Shown: positions 1-64,000 of the stretch, one piece after another
How the letters are laid out: the number at the start of each line of letters is the position of its first letter
Position numbering within the stretch: the first letter of the stretch is position 1
NCBI RefSeq assembly: GCF_009193255.1
Contig: NZ_WACG01000002.1
Location: forward strand, 558,001-622,000
From: Arthrobacter koreensis
GTDB taxonomy: Bacteria; Actinomycetota; Actinomycetes; Actinomycetales; Micrococcaceae
DNA: 64,000 nt
Reading direction: 5' to 3'
The notes under the pieces: model-generated
Databases searched by the model: none
Seen by the model: only the letters and a program-made list of their open reading frames with translations
What the model was told of the DNA's origin: nothing
Made by a program: the position numbers and the translations under genes

Positions 1-434
1 TGCACATGGATGAGCTGGCCTTCGGACACGCGGAACGACGGGCGGTCCACGCGGGCGCCGTCAACCATGATGTGGCGGTGCACAACCAGCTGGCGGGCCT
101 GGGCGATCGTCCGGGCGAAGCCGGCACGCAGCACGAGGGCGTCAAGACGCATCTCGAGAAGCTCGATCAGGTTTTCACCGGTCAGACCGGCGGTGCGGCG
201 GGCTTCTTCGAAGACACGGGTCATCTGTGCTTCGCGGATGCCGTACTGTGCGCGCAGGCGCTGCTTTTCGCGCAGGCGGACTGCGTAGTCGCTGTCCTGC
301 TTGCGGCGTGCGCGGCCGTGCTCACCCGGGGGGTAAGGCCGGCGCTCGAAGTACTTTGCTGCCTTGGGGGTCAAAGCAATGCCGAGGGCGCGCGAAGCGC
401 GAGCCTGACGGCGTGCACGTGTTGAATTAGCCAC
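1..434 (-). CDS. rpsD: 30S ribosomal protein S4 (partial, C-terminus outside window)
   Basis: Small-subunit primary assembly protein that binds 16S rRNA. On the minus strand the translation opens with ANSTRARRQARASRALGIAL and continues through YFERRPYPPGEHGR and an S4 RNA-binding domain segment (LELRLDALV-like, VVHHIMVDGARV). This is the characteristic S4 order. The start is the GTG at 434, chosen because AAAGGTGA lies just upstream. The 3' end runs off the window edge, so about 144 residues are visible of roughly 200. The gene stands apart from other ribosomal genes, with rarA upstream in the same direction, as is common in Micrococcales. Confidence 0.95.
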   Translation of the reverse strand, partial: MANSTRARRQARASRALGIALTPKAAKYFERRPYPPGEHGRARRKQDSDYAVRLREKQRLRAQYGIREAQMTRVFEEARRTAGLTGENLIELLEMRLDALVLRAGFARTIAQARQLVVHRHIMVDGARVDRPSFRVSEGQLIHV

Positions 435-712
435 GTTCACCTTTCACTGTTTTGGCGGTTTTGCCGTACGCGCCGGGAGAACCCGCCGTGCACGGCTAAT
501 ACGTAGTCACTGGCCTCCATTAGGGAGAGCTCCGGCCAACCGCTGCCTTCTGCTGCAACGCAGTTACGGGACACAGTTCCACCGCATCCGGAAGTAAATC
601 CGGCTGGTTAGTGGGATGGTCCGGCAGTGCGCTTGCCAGTCAACCAACAATGCTAGCACGCACCGGGCCCTCCGAGCGGGGGTGCCGGCGCCGCCCCGGC
701 GGACGTTTCCGC
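435..712 (-). promoter_or_regulatory. rpsD upstream leader region
   Basis: A 278-bp gene-free stretch between rarA and rpsD. It must carry the rpsD promoter and leader, or the read-through from rarA. It contains a perfect 12-bp palindrome (GCCGTGCACGGC, 485-496) and a short hairpin CCGGA/TCCGG near 590-605. S4 often autoregulates through its own mRNA leader in bacteria, so a leader structure is possible. I cannot match it to a named S4 leader class, and that reading is inference only. Confidence 0.3.
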
Positions 713-2107
<1,395 letters not shown>

Positions 2108-2163
2108 GCTTCAAGGCTACCCGTGCCCTCTCCCCCCGCGTTTCCGCCCGTCCCGCAATCGAA

Positions 2164-2211
2164 ATGACAGAAACTGCACGTATGGGGCTCCATACGTGCA
2201 GTTTCTGTCAT
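2164..2211. repeat. Perfect 22-bp inverted repeat with 4-nt loop
   Basis: The arm ATGACAGAAACTGCACGTAT(GG) at 2164-2185 is exactly reverse-complemented at 2190-2211, with only GGCT between. It starts 11 nt after the stop of the PhzF gene on the minus strand and could end that transcript: the minus strand continues TTTCGATT after the stem, a weak T-rich tail. The perfection and length exceed what termination needs, so it may be a dispersed palindromic element. No second copy was seen in this window. Confidence 0.85.
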
Positions 2212-2221
2212 CTGGATGGGA

Positions 2222-3058
2222 CTAGAGGGAAACGGAGCCGTCGATGCAGGTGACAGACTCCCCGCCGATCCAGATGCGCCCCTCGCGGGTGAAGACCCTG
2301 ACCAGCCCGGAGCGGTGGACAGCGGTGCCCTGGGTGACGGTGTAGCGTTCCTCGGCGATTCCGTCGCCGATCAGCCACTGGGCCAGTCCGGCGTTGAGGC
2401 TTCCGGTAACCGGATCCTCGGACACGCCCAGGCCGGGCGCGAACGCGCGGACCTCGAAGTCCGTCTCGGCTGATTCCGGCTGCGGGCCAATCACACCCAC
2501 CCGAAGGTCGCCGATGGCGGCGTGGTCCGGACGCAGCGAAAGTACGGTCTCCGCATCCGGGAGCAGCAGGCCCAGCCAGCCGGGACCATTGTCCACCCAC
2601 TGGTGTCCGCGGACCTGGTCCGGAGTAAGCCCCAGTGCAGCCGTCACGCGCGCCAGTGTCCCTTCCTCCACCGGCCCGGTGCGGATCAGCCGGGGAGCCG
2701 CAAACGCCGCCAGGCCCGCGTTGACGCGCAGGGGCACCAGCCCGATTCCGCATTCCTGCACCACCAGCCCGGGCTTGATCGGTGTGTTGCCGGCCTCGGT
2801 CCACGCGTGGCAGGTTCCCAGCGTCGGATGTCCGGCGAACGGAATCTCCCCGCCGGGCGTGAAGATCCGCACCCGGTAATCCGCCTCGTCCTGCGTAGCC
2901 GGAAGGACAAAAGTGGTTTCGGAGAGGTTCGTCCAGCGGGCGAACTGCAGCATCGCCTCGTCGTCGAGGTCTTCTCCATCCAGGACCACGGCCAGCGGGT
3001 TGCCCTGATACGGCTTGCTGCCGAAGACGTCTACCTGTTTGAACCAGCGTTGTCTCAT
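2222..3058 (-). CDS. PhzF family isomerase/epimerase-like protein (copy 1)
   Basis: 278-residue member of the PhzF/diaminopimelate-epimerase fold family. PhzF isomerises dihydro-3-hydroxyanthranilate, but most family members have unknown substrates. Visible motifs are VDVFGSKPYQGNPLAVVL at the N-terminus, the catalytic-Glu segment WTNLSETTF near residue 45, FTPGGEIPFAGHPTLGT, and EDPVTGSLNAGLAQWL in the second half-domain. The start is ATG 3058; the frame is open further upstream, but that region is non-coding in character. It is a clear paralogue of the gene at 3891-4748. No other phenazine genes are nearby, so phenazine synthesis should not be inferred. Confidence 0.9.
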   Translation of the reverse strand: MRQRWFKQVDVFGSKPYQGNPLAVVLDGEDLDDEAMLQFARWTNLSETTFVLPATQDEADYRVRIFTPGGEIPFAGHPTLGTCHAWTEAGNTPIKPGLVVQECGIGLVPLRVNAGLAAFAAPRLIRTGPVEEGTLARVTAALGLTPDQVRGHQWVDNGPGWLGLLLPDAETVLSLRPDHAAIGDLRVGVIGPQPESAETDFEVRAFAPGLGVSEDPVTGSLNAGLAQWLIGDGIAEERYTVTQGTAVHRSGLVRVFTREGRIWIGGESVTCIDGSVSL

Positions 3059-3179
3059 GCGGACACTGTAATGGCTGTCTGCGGGAGTGCGGGAAGACGT
3101 GCCGTTACGAAGTGTTGCCCGGCATGCCCGTAATGTGACGGATGTTTGCCCCGGGACATTCTGGCTCCTAGATTGGTAG

Positions 3180-3300
3180 CCAGAATCAAGAGTTCCAGCC
3201 ACAGGCCCTGGCCGGCTGGACGGCAACCCTCTCGCCGTAGCGGGGTGCTCCAGGTGACGATTCGGCCGTTCCGGTGGATCTCCCGGTCCGGCAAGTACAG
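3180..3300 (+). ncRNA. SAM-IV-like riboswitch
   Basis: Leader RNA upstream of the flavin reductase gene. It carries the SAM-I/SAM-IV-type core: P1 strands GAATC (3183-3187) and GATTC (3259-3263), AAGAGTTCCAGCC, CGGCAACCCTC around 3221-3231, and GGGGTGCTCCAGGTGA at 3242-3257. A downstream stem and the terminal GGCAAGTACAG (about 3290-3300) fit the extra 3' element and pseudoknot of the actinobacterial SAM-IV class. SAM-IV senses S-adenosylmethionine and normally lowers expression of sulfur or methionine genes. An inverted repeat ATTCTGGCT/AGCCAGAAT at 3159-3186 overlaps its 5' edge. Confidence 0.75.
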
Positions 3301-3354
3301 CGCTGGCCTTCCGCGGTTCACGCAGGAGGCTGCGCGTCAGGCAGAGGAATCTCG

Positions 3355-3861
3355 ATGGCACTTGAAACCGATCTCCATCCCAACGCACTGCGCCAGGCCT
3401 TTGGACGCTTCCCATCCGGCATTGCAGCCCTCTGCGCGGAAATCGACGGCGCACCGCAGGGAATCGTGGCTTCCTCCTTCACCGTCGGCGTCTCCATGGA
3501 TCCGCCCCTGGTCATGTTCGCGGTGCAGAACACTTCCCGCACCTGGCCGGTTCTGCGGACTGCCGGACGGATTGGCGTGTCTGTCCTGGGCACGGGGCAC
3601 GACGGCGTCTGCCGCCAGATCGCTTCCCGCGACGGCGACCGCTTTGCCGGGCTGAGCCTGCACAAAGCCGAAACGGGCGTCCTGTTCCTGGACGAGGCCG
3701 CCCTCTGGCTCGAAACGTCAGTCGAGAACGAGATACCTGCCGGGGATCACGCCGTCGTCCTGCTCCGCGTCCACGGCTACTCAACCCACGACGGCGCACA
3801 TGAGCCGCTGGTCTTCCACGGCTCTGCCTTCCGGAATCTCGCGGTTCCGGCATTTGCCTGA
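3355..3861 (+). CDS. Flavin reductase family protein
   Basis: 168-residue flavin reductase-like FMN-binding (split-barrel) protein. Such proteins use NAD(P)H to reduce FMN/FAD for a partner monooxygenase. Family signatures are LRQAFGRFPSGIAALCA, the flavin-binding stretch GIVASSFTVGVSMDPPLVMFAV, SRTWPVL, and a C-terminal GDHAVVLLRVHGY. The start is ATG 3355 with AGAGG just upstream. The same frame is open further upstream but runs over the riboswitch. It lies directly behind a SAM-IV-like RNA, which suggests a role in sulfur assimilation (for example feeding a two-component sulfonate or methionine-related monooxygenase). No monooxygenase partner is adjacent. Confidence 0.9.
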   Translation: MALETDLHPNALRQAFGRFPSGIAALCAEIDGAPQGIVASSFTVGVSMDPPLVMFAVQNTSRTWPVLRTAGRIGVSVLGTGHDGVCRQIASRDGDRFAGLSLHKAETGVLFLDEAALWLETSVENEIPAGDHAVVLLRVHGYSTHDGAHEPLVFHGSAFRNLAVPAFA

Positions 3862-3890
3862 GCCGGCACCCACTTCACTAAGCTCAGATA

Positions 3891-4748
3891 GTGACTCCCG
3901 AAACTCCCGCGTCCGACCGCCCGTTCGCCCAGATTGATGTGTTCAGTTCCGAGGCCTTCGGCGGCAATCCGCTCGCCGTCGTCCTTGAATCCTCCGGGCT
4001 CAGCACCGCCCGGATGCAGCAGTTTGCGAACTGGACCAACCTGGCCGAGACCACGTTCCTCCTCCCGCCAACGGATCCGCAGGCCGACTACCGTGTCCGG
4101 ATCTTCACGCCCACCGAGGAGCTGCCGTTCGCCGGGCATCCCACCCTCGGCTCTGCCCATGCCTGGCTGGAAGCCGGAGGCAAACCCCGGCATGAAGGCA
4201 TCCTCGTCCAGGAATCCGCCGCCGGCCTGGTGCGGATCAAGGCGGACGACGCCGGCCTGCTGGCCTTCGCGGCTCCGGAACTGACACGGTTCGGGCCTGT
4301 TGCCCGGGACGTCCTGGACCGTGTGGCGGCCGGCCTGGGGCTTCCCCGTGATGCGCTGAAGGACGCTGCCTGGCTGGTCAACGGGCCAGAGTGGATCGGT
4401 GTGCTGCTCGAATCGGCAGCTCAGGTACTGGCCATCCGGCCCGACTACCCGGCCATGGCCGGCCTGGCCGTCGGCGTCATCGGCCCGCACCCCGGCGGCG
4501 CCGCGAGCGAGTTTGAAGTACGCACCTTCATCTCCGATGAGCTTCCCTGTGAGGACCCCGTGACGGGGAGTTTCAACGCCGGTGCAGCTCAGTGGCTGAT
4601 TGGCAGTGGAAGGGCGCCGTCGACGTACACCGCCGCGCAGGGGACGGTCCTGGGCCGAACCGGCCGCGTCCAGGTGGAAGCCGACAGCGGGGACATTTGG
4701 GTGGGCGGCGAGTCCAGGACCCTCATCTCCGGGACCATCAGGATCTGA
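3891..4748 (+). CDS. PhzF family isomerase/epimerase-like protein (copy 2)
   Basis: 285-residue PhzF-fold protein starting at GTG 3891, 29 nt after the flavin reductase and in the same direction, so probably under the same riboswitch. Motifs match copy 1: IDVFSSEAFGGNPLAVVLES, WTNLAETTFLLP with the catalytic Glu, FTPTEELPFAGHPTLGS and EDPVTGSFNAGAAQWL. The two copies differ enough to be an old duplication. The substrate is unknown. A strong hairpin follows the gene. Confidence 0.9.
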   Translation: MTPETPASDRPFAQIDVFSSEAFGGNPLAVVLESSGLSTARMQQFANWTNLAETTFLLPPTDPQADYRVRIFTPTEELPFAGHPTLGSAHAWLEAGGKPRHEGILVQESAAGLVRIKADDAGLLAFAAPELTRFGPVARDVLDRVAAGLGLPRDALKDAAWLVNGPEWIGVLLESAAQVLAIRPDYPAMAGLAVGVIGPHPGGAASEFEVRTFISDELPCEDPVTGSFNAGAAQWLIGSGRAPSTYTAAQGTVLGRTGRVQVEADSGDIWVGGESRTLISGTIRI

Positions 4749-4756
4749 TGCGCCGG

Positions 4757-4798
4757 CCCGGTGGTGTGCGTCGCTGCCTCCGGACGCGCACCACCGGG
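4757..4798. terminator. Hairpin between convergent genes (likely bidirectional terminator)
   Basis: CCCGGTGGTGTGCGTC (4757-4772) pairs with GACGCGCACCACCGGG (4783-4798), with one G-U wobble. It sits between the stop of the PhzF gene (4748) and the stop of the convergent metalloprotease gene (4806). There is no long T tract on either side. Confidence 0.75.
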
Positions 4799-4805
4799 GG
4801 CTCAG

Positions 4806-7800
4806 CTAGGCATCAAGTCCCACCCGGAACAGCACAGCCAGACTGTCGGAATTCAGTGCGGCCAGTCCCGGATTCGCAGCTGCCTGGAGTCCGGTCCAGA
4901 TTTGGTTTGCGCCCGAGTTCTTCGCGTACATGCCGGCGAATCCCCGGTCCCGGTAGAAGTCGAGGTAGCTCGAGACGGCGCTCTTGATGTGCCCGTCAGC
5001 CTCCGGAAGCCATACCTGGGATCCGTCAGCCGGTGCGCACGGCGCTGCCTTTACCGGAGTTGCCGGCACCAGGCACAGGTCGGGGCGGGCCTGGCTGTGG
5101 ATGGCGCCGCGGGTGTCCATGAACCAGCGCTGCTCATCCGTATCCGCGCAGGCGTTCTTGCTGATGGGCACGGTGACGCCGAGGTCCTCCCCCAACACCA
5201 GGCAGTGGCCGTTGTTGACCTGCAACCGGCTGCCCTCCGGCAGGTACTTCTCGGAGCTTTCCATGAATCCATTCGCGGCCAGGAGGGATTTGAGCTCTGC
5301 TGCGGCAGCCGGGTCCCCGGCTTCAAGGCCTGCTCCGTTCACCCGGATAAACGCGTCCGTTGACGCAACGGCGAAATCCAGGCCGGCGATAGTAGCGAGA
5401 CTGGCCGCGCTCAGCACGGCCGTCCCGGGGCTGCCGGCCGCAGCCAGCCCGGTCCAGACCTGGTTGGAGCCGTTTGTCCTCCCGTACATTCCCGCAATTC
5501 CCTGGTTGCGGTAGAAGTCCAGATAGCTCGAGACAGCGCTCTTGAGGTGTCCGTCAGCTTCCTGGATCCACACCTGGGCTCCCGACGTCCGGGCACACGG
5601 GGACGTGCTGACCGGCGTTCCGGCCACCAGGCACAGGTCAGGACGCAGTTCGCTGTGAATGGCTCCGCGCGCATCCTGGAACCAGCGCTGGGCGGCCGTG
5701 TCGGCGCACAGCGTTTTGTCCTTGGGCACGGTGACGCCGAGGTCTTCTCCCAGCACCAGGCAGTGGCCGCCGTCTACCAGCAGGCTTCCACCCGCAGGGA
5801 GCACCCGGGTGGTGCTCTCGGTGAAACCGGCTGTGTCCAGCAGCGAGAACAGTTCAGCGGTCACGGCCGCATTCCCCGACTCGAGCGGCTCCTGGTTGAG
5901 CCGGATGAAAGCGTCCACCGAGGCGGCGGTCTCCGTCTGCGCCAGGACAGAATCGGCGATGTCCCGGGCGGCCGGACTGAGTCCCCGCAGATCGTCCTTC
6001 CAGCTCGCCAGGAGCACGGTTCCCTCGGTATCCAGCACCGGCGCCGCGCGGCCTGCTACGGCCTGCAGCTTCGCCTCAAGCTCCGGCAGCTCAACGGCCC
6101 GCAGGGCTTCGTACCCGGCGTCCTGCCCAATCACCACGGCGGGACGCAGCGGTTCCTGGTTCGGCGCAATTGAAATCGAGTTGCCCAGCTTGGTGGTTGT
6201 CCCGTTGATGCGGCAGTAGATCGATGCCCCGGACGGCTGGTCGGAATGCGCCAGGTTGACGTTGAACTGCTTGACACCGTCGCTGGCCTGCAGCGCGGTC
6301 CTATCCACCCGGCCGTCGGCGAAGGTGACCTCAAGCCAGCAGCGGCGGGTTGAATCCGTGGTTGCGGTATCCGCCTGCGGAAGGCGGAAAACGTTGCCGT
6401 AGTTGCTGCGGAACGCGGGGTAGAGGACTGTTTGCTCCGGCTTCGCAGGGTTGTACCCGCCCAGCAGGGTGTAGACCGGAACCCCTACCGCTGTAGGCCG
6501 GGGAGCCGAAAATGCCGGTGTCTTCACCTTCGCATCGACATACTGACCGGCGGCGGCGTCCCAGTCCCGGTAGCCGCTGGGATAGGCGAGGTCCGGAACC
6601 ACGGTGCGCAGGGAGCGCTGGGTGATGTCGGTGCTGTAACCGGTGACATGGGTGTAGCGGGAAAGGGTGCTGGAATTGCTGCCGCCGGACATGGTGTCAC
6701 GGTGGTAGTTGTAGATCCCCTGGTAGTTTTGGCTGAACTTTCCGGCGCTTAGGTCGAATCCCTCGGCCGTGAAAGCGGTGTTCGAGGACAGGTTGGACCG
6801 CATCCGGTCCCGGTAGGCAATGTAGCCCCAGCCGCTTTCGCTGTGGTGGCTCGCATTGATGACCCGTTCGTCGCCCTGCTTGGACGTGTCGACCCCCGGG
6901 TAGTGCCCCAGCCCGTAGGAATGGCCGAGTTCGTGGCTGAGCTCGTTGCCCACCGAGTCATACAGGGTTGCCATGCCGTTGCCGCCGCTGAGTCCGTGCC
7001 GGTGTACCCCGTTGGCGTAGTTTCCGGCGGAGTGGTGGATGATCCGCTGGTTGAACGTGCCGGGCTGCCTCTGGTCCATGGGTCCGCTGGTGGTGCCGAA
7101 GTTAGCAAGGTTTATGCCCGTGCTCACCTGGGCCTTGCCAACGTTCTCCCGCAGGTCCCCGGAATAGACATCGCCATTGACGGCGCTCTTTTCCTCGTAG
7201 ACCGTTCCGGACGCCACAATGACCTTATCCAGGCGTACCGGTTCGTAAATGGCCATGGTCAGTTTTGATACCGGAATTGTCTGGAAGTAGTCAGACCCCG
7301 ACTTCTCGGGCTCATTGAACATGTAATGCCCGCTGGATTCCGGATAATCGGTGAGCATGCCGAGCTGAATGGAGCTGATCACCATTTCCGCCGGTGCCGC
7401 GAATTCGATGCCCGCACGTTCCAGCACCCCGCTGCCCTTGTCCGTTTCGAAGGTCAGTTCAAGTCCGGGCTTCATCCAGTTCCAGGGCAGCTCGGCGGTC
7501 CAGGCTGTTGAGGAATAGGCGACGTCCGGCCTGTTCTGCGTGATGTCCATGTCCGAGCGGGGAATCTGTGCCGGCGGTGCCAGTTCCATAGTTCCCTGCA
7601 AGGCTCCGTTCACGGTGGCCGTGACGCTGGCCCGCGCTGCCCCGGACTCCGGAGAGAAGAGGACCAATGCAGCCCGGTCCGTCACCAGTGACGGCATTCT
7701 TGCCGCAGTGTTGCCGGCAGGGTTGATCGTATGGCTTTGGGCGAATTGGACCTGGCCCCGGAGGACGCCGGCGAGGTCGTTCCGTAGCTCGCGCGGGGCT

Positions 7801-8024
7801 CCGGACGCCGTCGTGTCGTAGAAACCGGCTATGTCGAGCGGGAGCTGCGATTCCGTGGAGCCGGTGGCTGCAGTGTCCTTCCCGGGGGTTTGCGGTATCT
7901 CCGTGGCGAATCCGGTGATGCCCAGGACCAAGGCGGCGCTCAGCGACGCCGTGGTCAGGCGGCTGCCCAGGGAATGTGTTTTTGGTGCGGTGCGATGTCG
8001 TTCTCGCGCAGGTTGAGACTTCAT
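4806..8024 (-). CDS. Secreted M66-like metalloprotease with two C-terminal lectin-like repeats
   Basis: 1072-residue exported protein with an N-terminal signal peptide (basic start, then TASLSAALVLGITGFA). The catalytic motif HELGHSYGLGH near residue 360 is the HExxHxxGxxH zinc site of the M66 (StcE/TagA) class, with ASHHSESGWGY downstream. Residues ~700-1072 hold two tandem ~187-residue repeats. Each begins DAFIR.N, contains GHCLVLGEDLGVTVP, a DLCLV..TP segment and QVW motifs as in ricin-B-type lectins, and ends SYLDFYR. Characterised M66 enzymes cleave mucin-type glycoproteins, so binding and cleaving a glycosylated or polysaccharide-bound substrate is a reasonable inference. The start is ATG 8024, with AGGA upstream. 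Confidence 0.85.
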   Translation of the reverse strand: MKSQPARERHRTAPKTHSLGSRLTTASLSAALVLGITGFATEIPQTPGKDTAATGSTESQLPLDIAGFYDTTASGAPRELRNDLAGVLRGQVQFAQSHTINPAGNTAARMPSLVTDRAALVLFSPESGAARASVTATVNGALQGTMELAPPAQIPRSDMDITQNRPDVAYSSTAWTAELPWNWMKPGLELTFETDKGSGVLERAGIEFAAPAEMVISSIQLGMLTDYPESSGHYMFNEPEKSGSDYFQTIPVSKLTMAIYEPVRLDKVIVASGTVYEEKSAVNGDVYSGDLRENVGKAQVSTGINLANFGTTSGPMDQRQPGTFNQRIIHHSAGNYANGVHRHGLSGGNGMATLYDSVGNELSHELGHSYGLGHYPGVDTSKQGDERVINASHHSESGWGYIAYRDRMRSNLSSNTAFTAEGFDLSAGKFSQNYQGIYNYHRDTMSGGSNSSTLSRYTHVTGYSTDITQRSLRTVVPDLAYPSGYRDWDAAAGQYVDAKVKTPAFSAPRPTAVGVPVYTLLGGYNPAKPEQTVLYPAFRSNYGNVFRLPQADTATTDSTRRCWLEVTFADGRVDRTALQASDGVKQFNVNLAHSDQPSGASIYCRINGTTTKLGNSISIAPNQEPLRPAVVIGQDAGYEALRAVELPELEAKLQAVAGRAAPVLDTEGTVLLASWKDDLRGLSPAARDIADSVLAQTETAASVDAFIRLNQEPLESGNAAVTAELFSLLDTAGFTESTTRVLPAGGSLLVDGGHCLVLGEDLGVTVPKDKTLCADTAAQRWFQDARGAIHSELRPDLCLVAGTPVSTSPCARTSGAQVWIQEADGHLKSAVSSYLDFYRNQGIAGMYGRTNGSNQVWTGLAAAGSPGTAVLSAASLATIAGLDFAVASTDAFIRVNGAGLEAGDPAAAAELKSLLAANGFMESSEKYLPEGSRLQVNNGHCLVLGEDLGVTVPISKNACADTDEQRWFMDTRGAIHSQARPDLCLVPATPVKAAPCAPADGSQVWLPEADGHIKSAVSSYLDFYRDRGFAGMYAKNSGANQIWTGLQAAANPGLAALNSDSLAVLFRVGLDA

Positions 8025-8216
8025 TCGTATTCCTAGCTGGCCCGCGGTAATTCGACGATGCGGCAGGTAGCCGGGTGCGGACAGAAAATTATCGCCTTGA
8101 GGACACTACGAATGAACGATGGGCCGCGGGAATAGTAAAGACCGAAAAACGTCCGTTGAGTGGCACATTAGCCCAATACACAAAGTACGCTTCCCATTTA
8201 GCATGGACCGGAAAAC

Positions 8217-8255
8217 ACAAATACCCGGCCACCGAATCGGCGGCCGGGTATTTGT
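8217..8255 (-). terminator. Rho-independent terminator of aspS
   Basis: A 14-bp perfect stem (8217-8230 with 8242-8255; ACAAATACCCGGCC and its complement) lies 10 nt past the aspS stop. On the minus strand it is followed by a T-rich tail GTGTTTTCC. It separates aspS from the protease promoter region (8025-8216), where I see no gene. Confidence 0.88.
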
Positions 8256-8265
8256 CTGGATAAGG

Positions 8266-10047
8266 CTAGGAGGCTGGCTTGTCCTGCTTCTTCTCCGGCT
8301 TGAAGTCCACGCCGGCTTCCTTGCGCTGCTGGGCGCTGATCGGAGCCGGAGCGGAGGTCAGCGGATCGTAGCCGCCGCCGGACTTCGGGAAGGCGATGAC
8401 GTCGCGGATCGAGTCGGCGCCGGCCAGCAGCGCCACCACACGGTCCCAGCCGAAGGCGATGCCGCCGTGCGGCGGAGCGCCGTACTTGAAACCTTCAAGC
8501 AGGAAGCCGAACTGTTCCTGGGCGGTCTCCTCGGAGATGCCCATGACCTTGAAGACACGTTCCTGCACGTCGCGGCGGTGGATACGGATTGAACCGCCGC
8601 CAATTTCGTTGCCGTTGCAGACGATGTCGTAGGCGTAGGCCAGGGCGGAGCCGGGATCGGTGTCGAAGGTGTCCAGGAACTCGGGCTTCGGGGAGGTGAA
8701 GGCGTGGTGCACTGCGGTCCACTCGCCTTCACCGGCGGCTACGTCCCCGGCTGCCACTGCTGCGGCGGCGGGCTCGAACATCGGGGCGTCAACGATCCAG
8801 ACGAATGCCCAGTCCTTCGGGTCGATCAAGCCGGTGCGGTGGCCGATTTCAACGCGGGCAGCGCCAAGCAGGGCACGGGCTTCGGAAGTCTGGCCGGCAG
8901 CGAAGAAGATGCAGTCGCCGGGCTTGGCGCCGACCTTTTCGGCCAGGTTCTCACGCTCGAAGTCGGTGAGGTTCTTGGCGACCGGACCGGTGAGGGTGCC
9001 GTCTTCCTGGACCAGCACGTAGGCCAGGCCCTTGGCGCCGCGCTGCTTGGCCCATTCCTGCCAGGCATCGAGGGTGCGCCGGGCCTGAGAGGCACCGCCG
9101 GGCATCACCACGGCACCGACGTAGGGCGCCTGGAAGACGCGGAACGTGGTGTCCTTGAAGAACTCGGTGAGCTCAGTCAGTTCCAGGCCGAAGCGCAGGT
9201 CCGGCTTGTCGGAGCCGTAGCGGGCCATGGCATCCGCGTAGGTCATCCGGGCGATCGGGGTCTGGATCTCGACGCCGATCAGCTTCCAGAGCGACTTCAC
9301 GATCTGCTCGCCGAGGGCAATGATGTCATCCTCTTCGACGAAGCTCGCCTCGATATCCAGCTGCGTGAACTCCGGCTGGCGGTCGGCACGGAAGTCTTCG
9401 TCGCGGTAGCAGCGGGCAATCTGGTAGTACTTCTCGAACCCGCCCACCTGCAGCAGCTGCTTGAACAGCTGCGGGGACTGCGGGAGCGCGTACCAGGAGC
9501 CGGGGGCCAGCCGTGCCGGGACCACGAAGTCGCGGGCACCCTCGGGAGTGGAGCGCGTCAGCGTGGGGGTTTCGATCTCCACGAAGCCCTCGTCGTGGAG
9601 CAGTTCACGGGCCACGCGGTTGGCCTCGGAGCGAAGCCGCATGGCGGCGGCGGGAGCCGGACGGCGCAGGTCCAGGTAGCGGTGCTTCAGGCGTGCTTCC
9701 TCGCCCACCTCCACGTGCTCGTCGATCTGGAACGGCAGCGGGTCGGAAGTGTTGAGGATGACGACGTCGTCCGCAATGACCTCTATCTCGCCGGTGGCGA
9801 GGGCGGGGTTCTCGTTGCCTTCGGGACGGCGCTCGACCTTGCCGGTGATCTGCAGGACGTACTCATTGCGCAGGCCGTGGAAGACGTCCTCTTCACGGAC
9901 AACAACCTGGGCAACGCCGGAGGCATCACGCAGGTCAAGGAAGGCTACGCCTCCGTGGTCCCGGCGGCGGGCAACCCAGCCGGCCAGGGTGACAGTCTGT
10001 CCAATATGCTCGGCCCTCAGGGAACCAAGGGCATGTGTGCGCAGCAC
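8266..10047 (-). CDS. aspS: Aspartate-tRNA ligase
   Basis: 593-residue class II synthetase that charges tRNA-Asp. The N-terminal OB fold carries [19 protein letters not shown]. Class II motif 2 is [19 protein letters not shown] and motif 3 is [13 protein letters not shown] near the C-terminus. The bacterial GAD insertion domain lies between them ([19 protein letters not shown]). The start is GTG 10047 ([10 protein letters not shown]), chosen because GAAAGGA sits at the right distance; an in-frame ATG further upstream would add a non-conserved leader. The length is normal. It is divergent from the APC permease gene. Confidence 0.96.
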
Positions 10048-10175
10048 AGCAGTCCTTTCAACTTCGATTGGTTGCGGAAACCACCTGTTTCCGCCCATTG
10101 TGAGTAGAGATCTTCTTCGAGTTTACCGGTGTTCCCCGCGCTTCCCGGCCAAGGGCTGACCGATTGGAGGCCCGT

Positions 10176-11480
10176 TTGTCCGGCAATGCCGCCACTGCAC
10201 GCCCGCTGGGCGGGTTCGACGCGACCACGGCAGGCATCGGTTCGATCATCGGCGCGGGCGTGTTCATTGTTTTCCCGGCCGCGGTGAGCGCGGACGGCGG
10301 GTCGCTCGCCCTGCCCCTGGTGATTGCCGCCGTCGTCGCCTATGCCTGCGGGGTGGCGATTTACCAGATCAGTTCCGCGCTGAATGAGGGACAGGCTAAT
10401 TACGACGACGGCGGCACCCGGGCTGCGCGGGTGATCCTCGGTCCCACGGCGGCGTTCGTGACCGGCTGGGTGTTCCTGTGTTCTCGGCTGGCGGCGGCAG
10501 CGGTGGCGGCGCTGATGCTGGGAACCTATCTGGCACCTGGTCACGCCGTGGCGGTAGCCGTTGCCGCCGTCGTCCTGACTGCGGTCCTCAACCTGCTTGG
10601 CGCATCGCGCAGCGACTGGGTGTCCCGCTTCGTCGTGGCCTTCGTCGTTGCGGTGCTGGCCTTTGTGGCCGTGGTGGCGTTCAACTCGGATCTTCCCGGC
10701 GGCACCCCGAAGCTGGCGACCCTGCCGGAGCCGGGGTTTGCCGGACTCCTTGAGTCCTCCGCGCTGCTCTACTTCGCCTTCATCGGTTACGGGTATCTGG
10801 CTTCGCTGGGACCGCATGTCCGCTCGCCCGCGCGGAACATTCCGCTCGCACTGCCGGCCGCTATCGCCGTCGTCCTGGGTCTCTACCTGGTGCTGGGCCA
10901 GTCGCTGCTGGATTTCTTCGGGCCCGCGTCGCTCGCGGCGGAGCCTGCTCCGATCCTGGTTCCGGCGGCGGAGCTCAGCGGCGGCGTGGGCACCGGGGCA
11001 GTGCTGATCGCTGCGGCTGCCGCCGGGCTGGGCGCGCTGTCTGCCCTGAACGCCGGCTGCGCACGGATCGGCGCGGCCATGGCGGCGGAGGGCGAGCTGG
11101 CCCCGGTCTTCGGCCGCCGGCGGGCGCTGCTGCGCGGCCGCCCCGCAGTGCCGTGGGTCGGCATAACCGCAGGTGCCGCCGTCGTTGTTGCCCTGGTCCT
11201 GGCGTTCCCGCTGACCACGCTGCTGGGAGTCGCCGCGTTCACCGGCCTGCTGTACGCCGGCGGCACGGCGGTCATCGCGTTTACGCTGCGGAAGCGGCAC
11301 TGGTACACGCCGCGGGTGCTCAACGTGCTCGGCATCGCCGGAGCCCTGCTGCTGGCGCTTTCGCTTCCGCTGCTGGATATTTCGCTGGGCCTGATGGCGA
11401 TTGCTGCCGGTGCCATAGTGCGGCTGACCTTCCGCCGCGGCCGGGGCGATGCCGGCGGGAGGGGCCGGCCGGCCCCCTAG
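10176..11480 (+). CDS. APC family amino-acid/polyamine permease
   Basis: 434-residue integral membrane protein with about 12 hydrophobic segments. The opening GGFDATTAGIGSIIGAGVF is the APC-superfamily TM1 signature (GSIIGAG). The start is TTG 10176, because GGAGG lies at 10166-10170 with 5-nt spacing; the in-frame TTG at 10164 precedes that ribosome site. The substrate cannot be read from sequence. The stop overlaps by 4 bp the stop of the convergent adenine deaminase, so a purine or amine substrate is possible but unproven. Confidence 0.85.
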   Translation: MSGNAATARPLGGFDATTAGIGSIIGAGVFIVFPAAVSADGGSLALPLVIAAVVAYACGVAIYQISSALNEGQANYDDGGTRAARVILGPTAAFVTGWVFLCSRLAAAAVAALMLGTYLAPGHAVAVAVAAVVLTAVLNLLGASRSDWVSRFVVAFVVAVLAFVAVVAFNSDLPGGTPKLATLPEPGFAGLLESSALLYFAFIGYGYLASLGPHVRSPARNIPLALPAAIAVVLGLYLVLGQSLLDFFGPASLAAEPAPILVPAAELSGGVGTGAVLIAAAAAGLGALSALNAGCARIGAAMAAEGELAPVFGRRRALLRGRPAVPWVGITAGAAVVVALVLAFPLTTLLGVAAFTGLLYAGGTAVIAFTLRKRHWYTPRVLNVLGIAGALLLALSLPLLDISLGLMAIAAGAIVRLTFRRGRGDAGGRGRPAP

Positions 11481-12478
11481 GCGATACCTTCTGCCAGAAG
11501 CCAGGCCTCGATTTCCGCGAAGAGCTCGGCCTTGCGCTGCGCAGAAGCGAACGACGCCGTGACGGAGTTCTCGGCGAGCCTGGCCAACTGTGCCGGGTTG
11601 AGATCGAAGGTCCTGCGGAGCACGGCGAAGTTGTCATCGACGTAGCCGCCGAAGTACGCCGGGTCATCGGAGTTCACCGACACGTTCAGGCCCTGTTCAA
11701 GCAGCAGCGGCAGCGGGTGGCTCTCCAGCGAATCAACTGCCTGCAGCCGCACGTTGGACAGCGGGCAGATGGTCAGCGGAACCTGCTCGCGCTCCAGCCG
11801 TGCCACCAGTTCCGGGTCCTCCATGCAGCGGATTCCGTGGTCGATCCGGTCTACCAGCAGCAGGTCCAGGGCCTGCTCGATGTAGTGGGAAGGGCCCTCC
11901 TCCCCCGCGTGCGCCACGAGCTTGAGGCCGGCGGCACGCGCCTGCTCATAGAGCGGCACGAAGTTCTCCGGCGGGTTGCCGAGCTCCGCAGAGTCCAGGC
12001 CGATGCCGATGATAGGCGCGTTCATGGCCAGCAGGTCTGCAAGGACCCTGGAGGCTTCTTCCTGCGGGCGGTCGCGCAGGAATGCTGCGATCAGCGCCGT
12101 GGACATCCCGAATTCCGCCTCGGAGGTCTCCAGCACGGCGGCCACGCCCTGGATGCAGGTTTCAAGTGCGACGCCGCGGGCCAGGTGCGCCTGCGGGTCC
12201 ACCATCATTTCAACGTGCCTCACTCCGGCCGCTGCAGCGCGGGCCAGGTAGGCACGGGTCATGTCCGCGAAGTCCGCTTCGGTGCGGAGGACGTTCATGT
12301 TGGCGTAGTAGAGGTGAAGGAAGGACTGCAGGTCGGTGAACTCGTAGCGGGCACGGAGCTCGTCCAGGTCCGCGTAGGGCAGCTCGATGCCGTTGCGGGC
12401 GGCCAGGTCAAAGATCAGCTCCGGTTCCAGGGTTCCCTCAATGTGCAGGTGGAGTTCGGCGCAGGGCAGCTTGCTCAA
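11477..12478 (-). CDS. Adenine deaminase (adenosine deaminase superfamily)
   Basis: 333-residue zinc amidohydrolase. Metal and catalytic motifs are ELHLHIEGT at residues 8-16, HAGEEGP near 195, the VDRIDHGIRCMEDP segment, and NSDDPAYFGGY near 270. The combination HAGEEGP plus SDDPAYFGGY is the adenine-deaminase-like branch rather than classical adenosine deaminase, so adenine to hypoxanthine with release of ammonia is the likely reaction in purine salvage. The start is ATG 12478. The assignment to adenine over adenosine rests on these motifs only. Confidence 0.85.
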   Translation of the reverse strand: MSKLPCAELHLHIEGTLEPELIFDLAARNGIELPYADLDELRARYEFTDLQSFLHLYYANMNVLRTEADFADMTRAYLARAAAAGVRHVEMMVDPQAHLARGVALETCIQGVAAVLETSEAEFGMSTALIAAFLRDRPQEEASRVLADLLAMNAPIIGIGLDSAELGNPPENFVPLYEQARAAGLKLVAHAGEEGPSHYIEQALDLLLVDRIDHGIRCMEDPELVARLEREQVPLTICPLSNVRLQAVDSLESHPLPLLLEQGLNVSVNSDDPAYFGGYVDDNFAVLRRTFDLNPAQLARLAENSVTASFASAQRKAELFAEIEAWLLAEGIA

Positions 12479-12530
12479 GACGGTCCTCTCAGAAGTTCAA
12501 CGGGCAGGCGCGGCGGGCCGCATCCTTCTT

Positions 12531-13616
12531 TCAGCCTAGGGTGCCAGGGCGGTCCGGACTATTCCGGCTCTCCTCCGCCGGCGCGTGAGTTTGGCTACCG
12601 TGTTCCATGAGCCAGGCGATGACCTGCCCTGCGGGAAGCTGCGGCGCGTTCCGCCAGCCGGTTCCGGCCCACAGGTGCAGGGTGTCGGCGTCGCCCGCTT
12701 TGCCGGCCGCCTGGCGCAGTTCCCGCGTGAGGTGGTGTACGGCTGGATAGGCAGTCGGGGCGGAACCGCCGTGACGTTCGGCGAATCCGTTGCGCAGCGC
12801 CCGCGCCGGCCTGCCCGTGAATGCGCGGGTAAGCACGGTCTCGGAGAACTCGCTGCCGGCCAGTGCGGAGCGGTGGGTGGGTGAGGTCCCGGCTTCGTCC
12901 GCCAGCAGCAGCAGGGTTCCCACGGCCACAGTGTCCGCACCGGCAGCCAGGAGGGCCTGGACAGCTTGAGGACCGTCGACACCGCCGGCGGCGATGACCG
13001 GCAGGCCGGTTGCTGCCCGCACTTCCCTGACCAGGTCTGCGGTGGATACCTCGTTGATCTGGCGGTCCGCGTCGAAGGTGGCGCTGTGGCCCCCGGCCTG
13101 CGGCCCCTGGACTATCAGCCCGTCCACACCGGCATCCTGTGCCTGGCGTGCCTCCGCGGGGGTGGTCACGGAAGCGAGGACGGTGGTTCCGGCCCCCTGC
13201 AGCGCGGCGATGTCCGCCGCTGCCGGCAGTCCAAAGGTCAGCGAGACGACGTCGACTGGATCCTGGATCAGCAGCTCAAGCTTTTCCTCCCAGAAGTCGT
13301 CATCGGCCACCGGCTGCTCGCCAAGAGTCAGCCCGTAGCGGTCCGCTTCGGGCTGCAGCCGCCGGGCATAAGCGCGAAAGGCAGCTTCATCTACGGGGTC
13401 CGGCGACGGAACGAAGAGGTTCACGCCGAATGGGTATCCACCGGCCCGGAGTTCGCTGATTTCCGCTGCGAGGGCAGCGGGCGTCTTGTAGCCGCCGGCC
13501 AGGAACGCAAACCCGCCGGCGTCAGCAACGGCTGAGGCCAGCGCCGTCGTTGTTGGTCCGCCGGCCATGGGTGCTGCGGCGATCGGCAGGCGGGAGGGAA
13601 GGATTGGGTCAGGCAT
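12531..13616 (-). CDS. Nitronate monooxygenase (NMO/2-nitropropane dioxygenase family)
   Basis: 361-residue FMN-dependent TIM-barrel protein. Conserved blocks are PIAAAPMAGGPTTTALASAV at the N-terminus, GGFAFLAGGYKTP, GVNLFVPSP, QGPQAGGH (substrate and FMN-proximal His), and the phosphate-binding stretch VIAAGGVDGPQAVQALLAAGAD. These enzymes oxidise alkyl nitronates, but many genomic members are of unknown substrate. The start is ATG 13616 with AAAGG upstream. It is transcribed towards the deaminase gene. Confidence 0.88.
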   Translation of the reverse strand: MPDPILPSRLPIAAAPMAGGPTTTALASAVADAGGFAFLAGGYKTPAALAAEISELRAGGYPFGVNLFVPSPDPVDEAAFRAYARRLQPEADRYGLTLGEQPVADDDFWEEKLELLIQDPVDVVSLTFGLPAAADIAALQGAGTTVLASVTTPAEARQAQDAGVDGLIVQGPQAGGHSATFDADRQINEVSTADLVREVRAATGLPVIAAGGVDGPQAVQALLAAGADTVAVGTLLLLADEAGTSPTHRSALAGSEFSETVLTRAFTGRPARALRNGFAERHGGSAPTAYPAVHHLTRELRQAAGKAGDADTLHLWAGTGWRNAPQLPAGQVIAWLMEHGSQTHAPAEESRNSPDRPGTLG

Positions 13617-13680
13617 CGATGGGCCTTTCGGGACGTCGGGAGTCTTTCGGCCATTGGGGCCTTGCGGGAGCTGCGCGGGC

Positions 13681-13887
13681 TCAGCCGGAGTAAACCTGCT
13701 CGGGGGTGAACAGGTCCTCGATCCGGCAGTCGAAGACGGCGGCGAGCCTGAAGGCAAGCGGCAGCGAGGGGTCGTAACGGCCCTTCTCGATGGAGATGAT
13801 GGTCTGCCGCGAGACGCCAAGTTCGTCGGCGAGGTGCTGCTGTGACCAGCCACGCTCCGATCGGCGGAGGGTCAGTGAGTTCTCCAT
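13681..13887 (-). CDS. Small XRE-family HTH regulator
   Basis: 68-residue protein that is essentially one Cro/CI-type helix-turn-helix: LRRSERGWSQQHLADELGVS, then RQTIISIEKGRYDPSLPLAF and the family ending DLFTPE. The start is ATG 13887, which overlaps the stop of the membrane-protein gene upstream (TGATG), so the two are translationally coupled. Such pairs of a small HTH protein and a membrane protein are common in actinobacteria, and the regulator probably controls its own operon. Confidence 0.88.
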   Translation of the reverse strand: MENSLTLRRSERGWSQQHLADELGVSRQTIISIEKGRYDPSLPLAFRLAAVFDCRIEDLFTPEQVYSG

Positions 13888-14348
13888 CAGGCCGCGGTTT
13901 TCTTCTGCCAAAGGTAGCGCACGCCGAAGTCCAGCATGGCGAAGGCAACCACACCGCCCAGAACCAGGCCTGCCGTACCTTCGGTGCCAAGGAACGTGAG
14001 TGCTGCGCATCCCAGTCCGCCCACCAGGAGGATGTCGGTGAACGCGCCGCTGGCGGCTTTGTCATACCACACGGACTCGACGGAGTCTTCGGGTTTCTTG
14101 AGTGCACCGGGGATGGTCGAGCGGTCCACGAGCACTACCCACGCCAGCACCGCCGCGATGGGCAGGGTAAAGACTGCCATGATGCCGAACGCCAGCAGCG
14201 GCCGGTCTCCGTTCCGCAGCACCATGAACAGCCAGCCCAGCGCGGCGGACACGAGGACGGCAATGGCCAGCGAAGCGGCCATCAAATGGGAAGTCCTGCC
14301 GCCGAACCGCGCACGGCCCCATTTGCTCCGGGTGTCTTCAACGCTCAT
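13887..14348 (-). CDS. Four-TM membrane protein paired with HTH regulator
   Basis: 153-residue predicted membrane protein with four hydrophobic segments (LMAASLAIAVLVSAALGWLF, LLAFGIMAVFTLPIAAVLAW, ILLVGGLGCAALTFL, GLVLGGVVAFAMLDFGV). It resembles the membrane partner of YozG/XRE-type regulator pairs, and I do not know its function. Upstream of its start the minus strand carries GAGGAAAGG as ribosome site, and TTGACAG occurs twice, 18 nt apart (about 14370-14395), which could be a -35 element plus operator. Confidence 0.75.
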   Translation of the reverse strand: MSVEDTRSKWGRARFGGRTSHLMAASLAIAVLVSAALGWLFMVLRNGDRPLLAFGIMAVFTLPIAAVLAWVVLVDRSTIPGALKKPEDSVESVWYDKAASGAFTDILLVGGLGCAALTFLGTEGTAGLVLGGVVAFAMLDFGVRYLWQKKTAA

Positions 14349-14458
14349 CTGTTCGCCTTTCCTCGGTCCAACCAGCTGTCAAGGACACTGTACTGTCAAG
14401 CGACCTGTACGTAAAGTGTGTTTGACCATCAGTGTGTCGGCTACCGCATCCCAGACGC

Positions 14459-15043
14459 TCAGGACGGGGTTCCGGGACCGGATGCCAGGAGCTCGACGAG
14501 ACTGTCCAGAGTTTCCGGACTCGCGGCGACCTGCACCCTCCCCTTGTCAGTGAGCAGGGTTACCACTTCATACCCGACGTCCCAGAGATACTTCCGTTCA
14601 TTGCGCCGGACCTTCCGGCGTTCGGGAAGTACTTCCTGGACCACAAAGTCGGTTGCGCGCCCGGATGGCTCCAAATTGTCATAAACGGCGGGCTGGAAGC
14701 GCAGGGACCCCTCAGCGGGAGTCGCAATTCCCTGGTTCCATGTTCCGCTGAGCGATCCCGGCCGCGCATCCGGGTAGCGAAGATACGCTTTTGACTGTCC
14801 GTGTGCATCGAGCCGCTCCTTGGTCCTGCGAACGGTCCGCGATTGGAAGAATGCGGGGAGCCAGTAGACCAGGGAATACATAAGCGCCTGGAACAGTATT
14901 TCGGCAACGTCCAGGGATCCATTAGTAAGGCTCACTACGGTTGTGACCACCATGAGAAAGATCGCGTAACCCAGCACCACGGCCAGGTATGGATGCTGCC
15001 GTATCCAGGTCTTCGTTGCGCTGTTCCTCCGGGGCCCGTTCAT
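14459..15043 (-). CDS. Uncharacterised membrane protein (two TM, C-terminal cytosolic domain)
   Basis: 194 residues with two hydrophobic segments (about residues 18-40 and 46-66), then a ~125-residue soluble domain. The domain contains GSLRFQPAV, ATDFVVQEVLPERRKV and VVTLLTDKGRVQVAASPETL. It is recognisably the same architecture and C-terminal domain as the gene at 27758-28333 (VIVLSTNKGSIELAASASSL), so the two are distant paralogues. A PH-like fold is possible. Function unknown. Confidence 0.7.
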   Translation of the reverse strand: MNGPRRNSATKTWIRQHPYLAVVLGYAIFLMVVTTVVSLTNGSLDVAEILFQALMYSLVYWLPAFFQSRTVRRTKERLDAHGQSKAYLRYPDARPGSLSGTWNQGIATPAEGSLRFQPAVYDNLEPSGRATDFVVQEVLPERRKVRRNERKYLWDVGYEVVTLLTDKGRVQVAASPETLDSLVELLASGPGTPS

Positions 15044-15146
15044 CCGCGAAGTCTTACACAGCCGTCCCGCCGGTCAATACGTAGGAAGTGAGGGATCGGA
15101 GACGAGATATATCGGGGGGCTTCCTGCACAGATCCGGAATTGTGGA

Positions 15147-15572
15147 TCAGCGGGACTCCACGGCGGCCGGGGTCTCCTGGGCGCCGCGGCACAGCTGTTC
15201 GTCGCGCTGGTCTGGGCTGAGCTCTTCCCACGCCCGGGCCTGCAGCCCGACGTCGGCTGCAGGGATACCCATGGCTATCAGCTGTTCGGGGGAAACCATC
15301 GCACTGTTCTCCGGGCCGATCAAGTTGCTCCGGTCCAGGTCAGCACCCGGACCATCAACGTAATCGGCGGAGCATGCGACAAACGGTTCGTACACCGCCG
15401 TCGCGGGATCGTCCGCCACCGCTGAAGGCGCCGACGCCGGCACGGCAGCAGTTGCCTGCCGGACTGAGTGGACCACGGATTGATCGGATGCGGGCATGGT
15501 GCCGATCCCGAGAACAAAGCCACCCACGAGCGAGGCTCCCACAATCATGCCTATTGACGGTATTCTTCTCAC
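15147..15572 (-). CDS. Small membrane-anchored extracytoplasmic protein (paralogue 1)
   Basis: 141 residues starting at GTG 15572, with a GGGGGA ribosome site. One N-terminal membrane anchor (SIGMIVGASLVGGFVLGIGT) is followed by an Ala/Pro-rich linker. The outer domain contains DDPATAVYEPFVACSADYVD, IGPENSAMVSPEQLIAMG and LSPDQRDEQLCRGAQ. The two Cys may form a disulfide. It is a close paralogue of the gene at 29737-30195, which lies inside the accessory array. Function unknown. Confidence 0.75.
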   Translation of the reverse strand: MRRIPSIGMIVGASLVGGFVLGIGTMPASDQSVVHSVRQATAAVPASAPSAVADDPATAVYEPFVACSADYVDGPGADLDRSNLIGPENSAMVSPEQLIAMGIPAADVGLQARAWEELSPDQRDEQLCRGAQETPAAVESR

Positions 15573-15736
15573 GGCGGTCCCCCATGGCCTCCCGCACCCC
15601 AGCGGTGCGACGGCCCCAGCCTAGCCCAGGACGGCTCGCTGTTGGTTCTGGCGCCGGCGGATCCCCGGCTGACAAAACGTAAAACCGGAAAAACAAGGGA
15701 CATTTACAGGCTCACCGTGTTAATCCATAGTGGGGC

Positions 15737-16417
15737 ATGGAATGGATGGGGATACTTCCCGAAGACGCACCGGACCCCCGGGTCGAAGAGGCCAAAAGCC
15801 TGACATTGATGCCTATCCCCGTGGTCGGTCTCGCATCCCAACCGACACTGGAGGACACGGATTCCGTCAGTGTGAACTCCATTCTGGATGAGACTGGGTA
15901 CAGCGAACTGACAGCGAGCATCACCTATACCCTCTGGCGCAATCCGGACGACAGGTCGGACCCGGTGAACCGCGCGGATCTCGACGCCGAGACGCTGCAA
16001 GCGATCGAGGAAGTTCCGCCGTGGTCCCGGCCCGCCTGGCTGATTCAACAGGTGGAGCGAATGCGCTATCCCCAGCTGTGGGAGGCCGTGCGAACCACGT
16101 GGCAGCGCGAGCCAAGCGCTTCGCTCCAGGACCTCCTGGCAGACCACGTCAACCACATTCTGTCCAACCAGTACCGGGAGGAGCTATGGCCCGGCGGTGA
16201 ACCCTGGGATCAGCGCGCACCCGTTGTCACGGCACGGATGGTCAACGGCCAGGCCCGAACCATTCTCGACGGCGCGGACGTCCCCGGTGCGGAAGTTGAT
16301 ACCGACCCGTTCGTTTACGGCATCGGTGCGCGCCTCCCAGGCGGCGTCGTCACCGCTGTTTTGCCGCGCGCTGAACTGAAGTGGATCCAGGTACGGTTTG
16401 AGACACGCAGCGAGTAA
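15737..16417 (+). CDS. Hypothetical protein
   Basis: 226-residue, soluble, acidic protein with no signal peptide or membrane segment and no motif I recognise. It has Trp/Pro-rich segments in the middle (VPPWSRPAWLIQQVERMRYP) and a C-terminal beta-rich part ending VLPRAELKWIQVRFETRSE. The start is ATG 15737; a second ATG follows three codons later. It is 35 nt upstream of the mycothiol-type enzyme gene and may be cotranscribed with it. Confidence 0.6.
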   Translation: MEWMGILPEDAPDPRVEEAKSLTLMPIPVVGLASQPTLEDTDSVSVNSILDETGYSELTASITYTLWRNPDDRSDPVNRADLDAETLQAIEEVPPWSRPAWLIQQVERMRYPQLWEAVRTTWQREPSASLQDLLADHVNHILSNQYREELWPGGEPWDQRAPVVTARMVNGQARTILDGADVPGAEVDTDPFVYGIGARLPGGVVTAVLPRAELKWIQVRFETRSE

Positions 16418-16452
16418 CGAATCCCGAAACCGACAAGAAATGGGCGTTTCTT

Positions 16453-17124
16453 ATGCCGCAAAAACAGCATGACCATCTGTGGGCGCTGGCACACGCCGAG
16501 CGAAAGGTTCTGGCAGACGCGCTGGCGAACCTCAGCCCGGTGCAGTGGCAGCACCGCACTCTGTGCGGCCAGTGGAACGTCGAGGAAGTCACAGCCCACC
16601 TCACCGCCGCGGCCAGCCTGAACCAGTGGCGCTGGCTGCGCAGCATGGTTGGCGCGCGGTTCCGGCCCGACGTGCACAACCAGCGCCGAATGGCCGAGCA
16701 TCTGGGCAAGACGCCCGTGGAGACACTCGCCCGTTTCCGCGCCGTCATCACCAGCACCACGGCACCCTCCGGGCATACAGCGGCCTACCTGGGTGAGGTC
16801 GTCGTGCACGCCCAGGACATACGCCAGCCCCTGGGACTTCCCCACACAGCCCCTGTTGAGGCGCTGACGTCCGTGGCCGAATTCTTCGCGTCGCGCAACT
16901 TCACGGTTGAGAGCCGCACCCATACGGCCGGGTTGCGGTTACGCGCACAGGACGGACCGTTCGCGGCGGGCTCGGGTCCTCTCATCACCGGGACGACGCT
17001 CGCCCTCGTGATGGCCATGGCCGGCCGCGACGCCTATCTGGATCAGCTCGACGGCCCCGGAGTGCCGGTTCTCCGCTCCCGGCTTCCGGCCGCCGGTTCC
17101 GAAGCCGGCCAAACCCGCAGCTAA
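16453..17124 (+). CDS. Maleylpyruvate isomerase / mycothiol-dependent enzyme family protein
   Basis: 223-residue DinB-like four-helix protein of the mycothiol-dependent maleylpyruvate isomerase N-terminal family. The opening DHLWALAHAERKVLADALAN, the WNVEEVTAHLTAAASLN segment with the metal-ligand His, and the second His region LGEVVVHAQDIRQPLGL are as expected. These proteins use mycothiol, the thiol of actinobacteria, in isomerisation or detoxification, but the substrate of this one is unknown. The stop overlaps by 4 bp the convergent DMT transporter gene. Confidence 0.8.
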   Translation: MPQKQHDHLWALAHAERKVLADALANLSPVQWQHRTLCGQWNVEEVTAHLTAAASLNQWRWLRSMVGARFRPDVHNQRRMAEHLGKTPVETLARFRAVITSTTAPSGHTAAYLGEVVVHAQDIRQPLGLPHTAPVEALTSVAEFFASRNFTVESRTHTAGLRLRAQDGPFAAGSGPLITGTTLALVMAMAGRDAYLDQLDGPGVPVLRSRLPAAGSEAGQTRS

Positions 17125-18146
17125 CCGGCTCCACCCGGCTCTCCAATCTGGAACCGACCCTGCCGCGGCCGGTTGCGGCGGAGCCGGACTCGGTGGCGTG
17201 TTTCGGCCCGCAGCCCGAGGTACGTTCCGGCAACAATGAGGGCGGCGCCGAGGATGCCCGGGAGGCAGAGGGTGTCCTGACCAATGCTGAGTCCGATGAG
17301 CACGGCCCAGATGGGTTCGGTACCCATGAGGAGGCTTGCACGGGACGCTGAAGTCTGCTGGATGGCCCAGGTCTGCACGAGGAACGCGAAGACGCTGCAG
17401 GCCAGGCCAAGGTAGAGGACACCGAGCCATTGCGCGGAAGTGAACGTTCGGACGGCACTGAGGACACCGGTGGGATCGCCCACGGTGTAGACGAGGGCGC
17501 AGACGGCGCCCTGCACCAGCGTCAGGTTCAACGGACTGTAGGCGCGGCCCCGGGTGAGCCCGGAGACGGCAGTGACATGGATGGCGCGCACCACCGCAGC
17601 GGCGAGCATCAGGATGTCTCCGGGAGCCGGCGTCGCAAAACCGTCCCCGGAAACCAGCAGGCATACCCCGACGACGGCGATCACCGCGGCGCCCAAGACC
17701 ATGCGCGGCAGTTTCGCGCGGAACGCGATGGCCTCGGTTATGGGGGTGAATACAACCACGAGACTGATGATCAGTCCGGCGTTGGTGGCACTGGTACCGG
17801 CAATCCCGTGGGTTTCCAGGATCAGCACGCTTGCCTGGGTGAGTCCGAGGACGACGCCGACGGCTGCTTCGCGGCCCCCGATGGTACGCCGGCTGCGGAT
17901 CACCCAGATCAACCACAGGGCAGAAGCCGTGATGAGGAATCGCAGGGAGAGGATGACGGTGACACCGGCAGTATCGGTGAGCGATTTCGCCGCCAGGTAA
18001 CTGCTGCCCCACACCACGGCGACCAGAAGGAGAAACCCGTCAATGCGCCGGGCAACGAGAAAAGAGCTCACCGGGCCGGAGCACCGCTTCCGCGTCGCGG
18101 GAGCCGGGAGCTTTGAGTACTTGAGAGGGGTTGGATTTGGGGGCAC
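17121..18146 (-). CDS. DMT superfamily (EamA) transporter
   Basis: Membrane protein of up to 341 residues with ten hydrophobic segments and two EamA halves (FLLLVAVVWGSSYLAAKSL at the start; a second repeat with WLGVLYLGLACSVFAFLVQTW). It is likely an exporter of small metabolites or amino acids. The start is uncertain: GTG 18146 gives a ~30-residue basic leader, and an internal GTG near 18070 (VSSFLVARRIDG) would start just before TM1. It is divergent from a LysR regulator, the usual arrangement for a regulated exporter. Confidence 0.85.
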   Translation of the reverse strand: MPPNPTPLKYSKLPAPATRKRCSGPVSSFLVARRIDGFLLLVAVVWGSSYLAAKSLTDTAGVTVILSLRFLITASALWLIWVIRSRRTIGGREAAVGVVLGLTQASVLILETHGIAGTSATNAGLIISLVVVFTPITEAIAFRAKLPRMVLGAAVIAVVGVCLLVSGDGFATPAPGDILMLAAAVVRAIHVTAVSGLTRGRAYSPLNLTLVQGAVCALVYTVGDPTGVLSAVRTFTSAQWLGVLYLGLACSVFAFLVQTWAIQQTSASRASLLMGTEPIWAVLIGLSIGQDTLCLPGILGAALIVAGTYLGLRAETRHRVRLRRNRPRQGRFQIGEPGGAG

Positions 18147-18194
18147 CCACTGAGTCTCACCCGTCCGGTTTGATTAGACGAGAGGGCAGTTTGT

Positions 18195-18207
18195 AAACCA
18201 ATGGTTT
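18195..18207. promoter_or_regulatory. Palindrome in the divergent DMT/LysR promoter region
   Basis: AAACC-AAT-GGTTT lies 11 nt upstream of the LysR start and inside the 72-bp divergent intergenic region. Its position and symmetry fit an operator for the LysR protein acting on both genes. The T-N11-A rule for LysR sites is only loosely met, so this is an inference. Confidence 0.45.
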
Positions 18208-18218
18208 AGTGTTCGCTT

Positions 18219-19136
18219 ATGGATATCCATCAGCTGCGGCTGCTCAGGGAATTGGGCGAACGCGGAAGCCTGGCAGCGGTAGCGCGGGCCCTGCATGTCT
18301 CCCCCTCCGCGGTGTCGCAGCAGCTGACCGCTTTGCAGCGCCGGGTCGAGGTTCCCCTGACGGAACGCCGAGGGAGGAACCTGGTGCTGACCGGTGCCGG
18401 GCGGTCCCTGGCCGAGGCAGCAGCACAGATCAGCGTCGCAATGAGCTCTGCGGAACAGGCCGTGAGCCGTTATGTGCAGGACCCGACGGCGTCCGTGACG
18501 GCCTGTGCCTTCAATAGTGCCGCTTTGGCCTTCTTCGGCCCGCTGCTGGCTGATCTTGCCGGTGCGGATAATCCCCGCCTGCTCTGCCATGACCGGGACG
18601 TGGGACAGGATGAATTTCCCGCCCTGACGGCTGACTTCGACCTCGTCGTCGCACACCGGCTGCAGCACAGCCCGCCCTGGCCGTCCTCCCTGACGGTGAT
18701 CCCCCTGCTGCAGGAACCCCTGGACATCGCCATGTCCGAGCAGCACCGTCTCGCTGGCCAGGCAGCGCTCAGCGTCGCGGAGCTCGCGGAACAGCAGTGG
18801 ATATCGGTGCAGGACGGCTACCCGCTGGTCTCGGCCCTTGACAGCATCGCCGCCCACGCGGGCCGGCCCCTGAACATTTCGCATCGGATCAACGAGTTCT
18901 CCACGGCAGCCTCCATCGTCGCTGCGAGCGACGCAGTAGCACTGATGCCCCGCCACACGGCAGCGCCCCAACCCGGCAGCCGAGTTGTCCTGAAACCCCT
19001 CAGCGGACTTCAGCTCACCAGGCACGTTGATATTCTCTGCCGTCCCGAAGCCCTCCACCGGACCGCGGTCCAGAAGGTCGTTGCCGCGCTCCAGGACCGG
19101 GCAGAGCAGGCCAGCCGAACCGGGGCGCAGGGGTGA
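18219..19136 (+). CDS. LysR-family transcriptional regulator
   Basis: 305-residue LysR protein. The N-terminal winged HTH has MDIHQLRLLRELGERGSLAA, ALHVSPSAVSQQLTALQRRV and LTERRGRNLVLTGAG, followed by a periplasmic-binding-like effector domain. The start is ATG 18219. It is divergent from the DMT exporter, which is probably its target, with a palindrome between them. The effector is not identifiable. Confidence 0.92.
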   Translation: MDIHQLRLLRELGERGSLAAVARALHVSPSAVSQQLTALQRRVEVPLTERRGRNLVLTGAGRSLAEAAAQISVAMSSAEQAVSRYVQDPTASVTACAFNSAALAFFGPLLADLAGADNPRLLCHDRDVGQDEFPALTADFDLVVAHRLQHSPPWPSSLTVIPLLQEPLDIAMSEQHRLAGQAALSVAELAEQQWISVQDGYPLVSALDSIAAHAGRPLNISHRINEFSTAASIVAASDAVALMPRHTAAPQPGSRVVLKPLSGLQLTRHVDILCRPEALHRTAVQKVVAALQDRAEQASRTGAQG

Positions 19137-19266
19137 ACGGGGCCCGGCAGCCGCGCGTCCTGGGCGGCACGGCAGCGGATTTCTCAACCACCGGCACGCA
19201 AAGTGGTCGACGCCGGGACAACCAGCGGCTAGATTGTCACCACCATTTATCACTCGCGGGGGACCC

Positions 19267-19746
19267 ATGAGAAAAATTGCCATCAGCCCTGTGTTCGCAC
19301 TACTGCTGCTTACAGGATGCAGTACAGCCACCGCAGGTGCTGCGGCTGGGCAGGCGACGTCTACGACAACACCGACGGGGAGTGCGGAATCCCCCAGTCC
19401 GCAAACCGTTCGGGCTACTGAAGAGCAGTCGTGCGTGGAACTCCTCGGCCCGGACGGGCAGGGCCCCTTGGGCCAGGTCATGTCAGCCGTGATAATCCGT
19501 GATGGCACATCAGGCATGGCCCTAAGCGCGGAGGATGCGCGCCCGCTGCACGGCGAACTCCAGGAAATCGCCGAAGCCGCGCCTGAGGACATCTCCCAGC
19601 TCCTGAAGGAGTTCTCCTCCCCCACCGAGAACGTCCTACGGAAAGCCGAAAACCCGGACGTGTCGTGGAACTTGAACGTGGATACCTGGACCTCAGCTGC
19701 CAGCGAACTCCAGTCCCGCTGCGAAGCGTACGTACCCTCAAACTAA
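19267..19746 (+). CDS. Hypothetical lipoprotein
   Basis: 159-residue protein with a lipoprotein signal: MRKIAISPVFALLLLTGC, with lipobox LLTGC at about residues 14-18, then a Ser/Thr/Pro-rich linker. The mature domain contains a Cys in EEQSCVELLG and another in SRCEAYVPSN, which could pair. The start is ATG 19267, and a GGGGGA-like site lies just upstream. No known domain was recognised. It stands alone between the LysR and EamA genes. The stretch 19747-20010 after it holds no gene that I can see. Confidence 0.75.
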   Translation: MRKIAISPVFALLLLTGCSTATAGAAAGQATSTTTPTGSAESPSPQTVRATEEQSCVELLGPDGQGPLGQVMSAVIIRDGTSGMALSAEDARPLHGELQEIAEAAPEDISQLLKEFSSPTENVLRKAENPDVSWNLNVDTWTSAASELQSRCEAYVPSN

Positions 19747-20010
19747 ACAGACCGTATGGCCGGAGCCCGTAGCACCCGCTGCGCAAGGTAAGCACAGCTA
19801 CACTCCCGGCGGTGCCAGTCACAGTTGGCCTTGAACCAGTTCCACTAATACGCTCCCCTTATGGACCCGATGAGCAACCTGGGGTGTTCTGCCCGCCGAG
19901 GACCGTCCGCGCGCCGCTGACAGGCATCGCGGATTCTCCCCATCCTTTTCTGAGCGGCTGCCTGTCGTCTGACTTCCTTGTCAACGACCGGTCTTTCGGT
20001 CTGCCCAGAA

Positions 20011-20901
20011 ATGGTAATCGTGTTCCACAATCTCTCTTCTCGTTCGCGCGCCCTGACGGGCGCAGCCTGCGTCATCATCGGTTCGATCAGCATCCAGATA
20101 TCCTCGGTTCTGGCCAGCGGCGTCTTTGCCGTTGCCGGTCCCCTCGCCACGAGCGGGCTCCGGCTATGGCTTGCTGCCTTCCTCCTCCTCGCCATAGCCC
20201 GGCCCCGGATACGGAGGCTGGACTCGCGGGCCTGGTCGGGGATCCTGCTGTATGGGGCGGCTATGGCTGCCATGAACGTCCTGCTTTACAGCGCCCTTGA
20301 ACGTATTCCACTTGGCTTGGCGGTCACTCTCGAGTTCCTCGGCCCGCTGGCCGTGGCCAGCCTCGGAGCCAAGGGTCTCATTGACAGGTGCCTGCCGGTA
20401 CTGACCCTGGCGGGAGTCGCCGCCGCCGCGGGCGTCCAAACCGAACCCGACGGCTTCGGTGTCCTGTTCGGACTCGGGGCCGCGGTCGCGTTCGGAACCT
20501 ACACGCTGATGGCAGGCCGGGTCGGTCAGGACAGCGCGGGCATTCAGGGACTGGCTTTGTCAGTGGGGGTTGCTGCCCTTTTGCTGTCACCGTTCTCCCT
20601 GCCCGCCGTGCCGAAGCTGGACACCGCAGACTGGGTGGCTGTGCTGATATCGGCCCTACTGGGAGTTGCCCTGGCTTACACGTTGGATTTCCTGGCCACA
20701 AAGCTCACATCTCCGCGTGTTGTCGGGACGTTGTTTGCCGTTGATCCGGCGGCGGCCGCCGTCGTCGGCGCTCTGGCGCTGGGCCAGGAACTGCCGGTTT
20801 CGGCGGTAGCCGGAATCGGCCTGGTCATCGCGTCGGGCGCCGCCATCATATGGCGAAGCGGCCGCACGTCCACGACGCCGCCGGGAGACGTTCAGCCGTA
20901 G
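20011..20901 (+). CDS. EamA/RhtA-like exporter
   Basis: Roughly 296-residue ten-TM DMT-superfamily protein resembling threonine/homoserine exporter RhtA. It has the opening GAACVIIGSISIQISSVLAS, then LASGVFAVAGPLATSGLRLW, the family segment LERIPLGLAVTLEFLGPL, and a second EamA half ending SAVAGIGLVIASGAAIIW. The start is uncertain: ATG 20011 is used here, an in-frame TTG at 19978 would add 11 residues, and neither has a strong ribosome site. A strong terminator follows 5 nt after the stop. Confidence 0.85.
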   Translation: MVIVFHNLSSRSRALTGAACVIIGSISIQISSVLASGVFAVAGPLATSGLRLWLAAFLLLAIARPRIRRLDSRAWSGILLYGAAMAAMNVLLYSALERIPLGLAVTLEFLGPLAVASLGAKGLIDRCLPVLTLAGVAAAAGVQTEPDGFGVLFGLGAAVAFGTYTLMAGRVGQDSAGIQGLALSVGVAALLLSPFSLPAVPKLDTADWVAVLISALLGVALAYTLDFLATKLTSPRVVGTLFAVDPAAAAVVGALALGQELPVSAVAGIGLVIASGAAIIWRSGRTSTTPPGDVQP

Positions 20902-20905
20902 AGTT

Positions 20906-20941
20906 GCGGGCACTGGCTGCGCGTCCCCAGCCAGTGCCCGC
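20906..20941 (+). terminator. Rho-independent terminator after the EamA gene
   Basis: Perfect 14-bp stem: GCGGGCACTGGCTG (20906-20919) with its complement at 20928-20941, an 8-nt loop, then TTGTTCTTGTC. The gene-free stretch 20942-21102 beyond it shows nothing I can name. Confidence 0.88.
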
Positions 20942-21102
20942 TTGTTCTTGTCTGCGACCACCCCCTGCCCTGAAAAACACGTGCGGACGGGATCCTTCGG
21001 CCCGGACGGTTCAACTCATAGCCCGGGATGTCCGGTGCCCTTGCCTCGGTCGCGCCAATATGTCGTTTCGCTGCTGCCGAACGAACCGTGCGACGCGGAC
21101 CC

Positions 21103-21453
21103 CTATGGCCGCTGCGGCAAAATTTGTTTCGGTAACCAGTCCCGCTTCGACTTAGAGGCCACCACACTGACCGGCGTTTGGGTAACATCCAGACGCTGCA
21201 GCTTCGCCAGCACGCACCAGCTCTCAGAGATGACCGCGGCTGAGTAGCGGCGGCTATCCCCGGGAATGTTTCCTCCCTGCCAGCCATCGACAGGTGCCGG
21301 ACACTACGCTTCGATGCTGGCAACCGAGTACCACAGGACTGCAGCAGGAGGATCCTCACCCGCTGAGTATTCTTACGAAGGTTCCTGGCGATCGACCGTA
21401 AAGACTCTCCACGTCGCCACTTCCCACAGCTGATCCTGCTGCTCAGCAATCAC
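21103..21453 (-). pseudogene. Degenerate small gene downstream of the S51 peptidase
   Basis: Read in one minus-strand frame from GTG 21453, this stretch gives coding-like sequence interrupted by two stops. The pieces are IAEQQDQLWEVATWRVFTVD, then TAA, EYSAGEDPPAAVLWYSVASI, then TAG, a longer piece with GWQGGNIPGDSRRYSAAVIS and WCVLAKLQRLDVTQTPVSVV, and finally a TAG. The composition is protein-like (Trp, Val, balanced charge), unlike the Arg/Ser-rich open frame that overlaps it. Family unknown. It lies 10 nt past the stop of the S51 gene, in the same direction. Confidence 0.5.
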
Positions 21454-21463
21454 CCCATAACGC

Positions 21464-22102
21464 CTACTCGTTTTCAGAGGATTCGACGCAGCGTATATTT
21501 CCGTCTACGACGAGAAGTGCTTCGGTATCTGCCAGCATCGTCAGTCCGGGTGTGCCCTCGAATTGGTGAGCTACCGCGGTGATCGTTTCGGGCGGGTAGG
21601 GAGGCAATAGCCCATCAGCATGGGGCAGAATCACTGCGTCTACCAGGCTAAGCCCATTGAAGTTGTCTAAAGAGACTCCCTCGGTGTGTCCGTCGAGAGC
21701 GATCGCCGGCTCAATGTTTTTCCCCATAATCATCGCTCCGGCACTCGCTCCCATGTAAGGCAGCCCTGCTCGAATCCGTTCAATCAATACTGTGTCGGCA
21801 CCGACGCGTCGCAGGGTCGCCATAAGGTAGTCGGCCATGCCGCCGGAAACATAGATCGCGTTCACCGTATCGAGCACAGCGGCAAGGTCAGCTGCAGTTC
21901 CCCTCCCGATTTTTACGGGCACTAGGGAGTATCCCAGTTCTTGAAGTTGGAGGCGTTCGCGTTCGACGAAGGGCACGTTCCCAAGAGGTACGGAGGCATC
22001 ATCAATGTAGGCGATGCGTGTGGCTGCGCGGGCATCAAGACTCGGGGTATTTAAAAACCTGGGAATGGCGCCGATGAATCTAGAGAGTAGGAGCATCTTC
22101 AT
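21464..22102 (-). CDS. Peptidase S51 / type 1 glutamine amidotransferase-like protein
   Basis: 212-residue protein of the S51 (dipeptidase E, cyanophycinase) clan. The nucleophile elbow is GASAGAMIMG near residue 117, preceded by AIYVSGGMADYLMATLR and followed by the HADGL segment around 160 that would supply the His. Dipeptidase E cleaves N-terminal Asp dipeptides, but the substrate here is unknown. The start is ATG 22102. A copy of the AGGGATCCCT-type repeat lies about 25 nt upstream, in the same orientation as this gene. It marks the left end of the accessory region. Confidence 0.82.
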   Translation of the reverse strand: MKMLLLSRFIGAIPRFLNTPSLDARAATRIAYIDDASVPLGNVPFVERERLQLQELGYSLVPVKIGRGTAADLAAVLDTVNAIYVSGGMADYLMATLRRVGADTVLIERIRAGLPYMGASAGAMIMGKNIEPAIALDGHTEGVSLDNFNGLSLVDAVILPHADGLLPPYPPETITAVAHQFEGTPGLTMLADTEALLVVDGNIRCVESSENE

Positions 22103-22125
22103 ACATGCAGCCTACGAGGAGCCAC

Positions 22126-22145
22126 TGACACGCTCAGGGGATAGT
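22126..22145 (-). repeat. AGGGATCCCT-type intergenic repeat, copy A
   Basis: On the minus strand: ACTATCCCCTGAGCGTGTCA. It matches the ATCCCTGAGCGnGACA part of the family. It is the only inverted copy, just upstream of the S51 gene. Confidence 0.55.
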
Positions 22146-22310
22146 CGCTTCGAGTGAAAGTGAACGTTTGGTCAGCCAATCTCCCAGCCCACAGGCGACA
22201 GGTCGCCCAGAAACGGTGGTGTTAGAGACACCGGCAGCCGCGACCGGAAACGCCCGCAGTATCTGTCTCGTTCTTCGTATACCAAGGGAGGAAGCTGGAA
22301 GGTGTGCCAG

Positions 22311-22334
22311 TCAGGGATACTCAGCGCGAGACGC
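22311..22334 (+). repeat. AGGGATCCCT-type intergenic repeat, copy B
   Basis: TCAGGGATACTCAGCGCGAG followed by ACGC. It continues into a longer duplication (from 22321) shared with copy E at 25404 onward, and precedes a small membrane-protein gene. Confidence 0.6.
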
Positions 22335-22348
22335 TGTCAGGGGTATTA

Positions 22349-22690
22349 ATGACGCGGACACCGTACGGTGCATTACCTCTGGACATCTACGGGACGATCC
22401 TCTTCTTTGTCAGTGTCTTGGGCGGACTTACGCTCATCGTGGCCGGCCAACTTTGGGCAGCGGGCCACTCGCGAACCAAAGGAACACCGTTGAGACGCGA
22501 AAGAAAGGCTTGGATAGCGCTGATCGGGGTAGGTGCAGTTCTCATCGTGGGTGCCGCCCTCACTAATGATCACCCCATCAAGGAAACCATCGACAAAATC
22601 GGCGACGGCCGGGGTATGCGTGAAGCCATGGTCCAACCGATCGCTCTCAACCGCTTAGCTTCAATGCGGAGCTTCGGTAGCGTGCCGTGA
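22349..22690 (+). CDS. Small membrane protein (duplicate 1, with altered start and C-terminal extension)
   Basis: 113 residues from ATG 22349, which has AGGGG 5 nt upstream. Two hydrophobic segments (YGTILFFVSVLGGLTLIVAG and WIALIGVGAVLIVGAAL) flank a basic loop SRTKGTPLRRERKA. The region is collinear without gaps with the gene at 25462-25653, but that gene's ATG corresponds to CTG 22379 here. The upstream TAA of the other copy is TTA here, so the frame is open to a new ATG. The C-terminus is ~40 residues longer. An in-frame GTG at 22304 is a further possible start. Function unknown. Confidence 0.6.
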   Translation: MTRTPYGALPLDIYGTILFFVSVLGGLTLIVAGQLWAAGHSRTKGTPLRRERKAWIALIGVGAVLIVGAALTNDHPIKETIDKIGDGRGMREAMVQPIALNRLASMRSFGSVP

Positions 22691-23154
22691 GAGGCATTAT
22701 TTGTTACGTTCACGAAATGGACGACGGTCAGGAGCAGACGAACAAGTCCGGTGTGGTCAGCTATAAGGCTGACTATCGGCCGCGAGGCAAGAACGACGCC
22801 GTGACGCACCGCCTCACCATAGGGGAATATGCCACTCTCAACGATCTCTGAGTGGCGCATGGCATCACGCTTTCCTTTGACGTGGAGGGACTCAAGGCGG
22901 TCGAATCAATGATTGCGAAACGAGGCCAGATCGAAGCCTCATTAGCTTCCGAGCTGGGGGTTTATTTGGCAGACGTACTGAGCGTGACCCTGCCGGATGC
23001 CAAGTGGGAGGTGAATGGGTATCAGCGCCCTGTCATCGTCATCGGAGAACTCAAGCGGTGGGACGTCATTGATTATGTTGAGCGGGTGGCGAACACTCGG
23101 ATGGATGTTCTGTCTGCCGGCCTAGATTACGGACGTTCCTTCGCGGAGCAATGA
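22687..23154 (+). pseudogene. Small orphan gene split by an in-frame TGA
   Basis: One continuous frame runs from GTG 22687 (or ATG 22717) to TGA 23152-23154 and is broken only by a TGA at 22849-22851. Upstream it reads ...VTHRLTIGEYATLNDL, then the stop, and immediately VAHGITLSFDVEGLKAVESM and LGVYLADVLSVTLPDAKWEV. A TGG (Trp) in place of the TGA would give one ~155-residue protein. The layout resembles the actinobacterial DUF6278-type proteins, but I hold that loosely. The second half alone (GTG 22852, 100 residues) could still be translated. A terminator follows directly. Confidence 0.55.
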
Positions 23155-23187
23155 GATGGTGCCCGTCCAACGCGAACGGGCACCATC
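23155..23187 (+). terminator. Hairpin terminator
   Basis: GATGGTGCCCGT (23155-23166) pairs perfectly with ACGGGCACCATC (23176-23187), directly abutting the stop codon of the preceding gene. Confidence 0.8.
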
Positions 23188-23207
23188 AGTGAATCTGGTT
23201 GGGCAAT

Positions 23208-23321
23208 CTATCCGCAGTCGAAGCGCTGTTCAGCAGTACGTTCTCCAGCCACCCACGCTGTGCCATCCAAAGTCAGGACCCCGTTCGCGGACCCCCGGAA
23301 GCCACTGAGGTTGCCCGCGCG
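23208..23321 (-). pseudogene. Truncated 3' end of an unknown gene
   Basis: On the minus strand a short frame reads GNLSGFRGSANGVLTLDGTA and continues WVAGERTAEQRFDCG to a TAG at 23208-23210. It is preceded by a stop (23322-23324) and has no start. The sequence looks like a genuine C-terminus. The fragment ends at the upstream side next to repeat copy C, as if the rest of the gene had been lost there. Confidence 0.35.
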
Positions 23322-23330
23322 TCATGCGTC

Positions 23331-23357
23331 CCCTGAGAGATCCCTCAGCGCGTTTAC
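23331..23357 (+). repeat. AGGGATCCCT-type intergenic repeat, copy C
   Basis: CCCTGAGAGATCCCTCAGCG followed by CGTTTAC. The CTGAG/CTCAG arms make this copy a small hairpin. It lies between a gene remnant and the 3' end of the gene at 23389-24009. Confidence 0.6.
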
Positions 23358-23388
23358 GGATCCATTGGAGCCGGTAGCGGGCGTGCGG

Positions 23389-24009
23389 TCAGTCGCCAGC
23401 GCTCCGGGGCAGTAAATCTCGATCTGCCCTCACCGGCACAGTGTCGAGGCGAAGGTCATCCATCAGTTGTCGAAAGAGGAATGGCTCGGCGGCCACGATC
23501 AAAGAGTCCGGATACAGCCGTCCACCCCATGCAAGACGCCGTTCGGCATCCCATGCGAACTCCGGGACCCTTCGCCCGGCCATCGCATCGTCAAAACTTA
23601 CGTGTGCCTCGAAGTATTCGTCTCCGAAGACTCGCCCTGGCGAGTTCGTCCGTGGCGCTTCGGCGTATCCCATCCACCGAAGATATTGGAGCTTTATGGA
23701 GCCAATCGCGTCACGAAGCGCATTGGCAGTTTCCTCATCCAGCTCGCCCATGCAGGAGACGAGACCGCGAATGGATGGTTGTTCCTGGGCCATCCCCGCG
23801 GTCGCTTCAAACCAATCCAGCGAAGCGGATTGATCTTCTACGGAGACGTATCGGGACCATCGCACAATGTTTTCGGTCTCATCGAGAGAGGGCTCTCGAA
23901 AAGGAAGGAATAGGCGCAGCATCGGTAGGTCACGATGCGTTGACGGGATGATATCGCACGCGTAAGTGGCCCGGCCTGACTCTTCCAGTCCTATACTCCC
24001 GTCGTCCAA
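23389..24009 (-). CDS. Hypothetical protein
   Basis: Up to 206 residues, soluble and acidic. It contains FLPFREPSLDETENIVRWSR, YLRWMGYAEAPRTNSPGRVF, GDEYFEAHVSFDDAMAGRRV and a C-terminal FLFRQLMDDLRLDTVPVRAD. No family was recognised. The start is uncertain: TTG 24009 is the longest form, and ATG 23922 (MLRLFLPFREP) would remove 29 less convincing residues. Neither has a clear ribosome site. It is bounded on both sides by repeat copies C and D. Confidence 0.6.
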   Translation of the reverse strand: MDDGSIGLEESGRATYACDIIPSTHRDLPMLRLFLPFREPSLDETENIVRWSRYVSVEDQSASLDWFEATAGMAQEQPSIRGLVSCMGELDEETANALRDAIGSIKLQYLRWMGYAEAPRTNSPGRVFGDEYFEAHVSFDDAMAGRRVPEFAWDAERRLAWGGRLYPDSLIVAAEPFLFRQLMDDLRLDTVPVRADRDLLPRSAGD

Positions 24010-24160
24010 CCTGAAATCTTAGCTCTGTGGGCATCAGGATTCTCTTCAGTGATTTTTCGAAGATTTCGAGCGGCTCTATTTGTCCGGGAACCTCAAGAGG
24101 AATTCTTCGCGCACGATGCCGAGTTGGATACGACGATCGCAACGCGTCGAGATGTTCCAT

Positions 24161-24184
24161 TTAGGGATCCCTCACTGGGACAGC
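24161..24184 (+). repeat. AGGGATCCCT-type intergenic repeat, copy D
   Basis: TTAGGGATCCCTCACTGGGA followed by CAGC, located about 85 nt upstream of the membrane-protein gene at 24268. Confidence 0.65.
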
Positions 24185-24267
24185 TCTGTCACCATGGCGT
24201 ACCCCAGAAATCGATGCGTGGAATCCAACAGCTTCCCGGAGGAGCTAAAGGCAGTAAAGTGCGATTC

Positions 24268-24969
24268 ATGACATTGGGGGATGCTGCACCAGTCCTTGAT
24301 CGCAGGCCGTGGACGTTCGCCGGGGTGTGCGTGATGGTCGTTTCGCTGACACTGCTCGCTTATGGATCTTCCCAGGTGCCCGTGATCCAGCTACTGCCTT
24401 GGTACGTGGTCGCGTATCTCCTGATCGGTGCGTGCATCTTCTTTCCGACCGGAAGACTCACCTCGCTGCGACAGGCCGCGGCATTCCTGCTGCCAGGTAC
24501 CCTACTCGTGGTCCTGGCCTTGTTGGATTTCGGCCTCTGGGCCGGTGGCTGGCTGCTTGGGCTGCCGGCCTGGGGGCTGCTGCTGAGCCGATGGACACCG
24601 GCAAACCCACTCCGCGTGCTGCAGGTTCTGAAGTTCTTCAGCTTGCTGGCGCTCGGTCTGGTCATCTTCACGTTGAACGTCATCTTCGTGGTCTTCAGCC
24701 TTGGATTATTCGTGTTGCCGATCATCCCCTTCGTCCGGCTGGTCGACCCCGCGTACCGCGTCCGGCCATTCCAGACTGGGGCCGAGGTTTTGCTGGGGAT
24801 CGCGGTACTGGTGCTTGCCTTTGCAGTTCCCACTCCGGAAGGAACTTGGTCGTCGTCCTGGATTGAAGCAGGAGGAGCCGCGACAGCGGGGCTCATGATC
24901 GCATTCTGGGCCCGCGGGGTCCCACGCCGCTCCAAGCGCGCTCAGTTCAACAGCGGAGCCGTTGTCTGA
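24268..24969 (+). CDS. Multi-pass membrane protein
   Basis: 233 residues from ATG 24268. It has about six hydrophobic segments, for example VVSLTLLAYGSS, LLPWYVVAYLLIGACIFF, FLLPGTLLVVLALLDFGLWA, VIFTLNVIFVVFSLGLFVLP and VLLGIAVLVLAFAV. It ends with a short basic tail (RRSKRAQFNS). The frame is open upstream to 24049, but that part spans repeat copy D and is not protein-like. Function unknown. Confidence 0.65.
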   Translation: MTLGDAAPVLDRRPWTFAGVCVMVVSLTLLAYGSSQVPVIQLLPWYVVAYLLIGACIFFPTGRLTSLRQAAAFLLPGTLLVVLALLDFGLWAGGWLLGLPAWGLLLSRWTPANPLRVLQVLKFFSLLALGLVIFTLNVIFVVFSLGLFVLPIIPFVRLVDPAYRVRPFQTGAEVLLGIAVLVLAFAVPTPEGTWSSSWIEAGGAATAGLMIAFWARGVPRRSKRAQFNSGAVV

Positions 24970-25017
24970 ACATCGCAGATCTCATCCTTGAGCACGACGT
25001 CTGGGGTGCCGGTGAGG

Positions 25018-25326
25018 CTACTCATCGTATTCCACGTCAGCGAAGGCTTTGACCTCTGATCGAAGCTGTTCGGCGACACTGGCACCCTCAGACTTCCAAG
25101 CCCGTTCCTTGGCGCGCGAACTCCAATCGTTCTCGTAAAGGGTCTCTGCATGCCAAGCGTCGTACGAGGCGCGGAGACGATCCGTTAGGGTTTCTGACAA
25201 CCCGAAGTCATCCGGCTCCATTGTGTATTTGCTCGGGTGGCCGCGGGCGCTCTTCACCCAAAGTGGCCACCGGTGCCCGTAGTCAGGAAACAGGCGGATG
25301 ACTCGACGGGCGGGGTCGTCTGACAT
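25018..25326 (-). CDS. Small orphan protein with FPDY motif (paralogue 1)
   Basis: 102 residues from ATG 25326: RRVIRLFPDYGHRWPLWVKS, then MEPDDFGLSETLTDRLRASY, W-rich helices, and EQLRSEVKAFADVEYDE at the end. It shares the order R-[LM]-FPDY, LW, ED/DDxGL, two helices with Trp, LA/EQL-x-x-E and a final Y-x-D with the gene at 28364-28831. The two are paralogues of one small family of unknown function. Confidence 0.65.
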   Translation of the reverse strand: MSDDPARRVIRLFPDYGHRWPLWVKSARGHPSKYTMEPDDFGLSETLTDRLRASYDAWHAETLYENDWSSRAKERAWKSEGASVAEQLRSEVKAFADVEYDE

Positions 25327-25391
25327 GACCAAATACTAGCCCCAGGCCGGTGTCCTAACGCCGGCCTTTCCTGTGTCGATCGGACTCCCTG

Positions 25392-25416
25392 TAAGCCGAT
25401 CCCTCAGTGCGAGACG
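25392..25416 (+). repeat. AGGGATCCCT-type intergenic repeat, copy E
   Basis: TAAGCCGATCCCTCAGTGCG followed by AGACG. It is continuous with a duplicated block that runs into the small membrane-protein gene and is shared with copy B. Confidence 0.6.
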
Positions 25417-25640
25417 CTGTCAGGGGTATTAATCACGCAGACACCGTACGATGCATAAGCGATGGACACCTACGGCACGATCCTCTTCTTTGTCTGCCTC
25501 TTGGGCGGAGTTGCGCTCATCGTGGCCGGCGCACTTTGGGCAGCGCGCCACCCGCGAACCAAAGGAAAACCGTTGGGCCGTGAAAGAAAGGCTTGGATAG
25601 CGCTGCTCGGGCTAGGTGCAGTTCTCATTGTGGGTGCCGT
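25404..25640 (+). repeat. Duplicated block (other copy 22321-22557)
   Basis: Starting at TCAGYGCGAGACGCTGTCAG, the two blocks align without gaps across the repeat, the leader and the membrane-protein gene. The homologous start codon is 58 nt in from the block edge in both copies. Point differences alter start and stop codons in copy 1. Confidence 0.8.
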
Positions 25641-25653
25641 CCTGAGCTTGTAG
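25462..25653 (+). CDS. Small membrane protein (duplicate 2)
   Basis: 63 residues from ATG 25462. Two hydrophobic segments (YGTILFFVCLLGGVALIVAG and IALLGLGAVLIVGAVLSL) are joined by a basic loop HPRTKGKPLGRERKAW. It is a close paralogue of the gene at 22349-22690, and here the gene is compact and ends right after TM2. No clear ribosome site is seen. Function unknown. Confidence 0.65.
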   Translation: MDTYGTILFFVCLLGGVALIVAGALWAARHPRTKGKPLGRERKAWIALLGLGAVLIVGAVLSL

Positions 25654-25708
25654 GGTCCCGAATCCGTCCTCAGCGCCGAAGCGTCGCAGTGCACTTCCCG
25701 CAAGGGGA

Positions 25709-25942
25709 CTACTCACTGTCCTGTGGAGTCCTGGCATAGACCGGGTCTGACCGAGTCTGGAAGATGATTCCCGTTATCAGCAGAGAAGTGGCGATCAGGC
25801 CAAGCGGCAGATCCACGTTGTAACCCAAGAGACTAACTACAAGGGGCGTCAGCACCGCCAGCGCGGACAGAAAGAAGAGCGCTCTTGCAACACATTTCAT
25901 TCTGCGCTGTCGAATGACGGCGGCTGGGGGATATTCTTCCAA
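25709..25942 (-). CDS. Small membrane protein
   Basis: 77 residues from TTG 25942, chosen because AGAGGAG lies 8 nt upstream. Two hydrophobic segments (ALFFLSALAVLTPLVVSLLG and LPLGLIATSLLITGIIF), a basic N-terminus (RQRRMKC) and an acidic tail ending TPQDSE. Function unknown. Confidence 0.6.
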   Translation of the reverse strand: MEEYPPAAVIRQRRMKCVARALFFLSALAVLTPLVVSLLGYNVDLPLGLIATSLLITGIIFQTRSDPVYARTPQDSE

Positions 25943-26063
25943 TGACGCATCTCCTCTGCTTTCACAGGCTCGTCGACCGGTCATTGCAGAATGGTGCTGA
26001 CGTTGTGCTGCGTGGCAGTTTCCAGGGAACCACCCATCATGTTTCCATGCCTAGGTGCCGCAG

Positions 26064-26087
26064 TAAGGGATCCCTGAGCGGGACACC
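26064..26087 (+). repeat. AGGGATCCCT-type intergenic repeat, copy F
   Basis: TAAGGGATCCCTGAGCGGGA followed by CACC. This is the copy closest to the family consensus. Confidence 0.7.
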
Positions 26088-26101
26088 TCCCGGCACGGTG
26101 A

Positions 26102-26317
26102 TCAGGAGCGGAATTGGTCATCTGCATTTGTCTGGTGACCTGACTTCCTCATCACCTTGACTACAACGAGAACCGTCACGAAGAAAGCAAAAACCAATAC
26201 GTAGGCCATTCGAGTAGGAGTTGGGTCGAAGGCAAAAATAATCGCTAGCAGGTACAGCAAACCAATTTGAAGCCAGGACGGATCACGGTATCTCCATCGC
26301 CTGCGGCCACTTGCCAT
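26102..26317 (-). CDS. Small membrane protein
   Basis: 71 residues from ATG 26317, with GGAG 8 nt upstream. A very basic N-terminus (GRRRWRYRDP) precedes two hydrophobic segments (WLQIGLLYLLAIIFAF and MAYVLVFAFFVTVLVVV). It is enclosed by repeat copies F and G as a single-gene unit. Function unknown. Confidence 0.65.
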   Translation of the reverse strand: MASGRRRWRYRDPSWLQIGLLYLLAIIFAFDPTPTRMAYVLVFAFFVTVLVVVKVMRKSGHQTNADDQFRS

Positions 26318-26441
26318 AGCTGTACTCCGAGGTTGTTAGCGGCCTCTCCACAGGTTGGCCGGTGGTGACAATCTAGCCATTGATCGCCCGTATGGCGAGC
26401 AATCGTACGTCCTGTATGCAGGAACGGTCGGCGTGACCCGC

Positions 26442-26465
26442 TGAGGGACCCCTGATCGCGACACC
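26442..26465 (+). repeat. AGGGATCCCT-type intergenic repeat, copy G
   Basis: TGAGGGACCCCTGATCGCGA followed by CACC, 34 nt upstream of the gene at 26499. Confidence 0.65.
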
Positions 26466-26498
26466 ACGCGCGCCAACGGGGAGGGGTAGGGTGCAGCC

Positions 26499-27047
26499 AT
26501 GGACACGCCTTTTGGACGCAAAGAGTCCCTCAACCCCAATCCGGGTGTCATCGTGGAATTCATCCAAGCCGTCGTTGAGACTCCTTGGCCCTTAGGAACA
26601 GAGCAGCCCCGCAACTACTTTGAGCGCCTTGGATGCGAGCTTGGGCCTTCCGGCGGTTCTGATGACGAGACGCTACTAGGCGTGACCAGAGGGGCCTTCG
26701 TGATACCCCGTATCGCGACCATTAATGCTCTATGGGCGGCCATAGACGGATCCCTCTTCAGCCTCAACTTTTTCACCTACGCGAATGCCCGGAACGTCAT
26801 TACAGCTGTCGATGCCGGATACGATGCTGTGAAGAACGGACTCATCGGCTTGTACGGACAGCCGCTTACAGAGCAGAAAGGCCCATCAGCTTATCGATCC
26901 GCTGACTGGGCGATACGAGACACCCTTGTCGAGCTGTACCTGCACGTCTTGCAGGCTCCCATGCTGCAAATTGGGCTCTGCCACCGGGAGCGCAATGCAG
27001 CCTACGAACACCGCATCGCGCAGAGTGCAGATAGACCGAGAGCTTAA
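26499..27047 (+). CDS. Hypothetical protein
   Basis: 182 residues from ATG 26499, with a strong GGGAGGGG ribosome site. Soluble, with no motif I recognise. Segments include NPGVIVEFIQAVVETPWPLG, LLGVTRGAFVIPRIATINAL and AIDGSLFSLNFFTYANARNV. It stands alone between repeat copies G and H, in the same direction as the repeats. It could be an orphan defence, immunity or regulatory protein, but nothing in the sequence decides this. Confidence 0.65.
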   Translation: MDTPFGRKESLNPNPGVIVEFIQAVVETPWPLGTEQPRNYFERLGCELGPSGGSDDETLLGVTRGAFVIPRIATINALWAAIDGSLFSLNFFTYANARNVITAVDAGYDAVKNGLIGLYGQPLTEQKGPSAYRSADWAIRDTLVELYLHVLQAPMLQIGLCHRERNAAYEHRIAQSADRPRA

Positions 27048-27077
27048 GCACCCTCAGCAGCCATCGGCTGCGCCCGG

Positions 27078-27101
27078 TTAGGGATCCTTGAGCGAGACGC
27101 C
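27078..27101 (+). repeat. AGGGATCCCT-type intergenic repeat, copy H
   Basis: TTAGGGATCCTTGAGCGAGA followed by CGCC, 30 nt after the stop of the gene at 26499-27047. Confidence 0.65.
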
Positions 27102-27178
27102 CTCACGGAAGCTGTCACTCACTTACATACAGCTCGGATGTATGGGTGCCATTCCACGTTCGCGTTATCTCGCTACCT

Positions 27179-27283
27179 TCACACGAACCACGCGACAGAG
27201 GCTACTGCGGCTGTTACGGCGATCAGCTGGTAGATTTCCCGCACATACGACCGCATAGGGGCCAGTCCTACCAGAGCCGGCAC
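27179..27283 (-). CDS. Possible 34-residue membrane peptide
   Basis: A minus-strand frame from GTG 27283 reads PALVGLAPMRSYVREIYQLI, then AVTAAVASVAWFV and a stop. That is one hydrophobic helix after a basic stretch. There is no ribosome site, and the frame is short enough to be chance. It is recorded because its neighbours are mostly small membrane proteins of the same style. Confidence 0.25.
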   Translation of the reverse strand: MPALVGLAPMRSYVREIYQLIAVTAAVASVAWFV

Positions 27284-27300
27284 AGTGGAGAGAGTCAACC

Positions 27301-27510
27301 ATGACGAAACCAATCGGTACTTACATTAAACTGCGGCTTTCTTTCATGCTGCCGGCGTTCGTGATTGTTGCTGCCCTCGGCATTCCTGGTGCGATTTTTC
27401 CTAGCCACATAGCGGTGCTAACCGGGCTTATGCCCCTCGTAGTTTTCGCTGCGCTTATCAGCATGATGCTGACGGAACGGAAGCGGGGACATCGTAACCG
27501 GGACGGCTGA
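27301..27510 (+). CDS. Small membrane protein
   Basis: 69 residues from ATG 27301, with GGAGAG upstream. Two hydrophobic segments (LSFMLPAFVIVAALGIPGAI and AVLTGLMPLVVFAALISMML) and a basic C-terminus (TERKRGHRNRDG). Function unknown. The stretch 27511-27757 after it holds no gene that I can support. Confidence 0.65.
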   Translation: MTKPIGTYIKLRLSFMLPAFVIVAALGIPGAIFPSHIAVLTGLMPLVVFAALISMMLTERKRGHRNRDG

Positions 27511-27757
27511 GGTTCGCGCCTGCAGAGTAGTGCTATCAACTGCTGCGGCTTTATGAAAGGTATCGCGTTAGCAGATCGGCTTACGCATCGGTTGCTAAGT
27601 GGATGCCCCAGAGAGCCGCAGCCGGGCGAACAGGAGTGGGCGAACATCATGCCGTGGGCGGCTTGACTGGTGGGGCTAGGCTTTGGACAATCTCAGAGGA
27701 AGTTCCCTGGATGCACCCTTCGGCAGAAGCAAGCCTGGCAAAGCGGGAGGTTATTTT

Positions 27758-28333
27758 GTGGACGACCCGGAAGAAGGGCCGGCACGGATGCGTCAACAAG
27801 ACCTGAGTCCCGCGCCCAGAGGGTCGTTCGAGAAGCTGCAAGACGCGAATGTTCCCACCTACCTCTTGATCGTTATTCTTGTGTCGCTGTTTTCACCTCT
27901 ACAGGAATCGATAGGATTTTGGCCCGCCTTGGCTACCGTCGTTTTGGCAGGTTTCGCGGCATTACAGCTAGTAGAACTGCTCCTACGGCCGGTGAAGAGA
28001 AAGCGGCTTGCGTTGGATGCGGAGCAAGGACTCTTCGAATGCGCCCATCGTGAGGAAGGATCAGCGCTCAGGCAAAACTGGGCTTTAGGGTACGTGAAGG
28101 CAGAGCCAGGCAAAGTGCTATTTCAAGCGAAGACGGGCTTCACCGGTTCTGTGGCGGGCTCAGTCGAAATCTATTCCGAGCCGCAGCTTGTTAGCCCGGC
28201 GGTAAGAGCGCCGTGGACGGTTTTCCCAGGAGGAAGCGTCATTGTTTTGAGCACGAACAAGGGAAGCATTGAACTCGCTGCATCCGCATCCAGCCTGAGC
28301 CTGCTCACCGAACGAGCCCTGAACGGTGACTGA
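27758..28333 (+). CDS. Membrane protein with C-terminal cytosolic domain
   Basis: 191 residues from GTG 27758, chosen for GGGAGG 7 nt upstream; the frame is open further back without a ribosome site. Two hydrophobic segments (YLLIVILVSLFSPLQ and ALATVVLAGFAALQLVELLL) precede a soluble domain with KVLFQAKTGFTGSVAGSVEI and VIVLSTNKGSIELAASASSL. The domain and layout match the gene at 14459-15043, so they are distant paralogues. Function unknown. Confidence 0.65.
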   Translation: MDDPEEGPARMRQQDLSPAPRGSFEKLQDANVPTYLLIVILVSLFSPLQESIGFWPALATVVLAGFAALQLVELLLRPVKRKRLALDAEQGLFECAHREEGSALRQNWALGYVKAEPGKVLFQAKTGFTGSVAGSVEIYSEPQLVSPAVRAPWTVFPGGSVIVLSTNKGSIELAASASSLSLLTERALNGD

Positions 28334-28363
28334 ACTAGCTCGGCGATTCTCACCGCAGGGCCG

Positions 28364-28831
28364 CTACTCATTCTCATTCCGCCGTGGCCCGAAAGATGTA
28401 TCTGACAATGGAGCCCATGCATACCATCCGGAGCCATCCCTTCCGGTTTGCAGGGTGGCGGCCAAGGTATCGAAGGCAGCAACAGCCTCGGCGTTGCGGG
28501 CAGGACCGGACGCACGGAATATCCGGGCAGGCACGTCGTCCTCGTACGAGGCGAACTCGACGTCGTACCTCTCACCGAGTTCGTCGGCCACGCATTCTGC
28601 CAGCCGGTTGCCCTCAGCCGTAAACCGGTGGGCCGCCTCCGCGGACACCCACTCGAAGTCCTGGGTCATGGAAAGGTAATAGCGCTCTTCCCATAACTGG
28701 AGCGCGCGGATGAGTTGCTGCGTCAGGCCCGAGTCCTCATAGCTGACTGGGCCGCCGAACCAGAGCACCGTCCCGGCGTAGTCCGGGAACATCCGTACGG
28801 TTAGCCGGCGGCTCCTTTCCGGAGTTGTCAT
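28364..28831 (-). CDS. Small orphan protein with FPDY motif (paralogue 2)
   Basis: 155 residues from ATG 28831: RLTVRMFPDYAGTVLWFGGP, SYEDSGLTQQLIRALQLWEE, then a Trp-containing helix with FEWVSAEAAHRFTAEGNRLA and a beta stretch ending SYED. The C-terminus has a Trp-containing stretch SGWYAWAPLSD. It is a longer paralogue of the gene at 25018-25326. Function unknown. It is 9 nt downstream of the small membrane-protein gene at 28841 and probably cotranscribed. Confidence 0.65.
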   Translation of the reverse strand: MTTPERSRRLTVRMFPDYAGTVLWFGGPVSYEDSGLTQQLIRALQLWEERYYLSMTQDFEWVSAEAAHRFTAEGNRLAECVADELGERYDVEFASYEDDVPARIFRASGPARNAEAVAAFDTLAATLQTGRDGSGWYAWAPLSDTSFGPRRNENE

Positions 28832-28840
28832 GTCAGGAGC

Positions 28841-29083
28841 CTACTGCCGCATTGGCACCGGTGCAGCCCGGCGATCTAAATCTCCGGGCAGATGTTGTCT
28901 GGGAGCGGTGCCCGTTAGCCGACCCAACACGAGCACCACCGCTGTCGTTGATCCCAAGATTGGGACCACTACAGATGCACCTAATACCGATATGGAGCTG
29001 AGGGACCGGGTCGACAGATAGAACCAAAGCCCAGCAGCAGCGCCCACGCCCCAAAGAAACGAGGACAAAGAACTCAAGGCCAT
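28841..29083 (-). CDS. Small membrane protein
   Basis: 80 residues with two hydrophobic segments (SLSSFLWGVGAAAGLWFYLS and ISVLGASVVVPILGSTTAVV) and a basic, Pro-rich tail. The start is ATG 29083; other starts slightly upstream are possible. It precedes the FPDY-family gene in the same direction. Function unknown. Confidence 0.55.
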   Translation of the reverse strand: MALSSLSSFLWGVGAAAGLWFYLSTRSLSSISVLGASVVVPILGSTTAVVLVLGRLTGTAPRQHLPGDLDRRAAPVPMRQ

Positions 29084-29193
29084 TGATGTCCATCACGTCT
29101 ACTCCCAGGTCATTGGTTTGCCCATCCTATGCTTTAGTGAACCGGGCCCTGACCGAGCACTTGGCAGCGGCGAACAACGCTGGGGCGTCCCAC

Positions 29194-29217
29194 TGAGGGA
29201 TCCCTGAGTGGAACACG
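29194..29217 (+). repeat. AGGGATCCCT-type intergenic repeat, copy I
   Basis: TGAGGGATCCCTGAGTGGAA followed by CACG, between the starts-side of the gene at 28841-29083 and the 3' end of the gene at 29247-29642. Confidence 0.65.
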
Positions 29218-29246
29218 GCATGTCGGCCAACTGGAACTTGACGCGT

Positions 29247-29642
29247 TTAGGACAGAAAGAAGTCAGACCGGAGGTAGATCCGAAGACCCCCACCACCTTC
29301 AACACGGCCGGTGCATGTCTTGCGCAACGTCCACACGTTCATCGGCTCGCAACGTTCCGATGCCAGCCCCAGATCGGCAACTAGAGACCTTGCAGTCTGC
29401 GGGGATTCGATTTCAACGTCCATTTCCCACCAGCAGCCTCCGGAGCCACAGAATTGTGAAACTTCTCCTGCCCTGCTGGGCGCGGGAATATTTCCGAACT
29501 CCGAGACGGGAGGAACAGCCCCTTCATTTACAGCGCTGAAGGCAACAGATCCCACCCAGGCGGCGAGAAGGAGACTGATAGCGAGCTTCACGGCGCGCCT
29601 TCGTCGTTGATGAGTTCTAAACCGGCCCCCGTGATCCATCAT
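29247..29642 (-). CDS. Hypothetical secreted or membrane-anchored protein
   Basis: 131 residues. A very basic start (RFRTHQRRRRAVK) precedes one hydrophobic segment LAISLLLAAWVGSVAFSAV, then an extracytoplasmic part with four Cys (QFCGSGGCWWEMDVEIES, ERCEPMN, RKTCTGRVEGGGG) that may form two disulfides. The start is ATG 29642 or the ATG one codon later. Function unknown. Confidence 0.6.
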   Translation of the reverse strand: MMDHGGRFRTHQRRRRAVKLAISLLLAAWVGSVAFSAVNEGAVPPVSEFGNIPAPSRAGEVSQFCGSGGCWWEMDVEIESPQTARSLVADLGLASERCEPMNVWTLRKTCTGRVEGGGGLRIYLRSDFFLS

Positions 29643-29736
29643 CGGCGAATTCCTTGGTTCTGCAAGCTTGCAGAGTTATTCGAAAGGCCGTGATCTCTCC
29701 AGTGACAACCCAGCTCCTCAAAAGCAGAATGACCGT

Positions 29737-30195
29737 TCAACGGGGTTCCTCCGTGAAATCGTCCTGCTGAGCAGCACGGCACAACTGCTCTTCGCGCGTT
29801 TCGGGACTCAAGTCATTCCATACGTGTTCCTGGGCTGTGACCTCTGATTCCGGCAGGCCCATGGCTCTGAGCTGCTCGGGTGGAACCATCACGCTGTTCT
29901 CCGGCCCGATCTGGTCACTCCGGTCCAAGACCGCGCTGGGACCGGAGGCATAATCGGCAGAACAATCGATGAACGATTCGTAGACCGCTGTCGCAGGATC
30001 ATCCGTCAGTCCCGAGGCCCCCATCGACGCTATGGGAGCCATCACAACTGTGCCGGTCTCAGCAGCGGATTCATCCGACATGGGCGTCGTTCCTATTCCA
30101 AGGACAAAGCCACCCAAGATCGCTAGTACGACGATCATTCCTACTGACGGTCTTCTGTTAATGGTGGTCCCCCCTGACCAGCTGCCACACCCCAT
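29737..30195 (-). CDS. Small membrane-anchored extracytoplasmic protein (paralogue 2)
   Basis: Up to 152 residues. A membrane anchor (VGMIVVLAILGGFVLGIGT) is followed by an outer domain with DDPATAVYESFIDCSADYAS, IGPENSVMVPPEQLRAMG and LSPETREEQLCRAAQ. It matches the gene at 15147-15572 closely, including the leader with the GGGGGGACC ribosome site. The codon aligned with that gene's GTG start is ATT (30160-30162) here, so the real start may be ATT, ATG 30138 or the upstream ATG 30195, which is the longest form. Function unknown. Confidence 0.65.
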   Translation of the reverse strand: MGCGSWSGGTTINRRPSVGMIVVLAILGGFVLGIGTTPMSDESAAETGTVVMAPIASMGASGLTDDPATAVYESFIDCSADYASGPSAVLDRSDQIGPENSVMVPPEQLRAMGLPESEVTAQEHVWNDLSPETREEQLCRAAQQDDFTEEPR

Positions 30196-30264
30196 CGGTG
30201 CAACGGCCCCAGCCTAGCGGACGGTGCAGGACTCACCCCGAACATAAGCATTTGAGGGGTCCCA

Positions 30265-30290
30265 TTAGCCGGTCCCTTAGCGCGAAAGCC
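30265..30290 (+). repeat. AGGGATCCCT-type intergenic repeat, copy J (diverged)
   Basis: TTAGCCGGTCCCTTAGCGCG followed by AAAGCC. A partial match TGAGGGGTCCCATTAG starts just before it at 30253. It is the right-most copy seen. The stretch 30291-30559 holds no gene that I can support. Confidence 0.5.
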
Positions 30291-30559
30291 CCGGATAGCA
30301 GTGCGCCTTCGGCGTTGAGCGGGTGTCGTTGAGCATTTTCTGACCTCGTCGGACGTGAGCTATGACCTGCTCGATCGTCTGCGTGCCATGGTTAGGAATT
30401 TCTCCTGTGCCCATTCTCGGACACGAAACTGCGGTAAACACTGGACTCCTCTCCGCGGACCCAATCACGCACATTCGACAGTGATGCTCAACTCTTGACG
30501 ATTCGACTGGGAAGTGTCATGCTCCTTCGACACTTGACCACGTCATATTTGGGGGAATT

Positions 30560-30958
30560 ATGCGTCGATCTTTTAAATCTAAAGCCCTGTCCGCTCTCGC
30601 AGTATTTGCAGTTCTGCTCGCGACCGGTCTGACGGCCGCACCGTCGTCTGCCGCAGGTCCAGTCGCGGACCCGGTTACGGCGACGAGCGGTGCCGCTGTG
30701 CCGGATGTCTCAACCGCCGCTTACCAGTGGACGACATTCGAGACAAACATGCAGTCAGAGGCGCATTGTCAATCGCTGATGAGCAAGATGAAGCCGGCCT
30801 ACGGACCCAACTGGGTATGGAGATGTGGGTACTACTACTCATCCACGTGCCCTCCCCAGATACGCTGGGAACTGCAAATGGCACATAAGAATGGTGCAAA
30901 CTCAGTTCCAGATTCACCCGTGACCCTCTTGGCACAGCCAGTGGTACAGGCTTGCTGA
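30560..30958 (+). CDS. Small secreted protein
   Basis: 132 residues from ATG 30560, with GGGGGA upstream. A typical signal peptide (basic start, ALSALAVFAVLLATGLTAAP, cleavage near SSAAG) is followed by a mature part with four Cys: EAHCQSLMSKM, WVWRCGYYYSSTCPPQIRWE, and a C-terminal Cys. No known domain. The Cys-rich, Trp/Tyr-rich character fits a stable extracellular peptide or inhibitor, but that is inference. Confidence 0.7.
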   Translation: MRRSFKSKALSALAVFAVLLATGLTAAPSSAAGPVADPVTATSGAAVPDVSTAAYQWTTFETNMQSEAHCQSLMSKMKPAYGPNWVWRCGYYYSSTCPPQIRWELQMAHKNGANSVPDSPVTLLAQPVVQAC

Positions 30959-30976
30959 GCCGCAGATCACGGCGAA

Positions 30977-31462
30977 ATGGGCACCATGGAGTTCCATACC
31001 CGGCAATGGCCTACGTCAGACCAGGTCAGGGAAACCATTGACGCCCTGACCCAATCGGCCTGTCCCAGTTCTGAAGCTGGCATTATCGATTTCCTGTCTA
31101 TCCGTGGCATTCACACTGATGTCGGAAGTCGAGGCGGCACAGGGGACCTGGTTAGCTATGATTTCCATGCTCCTGGAACTCATTTCACGGGCCAGTGGCA
31201 CATCGACGGCAGCTCGATCAGAGTTATCGCCACCTTTGGTGGTACACGTGCCGAGATAGAAAGCCATCTTGAGCTGTACAGGAGCGAACTAGTTCGTGTA
31301 CTAGGCGAACCGGCCCAAGAGAAAGGCATGGCTCACGCTCCTCGCCTTGCCTGGCACCGACAGAAGCACGGCATCACCCTCGACGCCTTCTGGTCAGATC
31401 CACAACTGTCAGTTCTGATGCTGGCAGTCGAATTGAAAGACACGGATCCCTCCGGTCAATAG
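30977..31462 (+). CDS. Hypothetical protein
   Basis: 161 residues from ATG 30977 (or ATG 30986). Soluble, with no family recognised. It contains DQVRETIDALTQSACPSSEA, FHAPGTHFTGQWHIDGSSIR and LAWHRQKHGITLDAFWSDPQ, suggesting a small alpha/beta domain. It follows the secreted-protein gene by 18 nt and ends at a strong terminator, so the two are probably one transcript. Confidence 0.65.
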   Translation: MGTMEFHTRQWPTSDQVRETIDALTQSACPSSEAGIIDFLSIRGIHTDVGSRGGTGDLVSYDFHAPGTHFTGQWHIDGSSIRVIATFGGTRAEIESHLELYRSELVRVLGEPAQEKGMAHAPRLAWHRQKHGITLDAFWSDPQLSVLMLAVELKDTDPSGQ

Positions 31463-31482
31463 CTGTCAACCAGTAGCCAGGG

Positions 31483-31514
31483 GGAAGGCCGCTCCCTCCA
31501 GGGAGCGGCCTTCC
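31483..31514 (+). terminator. Rho-independent terminator
   Basis: GGAAGGCCGCTCCC (31483-31496) pairs perfectly with its complement (31501-31514) across a 4-nt loop, then GTTCTTCTC. It ends the accessory region's last two-gene unit. Confidence 0.9.
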
Positions 31515-31612
31515 GTTCTTCTCGGACAAGTAAGAGGTCGTAGCAGCTGCAACTGCCACGGTGGCTGACAGTGTGAGCGATTCGCCGTCGTTCGATTATC
31601 AAAGGAGGCAGC

Positions 31613-31757
31613 ATGAGTAAGAAGGCTCGGTTCACCTTCAGGGGCGTGGAGTAGGGAAGCAGACTCTGAATCCGACGATGTTGTGGCTCACCTCGCCATA
31701 GACGATGTCTACCAAGTGGTCGTTTGGGTACCCGTACCACGCCATGAATTACCATAG
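31613..31757 (+). pseudogene. Small gene broken by a +1 frameshift
   Basis: AAAGGAGG, an ideal ribosome site, precedes ATG 31613, which encodes SKKARFTFRGVE and then TAG. One base over, the next frame reads EADSESDDVVAHLAIDDVYQ and VVVWVPVPRHELP to a TAG at 31755-31757, convincingly protein-like. Removing one G from the GGGG at 31641-31644 joins both into a 47-residue protein. A real frameshift, a sequencing error in the homopolymer or programmed shifting are all possible. Family unknown. Confidence 0.5.
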
Positions 31758-32181
31758 CTCTGCATGCGTGCATCCCTGCGAAATGTCAAGAATCAAACTA
31801 GTGTGAATTAGATTTCCTTTACAGCATTTGCGTACTTTGAGACGAAATCGACTCTCGTCTCCAAGTTAGCAATATACGTTTCCACGTACCTGCTCCCTTT
31901 CAAGTGGGCACGCTCGGACGTGCCCGTACCGGTCCTTCACCGCACCAACGCTCCGGATATACCCGGAACCCAACGATCCAGCTTTTGGAGTCGCATATAC
32001 CCCGCCCGCATTGATTCGCGGTGAGGGGAGCCCAAACGCGACACCTTCTACCCTGGGACCTCCCGGTCCAGCCCGCACTGCAAAACGGCCCCGGCCGGCA
32101 CACCGCCATCAGTCCGAACAATTCAACGGTCCACGAAAGGAAGCAGCGCGCCGGCCAGGACGGAACGCAATCAAACCGGGG
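31758..32181. other. Gene-free stretch
   Basis: About 420 bp between the broken small gene and the 3' end of the pyrimidine operon. It is visibly AT-richer at its left end (31790-31880). I see no convincing gene, terminator or repeat here. Confidence 0.5.
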
Positions 32182-33324
32182 TCAGTTACCTCCGGGCTGG
32201 AGCTCAACCTCAAGGGGTGCAAAGTCCGCCCCCTTGGTGTCAACGCCTTCCTCTTCCAGCTCGGCCAGTGCCTCCTCCACGTACTCGTTGGTCCAGGTCG
32301 TGGCGGGTGGCTCTTCGCTGATGATCGTTGCACCGGTCTCGTTCTTGGTGCCGAGGGCGATGTCCACGGTCTGTTCCCACGCAGCTTCATCGATCAGGCC
32401 GACGCCGTTGGTCGACGGCCAGATCAGCTTGGACGTCTCGTTGGTCATCCAGAGCTGGTGGCTCGTGCCCAGCGTGGACCCGGCCCCGGTGACGATCTCC
32501 GCCGCTTCCTCGGGGTTGTCCTTCGCGTACGCCCAGCCCTTGATGGCCGCCTTGATGAAGGCGACTGTGGTTTTCTGGTATTCCTCGTCATCCTCCAGCC
32601 GCTGGGTATCCGCCCAGATGGCGTCCTGGAGCATCGCGGTGCCCTCCTCGTTCCAGTCGATGACCGTGAGGTCCTCCGGCTGGTAGAGCTCTCCGGTGTC
32701 CGGGTTCTCCGTCTCCAGCACCTGAGCATATTCGTTGTACGTCATGGCCTGCGCTGCATCGATGTCCCCGGCGAGGAAACCGTTCATATCGAAGGCCTGC
32801 TGGATCAGTTCAATGTCATCGATTTCGACGCCGGCCTGCTGCATACCGGCAAACAGCTCCCATTCGTTGCCGTAGCCCCAGGACCCAACCTTCTTGCCGG
32901 CGAGGTCCTCCGGACCGTCAATGCCCGCGTCCGCCATGGCCACCTGCAGGGTGGCACTGCGTTCGAAGATCTGCGCCACGTTGGTGATCGCTGCGCCCTG
33001 CTCAATGGAGCCGAGGACCTTGGGAACCCAGGAGATGGCGTAGTCGGCGTCTCCGGAAGCCAGGACATCCTGCGGAACAATGTCCGCACCGCCTTCCAGG
33101 ATTTCGACGTCGAGGCCCTCCTCCTCGAAGAAGCCCTGGTCCAGCGCGGCGTAGTAGCCGGCGAACTGGGCCTGGGCAAACCACTGCAGCTGCAGCTTCA
33201 CCGGGGTGAGCTCGTCGGCAGCGGCAGAGCCGTCCCCGGAATCCCCGCCGCAGCCGGCCAGCGCGAGGGCGGTGACTGCCAGGCCGGAGGCGAGGATGGT
33301 GAGCGGTTTCCTTTGTGTGTTCAT
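32182..33324 (-). CDS. ABC transporter substrate-binding lipoprotein (NMT1/ThiY-like)
   Basis: 380 residues, exported and lipid-anchored: lipobox LALAGC near residue 20, then the NMT1/ThiY domain with LQLQWFAQAQFAGYYAALDQ, GGADIVPQDVLASGDADYAI and VGSWGYGNEWELFAGM. The family binds pyrimidine-like ligands such as hydroxymethylpyrimidine and related heterocycles. The start is ATG 33324, with GAGGGGAAG upstream. It is last in the operon with two permeases and an ATPase, next to dihydropyrimidinase and an amidohydrolase, so the ligand is probably a pyrimidine, dihydropyrimidine or hydantoin. Confidence 0.88.
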   Translation of the reverse strand: MNTQRKPLTILASGLAVTALALAGCGGDSGDGSAAADELTPVKLQLQWFAQAQFAGYYAALDQGFFEEEGLDVEILEGGADIVPQDVLASGDADYAISWVPKVLGSIEQGAAITNVAQIFERSATLQVAMADAGIDGPEDLAGKKVGSWGYGNEWELFAGMQQAGVEIDDIELIQQAFDMNGFLAGDIDAAQAMTYNEYAQVLETENPDTGELYQPEDLTVIDWNEEGTAMLQDAIWADTQRLEDDEEYQKTTVAFIKAAIKGWAYAKDNPEEAAEIVTGAGSTLGTSHQLWMTNETSKLIWPSTNGVGLIDEAAWEQTVDIALGTKNETGATIISEEPPATTWTNEYVEEALAELEEEGVDTKGADFAPLEVELQPGGN

Positions 33325-33397
33325 GTGCTTCCCCTCATACGGGCGGTTGGTGCGGACGAAGTGGTGCGGGTGGAACATCTAAGGCACGGCGCCGGAT

Positions 33398-34249
33398 TCA
33401 GGAGCCGCCGGTGTGCCTGGAGAAGTACTTCTCCAGGGCTGCGGTCACCGCGTAGAACAGCAGCCCCAGCAGGACGGCGCCCAGCACGTAGGCCCAGGCC
33501 AGCGTGTAATTACTGCTCGACGCCGCAGAGGTCACCGACTTGCCAAGGCCGCCTACCGGCCCGCCGAAGTACTCGGCAATCAGCGCCGACACGACGGCCA
33601 GCGAGGACGCGATCCGCAGGCCCGTGAACATGTACGGCACGGCGCTGGGCAGGGTGACGCTGCGGGTAATCTGCCATTTCCCTGCGGCGTAGGAACGCAT
33701 CAGGTCCCGGTGCACGGGCTTTACCTGCCGGAAACCGCGCAGCGAATTGACGTAGACGGGGATGAAGACGGCGATGCCGGCCACGACCTGCCGGGTAGCC
33801 TGCTGGTCCGCGCCAAACATGGTGTAGAGCACCGGAGCCAGCGCCACGATCGGAATGACGGAGAGTGCCACTACCACCGGTGCGGCGAGCCGGTCCAGGG
33901 CCGGGACGGCTGCGGCCGCCACAGCGGCAGCAACCCCCAGCACGGCTCCAAGCACCAGCCCGACGGCGGCGTTCACCCCGGTGACGACGGCGGCGCCCAT
34001 GACGTTCGCGACGTTGTCGGCGAAGGATTCCACGATCGCCAGCGGCCCCGGGACGATGAATGGCTCGATTTCCAGCACCCAGACGACGCCCTGCCAGAGG
34101 ATCAGCGCTGCGGCCCCGAGCAGCAGCGGAGCGGCGATGTGGTGGCCGAGTCCGGAGAACCGTCCCGGATCGATTCCGGCTGCTCCGCGGGTTTCCGGCG
34201 GCACTCCCGCTGCAGGCGCGGCGGGCGGGTCCTGGACGATCCCGCTCAT
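33398..34249 (-). CDS. ABC transporter permease
   Basis: 283-residue BPD-type inner-membrane permease with about six TM segments. The coupling-loop region is FRQVKPVHRDLMRSYAAGKW followed by SAVPYMFTGLRIASSLAVVS (EAA-like motif). It overlaps the ATPase gene start by 4 bp (34246-34249), so translation is coupled. It belongs to the importer whose other permease is at 35097-35987; the two probably form a heterodimer. Confidence 0.9.
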   Translation of the reverse strand: MSGIVQDPPAAPAAGVPPETRGAAGIDPGRFSGLGHHIAAPLLLGAAALILWQGVVWVLEIEPFIVPGPLAIVESFADNVANVMGAAVVTGVNAAVGLVLGAVLGVAAAVAAAAVPALDRLAAPVVVALSVIPIVALAPVLYTMFGADQQATRQVVAGIAVFIPVYVNSLRGFRQVKPVHRDLMRSYAAGKWQITRSVTLPSAVPYMFTGLRIASSLAVVSALIAEYFGGPVGGLGKSVTSAASSSNYTLAWAYVLGAVLLGLLFYAVTAALEKYFSRHTGGS

Positions 34250-35100
34250 CGGGTTTCTGCTCCCCGGACCGCCGCCGGCTCAGACCCGTGCAGGGCCTCG
34301 CGCACTGAACGGATCGCGTCGTAGAAAGAAGTTTCCTCGCGCAGTCCCGCACCGCGGGCGCCGGCCGTACCAAGAGTAATGTCCACGATCTCTCGGATCT
34401 CGCCCGGCCGCGGCGACATCACCACCACCCGGTCGGAAAGGAACACGGCCTCCGGGATTGAGTGCGTAACGAACACGACGGCACAGCCCGTCTCGGCACA
34501 GATGCGGATCAGTTCGTTCTGCATCCTCTCCCGAGTCATCTCATCCAGCGCTCCGAACGGCTCATCCATCAGCAGCAGCTTCGGGGACTCGGCCAGGGAC
34601 CTGGCGATGGCCACCCGCTGCTGCATGCCGCCGGAGAGCTGGTCCGGGTAGTGCCCGCCGAACTCGGAGAGTCCCACCATGTCCAGCAGGTCATCGGTCC
34701 GCGCCCGTCGGGCCGCAGGAGCGGCGCCGTGGGTTTGCAGCGGCAGCTCGATGTTGCCGCGCACGGTTCGCCAGGGCAGCAGCCCTGCCTGCTGGAACGC
34801 AATGCCGTAGTCCTGGTCCAGCCGTGCCTGACGTGTGCTTTTGCCAAAAACGCTGATGCTTCCGGTTGTGGGCGAATCAAGGTCCGCCACCAGGCGCATC
34901 AGGGTGCTCTTGCCGCAGCCTGAGGGTCCGATCAGGGAAACGAACTCCCCCTCCGCGATGCTCAGGCTGACGTCCCGCAGGGCCTGGACCGGGCTGCGCG
35001 GGGAACCAAAGACGCGGTGGACGCCGGCCACGTGGACCGCGGGGACAGGAACCGCTCCCCCGCCCTCCGGCGTCGTTAGTGAATCGGTTCTGCCATTCAT
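34246..35100 (-). CDS. ABC transporter ATP-binding protein
   Basis: 284-residue nitrate/sulfonate/taurine-type ABC ATPase. Walker A GPSGCGKST near residue 58, Q-loop AFQQAGLLPWRT, signature LSGGMQQRVAIARSLAESP, Walker B LLLMDEPFGALD and H-loop VFVTHSIPEAV are all intact. It overlaps both flanking permease genes by 4 bp, so all three are translationally coupled. It powers import of the pyrimidine-like substrate. Confidence 0.93.
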   Translation of the reverse strand: MNGRTDSLTTPEGGGAVPVPAVHVAGVHRVFGSPRSPVQALRDVSLSIAEGEFVSLIGPSGCGKSTLMRLVADLDSPTTGSISVFGKSTRQARLDQDYGIAFQQAGLLPWRTVRGNIELPLQTHGAAPAARRARTDDLLDMVGLSEFGGHYPDQLSGGMQQRVAIARSLAESPKLLLMDEPFGALDEMTRERMQNELIRICAETGCAVVFVTHSIPEAVFLSDRVVVMSPRPGEIREIVDITLGTAGARGAGLREETSFYDAIRSVREALHGSEPAAVRGAETR

Positions 35101-35987
35101 GCTGCCTGCTCTCCTCTGCGGTAACGGCGCAGCAGTGCGCCGATCAAAGCAACGAATCCCACCGCGGCCAGGCCCAGCAGCACGGCTCCGAAGATTGGTG
35201 CCCAGGGCTTGCCCGGATCACCTCCCGCGGCGGCGGCGAATTCGACGATCATGCGGCCAATGCCGCCTCGGAGGCCAATGGAAACCTCCGCCACCACCGC
35301 GCCAATCACCGCGTTCGCGGCAGCAAGGCGCAAGGCGGGCAGCAGGTAGGGCACGCTCGCCGGCAGGCGAAGCCGCAGGAACGTCTGCCACCACCCGAGG
35401 GCGTAGGTGCGCATGAGGTCCTCATGCGCCTTCTCCGGCGCACCGAAGCCGCGCAGGGCACCAATCGCCACCGGAAAGAACGCCAGGTATGCGGAGATGA
35501 CGGCCACGGACATCCAGTTCTCCCAGATGAACGGACCGAATTCGAGCTGCGAGCCCCACCGCCGTACCAACGGAGCAATGGCGATCAGCGGCACCGTCTG
35601 GCTCAGGATGATCCAGGGCAGCAGCGCCGAGTTGGCGCTGCGGAAGCGCTGCATCAGCATGGCCAGTCCCAGCCCCACGGCGACGCCGAGTAGCCAGCCG
35701 GCCCCCGCGATGCCCAGCGTGAAGCCGGCTGCCTGAAGGACCGCCAGCCACATGGGTCCGGCGCCCGAGGCGGAGGATTCCGGTGCCAGCAGCCGCTCGA
35801 GCATGGTCCAGACATGCGGCATGGCCAGGTCCGTGGTCCGGGGCAGCAGCGGCACGCCGCCGACGCTGACCCCGGACGCAGGGCCAACAGCCTTGTACGC
35901 CTCCCAGAGAAGGACCGGCAGCAGCACCCCGCCGATCCCCCACGCGACCGCGGAAGGGCGCCGCCGCCGTCGTGATTCGGTTTTCAT
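35097..35987 (-). CDS. ABC transporter permease
   Basis: 296-residue BPD-type permease with about six TM segments. A basic N-terminus (KTESRRRRRPSAV) leads into TM1. The EAA-like loop is RGFGAPEKAHEDLMRTYALG followed by LRLPASVPYLLPALRLA. It overlaps the oxidoreductase gene upstream by 4 bp and the ATPase downstream by 4 bp. It is the partner of the permease at 33398-34249. Confidence 0.9.
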   Translation of the reverse strand: MKTESRRRRRPSAVAWGIGGVLLPVLLWEAYKAVGPASGVSVGGVPLLPRTTDLAMPHVWTMLERLLAPESSASGAGPMWLAVLQAAGFTLGIAGAGWLLGVAVGLGLAMLMQRFRSANSALLPWIILSQTVPLIAIAPLVRRWGSQLEFGPFIWENWMSVAVISAYLAFFPVAIGALRGFGAPEKAHEDLMRTYALGWWQTFLRLRLPASVPYLLPALRLAAANAVIGAVVAEVSIGLRGGIGRMIVEFAAAAGGDPGKPWAPIFGAVLLGLAAVGFVALIGALLRRYRRGEQAA

Positions 35988-37000
35988 GCCTTCGCAGCCA
36001 CGTGGTCCCGCAGGGCGGGAATCACCGTCTCCCCGTAGACGCGCAAGGTTTCCTCCTTGTTGTCATGCTGGAGGTATCCGGCGAACTGGGTGACGCCCAG
36101 GGCCTTGAGTTTCTCGAGCTTTTCCATGTGCTCTTCGGCGGTGCCCAGGATGCAGAACCGGTCCACGATGTCGTCCGGCACAAAGTCGGCGTGGGTGTTT
36201 CCGGCCCGGCCGTGCTCGTTGTAGTCGTAGCCCTGGCGTCCGGCAATGTAGTCGGTCAGCGCCTGCGGAACGGAGGAATCCGAACCGTATTTGGACACGA
36301 TGTCCGCCACGTGGTTGCCCACCATGCCGCCGAACCAGCGGCACTGGTTGCGCATGTGCTCCCGGTCCGTGCCGATGTACATGGGCGCTGCCACGCAGAA
36401 GGAGATGCTGTCCGGGTCCCGGCCGGCGTTGACCGCTGCCTGCCGGACGGTGCGGATCATCCATTCGGCAATGTCCACGTCCGCCAGCTGGAGGATGAAC
36501 CCGTCCCCCACCTCTCCGGTGAGTTTCAGCGCCAGCGGCCCGTAGGCCGCCACCCAGATTTCCAGCTCGGACCCCTTGCTCCAGGGAAACTGGAGCGTAG
36601 CGCCGTTGTATTCGACCGGGCGGGAGTTCGCCAGTTCGCGGATCACGTGGATCGCCTGGCGAAGGGTTTTTAGCGTGGTGGGCGCACCGTTGGTCACCCG
36701 CACCGCTGAGTCTCCGCGGCCGATCCCGCACACCGTCCGATTCCCGTACATCTGGTTCAGCGTGGCGTACGTGGACGCCGTCACCGTCCAGTCCCGGGTG
36801 GCCGGATTCGTGACCATGGGCCCCACCTTGATGGACCGGGTTTCGGCCAGTATCTGGCTGTAGATCACGTAGGGTTCCTGCCAGAGCAGGTGCGAGTCGA
36901 AGGTCCAGACGTAGTCGAACCCGTGTTCCTCGGCTTTCTTTGCCAGTGCCACCGTCCGCTGGGCGGGAGGATCACACTGCAGAACAGCTCCAAATTCCAT
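35984..37000 (-). CDS. LLM-class flavin/F420-dependent oxidoreductase of the pyrimidine operon
   Basis: 338-residue luciferase-like monooxygenase-fold protein: MEFGAVLQCDPPAQRTVALA, GFDYVWTFDSHLLWQEPYVI, VGPMVTNPATRDWTVTAS and GIGRGDSAVRVTNGAPTTLK. It resembles the LLM group (TIGR03842-type) often found with dihydropyrimidinase genes. It could oxidise or reduce a pyrimidine using FMN or F420; no PydA-type dihydropyrimidine dehydrogenase is in the window. The start is ATG 37000, with GGGG upstream, 8 nt after the dihydropyrimidinase stop. Confidence 0.85.
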   Translation of the reverse strand: MEFGAVLQCDPPAQRTVALAKKAEEHGFDYVWTFDSHLLWQEPYVIYSQILAETRSIKVGPMVTNPATRDWTVTASTYATLNQMYGNRTVCGIGRGDSAVRVTNGAPTTLKTLRQAIHVIRELANSRPVEYNGATLQFPWSKGSELEIWVAAYGPLALKLTGEVGDGFILQLADVDIAEWMIRTVRQAAVNAGRDPDSISFCVAAPMYIGTDREHMRNQCRWFGGMVGNHVADIVSKYGSDSSVPQALTDYIAGRQGYDYNEHGRAGNTHADFVPDDIVDRFCILGTAEEHMEKLEKLKALGVTQFAGYLQHDNKEETLRVYGETVIPALRDHVAAKA

Positions 37001-37008
37001 GTTTTCCC

Positions 37009-38430
37009 CTAGACCAGGTACTGGCTGGTTGCGCGGCGGACGTACTGTCCGTGGCCCTTGCTGCCCAGATACTCGTTGTTGTTGACGACCACCCGGCCGC
37101 GGGACATCACCGTGTCCACATGGCCCTCGATCTCATAGCCCTCCCAGGCCGAGTAGTCCATGTTCATGTGGTGGGTCTTTTCCACCCCAATGGAGGTGTG
37201 GCCGTTCGGGTCGTAGATCACGACGTCGGCATCAGCTCCGGGGGCGATCACACCCTTGGTGCCGTACATGCCGAACATGCGTGCCGGAGTCGTGCTGGTG
37301 ATTTCCACCCAGCGTTCAAGGCTGATCTTCCCGTCCACGACTCCCTGGTACATCAGGTCCATCCGGTGCTCCACCGAACCGATGCCGTTGGGGATCTTGG
37401 AGAAGTCCCCAACGCCCATGTCCTTCTGGCCCTTCATACAGAAGGGACAGTGGTCCGTGGCCACCATCTGGATGTCATTGGTGCGCAGCGACTGCCACAT
37501 GTGGTCCTGGTGGTGCTCATGCTTGGACCGCAGGGGTGTGGAGCAGACCCATTTGGCGCCTTCAAACCCTTCGGCACCAAGCTGGTCCTCCAGCGAGAGG
37601 TAAAGGTACTGCGGACACGTTTCGCCGAAGACGTTCTGTCCGTTGTCCCGGGCCGCCGCCAGCTGCTCCACCGCCTGCTTGGCTGACACGTGGACCACGT
37701 AGAGCGGGGCGCCGGTGAGGTTGGCGAGCATGATGGCCCGGTGCGTGGCTTCCTCCTCCATCTGCCAGGCGCGTGCAACGCCGTGGTAGTAGGGATCGGT
37801 TTTGCCCTGGGCCAGGAGGTCGGCAACCATCGCGTCAATGGCCGGACCGTTCTCTGCGTGCATCATGGTCATCAGCCCGGTCTCGGCTCCGACGCGCATG
37901 GCCTTGTAGATCTGCGCGTCATCGCTGTAGAAGACACCGGGGTAGGCCATGAAGAGCTTGTAGCTGGACACACCTTCGTCCGGCAAGGCTTCCATCGCCT
38001 TGAGCGAGTCATCATTGACGTCGCCGATGATCTGGTGGAAGCCGTAGTCGACGGCGCACTGTCCGGCGGCCTTCTCGTGCCAGGCCGCGAGGCCGTCCAT
38101 CACGCGTTCGCCGTACCGCTGGATCGCGAAGTCCACGATGGTGGTGGTTCCGCCCCAGGCCGCTGCCCGGGTGCCGGTCTCGAACGTGTCTGAGGCTTCG
38201 GTGCCGCCGAAGGGCATTTGCATGTGAGTGTGAGCGTCGATCCCGCCTGGAATCACGTATTTGCCGGTGGCGTCCAGGACGGTGTCCACCGAGCCGGCCA
38301 GGTCGTGCCCCAGCAGGGTGGAGCCCGGTGCCAGGACCGCCGCGATTTTCTCTCCGTCCACCAGGACATCCGCAGCGCTGCGGCCGGTGGCGGTGACGAC
38401 GGTGCCACCGGAGATCAGTGTTGTTGCCAT
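37009..38430 (-). CDS. hydA: Dihydropyrimidinase / D-hydantoinase
   Basis: 473-residue cyclic amidohydrolase that opens the ring of dihydropyrimidines or hydantoins to N-carbamoyl products. Metal site GGIDAHTHMQMPFGG near residue 60, the carboxylated-Lys segment SSYKLFMAYPG, the HVSAKQAVEQL metal-His region, and GVIAPGADADVVIYDP near the C-terminus are present. The start is ATG 38430, with AAGGAAA upstream. It is the second gene of the seven-gene operon. Its product is the natural substrate of the amidohydrolase encoded upstream. Confidence 0.93.
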   Translation of the reverse strand: MATTLISGGTVVTATGRSAADVLVDGEKIAAVLAPGSTLLGHDLAGSVDTVLDATGKYVIPGGIDAHTHMQMPFGGTEASDTFETGTRAAAWGGTTTIVDFAIQRYGERVMDGLAAWHEKAAGQCAVDYGFHQIIGDVNDDSLKAMEALPDEGVSSYKLFMAYPGVFYSDDAQIYKAMRVGAETGLMTMMHAENGPAIDAMVADLLAQGKTDPYYHGVARAWQMEEEATHRAIMLANLTGAPLYVVHVSAKQAVEQLAAARDNGQNVFGETCPQYLYLSLEDQLGAEGFEGAKWVCSTPLRSKHEHHQDHMWQSLRTNDIQMVATDHCPFCMKGQKDMGVGDFSKIPNGIGSVEHRMDLMYQGVVDGKISLERWVEITSTTPARMFGMYGTKGVIAPGADADVVIYDPNGHTSIGVEKTHHMNMDYSAWEGYEIEGHVDTVMSRGRVVVNNNEYLGSKGHGQYVRRATSQYLV

Positions 38431-38466
38431 AAAGCGTTTCCTTGCCTTCCTCTTCGTTCTCCGGGC

Positions 38467-39315
38467 TTACGGTGCCGTGATGGGGTTGTAGGCGTCCGGA
38501 CGCCGGTCCCGGTAGAACTGCCAGTTGTTCCGTGCGGTGCGGACAAGGTCCATGTCCAGGTCACGGATCATCAGCTCTTCGCCGTCACGGGCTCCGACCT
38601 CACCCACGTAGTTGCCCTGCGGATCAGCGATGTAGGAGGTGCCGTAGAAATCCACTGCTTCCTCGCCGAATTCATTGGTTTCCTCCCCTACCCGGTTGGG
38701 GACCACCACGAAGTAGCCGTTGGCAGCCGCGGCGGTGGGCTGCTCAAGTTCCCAGAGGCGATTGGAGAGTCCGGGCTTGGAGGCGTTCGGGTTGAAGACC
38801 AGCTGGGCACCGTTCAGGCCCAGGACCCGCCAGCCTTCGGGAAAATGCCTGTCATAACAGATGGTGACGCCGACTTTGCCCACTGCCGTGTCGAAGACCG
38901 GCCAGCCGAGGTTTCCCGGACGGAAATAGAACTTCTCCCAGAACTTCTCCACATGGGGAATGTGGTTCTTCCGGTATTTGCCCAGATACGTTCCGTCAGC
39001 GTCGATTACCGCAGCCGTGTTGTAGTAGACGCCGGGCTGCTCTTCCTCGTAGACGGGAAGGATAATCACCATGTTGTGCTCTGCGGCCAGTTTGGAAAAC
39101 CGTTCAGTCAGCGGACCCGGAACAGCCTGGGCGTACTCGTAGTACTTGCTGTCCTGGACAATTCCGAAATACGGCCCGTGGAAGAGTTCCTGGAAACAGA
39201 TAACCTGCGCGCCTTCCGCTGCAGCGCGGCGGACAAAGTCCTCATGCTTGGCAACCATGGACTCCTCGTCCCCGGTCCAGGTGGTCTGCGTCAGTGCGGT
39301 TCGAACGATCGTCAA
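38467..39315 (-). CDS. Nitrilase-family amidohydrolase (beta-ureidopropionase-like)
   Basis: 282-residue carbon-nitrogen hydrolase with the complete Glu-Lys-Cys triad: Glu in CFQELFHGPYFG, Lys in YRKNHIPHVEKF and Cys in VGVTICYDRHFPEGWR. The context points to hydrolysis of N-carbamoyl-beta-alanine or related carbamoyl amino acids to the amino acid, CO2 and ammonia. The start is TTG 39315, because GGAGG lies 5 nt before it; the open frame further upstream has no ribosome site. It is first in the operon. Confidence 0.88.
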   Translation of the reverse strand: MTIVRTALTQTTWTGDEESMVAKHEDFVRRAAAEGAQVICFQELFHGPYFGIVQDSKYYEYAQAVPGPLTERFSKLAAEHNMVIILPVYEEEQPGVYYNTAAVIDADGTYLGKYRKNHIPHVEKFWEKFYFRPGNLGWPVFDTAVGKVGVTICYDRHFPEGWRVLGLNGAQLVFNPNASKPGLSNRLWELEQPTAAAANGYFVVVPNRVGEETNEFGEEAVDFYGTSYIADPQGNYVGEVGARDGEELMIRDLDMDLVRTARNNWQFYRDRRPDAYNPITAP

Positions 39316-39653
39316 AACATCCTCCACAATCCGGCGGCCAAGCCGCCCGTTTCGCAAAAAGGCCGCATGGGCTTTTCATCATCTTTTGGGCTAAACATTT
39401 CTCCTGCGTTTCGGAGGCATTAAAGCTGCGGTACAGCTCCGTTCTCCGTGCCCGACATCCTTGGCTACGAAGGCGAGTTCTGCAAGAGTGTAGAAATCGC
39501 CGCCGGTGCGCTTTCTGCCCGGCAGGCGGCAACCGTTTACCGGCCCGATTGGCCGGGGATCAGCAGGCCTTGATTTGGGCCCAGCCGCACCTTTTCCGCG
39601 GGCACGGCAGTCCGCGGAACCACCGCCCGGATCACTTCTCCCTGCGAGGTTCT
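39316..39653. other. Divergent intergenic region, pyrimidine operon / F420-0 transporter
   Basis: 338 bp that must carry the promoters of both divergent operons. It includes an AT-rich patch near 39380-39410. I found no clear operator, riboswitch or small gene. Confidence 0.4.
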
Positions 39654-40676
39654 ATGACTCCCCCGTTCCCTGTTTCATCCGGTTTCCTGCGCCCGGCCGC
39701 GGTTGCCGCCCTCACCGTCCTGGCCCTGACCGGCTGCGCCGGCGCGTCCCAGGACCCCGCCCAAGCCCAAAGCCCCGAGGCCACGGCCTCCAATACCGCG
39801 GATCCAGGATTCCCGCTGGAGCTGGACAACTGCGGCACCGAAGTCTCGCTGGACGCTCCCCCGGAGCGCGTGGTGACCATCAAGTCCACCTCCACCGAGT
39901 TGCTCCTGGCCCTGGGTTTGGGCGAAAAGATTGTTGGCACCGCCTTCTCTGACGGCCCGGTGCCCGATGCCTGGACCGGTTCGCCGGTTCCGCCGGTCCT
40001 GGCCGAAAAGGTGCCCTCCCGGGAGTCGATCCTGGCGCTCGCTCCGGACCTGGTCTTCGCCGGCTGGGAATCGAACTTCTCCGCCGACGGGGCGGGCGAA
40101 CGTGCGCAGCTCGCAGACCTGGGCGTGGCGAGCTACGTATCACCGGCCGCCTGTATGGAAGATGGGTACCGGCCCAGCCCGCTGACGTTCGACGACGTTT
40201 TTGCCTCCATCGAAGAAGCCGGGGAACTGTTCGGGGCAGCCGGCGCGGCAGCGGAACTGGTGGAGGCACAGCGGGCCGAGCTCGAGGCGCTCTCCCCGTC
40301 CGGCAAGGGGTACAGCGCCCTCTGGTACAGCTCCGGGTCCGACACCCCCTATGTGGGGGCCGGCAGCGGTGCCCCCGCCCTGCTGATGGAATCCGCCGGG
40401 CTGGAGAACATAGCATCCGGGATCGATGCGGGATGGACACCCTACTCCTGGGAGGCCGTTGCCGAGGCGGACCCTGACGTCATTGTGCTCGTCGATTCCG
40501 CCTGGGGAAGTGTGGAGAAGAAGAAGGCCGTGCTGGAGTCCCACCCAGTGATGTCCCAGCTTCGGGCCGTCCGGGACGCCCACTACCTGGTGGTTCCCTT
40601 CGCCGCCTCCGAAGCAGGGGTGCGCAATGTGGAAACCGTACGCTCCCTCACCGAACAGCTGGCCGCCCTTGACTGA
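39654..40676 (+). CDS. Putative F420-0 ABC transporter substrate-binding lipoprotein
   Basis: 340 residues with lipobox LALTGC near residue 25, then a siderophore/cobalamin-type (BtuF/FepB-like) binding fold: LDAPPERVVTIKSTSTELLL, APDLVFAGWESNFSADGAG and ASGIDAGWTPYSWEAVAEAD. With the adjacent permease, ATPase and convergent cofE it fits the actinobacterial three-gene system proposed to import F420-0 (TIGR03868-type). That function was proposed from genome context. The start is ATG 39654. Confidence 0.82.
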   Translation: MTPPFPVSSGFLRPAAVAALTVLALTGCAGASQDPAQAQSPEATASNTADPGFPLELDNCGTEVSLDAPPERVVTIKSTSTELLLALGLGEKIVGTAFSDGPVPDAWTGSPVPPVLAEKVPSRESILALAPDLVFAGWESNFSADGAGERAQLADLGVASYVSPAACMEDGYRPSPLTFDDVFASIEEAGELFGAAGAAAELVEAQRAELEALSPSGKGYSALWYSSGSDTPYVGAGSGAPALLMESAGLENIASGIDAGWTPYSWEAVAEADPDVIVLVDSAWGSVEKKKAVLESHPVMSQLRAVRDAHYLVVPFAASEAGVRNVETVRSLTEQLAALD

Positions 40677-41724
40677 CACCCTCGCCCGCCCCGGGGCCCC
40701 CGCCGCCGAACGTCCCGCGCGGCCTCCGCGCTCCCGCGCCTGGCTGGTAGGTGCCGCCCTGGCAGTGGGACTGCTGGCTGCCGGACTCTGGGCGCTCACG
40801 GTGGGACCTGCCGGTCTGGGGGTGAAGGAGGCGTGGCTGGCGCTGGCTAGTCCGGGCAGCGGATCCCTGACACCGCTGCAGGAAGCTATCGTGCGGGACC
40901 TCAGGCTGCCCCGCGTGCTGACGGCTGCGGCGGTCGGTGCCGGCCTGGCCCTCAGCGGCGCGGTGATCCAGGCGCTGACCCGCAATCCGCTGGCCGACCC
41001 CTACCTGCTGGGTTTGAGCTCCGGAGCCAGTTTGGGGGCGGTGACGGTGCTGCTGCTGGGCGCCGCCGTCGTGCTTCCCGTCGCGGCGTTCGCCGGGGCC
41101 ATGCTGGCGATGGCCGCAACGCTCGCTTTGGCCGGTGCCCTGGGCTGCATCACGCCCACCCGAACCGTGCTGGCGGGGCTGGCGGTGTCTTCCCTGGCCG
41201 CAGCCGCCGCGTCTTTCGTGGTGTTTTGGACCGCACAGGGCGATTCCTACCGTGAAGTCCTCGGCTGGCTGATGGGGTCCCTGGCCGGCGCCACCTGGTC
41301 CAGCACCGCGATCGCCCTCCCGGCACTCGCCGCCGTCGGGATTCCGCTGATGTTCTGCGGCCGTATCCTGGACGCTTTCTCCTTCGGTGACACCGCCGCT
41401 TCCGCGCTGGGCGTGCCCGTCCCTGCCGTGCGGTGGACGCTGCTGGGAGCCACCGCCCTGCTGACCGGCGCCATGGTCTCCGTGAGCGGATCCATCGGGT
41501 TCGTGGGGCTGGTCCTGCCGCACGCGGTGCGGATGCTGGCCGGGGCCTCCAGCCGTTCGCTGTTGCCGCTCTCCGCCCTGGCCGGGGCACTGTTCCTCGT
41601 CCTGGCTGACACCGCGGCGCGGACTGTGTTTGATCCCCGGGAGATTCCGGTGGGAATCGTGACGGCGCTGATTGGGGCACCGTTCTTTATCCTGCTGCTG
41701 CTCCGCCGCAGGAGCGGCGCATGA
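40627..41724 (+). CDS. Putative F420-0 ABC transporter permease
   Basis: FecCD/BtuC-type permease of 351-365 residues with nine to ten TM segments. Family motifs are [52 protein letters not shown] and [16 protein letters not shown]. The start is ambiguous. ATG 40627 has AGGGG 6 nt upstream but overlaps the binding-protein gene by 50 bp; TTG 40669 overlaps by only 8 bp but has no ribosome site. Its stop overlaps the ATPase start (ATGA). Confidence 0.88.
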
Positions 41725-42515
41725 GGGCCGGCACCGCCGTAGCCGCCGGCGTTTCAGCGGAGCGGGTGCGGCTGGTCCGCAGCGGCCGTGTGCTGGTGGA
41801 CGGCGTCGACTGCACCCTTGAGCCCGGTACCTTTACCGGGCTGCTTGGCCCCAACGGCGCAGGAAAATCCACGCTGCTTCATGTGCTGGCCGGAGTCCTG
41901 AATCCCGACGCCGGAACGGTACGGCTGCGGGACCGGCCACTTTCAAGCACCAGGGCACGGGAACGGGCGCGAAGCATCGCGCTGGTGGAACAGTCCCTGC
42001 CGGGCGAGACATCCCAGCGGGTCCGCGAGGTGGCAGCCCTTGGCCGGACGCCGCACCGCAGCCTGCTGGCCGGGGACAGCCGCCGAGACCTGGACGTCGT
42101 GGAGAATTCCCTGGCGGCAGCCGGGGTGCTCCGCCTAGCGGAGCGATCCTACTCCACGCTTTCCGGGGGTGAGCAGCAGCGGGTGCAGCTGGCACGGGCG
42201 CTGGCGCAGGAACCTGAGGTGCTCCTGCTGGATGAGCCCACCAACCACCTGGATGCCTCGGCCCAGCTTGAAACCCTTGGACTGCTGGAGAAGCTTGCTG
42301 CGGAGGGGACGGCCGTGGCCGCAGCGCTGCATGACATCAACCATGCAGCGGCAGCGTGTTCGCACCTGATCGTGCTCAGCGGCGGAAGGGTCGTTGCCTC
42401 CGGCCCGGCGGGGTCGGTCCTGACGCCGGAGCTGATCCAGCGCGTCTACGGGGTTCGGGCTGAGCTGCTGCGGCATCCGCTGACGGGACGGCCGCTGATT
42501 GCTCTGGCCCGGTAG
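41721..42515 (+). CDS. Putative F420-0 ABC transporter ATP-binding protein
   Basis: 264-residue FepC/BtuD-type ATPase. Walker [10 protein letters not shown] near residue 43, Q-loop [12 protein letters not shown], signature [19 protein letters not shown], Walker [12 protein letters not shown] and H-loop AALHDINHA are intact. It is coupled to the permease by a 4-bp overlap. It converges on cofE, 60 bp away. Confidence 0.9.
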
Positions 42516-42575
42516 GGGCGGCAGCTGCCACGGCGGTCCCAGCCGGGATCAGCACCATGCGGAAGTCCCGTGGCC

Positions 42576-43508
42576 TCAGCGGGAACCCGTGCTGCGGGTC
42601 CGGCGGCGCGCTTCGGCAGCGGCTGCGGCATATCCGGCGGCGTACCCGTCCTCGTAGCCGGCCGCATGCCCGTCGTCATAGCCGGCGTTGTAACCCGTCT
42701 TGGTCCCGGAGCGGCGCCCGTCTTCAAAGGCCTCCGCGCTGCCGCGCCGGAACATGTCTTCCCCGGCGGGACGCAGCAAAGCCTTCGCCCCCGGGTCCTT
42801 GTCCATGCCGCCCACTGTGACCAGCGTCTCGAGGCCGCGGACCAGCGCAACCGGCAGTCCGGCAGTCTTTCCCTTGACCAGATCCGCAGCGGCAGCGATC
42901 TCATCGGCCACCGCGGACACCGTGGCGGTCATCGGCCGGCCGGAGGCATCCGGGGTGCCGCGCAGGTCCAGCAGGACGGTCAGCCCTGCGGCGCCAATCG
43001 CGGCATCCGTCTGTCCCTGCCGCCAGGGGCGTCCCAGCGTGTCCGTAATAACGACGCCGATGTCCACGCCGAAGTCCTGCTTGAGCCGGCGGCAGATGGC
43101 CCGCGCCGAGGCATCCGGGTCCTCCGGGAGCAGGAGCACCGTCCCGTCCTCGGTGTTGGATGCGTCCACGCCGGCTGCGGCTGCGACGATGCCGAGCCGG
43201 TTCTCTACGATCCTTGTGGTCCCGCCGGCGTGCTCGCGGCTGGCAACCACCCGCACCGTCTCCTGCTCAACCGCAGCGTCACGGTCGGCGGCGGGCATGG
43301 TGCGGCCTTCAGCTTTGGAGACAACTTTTGAAGTCACCGCCAGGATGTCTCCGCTGCGCAGGTCCTTTCCGCAGGCCCGTCCAATGAGGCCCGCCAGGTC
43401 ATCGCCGGAACGAATCTCTCCGATTCCTTCTACGGGCGTGATGACCAGCCGGGTGGTTGGCGCGGTAATTCGGTCCGAAGATTCAGTCAGGAAGTGGTCC
43501 AGTATCAT
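42576..43508 (-). CDS. cofE: Coenzyme F420-0:L-glutamate ligase with unusual C-terminal tail
   Basis: 310-residue CofE that adds glutamates to F420-0. Core motifs are [58 protein letters not shown] and the nucleotide-site segment [10 protein letters not shown]. It has no C-terminal nitroreductase domain, unlike mycobacterial FbiB. After about residue 250 comes a tail not expected in CofE, with Gly-Tyr repeats ([20 protein letters not shown]) and an Ala/Arg-rich end. The start ATG 43508 overlaps the LLM oxidoreductase stop by 3 bp. Confidence 0.9.
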
Positions 43509-44509
43509 CGATGCAGCTCCGGCAGCACCGACGTGCCAAAAACGTCGATCCATTCGCGCTGGTTCCGCCCCACATTGTGGAGGTACACGCGGTCGAATCC
43601 GAGGTCGAGGAATTTCTGGATGTACGCGCGGTGCACGTCCGGGTCCTCGGAGATCAGCAGCCTGCCCTCGAAATCCTCGGGACGGACCAGCCGCGCCATC
43701 TGCTCCAGCTCGAAGGGCGAGCGGATATCCGCCTTGGGGAACTTCATGCCGCCGTTGGGCCATTCGGTCATGGCGTTGGCGAGGGCCTCCTCGTAGGTGG
43801 GGGCCCAGCTCATGTGCAGCTGCAGGACCTTGGGCATCGTGTCCGGATCCTTGCCGGCCTCGCGGGCACCGGCGTCGAACTTCGCGAAGAGGCCCTCGAT
43901 CTTCTCCAGCGGCGCGCCCACGGTGATGAGGCCGTCGGCATGCCGTCCGGCACGCTTGGCGGTTACCGGCCCTGCGGTGGCGACGAGGATTTCCGGAGCA
44001 ACTTCCGGCATGGTCCACAGGCGGGTGGATTCCATCTTGTAGAACGTGCCGCTGTGGCGGACGTCCTTGCCGGCCAGGGACGCGGCGAAGAGCTTGGAAA
44101 TGATCTCGATCGCCTCGAACATCCGGTTGATCCGCTCCGGGGCCTCTGGCCAGTACTGCGCCGTGACGTGCTCGTTCAGCGCCTCACCGGAACCCAGGCC
44201 CAGCCAGTGCCGGCCCGGGTACATGGCTGCCAGGGTTGCGGAGGCCTGCGCGACCATGGCGGGATGCCAGCGGAAGGTCGGAGCGGTCACACCCGGCCCG
44301 AGGTCCCCCCTGGTCCGCTCCCCCAGTGCCGAGAGCACGTTCCAGACGAAGGCCGACTGGCCCTGCGCCGGAACCCACGGCTGGAAGTGGTCTGCCGCCA
44401 TGACACCGGAGAAGCCGCGCTCCTCCGCGTACGCAGACAGCGCAACCGCTTCGCTGGGGTGGAACTGCTCGAGCATGGCCGCATAGCCGATCCGCAACGG
44501 GGTTTTCAT
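43505..44509 (-). CDS. F420-dependent LLM-class oxidoreductase
   Basis: 334 residues, luciferase-like fold of the F420-dependent glucose-6-phosphate-dehydrogenase-like group (TIGR03557-type): [58 protein letters not shown] and [14 protein letters not shown]. It probably transfers hydride between a small substrate and F420. The substrate is unknown. The start is ATG 44509. It is coupled to cofE downstream, so cofactor maturation and use are encoded together. Confidence 0.87.
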
Positions 44510-44572
44510 GCAGCCACTATAGGCCAGCCGCATGCCGCTATCGGAGAACGGCGTGTTTCAGCCGTGCAACAT

Positions 44573-45916
44573 TTAGCCGCGCGCGCTGACCTGCGGAAGA
44601 AGGTCCTCTGCCGGGGGCGTCCACACCGCCGGATCCGCCTGCACCTGGTCTCCGGAACGGATGTCCTTCACCTCATGCGTTCCGTCTTCGGAGGTGAACC
44701 AGACAAAGGGAATGCCGCGGCGGTCGGCGTACTTGATCTGCTTTCCGAACTTCTCTGCCTTCGCAGCAACCTCGACGGCGATGCCGCGTCCGCGCAGCGC
44801 TGCGGCGACGTCCTGCGCCGCAGACCATGAATCGTCGTCGGCAAGGGTCACCAGGACGGCGGTGGGAACCGAGCGGCTGGCTTCAGCGAATTCCTGGCTG
44901 AGGATCCGCATCACCAGGCGGGTGACGCCAATGGAGAGCCCGACGCCGGGGAAGGACCGGCTGCCCTTGGCCGCCAGTGAGTCGTAACGGCCGCCGGAGC
45001 AGATGGAGCCGAGCTGTTCGTGGCCCACCAGCACCGTTTCGTAGACCGTGCCGGTGTAATAGTCCAGGCCGCGGGCAATGGAAAGGTCCGCAATGACCTT
45101 GCCCGGTGCCCGGCGGGCGGCTTCGGCGATGACCTGCCGCAGTTCCTCCAGGCCGGTGTCCAGCAGTTCGCTGGTGACGCCCAGGGCGCGGACCTGGTCA
45201 ACGAAGGAGTCGTCCTCGGTGCGGATGGACGCGAGCTTCAATGCCAGGGAAGCCTGCTCGGGCGTGGCGCCCAGCTCTTCCTGCAGCAGCTCGGCCACCC
45301 GGTCAGCGCCAACCTTTTCCAGCTTGTCGATGCTGCGCAGCACCCCCGCGGTGTCCTCGAGGCCAATTCCGCGGTAGAAGCCTTCGGCCAGCTTGCGGTT
45401 GTTCACCCGGATCCGGAAGTCCGGGATGGGCAGCGCGCCGAGGGCTTCGGCGATGACCAGCGCCAGCTCGACGTCATACCGGAACGGCAGCTCGCCGTCG
45501 CCCACCACGTCAATGTCCGCCTGCGTGAACTCGCGGGCGCGGCCTTCCTGCGGGCGTTCGCCGCGCCAGACTTTCTGGATCTGGTAGCGGCGGAAGGGGA
45601 ACGCCAGGTGACCGGCGTTTTCCACCACGTAGCGCGCGAACGGGACGGTGAGGTCAAAGTGCAGGGCCAGCTGGTTGGGATCCTGCTTTGCCGGGCCTTC
45701 CCCCTCCTCGGCCTGCAGCCGGCTCAGCGCGTAGACTTCCTTGTCGATTTCTCCCTTGCGGAGCAGCTGGCCGACGGTCTCCACCGCGCGGGTTTCAATG
45801 TTCGCGAAACCGTGCAGTTCAAAGGTGCGGCGCAGCACGTCCAGCACATGGAGTTCAACGAGGCGCTCCTGCGGTAGCCATTCAGGGAAACCGGACAGTG
45901 AGGCCTTGCGTGCCAT
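44573..45916 (-). CDS. hisS: Histidine-tRNA ligase
   Basis: 447-residue class II synthetase. Motifs are FDLTVPFARYV, motif 2 RRYQIQKVWRGERPQEGRAR, the histidyl signature RGLDYYTGTVYE, and GVGLSIGVTRL (motif 3). The C-terminal anticodon domain is present (AVLVTLADDDSW). The start is ATG 45916, with AAAGGAG upstream; the open frame continues further but is not conserved. It is divergent from the cyclophilin gene. Confidence 0.95.
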   Translation of the reverse strand: MARKASLSGFPEWLPQERLVELHVLDVLRRTFELHGFANIETRAVETVGQLLRKGEIDKEVYALSRLQAEEGEGPAKQDPNQLALHFDLTVPFARYVVENAGHLAFPFRRYQIQKVWRGERPQEGRAREFTQADIDVVGDGELPFRYDVELALVIAEALGALPIPDFRIRVNNRKLAEGFYRGIGLEDTAGVLRSIDKLEKVGADRVAELLQEELGATPEQASLALKLASIRTEDDSFVDQVRALGVTSELLDTGLEELRQVIAEAARRAPGKVIADLSIARGLDYYTGTVYETVLVGHEQLGSICSGGRYDSLAAKGSRSFPGVGLSIGVTRLVMRILSQEFAEASRSVPTAVLVTLADDDSWSAAQDVAAALRGRGIAVEVAAKAEKFGKQIKYADRRGIPFVWFTSEDGTHEVKDIRSGDQVQADPAVWTPPAEDLLPQVSARG

Positions 45917-46112
45917 GCGGCAGACTCCTTTGGGATCAGGCGGCCCGCTGCACGGCGCAGTGCAGCGCGCGGCGGGCCAAATACTGGGAAGGCACACAAG
46001 TTACGTGCCTAAACTGTGTGCGGCACCCATTTTAGCCGTTTCCGGGCTCCGGACCGCCACCGGAGGCGATCCCGGAACCTATCCGCATTCCCCACCCCCG
46101 AGGAGGACGGCA

Positions 46113-46877
46113 GTGAGAGCCGGCAGCCAGAGCAACCGGACCGCCCGCCAGCGGCTGGCCCGCAAGGAGGCCAAAGAGGCGTTCGCCCGGGAACAGTGGA
46201 AACGCCGGCTGAGGGACAATGCGTTCGCCGGGGCAGCCGGAGCGCTGGTCCTGGCCCTGGCCGTCGCCCTGCAGGTCTTCTGGTTCTCGTCGAACCCTAC
46301 GGCCGATGACCTGGCCGCGCTCAAGCAGGAAGCCAAAGCCGGGCAGAACGCCTCCGCCATCCCGGACCCGTCCCTCGCGGCAGGCAGGACGTTCACCGGG
46401 ACGCTGGTCCTGAACGGTGCGGACATTGGCGTGGAACTGGACGGCAGCGCAGCCCCGCAGGCAGCTGCCGTGTTCAAGTCCCTGGCCGATTCCTCCTTCT
46501 TCGACGGAAAGGACTGCCACCGGCTGACCACCCAGGACACCATGGGCGTTCTGCAGTGCGGTTCCCTGGACGGGACCGGAGCCGGGGATCCGGACTACCA
46601 GTGGGGTCCGGTTGAGAACAGCCCGGAAGACGGCACCTACCCTGCAGGCACCATTGCCGTAGCCCGCGGCGCCACCCCCAACTCCCACGGCACGCAGTTC
46701 TTCATTGCCTACAAGGACTCCGTAATAACGCAGGAAACCGGCGGGTACACGATAATGGGTAAGGTAACGTCAGGGCTTGAAGTTCTGGAGGCAATAGCCG
46801 CCGATGGCGTGGCTGACGGCGGCCGGGACGGAAGGCCTTCAACCCCGGTGACGATAGATTCGTTTACCCTGAAGTAA
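46113..46877 (+). CDS. Membrane-anchored peptidyl-prolyl cis-trans isomerase (cyclophilin)
   Basis: 254 residues from GTG 46113, with GAGGAGGA upstream. A basic cytosolic N-terminus rich in Lys/Arg (RLARKEAKEAFAREQWKRRL) is followed by one TM (AGALVLALAVALQVFWF) and an extracytoplasmic cyclophilin domain with FKSLADSSFFDGKDCHRLT, GTIAVARGATPNSHGTQFFI and GKVTSGLEVLEAIAADGV. It probably helps fold exported proteins. Location next to hisS and upstream of DUF349 is conserved in Micrococcaceae. Confidence 0.9.
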   Translation: MRAGSQSNRTARQRLARKEAKEAFAREQWKRRLRDNAFAGAAGALVLALAVALQVFWFSSNPTADDLAALKQEAKAGQNASAIPDPSLAAGRTFTGTLVLNGADIGVELDGSAAPQAAAVFKSLADSSFFDGKDCHRLTTQDTMGVLQCGSLDGTGAGDPDYQWGPVENSPEDGTYPAGTIAVARGATPNSHGTQFFIAYKDSVITQETGGYTIMGKVTSGLEVLEAIAADGVADGGRDGRPSTPVTIDSFTLK

Positions 46878-46930
46878 TGGCTCTGCGGGATTCGCTCAGC
46901 GGCCATCCATCGAGTGAAAGACTTTTAGCG

Positions 46931-48361
46931 GTGACAGACAGTCAAAAATCCGACGAAACCACCGGGAACGTTCCGGAAACGCAGCGGCCCTCAGCTCCCA
47001 GCCCGGCAGCTTTTGCCGCCCGGCACCCCGTTCCTGCACCGGCTGCAGCCCGTCCCGGAGCAGCAGCCCCGGCGCCCGTAGTGGCAGCCCCCGCCGCCCA
47101 CACCACTCCGCTGGAAGAAGCCGCGAAATTCGCCCGCGTCGAGGAGGACGGCCACGTCTTCCTGATCGTTGACAGCGAAGAGTTCCCCGTTGGCCAGTAC
47201 CCCGACGCCACCCGCGAGGAGGCGCTGGGCTACTTCGTGCGCAAGTACGACGACGCCGTCAGCCAGGTCATCCTGCTGGAACAGCGCCTGGCAGCCAAGG
47301 CACCGGCCTCGGACATGCACAAGACCCTGAAGCACCTTTCCGCCCAGGTGGCTGAGCGGAAGATGGTGGGCGACGTCAAGGCGCTGGACGCCCGCATTGC
47401 AGACCTGCAGGCCGGCATCAAGGCAGCCGAAGCCGCCGAACGCGCCGAAGCCGAGGCCGTCCGTGCGCGTGAACTCGCCGCCCGCGAAGCAATTGTTGCC
47501 GAAGCGGAGGAGATTGCCGCCAAGGACCCGGCCAGCATCCAGTGGAAGACCAGCAGCAACCGGATGAACGAGCTGTTCGAAGCGTGGAAGGCCGCGCAGA
47601 AGAACGGACCCCGGCTGGGACGCAGCAACGAGGACGCCCTCTGGAAGCGTTTCCGTTCGGCCCGCACGGTCTTCGACCGGCACCGCCGCGCCTACTTCTC
47701 CCAGCTGGACAATGAAAACGCCGAGGCCAAGCGGGCAAAGGAAGACCTCATTGCCCGCGCCGAAGCGCTTTCCGACTCCACTGACTGGGGCAACACTGCC
47801 GCCGAATACCGCCGGCTCATGGATGAGTGGAAGGCCTCCAAGCGCGCCAGCCGCAAGGACGACGACGCCCTCTGGGCACGGTTCCGTGCCGCACAGGATA
47901 AGTTCTTCGCAGCCCGCCAGGCCGCCAACGAGGTGATCGACGAAGAGTTCGCCGCCAACCTGGTGGTCAAGGAAGCCCTCCTCAAGGAAGCACAGGAAAT
48001 TCTGCCGGTCACGGACCTGAACGCAGCCCGCAAGGCCCTGCAGTCCATCCGCGACCGCTGGGAAGAAGCGGGCAAGGTTCCGCGCGCTGACATGGGCCGC
48101 ATGGAAGCGGGCATCCGCAAGGTCGAAGAAGCCGTCAAGGCCGCCGAGGACGAGCACTGGCAGCGCAGCAACCCGGAGACGAAGGCCCGCACCAACAGCG
48201 CACTGACGCAGCTGGAAGCGGCCATCGCCACCCTGCGCGATGAGCTCGCCGCCGCCGAGAAGGACGGCGACGCCAAGAAAATCGCCAACGCCCGTGAAGC
48301 CCTTGAAGCCCGCGAGCAGTGGCTTGAAACCCTGCGCCGTTCAGCCCAGGACTTCTCCTAG
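46931..48361 (+). CDS. DUF349 domain-containing coiled-coil protein
   Basis: 476 residues from GTG 46931 (TDSQKSDETTGN). An in-frame start at 46877, overlapping the preceding stop, would add 18 residues, and neither has a strong ribosome site. A Pro/Ala-rich N-terminus is followed by long charged helices with DUF349 repeats marked by W..A...R..D..LW.RFR patterns (DALWKRFRSARTVFDRHRRA; DALWARFRAAQDKFFAARQA). It is cytosolic and largely coiled coil. Its function is poorly defined. A strong terminator follows. Confidence 0.85.
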   Translation: MTDSQKSDETTGNVPETQRPSAPSPAAFAARHPVPAPAAARPGAAAPAPVVAAPAAHTTPLEEAAKFARVEEDGHVFLIVDSEEFPVGQYPDATREEALGYFVRKYDDAVSQVILLEQRLAAKAPASDMHKTLKHLSAQVAERKMVGDVKALDARIADLQAGIKAAEAAERAEAEAVRARELAAREAIVAEAEEIAAKDPASIQWKTSSNRMNELFEAWKAAQKNGPRLGRSNEDALWKRFRSARTVFDRHRRAYFSQLDNENAEAKRAKEDLIARAEALSDSTDWGNTAAEYRRLMDEWKASKRASRKDDDALWARFRAAQDKFFAARQAANEVIDEEFAANLVVKEALLKEAQEILPVTDLNAARKALQSIRDRWEEAGKVPRADMGRMEAGIRKVEEAVKAAEDEHWQRSNPETKARTNSALTQLEAAIATLRDELAAAEKDGDAKKIANAREALEAREQWLETLRRSAQDFS

Positions 48362-48383
48362 CTCCAGCGCTCTACGCGCCGGC

Positions 48384-48423
48384 AGGCCCGGACTCCGCTT
48401 TTCCACAGGCGGCGTCCGGGCCT
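48384..48423 (+). terminator. Terminator after the DUF349 gene
   Basis: AGGCCCGGACTCCGC (48384-48398) pairs with GCGGCGTCCGGGCCT (48409-48423), one mismatch, then TTCGC. The loop is 10 nt. Confidence 0.85.
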
Positions 48424-48457
48424 TTCGCTATAACCCGCGGGCAGGAAGTCTGGAGGA

Positions 48458-49099
48458 ATGTCCCTCCCCTGCCCGGACCACGGTGCAATCCCCCAGGTCA
48501 CCTCCACGGGCGGTGCGGTGTTTCATGCCGGCCAGGTGTTCACGCTTCCCGAGCTGCAGGGCATGTGCCGCGACGGCCTGCTGACGCGGGTGTACGGCGA
48601 TACCTTCCTGCGGTGGGATGTTCGGGTCTCTCCGCTGGCCAGGGCGCTGGCAGCGCAGCACAGCCTGCCGGAACAGGTTCGCGGGCGCTACGCCTTCGGC
48701 TGGATGAGCGCAGCCTGGATCTTCGGCTGCGCCGATTCCCCGGGCAGGCTGGCCCTGCTCGCGGATTCCCGGCGCAGGAGCACCGCCCTGCCGCCGTTCA
48801 GCGGAGCGGTGCTGCATGAGGTGGCGCTTGGTCCTGCGGACCGAGTGCTGCTGGGTTCCGTGCCGGTGACGCATCCGCTGCGGACCGCGTACGACGTCGC
48901 CCTCCACTTTCCGCTGGAGCAGTCAGCGCCGGTGCTGCTGGCCATGGCCAGGGACGCGGAGCTGAACTGTCCGCCATCGTACCTGTTGACCCTGCTGCGC
49001 AGCGGCTACCGCATTCCCGGAACGCGGCGCGCACTCAAGGCGGTGGCACAGGTGGCAGCGGAACTGGAAAGAGAATCCGGGTCCGCTGCCCGGCGCTAG
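48458..49099 (+). CDS. AbiEi-like / DUF559-lineage hypothetical protein
   Basis: 213 residues. The opening region ([34 protein letters not shown]) looks like the winged-helix part of AbiEi-type antitoxin and related proteins common in Micrococcales, and the middle has [20 protein letters not shown] and [17 protein letters not shown]. No AbiEii-type toxin gene is adjacent, so this is probably an orphan of that fold. GGAGG lies unusually close to ATG 48458, so the start could be further in. It converges on rel with a 4-bp overlap. Confidence 0.6.
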
Positions 49100-51522
49100 A
49101 CCCGGCGCTGGTCTCCCGTGGTCCGGTAGACGTCGTACACGCCGTCTATCCGGCGGACCGCGCTGAGGATGTGGCTGAGGTACTTGGGATCGCCCATCTC
49201 AAAGACGAACTTGGACATGGCCACGCGGTCGCTGGAGGTGTTCACGCTGGCCGAGAGGATGTTCACGTGGTTCTCGGAGAGCACCCGCGTGACGTCGGAG
49301 AGCAGTGACTTCCGGTCCAGTGCCTCCACCTGGATTTCGACCAGGAACACGGAGGACTGGGTAGGTGCCCAGTCAACGGCAACAATGCGGTCCGGCTGGT
49401 CCCGCAGCTCCTGGACGTTCCGGCAGTCGGTGCGGTGCACCGAGACGCCCGATCCGCGGGTCACGAAGCCGATGATTGGATCCGGCGGCACCGGAGTGCA
49501 GCAGCGGGCCAGCTTCACCCATACGTCCCCTACCCCGCGCACGGTGACGCCGGAGTCGGAGAACTTGGGCCGCTTCGCATTCGCGGAGGACACCGGAGTG
49601 TCCGCGAGGTCCTCCTCGGCACCCTGGTGCCCGCCCATGAGCGAAACCAGGTGCTCAATGACGTTCTGCGCGGAGGTATGGCCGTCACCAACGGCGGCAT
49701 ACAGCGCGGAGATGTCCTGGTGGTGAAGTTCCTGTGCCACGGCGATCAGCGCGTCATGCGTCATGAGGCGCTGCAGCGGCAGGTTCTGCTTTCGCATGCC
49801 GCGGGTCAGCAGGTCCTTGCCCTTTTCGATCGCCTCTTCGCGGCGTTCCTTGGTGAACCACTGGCGGATCTTGTTGCGTGCGCGGGGACTCTTGACGAAT
49901 CCCTGCCAGTCCTGGCTCGGTCCGGCGCCTTCGGCCTTGGAGGTGAAGATCTCCACCCAGTCCCCGTGCTGGAGCTCGCTGTTCAGTGGAACCAGCTTGC
50001 CGTTGACGCGGGCGCCGATGGTCCGGTGGCCCACTTCCGTGTGCACGGCGTAGGCGAAGTCCACCGGAGTCGAGCCGGCGGGCAGGGCCATGACCTCACC
50101 CTTGGGCGTGAACACGAATACTTCGCGGGCGTTGATCTCGAACCGCAGCGAATCCAGGAACTCGTCCGGATCCGAGGTTTCCTGCTGCCAGTCCACCAGG
50201 GACCGCAGCCAGCCCATGTCCGAGTTGTCCGGAGCGGGCGAGCCGTTCTTCGCGCTGTCCTTGTACTTCCAGTGCGCGGCAACACCGTACTCGGCGCGGC
50301 GGTGCATGTCATGGGTGCGGATCTGGATTTCCACCGGCTTGCCGCCCGGCCCGATCACCGTGGTGTGCAGCGACTGGTACATGTTGAACTTCGGCATGGC
50401 GATGTAGTCCTTGAACCGCCCGGGCAGGGGGTTCCAGCGCGCATGCAGTGCGCCAAGCGTGGCGTAGCAGTCCCGGACCGAGTCCACGAGCACCCGCACG
50501 CCCATCAGGTCATGGATGTCGTCGAAGTCCTTGCCCCGCACAATCATCTTCTGGTAGATCGAGTAATAGTGCTTGGGGCGGCCGGTGATGGTGGCCTTGA
50601 TTTTGACGCTGTGCAGGTCTTCGGCGATCTGGCTGCGCACGGTGGAGAGGTACTTCTCCCGCTCGGGGGTCCTGTCCCCCACCATGCGGACAATCTCGTC
50701 ATAGACCTTCGGGTGCAGGGCCGCGAAGGAGAGGTCTTCAAGTTCCCACTTGATGGTGTTCATGCCGAGCCGGTGGGCCAGCGGGGCGAAGATTTCGAGT
50801 GTTTCCCGTGCCTTGCGTGCGGAAGACTCCGGCGAGACGAAGCGCCAGGTGCGGGCATTGTGCAGGCGGTCCGCCAGCTTGATGACCAGCACGCGGATGT
50901 CCTTGGCCATGGCGACGACCATCTTGCGCACGGTCTCGGACTGGGCCGCGTCACCGAAGGTCACCTTGTCCAGCTTGGTAACACCGTCCACCAGCATTGC
51001 CACTTCGGGACCGAATTCGCTGCGCAGCTCATCCAGCGAGTAGGCAGTGTCCTCCACCGTGTCATGCAGCAGGGCGGCGGCCAGGGTAGTGCCGGTCATG
51101 CCGAGTTCGGCAAGGATGGTGGCGACGGCGACCGGATGGGTGATGTACGGGTCGCCGCTCTTGCGCTTCTGGCCTTCGTGGCAGCGCTCGGCGACTAGGT
51201 AGGCGCGCTGGATCAGGTCCAGGTCTTCGCGCGGGTTATTGGCTCGGACCGTGCGCAGGAGGGGTTCGAGCATCGGTGAGTAGGATGTCCCCCGGCCGGC
51301 CAGGCGGGCCAGCCGGGCACGCGTACCGTGCCTGCGTACCGGGGCGGGTTTGGGCGCGGGCTTCTGGGCAGGAGCAACCGCCTGCCCGGGGCCAGGCTTT
51401 ACCTGGACTGCGGCAGGCGTCTTACCGCCGGACCCCTTGTCCGGGGAGTTCACCGCTTCCGGGACAGAGTTCTCGTCCCGGTCTTTTCCTGCGCTTTCGG
51501 CAGGCGTCGCGCTCTCGGCCAA
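49096..51522 (-). CDS. rel: Bifunctional (p)ppGpp synthetase/hydrolase (Rel)
   Basis: 808-residue RSH protein. An N-terminal extension of ~80 residues rich in Pro/Lys/Ala precedes the HD hydrolase domain with intact [10 protein letters not shown] near residue 150, then the synthetase domain ([40 protein letters not shown]), TGS ([20 protein letters not shown]), a zinc-finger-like [11 protein letters not shown] region and a C-terminal ACT domain. Both activities should be present. The start is TTG 51522, with AAAGGGCAG upstream. It controls the stringent response. Confidence 0.95.
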
Positions 51523-51582
51523 CTGCTGCCCTTTCTTTCCAGATATCTGCCCAGTCTATGCCCCTTGGCTGCCCCGCTTACA

Positions 51583-51627
51583 CCACCGGTTCCGTTCTTC
51601 CCCCGTGGGAAGTAACGGAACCGGTGG
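51583..51627 (-). terminator. Long hairpin after secF
   Basis: CCACCGGTTCCGTT (51583-51596) pairs perfectly with its complement at 51614-51627. A nested CTTCCC/GGGAAG extends the stem. It is 20 nt past the secF stop on the minus strand, just upstream of rel. No T tract follows. Confidence 0.75.
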
Positions 51628-51646
51628 CAGGAAAGCAGTCTGGGTG

Positions 51647-52669
51647 TTACGTCGCGGAAGCGGCGGCCGGCGCGGCCGGCGCCTCCTGTTCACGGCGCTC
51701 GGTGACGCGCTTGGTGTGCTTCACGATTTCCGGCTCGCGGCGGCGCAGCCAGGCGTAGAGCGGGGCGGCGACGAACAGGGTGCCCAGGGTACCCAGGATG
51801 ATGCCGATGAACAGCGCCAGGGACAGGTCCTTCAGGGTGCCGGCGCCCAGCAGGTAGGCACCGATGAAGAGCACGGATGCCACGGGCAGCACTGCGACCA
51901 CGGAGGTGTTGATCGATCGGACCAGCGTCTGGTTGACGGCGAGGTTCACCTGTTCGGCGAACGTCCGCTTGGTCTGTTTATCCAGGTTGGCCGTGTTTTC
52001 CCGGATCTTGTCGAAGACCACCACCGTGTCATAGAGCGAGTAGCTCAGGACGGTAAGGAACCCGATGATGGCCGACGGCGTTACCTCGAACCCGCTGAGC
52101 GCGTACAGGCCGGCGGTCACCGTCATGACCACCAGCAGTCCGGTGATCGCGGCGAGGGACATCTTCCAGGTCCTGAAGTACAGGGCCATCAGCAGGGCGG
52201 CCAGGGCGACGAACACCACGAGGCCAATGAGGGCCTGCCGGCTGACGTCGTTGCCCCACGTCGGGCCAATGAAGGTGGACGTCACCTGGTCCTCGTTGAC
52301 GCCGTACCCCTCAGCCAGGGCCGTCTTCACGTCCAAGGTCTGGTCGTCGCTGAGCTCTTCGGTCTGGATGCGCATTGTCCCGGGGGAAATGTTGGTCACG
52401 CGCGGATCGGAACCGGAGACTACTTCGCTCACGGCTTCTTCACCCACCGAAACCTGCGTGTCCTCCACGCCGGAAACGGTGAACTCGGAACCGCCGCGGA
52501 AATCGATTCCCAGGTTGAACCCGCCCTTGGCTACCGGGATCAGGATTGAGAGCAGCACCGCAGCTGCGGCAATCAGGAACCACAGCCGGTAGCGTCCCAC
52601 GAAGTTGTAGGACCGTTTGCCGGTGTAGAGCTCATTGCCGAACCGGGCGAACGCGGGAAGCTTACCCAT
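51647..52669 (-). CDS. secF: Protein translocase subunit SecF
   Basis: 340-residue membrane protein of the SecDF complex, which uses the proton gradient to help export through SecYEG. TM1 (YRLWFLIAAAAVLLSILIPV) is followed by the extracytoplasmic domain starting GGFNLGIDFRGGSEFTV, then five TM segments including SAIIGFLTVLSYSLYDTVVV and FDKIRENTANL. The start is ATG 52669, overlapping the secD stop (TGATG). Confidence 0.95.
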   Translation of the reverse strand: MGKLPAFARFGNELYTGKRSYNFVGRYRLWFLIAAAAVLLSILIPVAKGGFNLGIDFRGGSEFTVSGVEDTQVSVGEEAVSEVVSGSDPRVTNISPGTMRIQTEELSDDQTLDVKTALAEGYGVNEDQVTSTFIGPTWGNDVSRQALIGLVVFVALAALLMALYFRTWKMSLAAITGLLVVMTVTAGLYALSGFEVTPSAIIGFLTVLSYSLYDTVVVFDKIRENTANLDKQTKRTFAEQVNLAVNQTLVRSINTSVVAVLPVASVLFIGAYLLGAGTLKDLSLALFIGIILGTLGTLFVAAPLYAWLRRREPEIVKHTKRVTERREQEAPAAPAAASAT

Positions 52670-54498
52670 CAGTTGCCCTCCTTCTCCGCGTCGCGGCCGG
52701 AGCCTGCCATTGAATCGTGTTTGTCCGCAGCCTCGTTGGGCTTTGCGGATTCGTCCTTGCCGCCGCTTGCGGCCGCTGCCCGGCGCTCGGCAATCGTCAT
52801 CCGGCGCTCTGCTTCGCGGGCGGCGCCCTTGTTCTTTGCCTTCGAGGCCCCTGCGGGTTTGACGGCGGGAGCGGGCGAGCCTGCGGCGTCGTCGTTGGCG
52901 TTGGTCGCTGCCGGTTCGCGCAGGCGTCCTGCGCCGCGGTAGACCGGAACGGCACCCAGGCGCGTGGCATCGAGGCCGGACCATTTATGGCCCTTGCCGA
53001 AGAACTTGGTCCGGGCCAGCAGGACCATCACCGGGTGCGTGAACATAAACACGACGATGAGGTCGGCGATGGCAGTCAGGCCGAGGGTGAAGGCGAAGCC
53101 GCGGACGTTGCCAACGGCGACGAAGTACAGCACGACGGCGGCGAGCAGGTTCACTGCCTTGGACGCCAGGACCGTGCGCTTGGCACGCTTCCAGCCGATG
53201 TCCACGGCGGAGACCAGTCCCCTGCCCTCACGCAGTTCGTCACGGATTCGCTCGAAGTAGACGATGAACGAGTCCGCGGTCAGGCCGATGGCCACAATCA
53301 GGCCCGCAACACCTGCCAGTGAGAGGCGGTAGTTGTGGGACCAGCCGAGGATCGCAATGGCCAGGTACGTCAGCACGCCGGCCACAATGAGCGAGGTGAT
53401 GGTAACGAAGCCGAGGGCCCGGTACTGGAAGAGCGAATACACGGCCACCAGGATCAGGCCAATGATGCCGGCGATCAGGCCCATGCGGAGCTGGTCGGCG
53501 CCAAGGGTGGCGGAGACCTGCTGCTCGCTCTGGATGTCGAAGCTGATCGGCAGGGCACCGTACTTCAGCTGCTCGGAAAGCGCTTTGGCGGTCTCCTGCG
53601 TGAACTGGCCGGTGATCTGGGCGTTGCCGTCGGTGATCAGGACGTTCATGGACGGGGCGGAAATCACCTGTCCGTCCAGGACGATCGCGAACTGGTTCTG
53701 CGGGGATCCGTCACCGAAGCTGAGCAGGCGCTCGGAGACAGCGCGGAACTTCTCGGTACCTTCACGGTTGAAGTCGAGGTTGACGGCCCACTCGTTCAGG
53801 GACTGGCCCTGGCCGCTCTGTGCCATGCCGAAGCTGGCATCCTCCAGCATGGAGCCGGGGACTTCCACCGGCCCGAGGATGTACTTGCCGGCGGTTCCCG
53901 GTTCACAGGCAACCATCGGCTGGTCTGCCGGTGCCGGCTCCAGCGAAGCCTCAAGCGCCGAGGGGTCCAGGCAGTTCGTCGATTCGAACTCCTTGTACAG
54001 CTCGGGGGTGACCCAGTTCATGTCCGAACCGTTCTGGGGTTCAGCCGTGGGCTGCGGCAGTGCCTCGTCCGGCGTCGGCGTTTCCGCGGCAGGCGCCTGG
54101 CCCGGCCCGCCCATAATGACGGAGCGGAACTCCATGGCCGCCGAGGCCTGGATCAGTGCCCGGGTTTCGGCTGTCGGCGTGCCCGGAAGCGATACGACGA
54201 CGTTCCGGCCGGACTGCGTGGTGATCTCCGCTTCGGAGACACCGCTGCCGTCCACGCGCTGGCGGATGATCTCCACGGCCTGGTCCAGCTGTTCCTGGCT
54301 GATCTGGGAGTCACCGCCCTGCACCTTCGGGGCAAGGATCATCTGGGTGCCGCCCTCAAGGTCAAGGGCGAGCTTTGGAGTCCAGCTGGCGTTGCTCCAC
54401 ATGGAGCCGCCGCCGAGCAAAAGGGCCAGGGCAGCAAAAAGGACGCCCAACCAAATGAGCGTCTTTTTTGCTGCCGGGCCGGAGCCGGTTCGAGGCAT
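52669..54498 (-). CDS. secD: Protein translocase subunit SecD
   Basis: 609-residue partner of SecF. TM1 (TLIWLGVLFAALALLLGGGS) is followed by KLALDLEGGTQMILAPKV, a long extracytoplasmic P1 region with a Pro/Gln/Glu-rich insertion, then the TM block with GLIVAIGLTADSFIVYFERI and DELREGRGLVSAVDIGWKRA. The C-terminus adds a charged Ala/Lys/Glu-rich tail of ~75 residues, common in actinobacterial SecD. The start is ATG 54498, with AAAGG upstream. Confidence 0.95.
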   Translation of the reverse strand: MPRTGSGPAAKKTLIWLGVLFAALALLLGGGSMWSNASWTPKLALDLEGGTQMILAPKVQGGDSQISQEQLDQAVEIIRQRVDGSGVSEAEITTQSGRNVVVSLPGTPTAETRALIQASAAMEFRSVIMGGPGQAPAAETPTPDEALPQPTAEPQNGSDMNWVTPELYKEFESTNCLDPSALEASLEPAPADQPMVACEPGTAGKYILGPVEVPGSMLEDASFGMAQSGQGQSLNEWAVNLDFNREGTEKFRAVSERLLSFGDGSPQNQFAIVLDGQVISAPSMNVLITDGNAQITGQFTQETAKALSEQLKYGALPISFDIQSEQQVSATLGADQLRMGLIAGIIGLILVAVYSLFQYRALGFVTITSLIVAGVLTYLAIAILGWSHNYRLSLAGVAGLIVAIGLTADSFIVYFERIRDELREGRGLVSAVDIGWKRAKRTVLASKAVNLLAAVVLYFVAVGNVRGFAFTLGLTAIADLIVVFMFTHPVMVLLARTKFFGKGHKWSGLDATRLGAVPVYRGAGRLREPAATNANDDAAGSPAPAVKPAGASKAKNKGAAREAERRMTIAERRAAAASGGKDESAKPNEAADKHDSMAGSGRDAEKEGN

Positions 54499-54586
54499 AA
54501 GGGTTTTCCTTTAGGGCGTGATCGCCGGAGACAGATGGATCCGGCGGACCTGCATCAACTGCTCTGCCTGCAGGTCCTCGGAGAGT

Positions 54587-55072
54587 CTAGTTGTCTTTCT
54601 TGTTCTCGCGGTCGAGGCGCTTAAGCGTTTCGTCCGGGGTCTCGTCCTGCGGTGCTTCAGCAGCCGCTTCGCGCGAACGGTCCTCGGCGGCAGATACGTC
54701 GCCGGTGAGGGAAGAAGCGTCATCGGGAACGACGGCGTCCTGGGTCTCTGCTTCCTCGGGCTGCGCGGTGACAACCTTGGTCAGCGCCTGGAGGTGAATG
54801 GTGGCGGTGTTGCCGGGAGAAAGCTCAAGGACAGCCTTGTTCTCTTCCTGGTCGACGGAGACGATGGTGCCGAAGAGACCGAACTGGGTCATGACCTCAG
54901 TGCCGGGAACCATCTGGGTGCGCTGCTCCTGGACGGTCTTCTGGGTCTTCTTCTGCTTCCGGAACATCATAAAGATGAACAGGCCGAGCAGGATCGGCAG
55001 CAGGAGGCTGGAGAACGTAAAACCGCCCTGAGCTCCCGTATCGGTGGTCTGGGCCAAGACATTCAAGAACAC
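54587..55072 (-). CDS. yajC: Preprotein translocase subunit YajC
   Basis: 161 residues. One N-terminal TM (FSSLLLPILLGLFIFMMF) is followed by the YajC core RKQKKTQKTVQEQRTQMVPG, GTEVMTQFGLFGTIVSVDQE and a long acidic C-terminal tail (~60 residues) that the short Gram-negative forms lack. The start GTG 55072 (VFLNVLAQ) fits; TTG two codons later is possible. It is first in the yajC-secD-secF group, 88 nt before secD. Confidence 0.92.
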   Translation of the reverse strand: MFLNVLAQTTDTGAQGGFTFSSLLLPILLGLFIFMMFRKQKKTQKTVQEQRTQMVPGTEVMTQFGLFGTIVSVDQEENKAVLELSPGNTATIHLQALTKVVTAQPEEAETQDAVVPDDASSLTGDVSAAEDRSREAAAEAPQDETPDETLKRLDRENKKDN

Positions 55073-55243
55073 GAAGGGTTCCGTTTCTGTTGCGGTATGT
55101 ATGCGGTATGCCGGAATCAGCGCACCGGCGGAGCGGACGTCAAAACAGTCTAAGGGGAAAACGGTCCACCGGCCGCTTAAGTTTCCCCGTAGATTTTATT
55201 GTGCAGGCATCCGCCGCTGATTGCATCCCGGGGCCGGAACCCG

Positions 55244-56323
55244 TCAGGGCTCGCCCGGGTCCGCCGATTCGGCCGTGCCCGGCCCGGTGTACAGCGATTC
55301 AGGGATGAGCTGCGCAGCGGCGTCGGGCATCTGCAGTCCCAGGTGTTCCCAGGCAGCGCGTGTGGCGATGCGGCCCCTCGGGGTGCGCCCCAGGAGGCCT
55401 TCGCGGACCAGGTAGGGTTCCGCGACCGTTTCCACGGTCTCCGGTTCTTCGCCGACGGCGATCGCCAGGGTGGACAAGCCCACGGGTCCCCCACCGAACT
55501 TGGTCACCAGGGCATGCAGCACGGCACGGTCCAGCCGGTCCAGGCCGCGTTCATCCACTTCATACATGTCCAGCGCAGCGCCCGCGGAGCGCGCGTCGAT
55601 CTGGTCAATTCCGTGGACCAGTGCCCAGTCACGGACCCGCCGCAGCAGGCGGTTCGCGATACGCGGCGTTCCGCGGGACCGGCCGGCAACCTCGGCGAAA
55701 CCGGCAGAGTTGACCTTCATGTCCATCAGCATGGCGGAGCGGCGCAGCACCAGCTCGAGTTCGGCGGTGGAATAGAACTCCAGGTGCCCGGTGAAGCCGA
55801 AGCGGTCCCGGAGCGGGCCCGGCAGCAGCCCGGCACGGGTGGTGGCGCCCACCAGGGTGAAGGGGGGAAGGTCCAGCGGAATGGCGGTGGCTCCGGCACC
55901 TTTACCCACCACGATGTCAACGCGGAAGTCTTCCATGGCCATGTAGAGCATTTCCTCGGCAGGCCGTGACATCCGGTGGATCTCATCGAGGAAAAGTACT
56001 TCCCCCTCCGTGAGGGAGGAGAGGATGGCCGCCAGATCGCCGGCGTGCTGGATCGCCGGGCCGGAGCTGATCCGCAGTGGCGCGTTCATCTCGGCGGCAA
56101 TGATCATGGACAGCGTGGTCTTGCCCAGGCCGGGAGGGCCGGAAAGCAGTACGTGGTCTGCGCTGCGGCCGCGCAGGCGGGAGGCTTCCAGGACCAGGGA
56201 CAGCTGCTCCCGGACGCGCTTCTGGCCCACGAAATCGTCGAGGTTCTTCGGGCGCAGCGCGGCTTCGATTGCCTTGTCATCCGGATCAGGGGCCGCCGTG
56301 GTCAGCGTTTCGGAGGCGGCCAC
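55244..56323 (-). CDS. ruvB: Holliday junction branch migration helicase RuvB
   Basis: 359-residue AAA+ motor of the RuvABC resolvasome. [19 protein letters not shown], Walker [10 protein letters not shown], Walker [10 protein letters not shown], and the arginine-finger region [17 protein letters not shown] are intact, followed by the C-terminal winged-helix domain ([20 protein letters not shown]). The start GTG 56323 lies 1 nt after the ruvA stop. Confidence 0.96.
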
Positions 56324-56324
56324 G

Positions 56325-56954
56325 CTAGCCCGCCCGCTGCGGGGACCGGGCGCGGGCGCCGTCCTGGCCGAGGCGGCGGAGGGTCAGGCGCAGGATTTCG
56401 GCCACGTTGCCCGCCGCGGCGGCGTCGGGATGCTCTGCCGCCGTGGCTTCAACGGCGGCCGTGGCGTCCTTCTCCGACCAGCCCAGCCCGGTCATCGCGG
56501 AGAGCACCTGCTCGTTCCAGGCCGTCACGCCGGCCGGCGCTTCATCGGTGCCGAGCGGAACCAGCTTGTCCGCGAGCTCCAGGACAATCCGGCGGGCTCC
56601 CTTGGGGCCGATTCCCGGAACCTTGCTGAAGGCCTTGTCATCCCCGGATGAGGCGGCGATCCGCACTGCTTCGGGTGTGTGGACTGCCAGCACGGCGAGG
56701 GCGATGCGCGGGCCGACGCCGCTGACGCCCAGCAGGGTCTCAAACACTTCCCGTTCCCCCGGCTCGGCGAAGCCGAACAGGGTCATCGAATCCTCGCGGA
56801 CAATGAGGGCCGTGTGCAGCAGCGCTTCGGCGCCTGTCCGCAGGGACATCAGGGTCTGCGGAGTTGCCTGGACGGCCATGCCGACGCCGTTGACGTCAAG
56901 GACGGCGGATGCAGTGCCGACGTAGGTTACGACGCCGCGTAGGGAGGCAATCAT
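56325..56954 (-). CDS. ruvA: Holliday junction branch migration protein RuvA
   Basis: 209 residues. The OB-fold start [20 protein letters not shown], the HhH motifs ([20 protein letters not shown] and [20 protein letters not shown]) and the C-terminal RuvB-binding domain ([17 protein letters not shown]) are all present. It tetramerises on the Holliday junction and recruits RuvB. The start is ATG 56954, 84 nt after ruvC. Confidence 0.95.
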
Positions 56955-57038
56955 GGGGAAACTCCGTGCTGTGATCCGGGAACGAAATAGAACATATCTA
57001 CGAACAGCCTACTGTCCCGGCCCGGGTTTGCCGGAACT

Positions 57039-57647
57039 TTAGCGGTGCGCGCGTTTCGCTTTGGCTTCAGCTTCCGCCCACAGCCGCTGCGCCGGGGTGA
57101 GGCCGGTGGCGGCCAGTCCCCCGCCCGCTGCCGCCGATCCCTGGGTAGCTGCCTGCCCCGGCCCCATGGCACCGCGGCGCCAGGCGTGGGCGATGGCCAG
57201 CGCAAGGGCATCGGCGGCGTCGGCCGGCCGCGGCATTTCCGTGAGCCGCAGGATCTTGGTGACCATCCTGCCCACTGCCTCCTTGTTCGCCGACCCCGAA
57301 CCGGTTACCGCGGCCTTGACCTCGGTGGGGGTGTGCAGGGCTACCGGAATCCCGCGGCGCGCGGCGGCAGCAATAACGACGCCGGACGCCTGCGCGGTGC
57401 CCATCACGGTGCTGACATTGAGCTGGCTGAAGACCCGCTCAACGGCCAGGACATCCGGTGTGTGCGTATCGAGCCAGAGCTCAATCGCCTCCGAAATGGC
57501 CAGCAGCCGGGCGTCGAGGGCAGTGCCGGCTTCAGTGCCGGCCACCCCCACGGCCACCATGGTGGCGCGGCGGTTGCCCTCGACGTCGACTACGCCCAGT
57601 CCACAGCGGGTCAGTCCCGGGTCAACCCCCAGGACCCGGAGAGGCAC
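57039..57647 (-). CDS. ruvC: Crossover junction endodeoxyribonuclease RuvC
   Basis: 202 residues with an RNase H-like fold. The catalytic acidic residues are in [17 protein letters not shown] near the N-terminus, [12 protein letters not shown] near residue 70, and the C-terminal [21 protein letters not shown] Gly/Ala-rich ~40-residue tail follows. The start is GTG 57647, 7 nt after yebC. Confidence 0.95.
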
Positions 57648-57654
57648 GCGGTGC

Positions 57655-58410
57655 TCAGTCTTCTTCGAGCTGCGCGAAAACGTCCGCAGAGATGTCGGCG
57701 TTGGAGTACACGTTCTGGACGTCGTCCAGTTCCTCCAGCGCGTCGACGAGCTTCATGAACTTCCGGGCGGCGTCTGCTTCCAGGTCCACCAGCATGGAGG
57801 AAACGAACTCGACTTCGTCGGTCTCGTATTCGATGCCGGCTTCCTCGAGGGCTGCCACTACGGCACGCAGGTCCGTGGGGTCGCAGTGGATCTCGAAGTT
57901 GTCGCCGGATTCCTTGACTTCGTCAGCACCGGCGTCGAGCACTGCCATCAGCAGGTCATCCTCGGTGAGGTCCTTCTTGGGCAGGGAGATAACGCCCTTG
58001 CGGTTGAACATGTAGGAAACCGAGCCGGGATCCGCCACCGAGCCGCCGTTGCGGGTGATAGCCAGGCGGACTTCGGAGGCCGCGCGGTTCTTGTTGTCCG
58101 TGAGGCACTCGATCAGGACGGCGGATCCCTGGGGACCGCGGGCTTCGTACATGATTTCCGTGTAGTCGACGACTTCACCGGTCAGGCCGGCGCCGCGCTT
58201 GATGGCGCGGTCGATGTTGTCATTGGGAACAGAGGTCTTCTTGGCCTTCTGCACGGCGAGTTCAAGGCCGGGGTTGCCGGCCATGTCCGCGCCGCCGGCA
58301 CGCGCCGCAACTTCGATGTTCTTGATCAGCTTGGCAAAGGACTTTGCACGCTTGGCATCAATTGCGGCCTTCTTGTGCTTGGTGGTTGCCCATTTCGAGT
58401 GGCCCGACAT
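57655..58410 (-). CDS. yebC: YebC/PmpR family DNA-binding regulatory protein
   Basis: 251 residues with the family opening [20 protein letters not shown] and three-domain layout: [40 protein letters not shown] and a C-terminal [20 protein letters not shown]. YebC proteins act as transcriptional regulators and, in several bacteria, as factors that relieve ribosome stalling. The start is ATG 58410, 3 nt after the pdxT stop, so it is coupled to pdxT. Confidence 0.95.
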
Positions 58411-58413
58411 GCT

Positions 58414-59121
58414 TTACGCGTCTCCTCTGATCATCTGGATAAATAGTTCGTGGATACGGCGCTCCCCCGTTACTTCCGGATGGAACGAGGTGGCCAGCAG
58501 TTTTCCCGAACGCACTGCGACAATTCTAGCGACTGAATCAGCTGCACCACTTTCAGCGCCCGCTGCGGCGTCTCCGGCCGGGACCTGTGCAAGAACCTGC
58601 ACGGAGGAGCCTACCTTCTCCACCCAGGGCGCCCGGATAAAGACGGCGTGCACGTTTTCGGTGTGAGCCGCGGGGTCCTGGCTGGGCAGGGACTGCAGGC
58701 CGGTAAACGGGAGGCTGGTCTCGAAGGACTCACGCTGCCGGCCGAATGCGTTGCGGCGCACCACTATGTCCAGCCCGCCGAGGGTCTGCTGGGGTTCTCC
58801 AGCCGCGTCCAGCGCCGGGTCGGTGATGCGTTCGGCGAGCAGGATCATGCCTGCGCAGGAGCCGTAGACGGGAAATCCTTCCGCAATCTTTGCGCGGAGC
58901 GGTTCGGCGATGCTGTAGAGGCGCATCAGCTTGTCAATGGTGGTGGATTCCCCACCGGGAAGCACCAGCCCGTCCAGGGCGTCGAGCTCTGCTGCGCGGC
59001 GGACCAGCGTTGTGCGCGCCCCTGCCGCTTCGAGGGCGTGTACGTGTTCACGGACTCCGCCCTGGAGCGCCAGCACTCCCACCAGCGGTGACGCGGCGTC
59101 CTGCGGCGTGATTTCAGTCAT
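58414..59121 (-). CDS. pdxT: Pyridoxal 5'-phosphate synthase glutaminase subunit
   Basis: 235-residue class I glutamine amidotransferase that feeds ammonia to PdxS for PLP synthesis. [20 protein letters not shown] at the N-terminus, [20 protein letters not shown], nucleophile Cys in [14 protein letters not shown], and the His/Glu pair in [18 protein letters not shown] are intact. Its usual partner pdxS is not adjacent: the upstream neighbour is the divergent murT. So pdxS must lie elsewhere. Confidence 0.94.
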
Positions 59122-59187
59122 TGGATCATTCTAGGTTGCCCGCGGCGTCCCGGCCCGGTTCGTGACGGTGGGATATATTCGGTATCC

Positions 59188-60456
59188 ATGAGTTCTTTCT
59201 CCATTCTGGTCGGCAAACTGGTCCGCGGCGCCTCGCGGCTGCGCGGCGGAGGGTCCGCACTTCCCGGCCTCGTGGTGGAGAAAATCGATCCGGATTTCAT
59301 CCGGCGGACGCTCTCCACCCTGCCCCTCGGCGTCGCCGTCGTTTCCGGTACCAACGGCAAAACCACCACCACCAAGATGGTCGTGGAGCTGCTGGAAGGC
59401 CAGGGCCTGAAGGTCTTCACCAACCGGACCGGCAGCAACTTCACCCGCGGCGTGGCCGCGGCACTGCTTGGCGAAGTGGACCTGCGCGGGCGCCTGGACG
59501 CGGACATTGCCGTCCTGGAGCTGGACGAAGCCCATGCCGTTCACTTCGTGAAGCTCATCCAGCCGCGTTATGCCCTGCTGCTCAACGTCCTGCGGGACCA
59601 GCTGGACCGCTTCGGCGAGATCGACAAGACCACCCGGCTGCTGGAACAGATCGCGAAGGCCACTACGGAAACCGTGGTGCTGAACCGCGAGGATCCGCGG
59701 GTAGCCTCCATCGCCGATTCCCTGTCCGGCCCGAAGGTCGCCTACTTTGGCCTGGATGCCTCGCTGCGCAGCACTTTCCCGAACGACGACGAGATGCGCG
59801 GCTCCCGCTCCGAAGCGATCGCCGCCGCCCAGCCCGCCGACGTCGTGCTCACCCGGGTCGCCGAAACGGAGGCTGACTTCCTGGTTGACGGCACTCCTAC
59901 CACCACGGGGTTGAAGCTCCGCGGCGTCTACAACATCTTCAACGCGGCCGCGGCACTGACGTTTGCCCGGCAGATCCTGGGCGCCAAGGCAAACCGGACG
60001 GCGCTGTTCGAGTCGCTGTCAAACGTTGAACCGGCCTTCGGCCGCGGTGAATCCCTGACCGTGAACGGCGCACCGCTGGAACTGGTGCTGGTGAAAAACC
60101 CCTCAGGATTCCGTCTGGGCCTGAAGTCCTTCGCGGCACACGGTTACGCAACCATGATCGCCATCAATGACAACTACGCAGACGGCCGGGACATGTCCTG
60201 GCTCTGGGATGTGGACTTCGAAACGCTCTCTGACGGCGTAGACATGGTCGCCGGTGTGCGCGCTTATGACATGGCCCTGCGCCTGAAGTATGACGACGTT
60301 CCGGTGGGAGACGTTCTTCCGGACATCCCCGATGCGCTGGCCAAGTTCATTGCCGGTACCGGCACGCAGCCGAAGCGCATTTTCTGTACCTACACCGCCA
60401 TGCTTGCCGTGCGGCGCGAACTGTCCAAGATCACGAAGGTTGAGGTGGTCTCATGA
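59188..60456 (+). CDS. murT: Lipid II isoglutaminyl synthase subunit MurT
   Basis: 422-residue Mur-ligase-like ATPase that, with GatD, amidates D-Glu of lipid II. The Walker A-like VVSGTNGKTTTTKMVVE near residue 55, VLELDEAHAVHFVKLIQP, LLNVLRDQLDRFGEIDKT and the C-terminal DUF1727 domain (WLWDVDFETLSDGVDMVAGV) are present. The region after VVLNREDPRVASIADSLSG, where characterised MurT carries a four-Cys zinc ribbon, has no Cys here. The start is ATG 59188, with a TATATT box upstream (~59171). Confidence 0.92.
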   Translation: MSSFSILVGKLVRGASRLRGGGSALPGLVVEKIDPDFIRRTLSTLPLGVAVVSGTNGKTTTTKMVVELLEGQGLKVFTNRTGSNFTRGVAAALLGEVDLRGRLDADIAVLELDEAHAVHFVKLIQPRYALLLNVLRDQLDRFGEIDKTTRLLEQIAKATTETVVLNREDPRVASIADSLSGPKVAYFGLDASLRSTFPNDDEMRGSRSEAIAAAQPADVVLTRVAETEADFLVDGTPTTTGLKLRGVYNIFNAAAALTFARQILGAKANRTALFESLSNVEPAFGRGESLTVNGAPLELVLVKNPSGFRLGLKSFAAHGYATMIAINDNYADGRDMSWLWDVDFETLSDGVDMVAGVRAYDMALRLKYDDVPVGDVLPDIPDALAKFIAGTGTQPKRIFCTYTAMLAVRRELSKITKVEVVS

Positions 60457-61193
60457 GCCGGGACATCCACATTGTCCAGCTGTACCCCCGGGACATGAAC
60501 ATCTACGGCGACTGGGGCAACGTCCTGGTGCTCAAACAGCGCCTGAAGTGGCAGGGGTACAACCCGGTAGTCACCGAGTACAACCCGGGCGATGAGTTCC
60601 CATCCGCTGCGGACCTCATAGTCGGCGGCGGCGGGCAGGACAGCGGCCAGGTGGTGATCCAGCAGGACCTGCAGGCCCTGGCGCCTTCGCTGCGCGCCAT
60701 GGCCGACGACGGCCTGCCTATGCTGGTCATCTGCGGGCTCTACCAGCTCTTTGGCCGGTTCTTCAAAACGCACGACGGCGTCCTCATCCCCGGCATCGGG
60801 GTCCTGGACATTGAAACCCACGGCGGACCGGACCGGCTGATCGGCAATGTGCTCTCAGTCAGTGAAGAGTTCGGCGAGATCCACGGCTACGAGAACCACA
60901 GCGGCCAGACCTTCCTGGGGCCGGATGCGAAGCCTCTGGCGCTGGTCCGCAAGGGCGAGGGCAACAACTCCAAGGACGACACCGAGGGCGCCCGGTATCA
61001 GAACGTGGTGGCCAGCTACCTGCACGGTTCGCTTCTACCCAAGAACCCGGCGATCGCAGACTTCCTGATCGAGAAGGCTGTTACCCGCCGCTATGGTTCC
61101 TTCGACCCGGCTCCCGCGTCCGACGCGGACCTCGCCGAGCTTGCCCGCCTCTCCGAGCTCGCCCGTTCCCACGCTGCCAACCGTCCCCGGTAG
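60453..61193 (+). CDS. gatD: Lipid II isoglutaminyl synthase subunit GatD
   Basis: 246-residue glutamine amidotransferase of the CobB/CobQ-like type that supplies ammonia to MurT. The opening is IHIVQLYPRDMNIYGDWGNV, the oxyanion segment ADLIVGGGGQDSGQ, the nucleophile Cys in MLVICGLYQLFG near residue 94, and the catalytic His region VASYLHGSLLPKNPAIADFL. It overlaps murT by 4 bp (ATGA), so expression is coupled. Confidence 0.94.
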   Translation: MSRDIHIVQLYPRDMNIYGDWGNVLVLKQRLKWQGYNPVVTEYNPGDEFPSAADLIVGGGGQDSGQVVIQQDLQALAPSLRAMADDGLPMLVICGLYQLFGRFFKTHDGVLIPGIGVLDIETHGGPDRLIGNVLSVSEEFGEIHGYENHSGQTFLGPDAKPLALVRKGEGNNSKDDTEGARYQNVVASYLHGSLLPKNPAIADFLIEKAVTRRYGSFDPAPASDADLAELARLSELARSHAANRPR

Positions 61194-61271
61194 TTCCCCG
61201 CGGGTTTTCCGGTGGCGGTGTCCGCTTAGCCGCGGCCGGGACCTGGCGGCCCCAACCGCCGCGCGCCCCTG

Positions 61272-61315
61272 CTGTCCGGACCTGTGTGCCTCAGCGTCCG
61301 GACCTGTGTGCCTCT
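61272..61315 (+). repeat. 22-bp tandem repeat, two copies
   Basis: GTCCGGACCTGTGTGCCTCA(GC) occurs at 61272-61293 and again at 61294-61315 with one substitution. It begins the repeat-rich, gene-free stretch downstream of gatD. Confidence 0.85.
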
Positions 61316-61324
61316 GCGTCCGGA

Positions 61325-62018
61325 TTCCCAGCCGCCGTTACCCCTGCGCCAGGTGTGACCCCGCCAGCCACCATCCGCAACGAGCCCTGGGAACCCCGGA
61401 GTCAGCCCTCTTTCCTGCAGGTGCCGCCTTCCGGGTTTCCCAGCCACCGTTACCCCGAGCGACCGGTGTGACCCCACCCGCCCCACCCATCACGAGCCCT
61501 GGGAACCCCGGCCTGCTGCCTCAACCGATCTCAACCTGCGCGACCGGGTTTCGCAGCCGCCGCAACCGCCACAGACCTTCGCCGCGGCGTTTCCCAGCCG
61601 CCCTTACCCCTGCGCCAGACGTGACCCCACCAGGCACCATCCGCAACGAGCCCTAGGAACCCCGGAGTCAGCCCCCTTTCCTGCAGGCGCCGCCTTCCGG
61701 GTTTCCCACCCGCCGTCACCCCGAGCGACCGGTGTGACCCCACCCGCCACACCTGTCACGAGCCCTGGGAACTGCCTCAACCGATCTCAACCTGCGCGAC
61801 CGGGTTTCGCAGCCGCCGCAAGCGCCACAGACCTTCGCCGCGGCGTTTCCCAGCCGCCGTTACCCCTGCGCCAGACGTGACCCCACCAGGCACCATCCGC
61901 AACGAGCCCGGGGAACCCCGGAGTCAGCCCTCTTTCCTGCAGGTGCCGTCTTCCGGGTTTCCCACCCGCCGTTACCCCAGTGGCCGGTGTGAAGCCACCC
62001 GCCACACCTGTCACTCTC
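61325..62018. repeat. Tandem repeat of ~260-bp units (three copies, third partial)
   Basis: Units begin TTCCCAGCCGCC at 61325, 61591 and 61847 (spacings 266 and 256). Each holds TTTCCTGCAGG, CAACGAGCCC, and a second related sub-block (GGGTTTCCCA...CCGGTGTGA.CC). The last copy stops near 62018. Weak Trp/Gly/Arg-rich frames run along the minus strand of each unit, but spacing is not a multiple of three throughout, so I treat it as non-coding. The flanks 61194-61271 and 62019-62069 hold no gene. Confidence 0.85.
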
Positions 62019-62069
62019 CGTAGGATCCGCCCACTCCAAAGGCAGGGTGACGCGGTGGGTTCGCCGGAC

Positions 62070-62150
62070 GGGCCGGGTTAGGCGGCTTTAATACTCCAAA
62101 GCGAGCCCTGCGAGCGAAGGAGTTTCGTTGCCGCCGTTCCGGCCCGCCCG
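62070..62150 (+). repeat. 81-bp direct repeat, left copy
   Basis: GGGCCGGGTTAGGCGGCTTT... to ...CCGCCGTTCCGGCCCGCCCG. It is nearly identical (three differences by eye) to 63506-63586. Within it, GGCGGC and GCCGCC, and ACTCC and GGAGT, are complementary, giving an imperfect palindrome of ~55 nt. The G-rich stretch 62151-62275 after it contains no gene. Confidence 0.88.
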
Positions 62151-62275
62151 GCGGGCGGACAGACGGGCGAACGGGTGGAGACGAGCGGACAGGTCGGGTG
62201 GGCACACGGACAGGACGGGCGAGCGAACGGGGCAACCAGGCGTGCCGGAAGGACATGCCGGCACAGAGCCAGAAA

Positions 62276-62818
62276 CTACCGAAGCACCCGGTACCGCAGG
62301 TGCACTCCGTCCCCGAACGCGGCCTCCTCAATCAGTTCCAGGTTCACCCGTTGGCCCAGCCCGCCGAAGAGGGAAATCCCGGCTCCAAGCAGGATCGGCA
62401 CCACGTGCAGCTGGATCTCATCCACTGCGCCAAGCTGCAGGCACTGCCGTGAGATCCGCCCGCCGAGCAGGCTCACGGTTTTCTCCCCTGCGTCAACCTT
62501 GGCCATTTCAAGGGCGCTACCGATGTCATCCACGACGAAGGTGTAGGTGACCCCGTCCTTCACCACGGACTCCGCCGCCGTGTGTGTCATTAGGTAAACG
62601 GGCACCCCCGGCAGGCCGCCGTATGCCTCCTCCCCGTCCTCGATTGTCCGCGCACGGTTGGCACCACCAACGACGGCGCCGATCTCACCGACAACCCGGT
62701 TCACCAGCGCCGTGTCTTCCTCTGTCGCATCGACGTCGAACATCCAGTCGACGCCGCCCTCCGGGTCTGCCATGTACCCATCCAGCGTCACCGTCGCATG
62801 AATCAGAACCTTTGCCAT
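62276..62818 (-). CDS. Dihydrofolate reductase / RibD C-terminal domain protein
   Basis: 180 residues from ATG 62818. The RibD-C/DHFR-like fold opens KVLIHATVTLDGYMADPEGG (family T-LDGY), with GEIGAVVGGANRARTIEDG, KTVSLLGGRISRQCLQLGAV and LHVVPILLGAGISLFGGLG. Such stand-alone proteins bind NADPH, but few have known substrates. It lies inside the pair of 81-bp direct repeats together with the GNAT gene. Confidence 0.87.
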   Translation of the reverse strand: MAKVLIHATVTLDGYMADPEGGVDWMFDVDATEEDTALVNRVVGEIGAVVGGANRARTIEDGEEAYGGLPGVPVYLMTHTAAESVVKDGVTYTFVVDDIGSALEMAKVDAGEKTVSLLGGRISRQCLQLGAVDEIQLHVVPILLGAGISLFGGLGQRVNLELIEEAAFGDGVHLRYRVLR

Positions 62819-62875
62819 GACGAAACTCCTTCCTGCGGCCAAGGACACCGGACGGCACCTCCGATGCAGGAAGTT

Positions 62876-63418
62876 CTACAGTTTGAGGGTCGGAAGATCC
62901 AGAGCCGGAGCAGGATCAGTCGCGAGCCGCGAATGCGTTTCCACATCGAAACGCACGCCTCCGTACTCCAGCTTTGACCGCTCAATCCCCTCCGGCGGGA
63001 AACCTGCACGTTGTGCCACGGCACAGGAGGCCGGATTGTTCACCCTGTGCCCCAATTCGATGCGGAAAAGGTTGAGATCGTGGAGCGCCCAGTCAGCCAC
63101 GCCCGCCGCTGCCCTTCCGGCGAGTCCAAGTCCTCGGCTGTCGCGGCTGATCCAGTAAGACAGCCAGCCAGTGCGGTGCCGGTGATCTATGTGGCCGAGC
63201 CCGATATTCCCCACGGCCCGTCCGTCGACCTCCACGGCGAAGCTGCACATGCCGTCATCCGGGTGGAACCGCAGGTCGGATCGAATATAAGCCTCTGCAG
63301 CGTCCAGATCATCCACGGCAAGGCGGTCCATCTGGGTATCAAGATCAGGGGTTGCCTGAACAGCAGCCAACAGGGAGGCAACATCATCCGGCAGCCACGG
63401 CCGTAACGTCATTCTCAC
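62876..63418 (-). CDS. GNAT family N-acetyltransferase
   Basis: 180 residues of the RimJ/RimL-like GNAT type. LRPWLPDDVASLLAAVQATP at the N-terminus, VDGRAVGNIGLGHIDHRH, the acetyl-CoA loop SRGLGLAGRAAAGVADWALH and RIELGHRVNNPASCAVAQRA with GFPPEG are typical. The acceptor is unknown. The start is ATG 63418 or the ATG two codons later. It is 57 nt upstream of the DHFR-like gene in the same direction. Confidence 0.87.
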   Translation of the reverse strand: MRMTLRPWLPDDVASLLAAVQATPDLDTQMDRLAVDDLDAAEAYIRSDLRFHPDDGMCSFAVEVDGRAVGNIGLGHIDHRHRTGWLSYWISRDSRGLGLAGRAAAGVADWALHDLNLFRIELGHRVNNPASCAVAQRAGFPPEGIERSKLEYGGVRFDVETHSRLATDPAPALDLPTLKL

Positions 63419-63505
63419 CAGCCGAGGCTAACAGCAACGATGCGTCGCGCCCCGACGGGCCGGGCGGGCTACGCAGCAAAGAGACGACGTGCGCTCCCAA
63501 CGGGC

Positions 63506-63586
63506 GGGCCGGGTTAGGCGGCTTTAATACTCCGCAGCGAGCCCTGCGAGCGAAGGAGTTTCGTTGCCGCCGTTCCGGTCCGCCCG
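63506..63586 (+). repeat. 81-bp direct repeat, right copy
   Basis: Same orientation as 62070-62150, with the core GGCGGCTTTAATACTCC and GAGCGAAGGAGTTTCGTTGC conserved. Together the copies bracket exactly the DHFR-like and GNAT genes. Confidence 0.88.
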
Positions 63587-63648
63587 CCGTTCCGGCGCCC
63601 GGCGGATGGAGTACCGGTACGCCGGCCGGAGTCCATGCGGGACAGGCC

Positions 63649-64000
63649 TCAACGCGCAGAAACATCCTCGGACACCAGCCACTCGTGCGCCCCGTCCTGC
63701 CCGGCCCCCATGGACTCCACCACGGAGACCGTCCGCTGCCGCACTTCGGCCTGCTGTGCCTCCGACGCGCACGGCCCCTGCGGCAGGTCCGCGGCTACCG
63801 AGCACCACCGGTACGGATCACGCACAATGACCGACGGCGCCCAGGCGAGGTCACTGACCCGCCAGTCGGCGCCGTCGTTCTCCTGGGCAAACTGTGCCCG
63901 CACAATCAGGCCCTCATTGTTGACCGCGTACCAGGGCGAAAGCTCGGTGACCGCGTTGCCGAGACCGTAGACGATCCAGGTGCCGTTGTAGTTCTCGATC
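63649..64000 (-). CDS. CapA-family protein (partial, C-terminal end)
   Basis: The minus-strand frame runs in from beyond the window and reads ENYNGTWIVYGLGNAVTELS, then PWYAVNNEGLIVRAQFAQEN and DPYRWCSVAADLPQGPC to a stop at 63649. A G-N following a G-x-G in IVYGLGN and the following beta strands fit the end of the CapA metallophosphatase-like domain (poly-gamma-glutamate/capsule family). Only about 116 residues are visible, so the assignment is moderate. Confidence 0.6.
   Translation of the reverse strand, partial: IENYNGTWIVYGLGNAVTELSPWYAVNNEGLIVRAQFAQENDGADWRVSDLAWAPSVIVRDPYRWCSVAADLPQGPCASEAQQAEVRQRTVSVVESMGAGQDGAHEWLVSEDVSAR

Follow-up and report, generated by a model that had tools for sequence, protein, structure and literature searches.

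Why should a SAM riboswitch precede a stand-alone flavin reductase gene, and do the PhzF genes on either side of this pair belong to what it controls? The question is raised by a stretch of 64,000 nts from Arthrobacter koreensis, called here the window, in which a first-pass annotation made from the letters alone had placed a SAM-IV-like riboswitch in front of a flavin reductase gene and one of two PhzF genes, the other being divergent. The Pfam-supported gene calls agree with that description (Table 1).

Table 1. Features around the SAM-IV leader and further SAM-IV loci of the same genome (positions refer to the window unless a locus is named)
Feature	Position or locus	Strand	Basis
PhzF copy 1, divergent	2222..3058	-	PF02567, 195.9 bits
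Likely promoter TTGCCC - 17 nt - TAGATT	3146..3174	+	read from sequence
SAM-IV riboswitch aptamer (P1, P2a/b, PK-1, P3, PK-2, P5)	3184..3303	+	RF00634 match and covariation
PK-2 3' strand UACAGC, pairs with GCCGUA of the P3 loop, one C.A mismatch	3296..3301	+	hand-drawn pairs, covariation
Shine-Dalgarno-like GAGGAA	3344..3349	+	sequence; similar stretch by eye in 17 genus leaders
Flavin reductase, 168 aa, split-barrel, related to PDB 3pft/4ywn	3355..3861	+	PF01613, phmmer
PhzF copy 2	3891..4748	+	PF02567, 166.3 bits
1072-aa protein, between PhzF copy 2 and aspS	4806-8024	-	secreted-looking by eye
SAM-IV before NtaA/DmoA-family FMN monooxygenase (DmoA-like)	L066		
Two divergent SAM-IV forms	L067, L068		
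Type 5 divergent SAM-IV	L067:5990-6116 (= G000:C9:199989-200115)	-	
Type 6 divergent SAM-IV	L068:4197-4330	+	
Open frame behind type 6	L068:4347-4733	+	
SAM-IV before MetQ-like gene, then MetN-like and MetI-like genes	L069		
SAM-IV before metY-metX	L070		

The aptamer and its leader

When the whole window is searched with cmscan, SAM-IV is the sole RNA family to reach the gathering threshold. The match to RF00634 covers the full length of the model (positions 1-116 of 116) and scores 91 bits against a cut-off of 38 (E 4.2e-15), so that the riboswitch first noticed by eye has passed the covariance-model check. In the structural comparison, the helices were taken from the Rfam model and PK-1 and PK-2 from the SAM-IV architecture described in PMC6890682, the exact PK-2 pairs being drawn by hand on these sequences. 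Twenty-one aptamers were included: that of the window, the metY, metQ and monooxygenase leaders of the same genome, 15 from other genera and two more from the genus. Over 30 pairs, both pseudoknots among them, 97.8 % of the cells are standard, as against at most 45.3 % in slid versions. Double-sided changes are found at 16 of the 30 pairs, a number that none of 500 shuffles reaches (shuffle mean 8.0). Every helix, including PK-1 and PK-2, has at least one pair changed on both sides, and covariation backs P1, P2, P3, PK-1 and PK-2. The worst-paired helix of the set is PK-2 (89.5 % of cells); the window's own copy keeps four of its five pairs and has one C.A mismatch.

The position of the likely promoter places the start of the RNA just before the aptamer. 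This arrangement recurs in relatives: the motif TTG[AC]-16 to 21 nt-TANNNT, ending 3-16 nts before the aptamer, is present in 51 of 61 related leaders (from the best 80 of 235 named loci) versus 0.9 % in shuffles. A scan of positions 3050-4850 with a stricter promoter consensus (9 of 12 matches) returns nothing, and the same interval yields no intrinsic terminator.

By analogy with known SAM riboswitches, SAM should lower expression of the gene downstream, the start of which lies 51 nts from the aptamer. No switch is recognisable downstream of the aptamer in the terminator scan of this interval or in the folding of 20 leaders. In the latter, the accessibility of the Shine-Dalgarno sequence is hardly different with and without the aptamer (0.47 and 0.42, respectively), and there is no consistent masking. 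A pairing of the leader stretch GGCAGAGG with CCUCUCGCC of the aptamer was also considered as a switch. It is possible within the genus but, judged by eye, the complementarity is lost in other genera, and it was therefore dropped as an expression platform. With respect to SAM-IV leaders elsewhere, one passage of PMC8269248 describes a premature transcript in Streptomyces clavuligerus, and a passage of PMC3890552 records a short observed stretch over the SAM-IV preceding cg1478 in C. glutamicum. Both observations would fit transcription control.

The riboswitch-reductase unit and the PhzF genes

The reductase belongs to PF01613 (113.5 bits versus 27). A phmmer search relates it to 3pft (E 1.8e-48), which we take to be DszD, and to 4ywn (E 6.7e-48), and a profile of 12 members of the group finds the same two structures (4ywn, E 1.3e-56; 3pft, E 4.6e-56). 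Since its scores against the named NCBIfam reductases HsaB, FerA, HpaC, StyB and RutF all stay below the cut-off (at best 106.5 bits versus an equivalog cut-off of 230), the enzyme is none of these by name. We infer from these matches that it probably has NADH:FMN activity.

A close relative of the reductase (77-100 % identity) is encoded in 17 of the 29 genomes that make up our sample of the genus, the window's included, and SAM-IV lies directly upstream in all 17; in one of them (G022) the reductase is split over two frames. Named relatives of the locus include Arthrobacter gandavensis, A. citreus and A. luteolus. The other 12 genomes have exactly three SAM-IV matches each, none of which stands beside a reductase match. 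Within the family Micrococcaceae, 21 of 32 genera have a relative of the reductase at E 1e-35 or better. Twenty other genera were studied through one representative each, with stretches of 7.4 kb for the neighbours: SAM-IV precedes the reductase in 15, SAM-I in one (L130) and no SAM riboswitch in four, in one of which (L134) the reductase lies behind an SsuC-like gene and another monooxygenase gene. Among the best 80 of 235 named loci, 61 have SAM-IV just upstream according to our own model R1; the remaining 19 have no SAM riboswitch by cmscan, and in five of these a monooxygenase gene directly precedes the reductase. The named loci (L196-L275) overlap the numbered genomes, L196 and G006 for example sharing contig coordinates, and the counts for the genus, the other genera and the named loci are thus not independent. 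The flanks of the reductase, named by eye, vary by genus, being hisD-like in some and rplI-like in others, which means that riboswitch and reductase stay together in changing surroundings.

None of 20 reductase loci scanned in other families of the order has a SAM riboswitch, a set that leaves aside L177, L189, L191, L192, L195 and the matches without a locus. In five of these 20 the reductase directly follows the gene of a monooxygenase related to the DmoA-like protein described below (about 40 % identity). At L130, the genus with SAM-I rather than SAM-IV, the reductase is the first gene of a run that also includes acsA and a MetY homologue and is divergent from a SAM-I-led pair of DszC-like and DmoA-like genes (riboswitches at L130:5046-5132 on the minus and 5383-5469 on the plus strand). 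Two classes of SAM riboswitch are thus found before the same gene in different genera.

A SAM-IV aptamer, a promoter-like site before it and a flavin reductase gene after it form a conserved unit in the Micrococcaceae. That the aptamer is a mere relic, no longer regulating the reductase, is barely credible: the failure to recognise an expression platform and the mismatch in the window's PK-2 would fit such a reading, but the sequence, the pairs and the position of the promoter are kept across genera, and SAM-I takes the place of SAM-IV at L130. As a separate observation, two named loci carry a weak second SAM-IV-like match of 39-40 bits with model R1 (L234:2561-2672 and L235:2567-2675, both on the minus strand). 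This match and the reductase leader stand back to back on opposite strands, and the gene that follows the match codes for the binding protein of an ABC transporter (in L235, SBP_bac_5).

The first-pass annotation had suggested looking for the order riboswitch-reductase-PhzF in relatives. Its first two members are kept, as seen above, but the third is not. The two PhzF proteins of the window are 55 % identical. All 29 genus genomes encode copy 1 (at least 72 % identity), whether they have the riboswitch-reductase pair or not. Wherever the pair exists (17 of 17 genomes), copy 1 is divergent from the reductase and 0.1 to 1.4 kb from the aptamer. The site was checked in four of the 12 pair-less genomes (L278-L281): in each, aspS and phzF1 are adjacent and run in the same direction, with about 135-165 nts between the matched stretches. 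At both checked loci with the pair (L282 and L283), the reductase lies between aspS and phzF1 in the opposite direction. From the adjacency of aspS and phzF1 in genomes lacking the pair, it follows that the divergent arrangement simply marks the site where the pair sits.

Copy 2 begins 29 nts after the reductase in the window and, since no terminator was found, read-through control of this gene is possible in the present strain. It adjoins the reductase in four of the 17 genus genomes and is 3.7 kb off in a fifth (G011); 11 of the 12 pair-less genomes also have a second PhzF copy. Of the best 80 of 235 named loci, 10 have a PhzF match no more than 3 kb from the reductase, all of them from this genus by name and coordinates, and none was seen near the reductase in the 7.4 kb stretches from the 20 other genera. 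The short gap behind the reductase and the constant divergence of copy 1 could be taken to mean that riboswitch, reductase and both PhzF genes form one functional unit handling a sulfur metabolite. We consider this very unlikely, given that copy 1 is there regardless of the pair, that it neighbours aspS when the pair is missing, that copy 2 is adjacent in four of 17 genus genomes and unseen near the reductase in the 20 other genera, and that second copies also occur where the pair is missing. The link to PhzF is therefore positional, and the role that had been imagined for the PhzF pair is not borne out: copy 1 looks like a bystander and copy 2 like a read-through passenger, at most, in a few strains. 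The 1072-aa protein encoded beyond copy 2 has relatives near the same place in four named loci (L197, L199, L201 and L202, among the best 80 of 235).

Probable partners of the reductase in the SAM riboswitch regulon

Including that of the window, the genome has six SAM-IV matches over the cut-off. Two of the other loci carry genes of methionine synthesis and import: MetY and MetX pass their NCBIfam cut-offs (765 versus 703 and 456 versus 331, respectively), and MetQ and MetI are the best NCBIfam matches of their genes, below the cut-offs. A third precedes the gene of the DmoA-like protein, which scores 565 bits with TIGR03860 (versus 279.7) and has dimethyl-sulfide monooxygenase 6ak1 as its closest solved structure (575 bits, E 7.6e-172). 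Taken together with the conserved pair, the presence of SAM-IV before metY-metX, the MetQ-like gene and the DmoA-like gene upholds the earlier idea that the riboswitch ties the reductase to sulfur metabolism.

The DmoA-like gene (L066) is divergent from the genes of an SsuA/SsuB-type sulfonate transporter, before which lies a SAM-I match below the threshold, and, about 2 kb further, an over-cut-off SAM-I leads a run of MetN-like, presumed permease, second NtaA/DmoA-family, DszC/SfnB-like and MetQ-like genes. The DszC-like protein is closest to the probable monooxygenase 8cda, the methanesulfinate monooxygenase 6u76 and DszC. These are the only two SAM-I matches of the genome, with none at the window, and SAM-IV and SAM-I classes thus come to lie within 4.2 kb of each other (L066:9482-9643 on the minus strand, 9875-9990 and 13557-13661 on the plus strand). 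Among the four PF01613 genes of the genome, none is beside either of the two monooxygenase clusters. Further SAM-IV loci of the genus precede a tandem pair of DszC-like genes (L161), a MetQ-like run (L162) and an ABC transporter whose binding protein is nearest to TIGR04028, below the cut-off (L159, L160).

The DmoA-like protein (at least 83 % identity) is encoded in exactly those 17 of 29 genus genomes that have the reductase and is missing from the other 12, and SAM-IV precedes its gene in 16 of the 17 (not in G013). The two genes are far apart in complete genomes, for example at 1.03 and 3.22 Mb in G003. Since the split of 17 versus 12 genomes may be one evolutionary event, it does not amount to 29 independent data points. 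Over 197 genomes of the family, with the monooxygenase counted at E 1e-150, 92 have both proteins, 14 the reductase only, 29 the monooxygenase only and 62 neither; at about 60 % identity or more for the monooxygenase, the corresponding figures are 92, 14, 9 and 82. Because family genomes share ancestry, Fisher values of this co-occurrence overstate the evidence. When the tables are compared by eye, the two genes are at most 21 kb apart in 14 of the 92 genomes, 10 of which come from one genus (g13, that of L130), and at most 2.4 kb apart in seven. In two of these seven (G035 and G172), the linked genes code for more distant copies (reductase 44-46 %, monooxygenase 55-58 %). The partner monooxygenase that had been supposed to be encoded elsewhere is thus likely this DmoA-like FMN monooxygenase with a SAM-IV of its own, and the second monooxygenase operon, led by SAM-I, is possibly a further partner.

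Co-occurrence, linkage and shared control lead us to think that reduced flavin made by the reductase probably reaches SAM-repressed organosulfur monooxygenases in trans, with the PhzF genes as bystanders. When SAM is plentiful, the RNA would bind it and expression of the reductase would be lowered; when sulfur or methionine runs short, expression would rise. The enzyme would then make reduced FMN with NADH, and this would pass by diffusion to FMN-dependent monooxygenases encoded elsewhere, which would cut sulfur from organic compounds. The first candidate among these is the DmoA-like enzyme; possible further ones are the NtaA/DmoA-type enzyme and the DszC-like enzyme under SAM-I. MetY, itself under SAM-IV, would finally fix the sulfur set free.

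Several points count against this scheme. No switch is recognisable behind the aptamer; SAM riboswitches are missing at 19 of the best 80 of 235 named loci, in four of the 20 genus representatives and at all 20 loci scanned in other families of the order; the DmoA-like gene of G013 has no SAM-IV; and 14 of the 106 reductase-bearing family genomes have no DmoA-like protein. These 14 genomes also speak for a SAM-controlled FMN reductase of general use, working for some other flavin enzyme or for many of them and not for the DmoA-like monooxygenase in particular. One such flavin reductase can often stand in for another, and the genome contains three other PF01613 genes (one beside a third NtaA/DmoA-like gene at L163, two elsewhere) as well as two PF03358 genes that could also supply FMNH2. 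A comparison of positions shows, on the other hand, that of all these genes only the window's reductase stands at a SAM riboswitch. Also speaking against such a general role are the occurrence of reductase and DmoA-like protein in the same 17 of 29 genomes, their physical linkage in some genera, and one of the exceptional genera (L134), where the reductase follows an SsuC-like and another monooxygenase gene. It seems to us unlikely, and supply in trans to the organosulfur monooxygenases is the reading that we retain.

Divergent SAM-IV forms and comparison with known systems

The two remaining SAM-IV matches of the genome belong to divergent forms that are widespread in the genus. Type 5 (63-69 bits) is present in 27 of 29 genus genomes, with relatives of the present copy at L143-L146, L149-L151 and L284-L302. 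It precedes a MetE-like gene in 12 genomes; in 15 it is followed by an open frame of 41-59 aa and then, overlapping or nearly so, by the gene of a PIN-like protein, of which four copies read to the end measure 126-139 aa. When the 15 proteins are combined into a profile, it finds the FitB structure 2h1c (E 2.3e-14). Pfam PIN is found at E 0.01 in 10 of the 15, and four scored singly fall below the Pfam cut-off, one of them without a match. No Pfam family is recognised in three small frames (42-59 aa) searched. Judging from these resemblances, the small frame and the FitB/VapC-like PIN protein may constitute a pair of toxin-antitoxin type led by a SAM-type riboswitch.

Type 6 (39-52 bits) is found in all 29 genus genomes. 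In the ten looked at, it precedes a conserved protein of 126-144 aa, the frame being disturbed in L156. This protein has no Pfam match in eight copies, and that of the window's genome has no NCBIfam match. When 18 divergent copies are aligned by fitting them to the model, double changes preserve every pair of P1 and P3 in all 18, and P2 as aligned is complete in type 5 and has 5 to 8 of its 9 pairs in type 6.

It is tempting to speculate that one class of SAM-sensing RNA, at six scattered loci, sets a whole sulfur-starvation programme. In it, the reductase would power several unlinked monooxygenases in trans, methionine would be synthesised and imported, and a divergent SAM-IV would bring in a FitB/VapC-like PIN operon. 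We regard this wider proposal as possible, if rather doubtful. If it holds, SAM shortage would switch on sulfur scavenging together with a toxin-antitoxin-type growth brake.

Each component, from SAM-IV and the reductase family to two-component organosulfur monooxygenases, is already known; what seems new is their association. In the open-licence literature we found no paper joining a SAM riboswitch with a flavin reductase, SAM-IV with a monooxygenase, or SAM-IV with Arthrobacter, a result that does not prove that none exists. Many stand-alone flavin reductases have no partner in their annotation, and shared riboswitch control gives such an orphan a testable partner and substrate class. It also suggests that FMNH2 supply is itself under SAM control, and it opens organosulfur use by Arthrobacter and its relatives to direct testing.

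With respect to the riboswitch, the window's copy resembles known SAM-IV (RF00634) in its full-length match, with the same helices and both pseudoknots, and elsewhere in this genome the class stands before metY and before a MetQ-like gene. A passage of PMC3774663 places SAM-IV upstream of O-acetylhomoserine sulfhydrylase in M. avium. The location before a stand-alone flavin reductase is what sets the present copy apart. With respect to the enzyme, the best solved relatives 3pft and 4ywn recall DszD and the other PF01613 reductases of two-component monooxygenases, DszD being mentioned in part of PMC3868597 as used with desulfurising monooxygenases. Unlike these, the reductase studied here mostly does not lie beside its presumed monooxygenase and has its own promoter-like site and riboswitch. 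A further parallel is provided by DmoAB and the pathway of DMS-assimilating Acinetobacter baylyi, where, according to an excerpt of PMC13352529, one flavin reductase serves all monooxygenases. A DmoA-like oxygenase and, as we propose here, a single reductase for several monooxygenases would be common to both systems. The A. baylyi reductase, however, is annotated as MsuE, whereas the one described here belongs to PF01613 and is tied to its oxygenase by shared riboswitch control.
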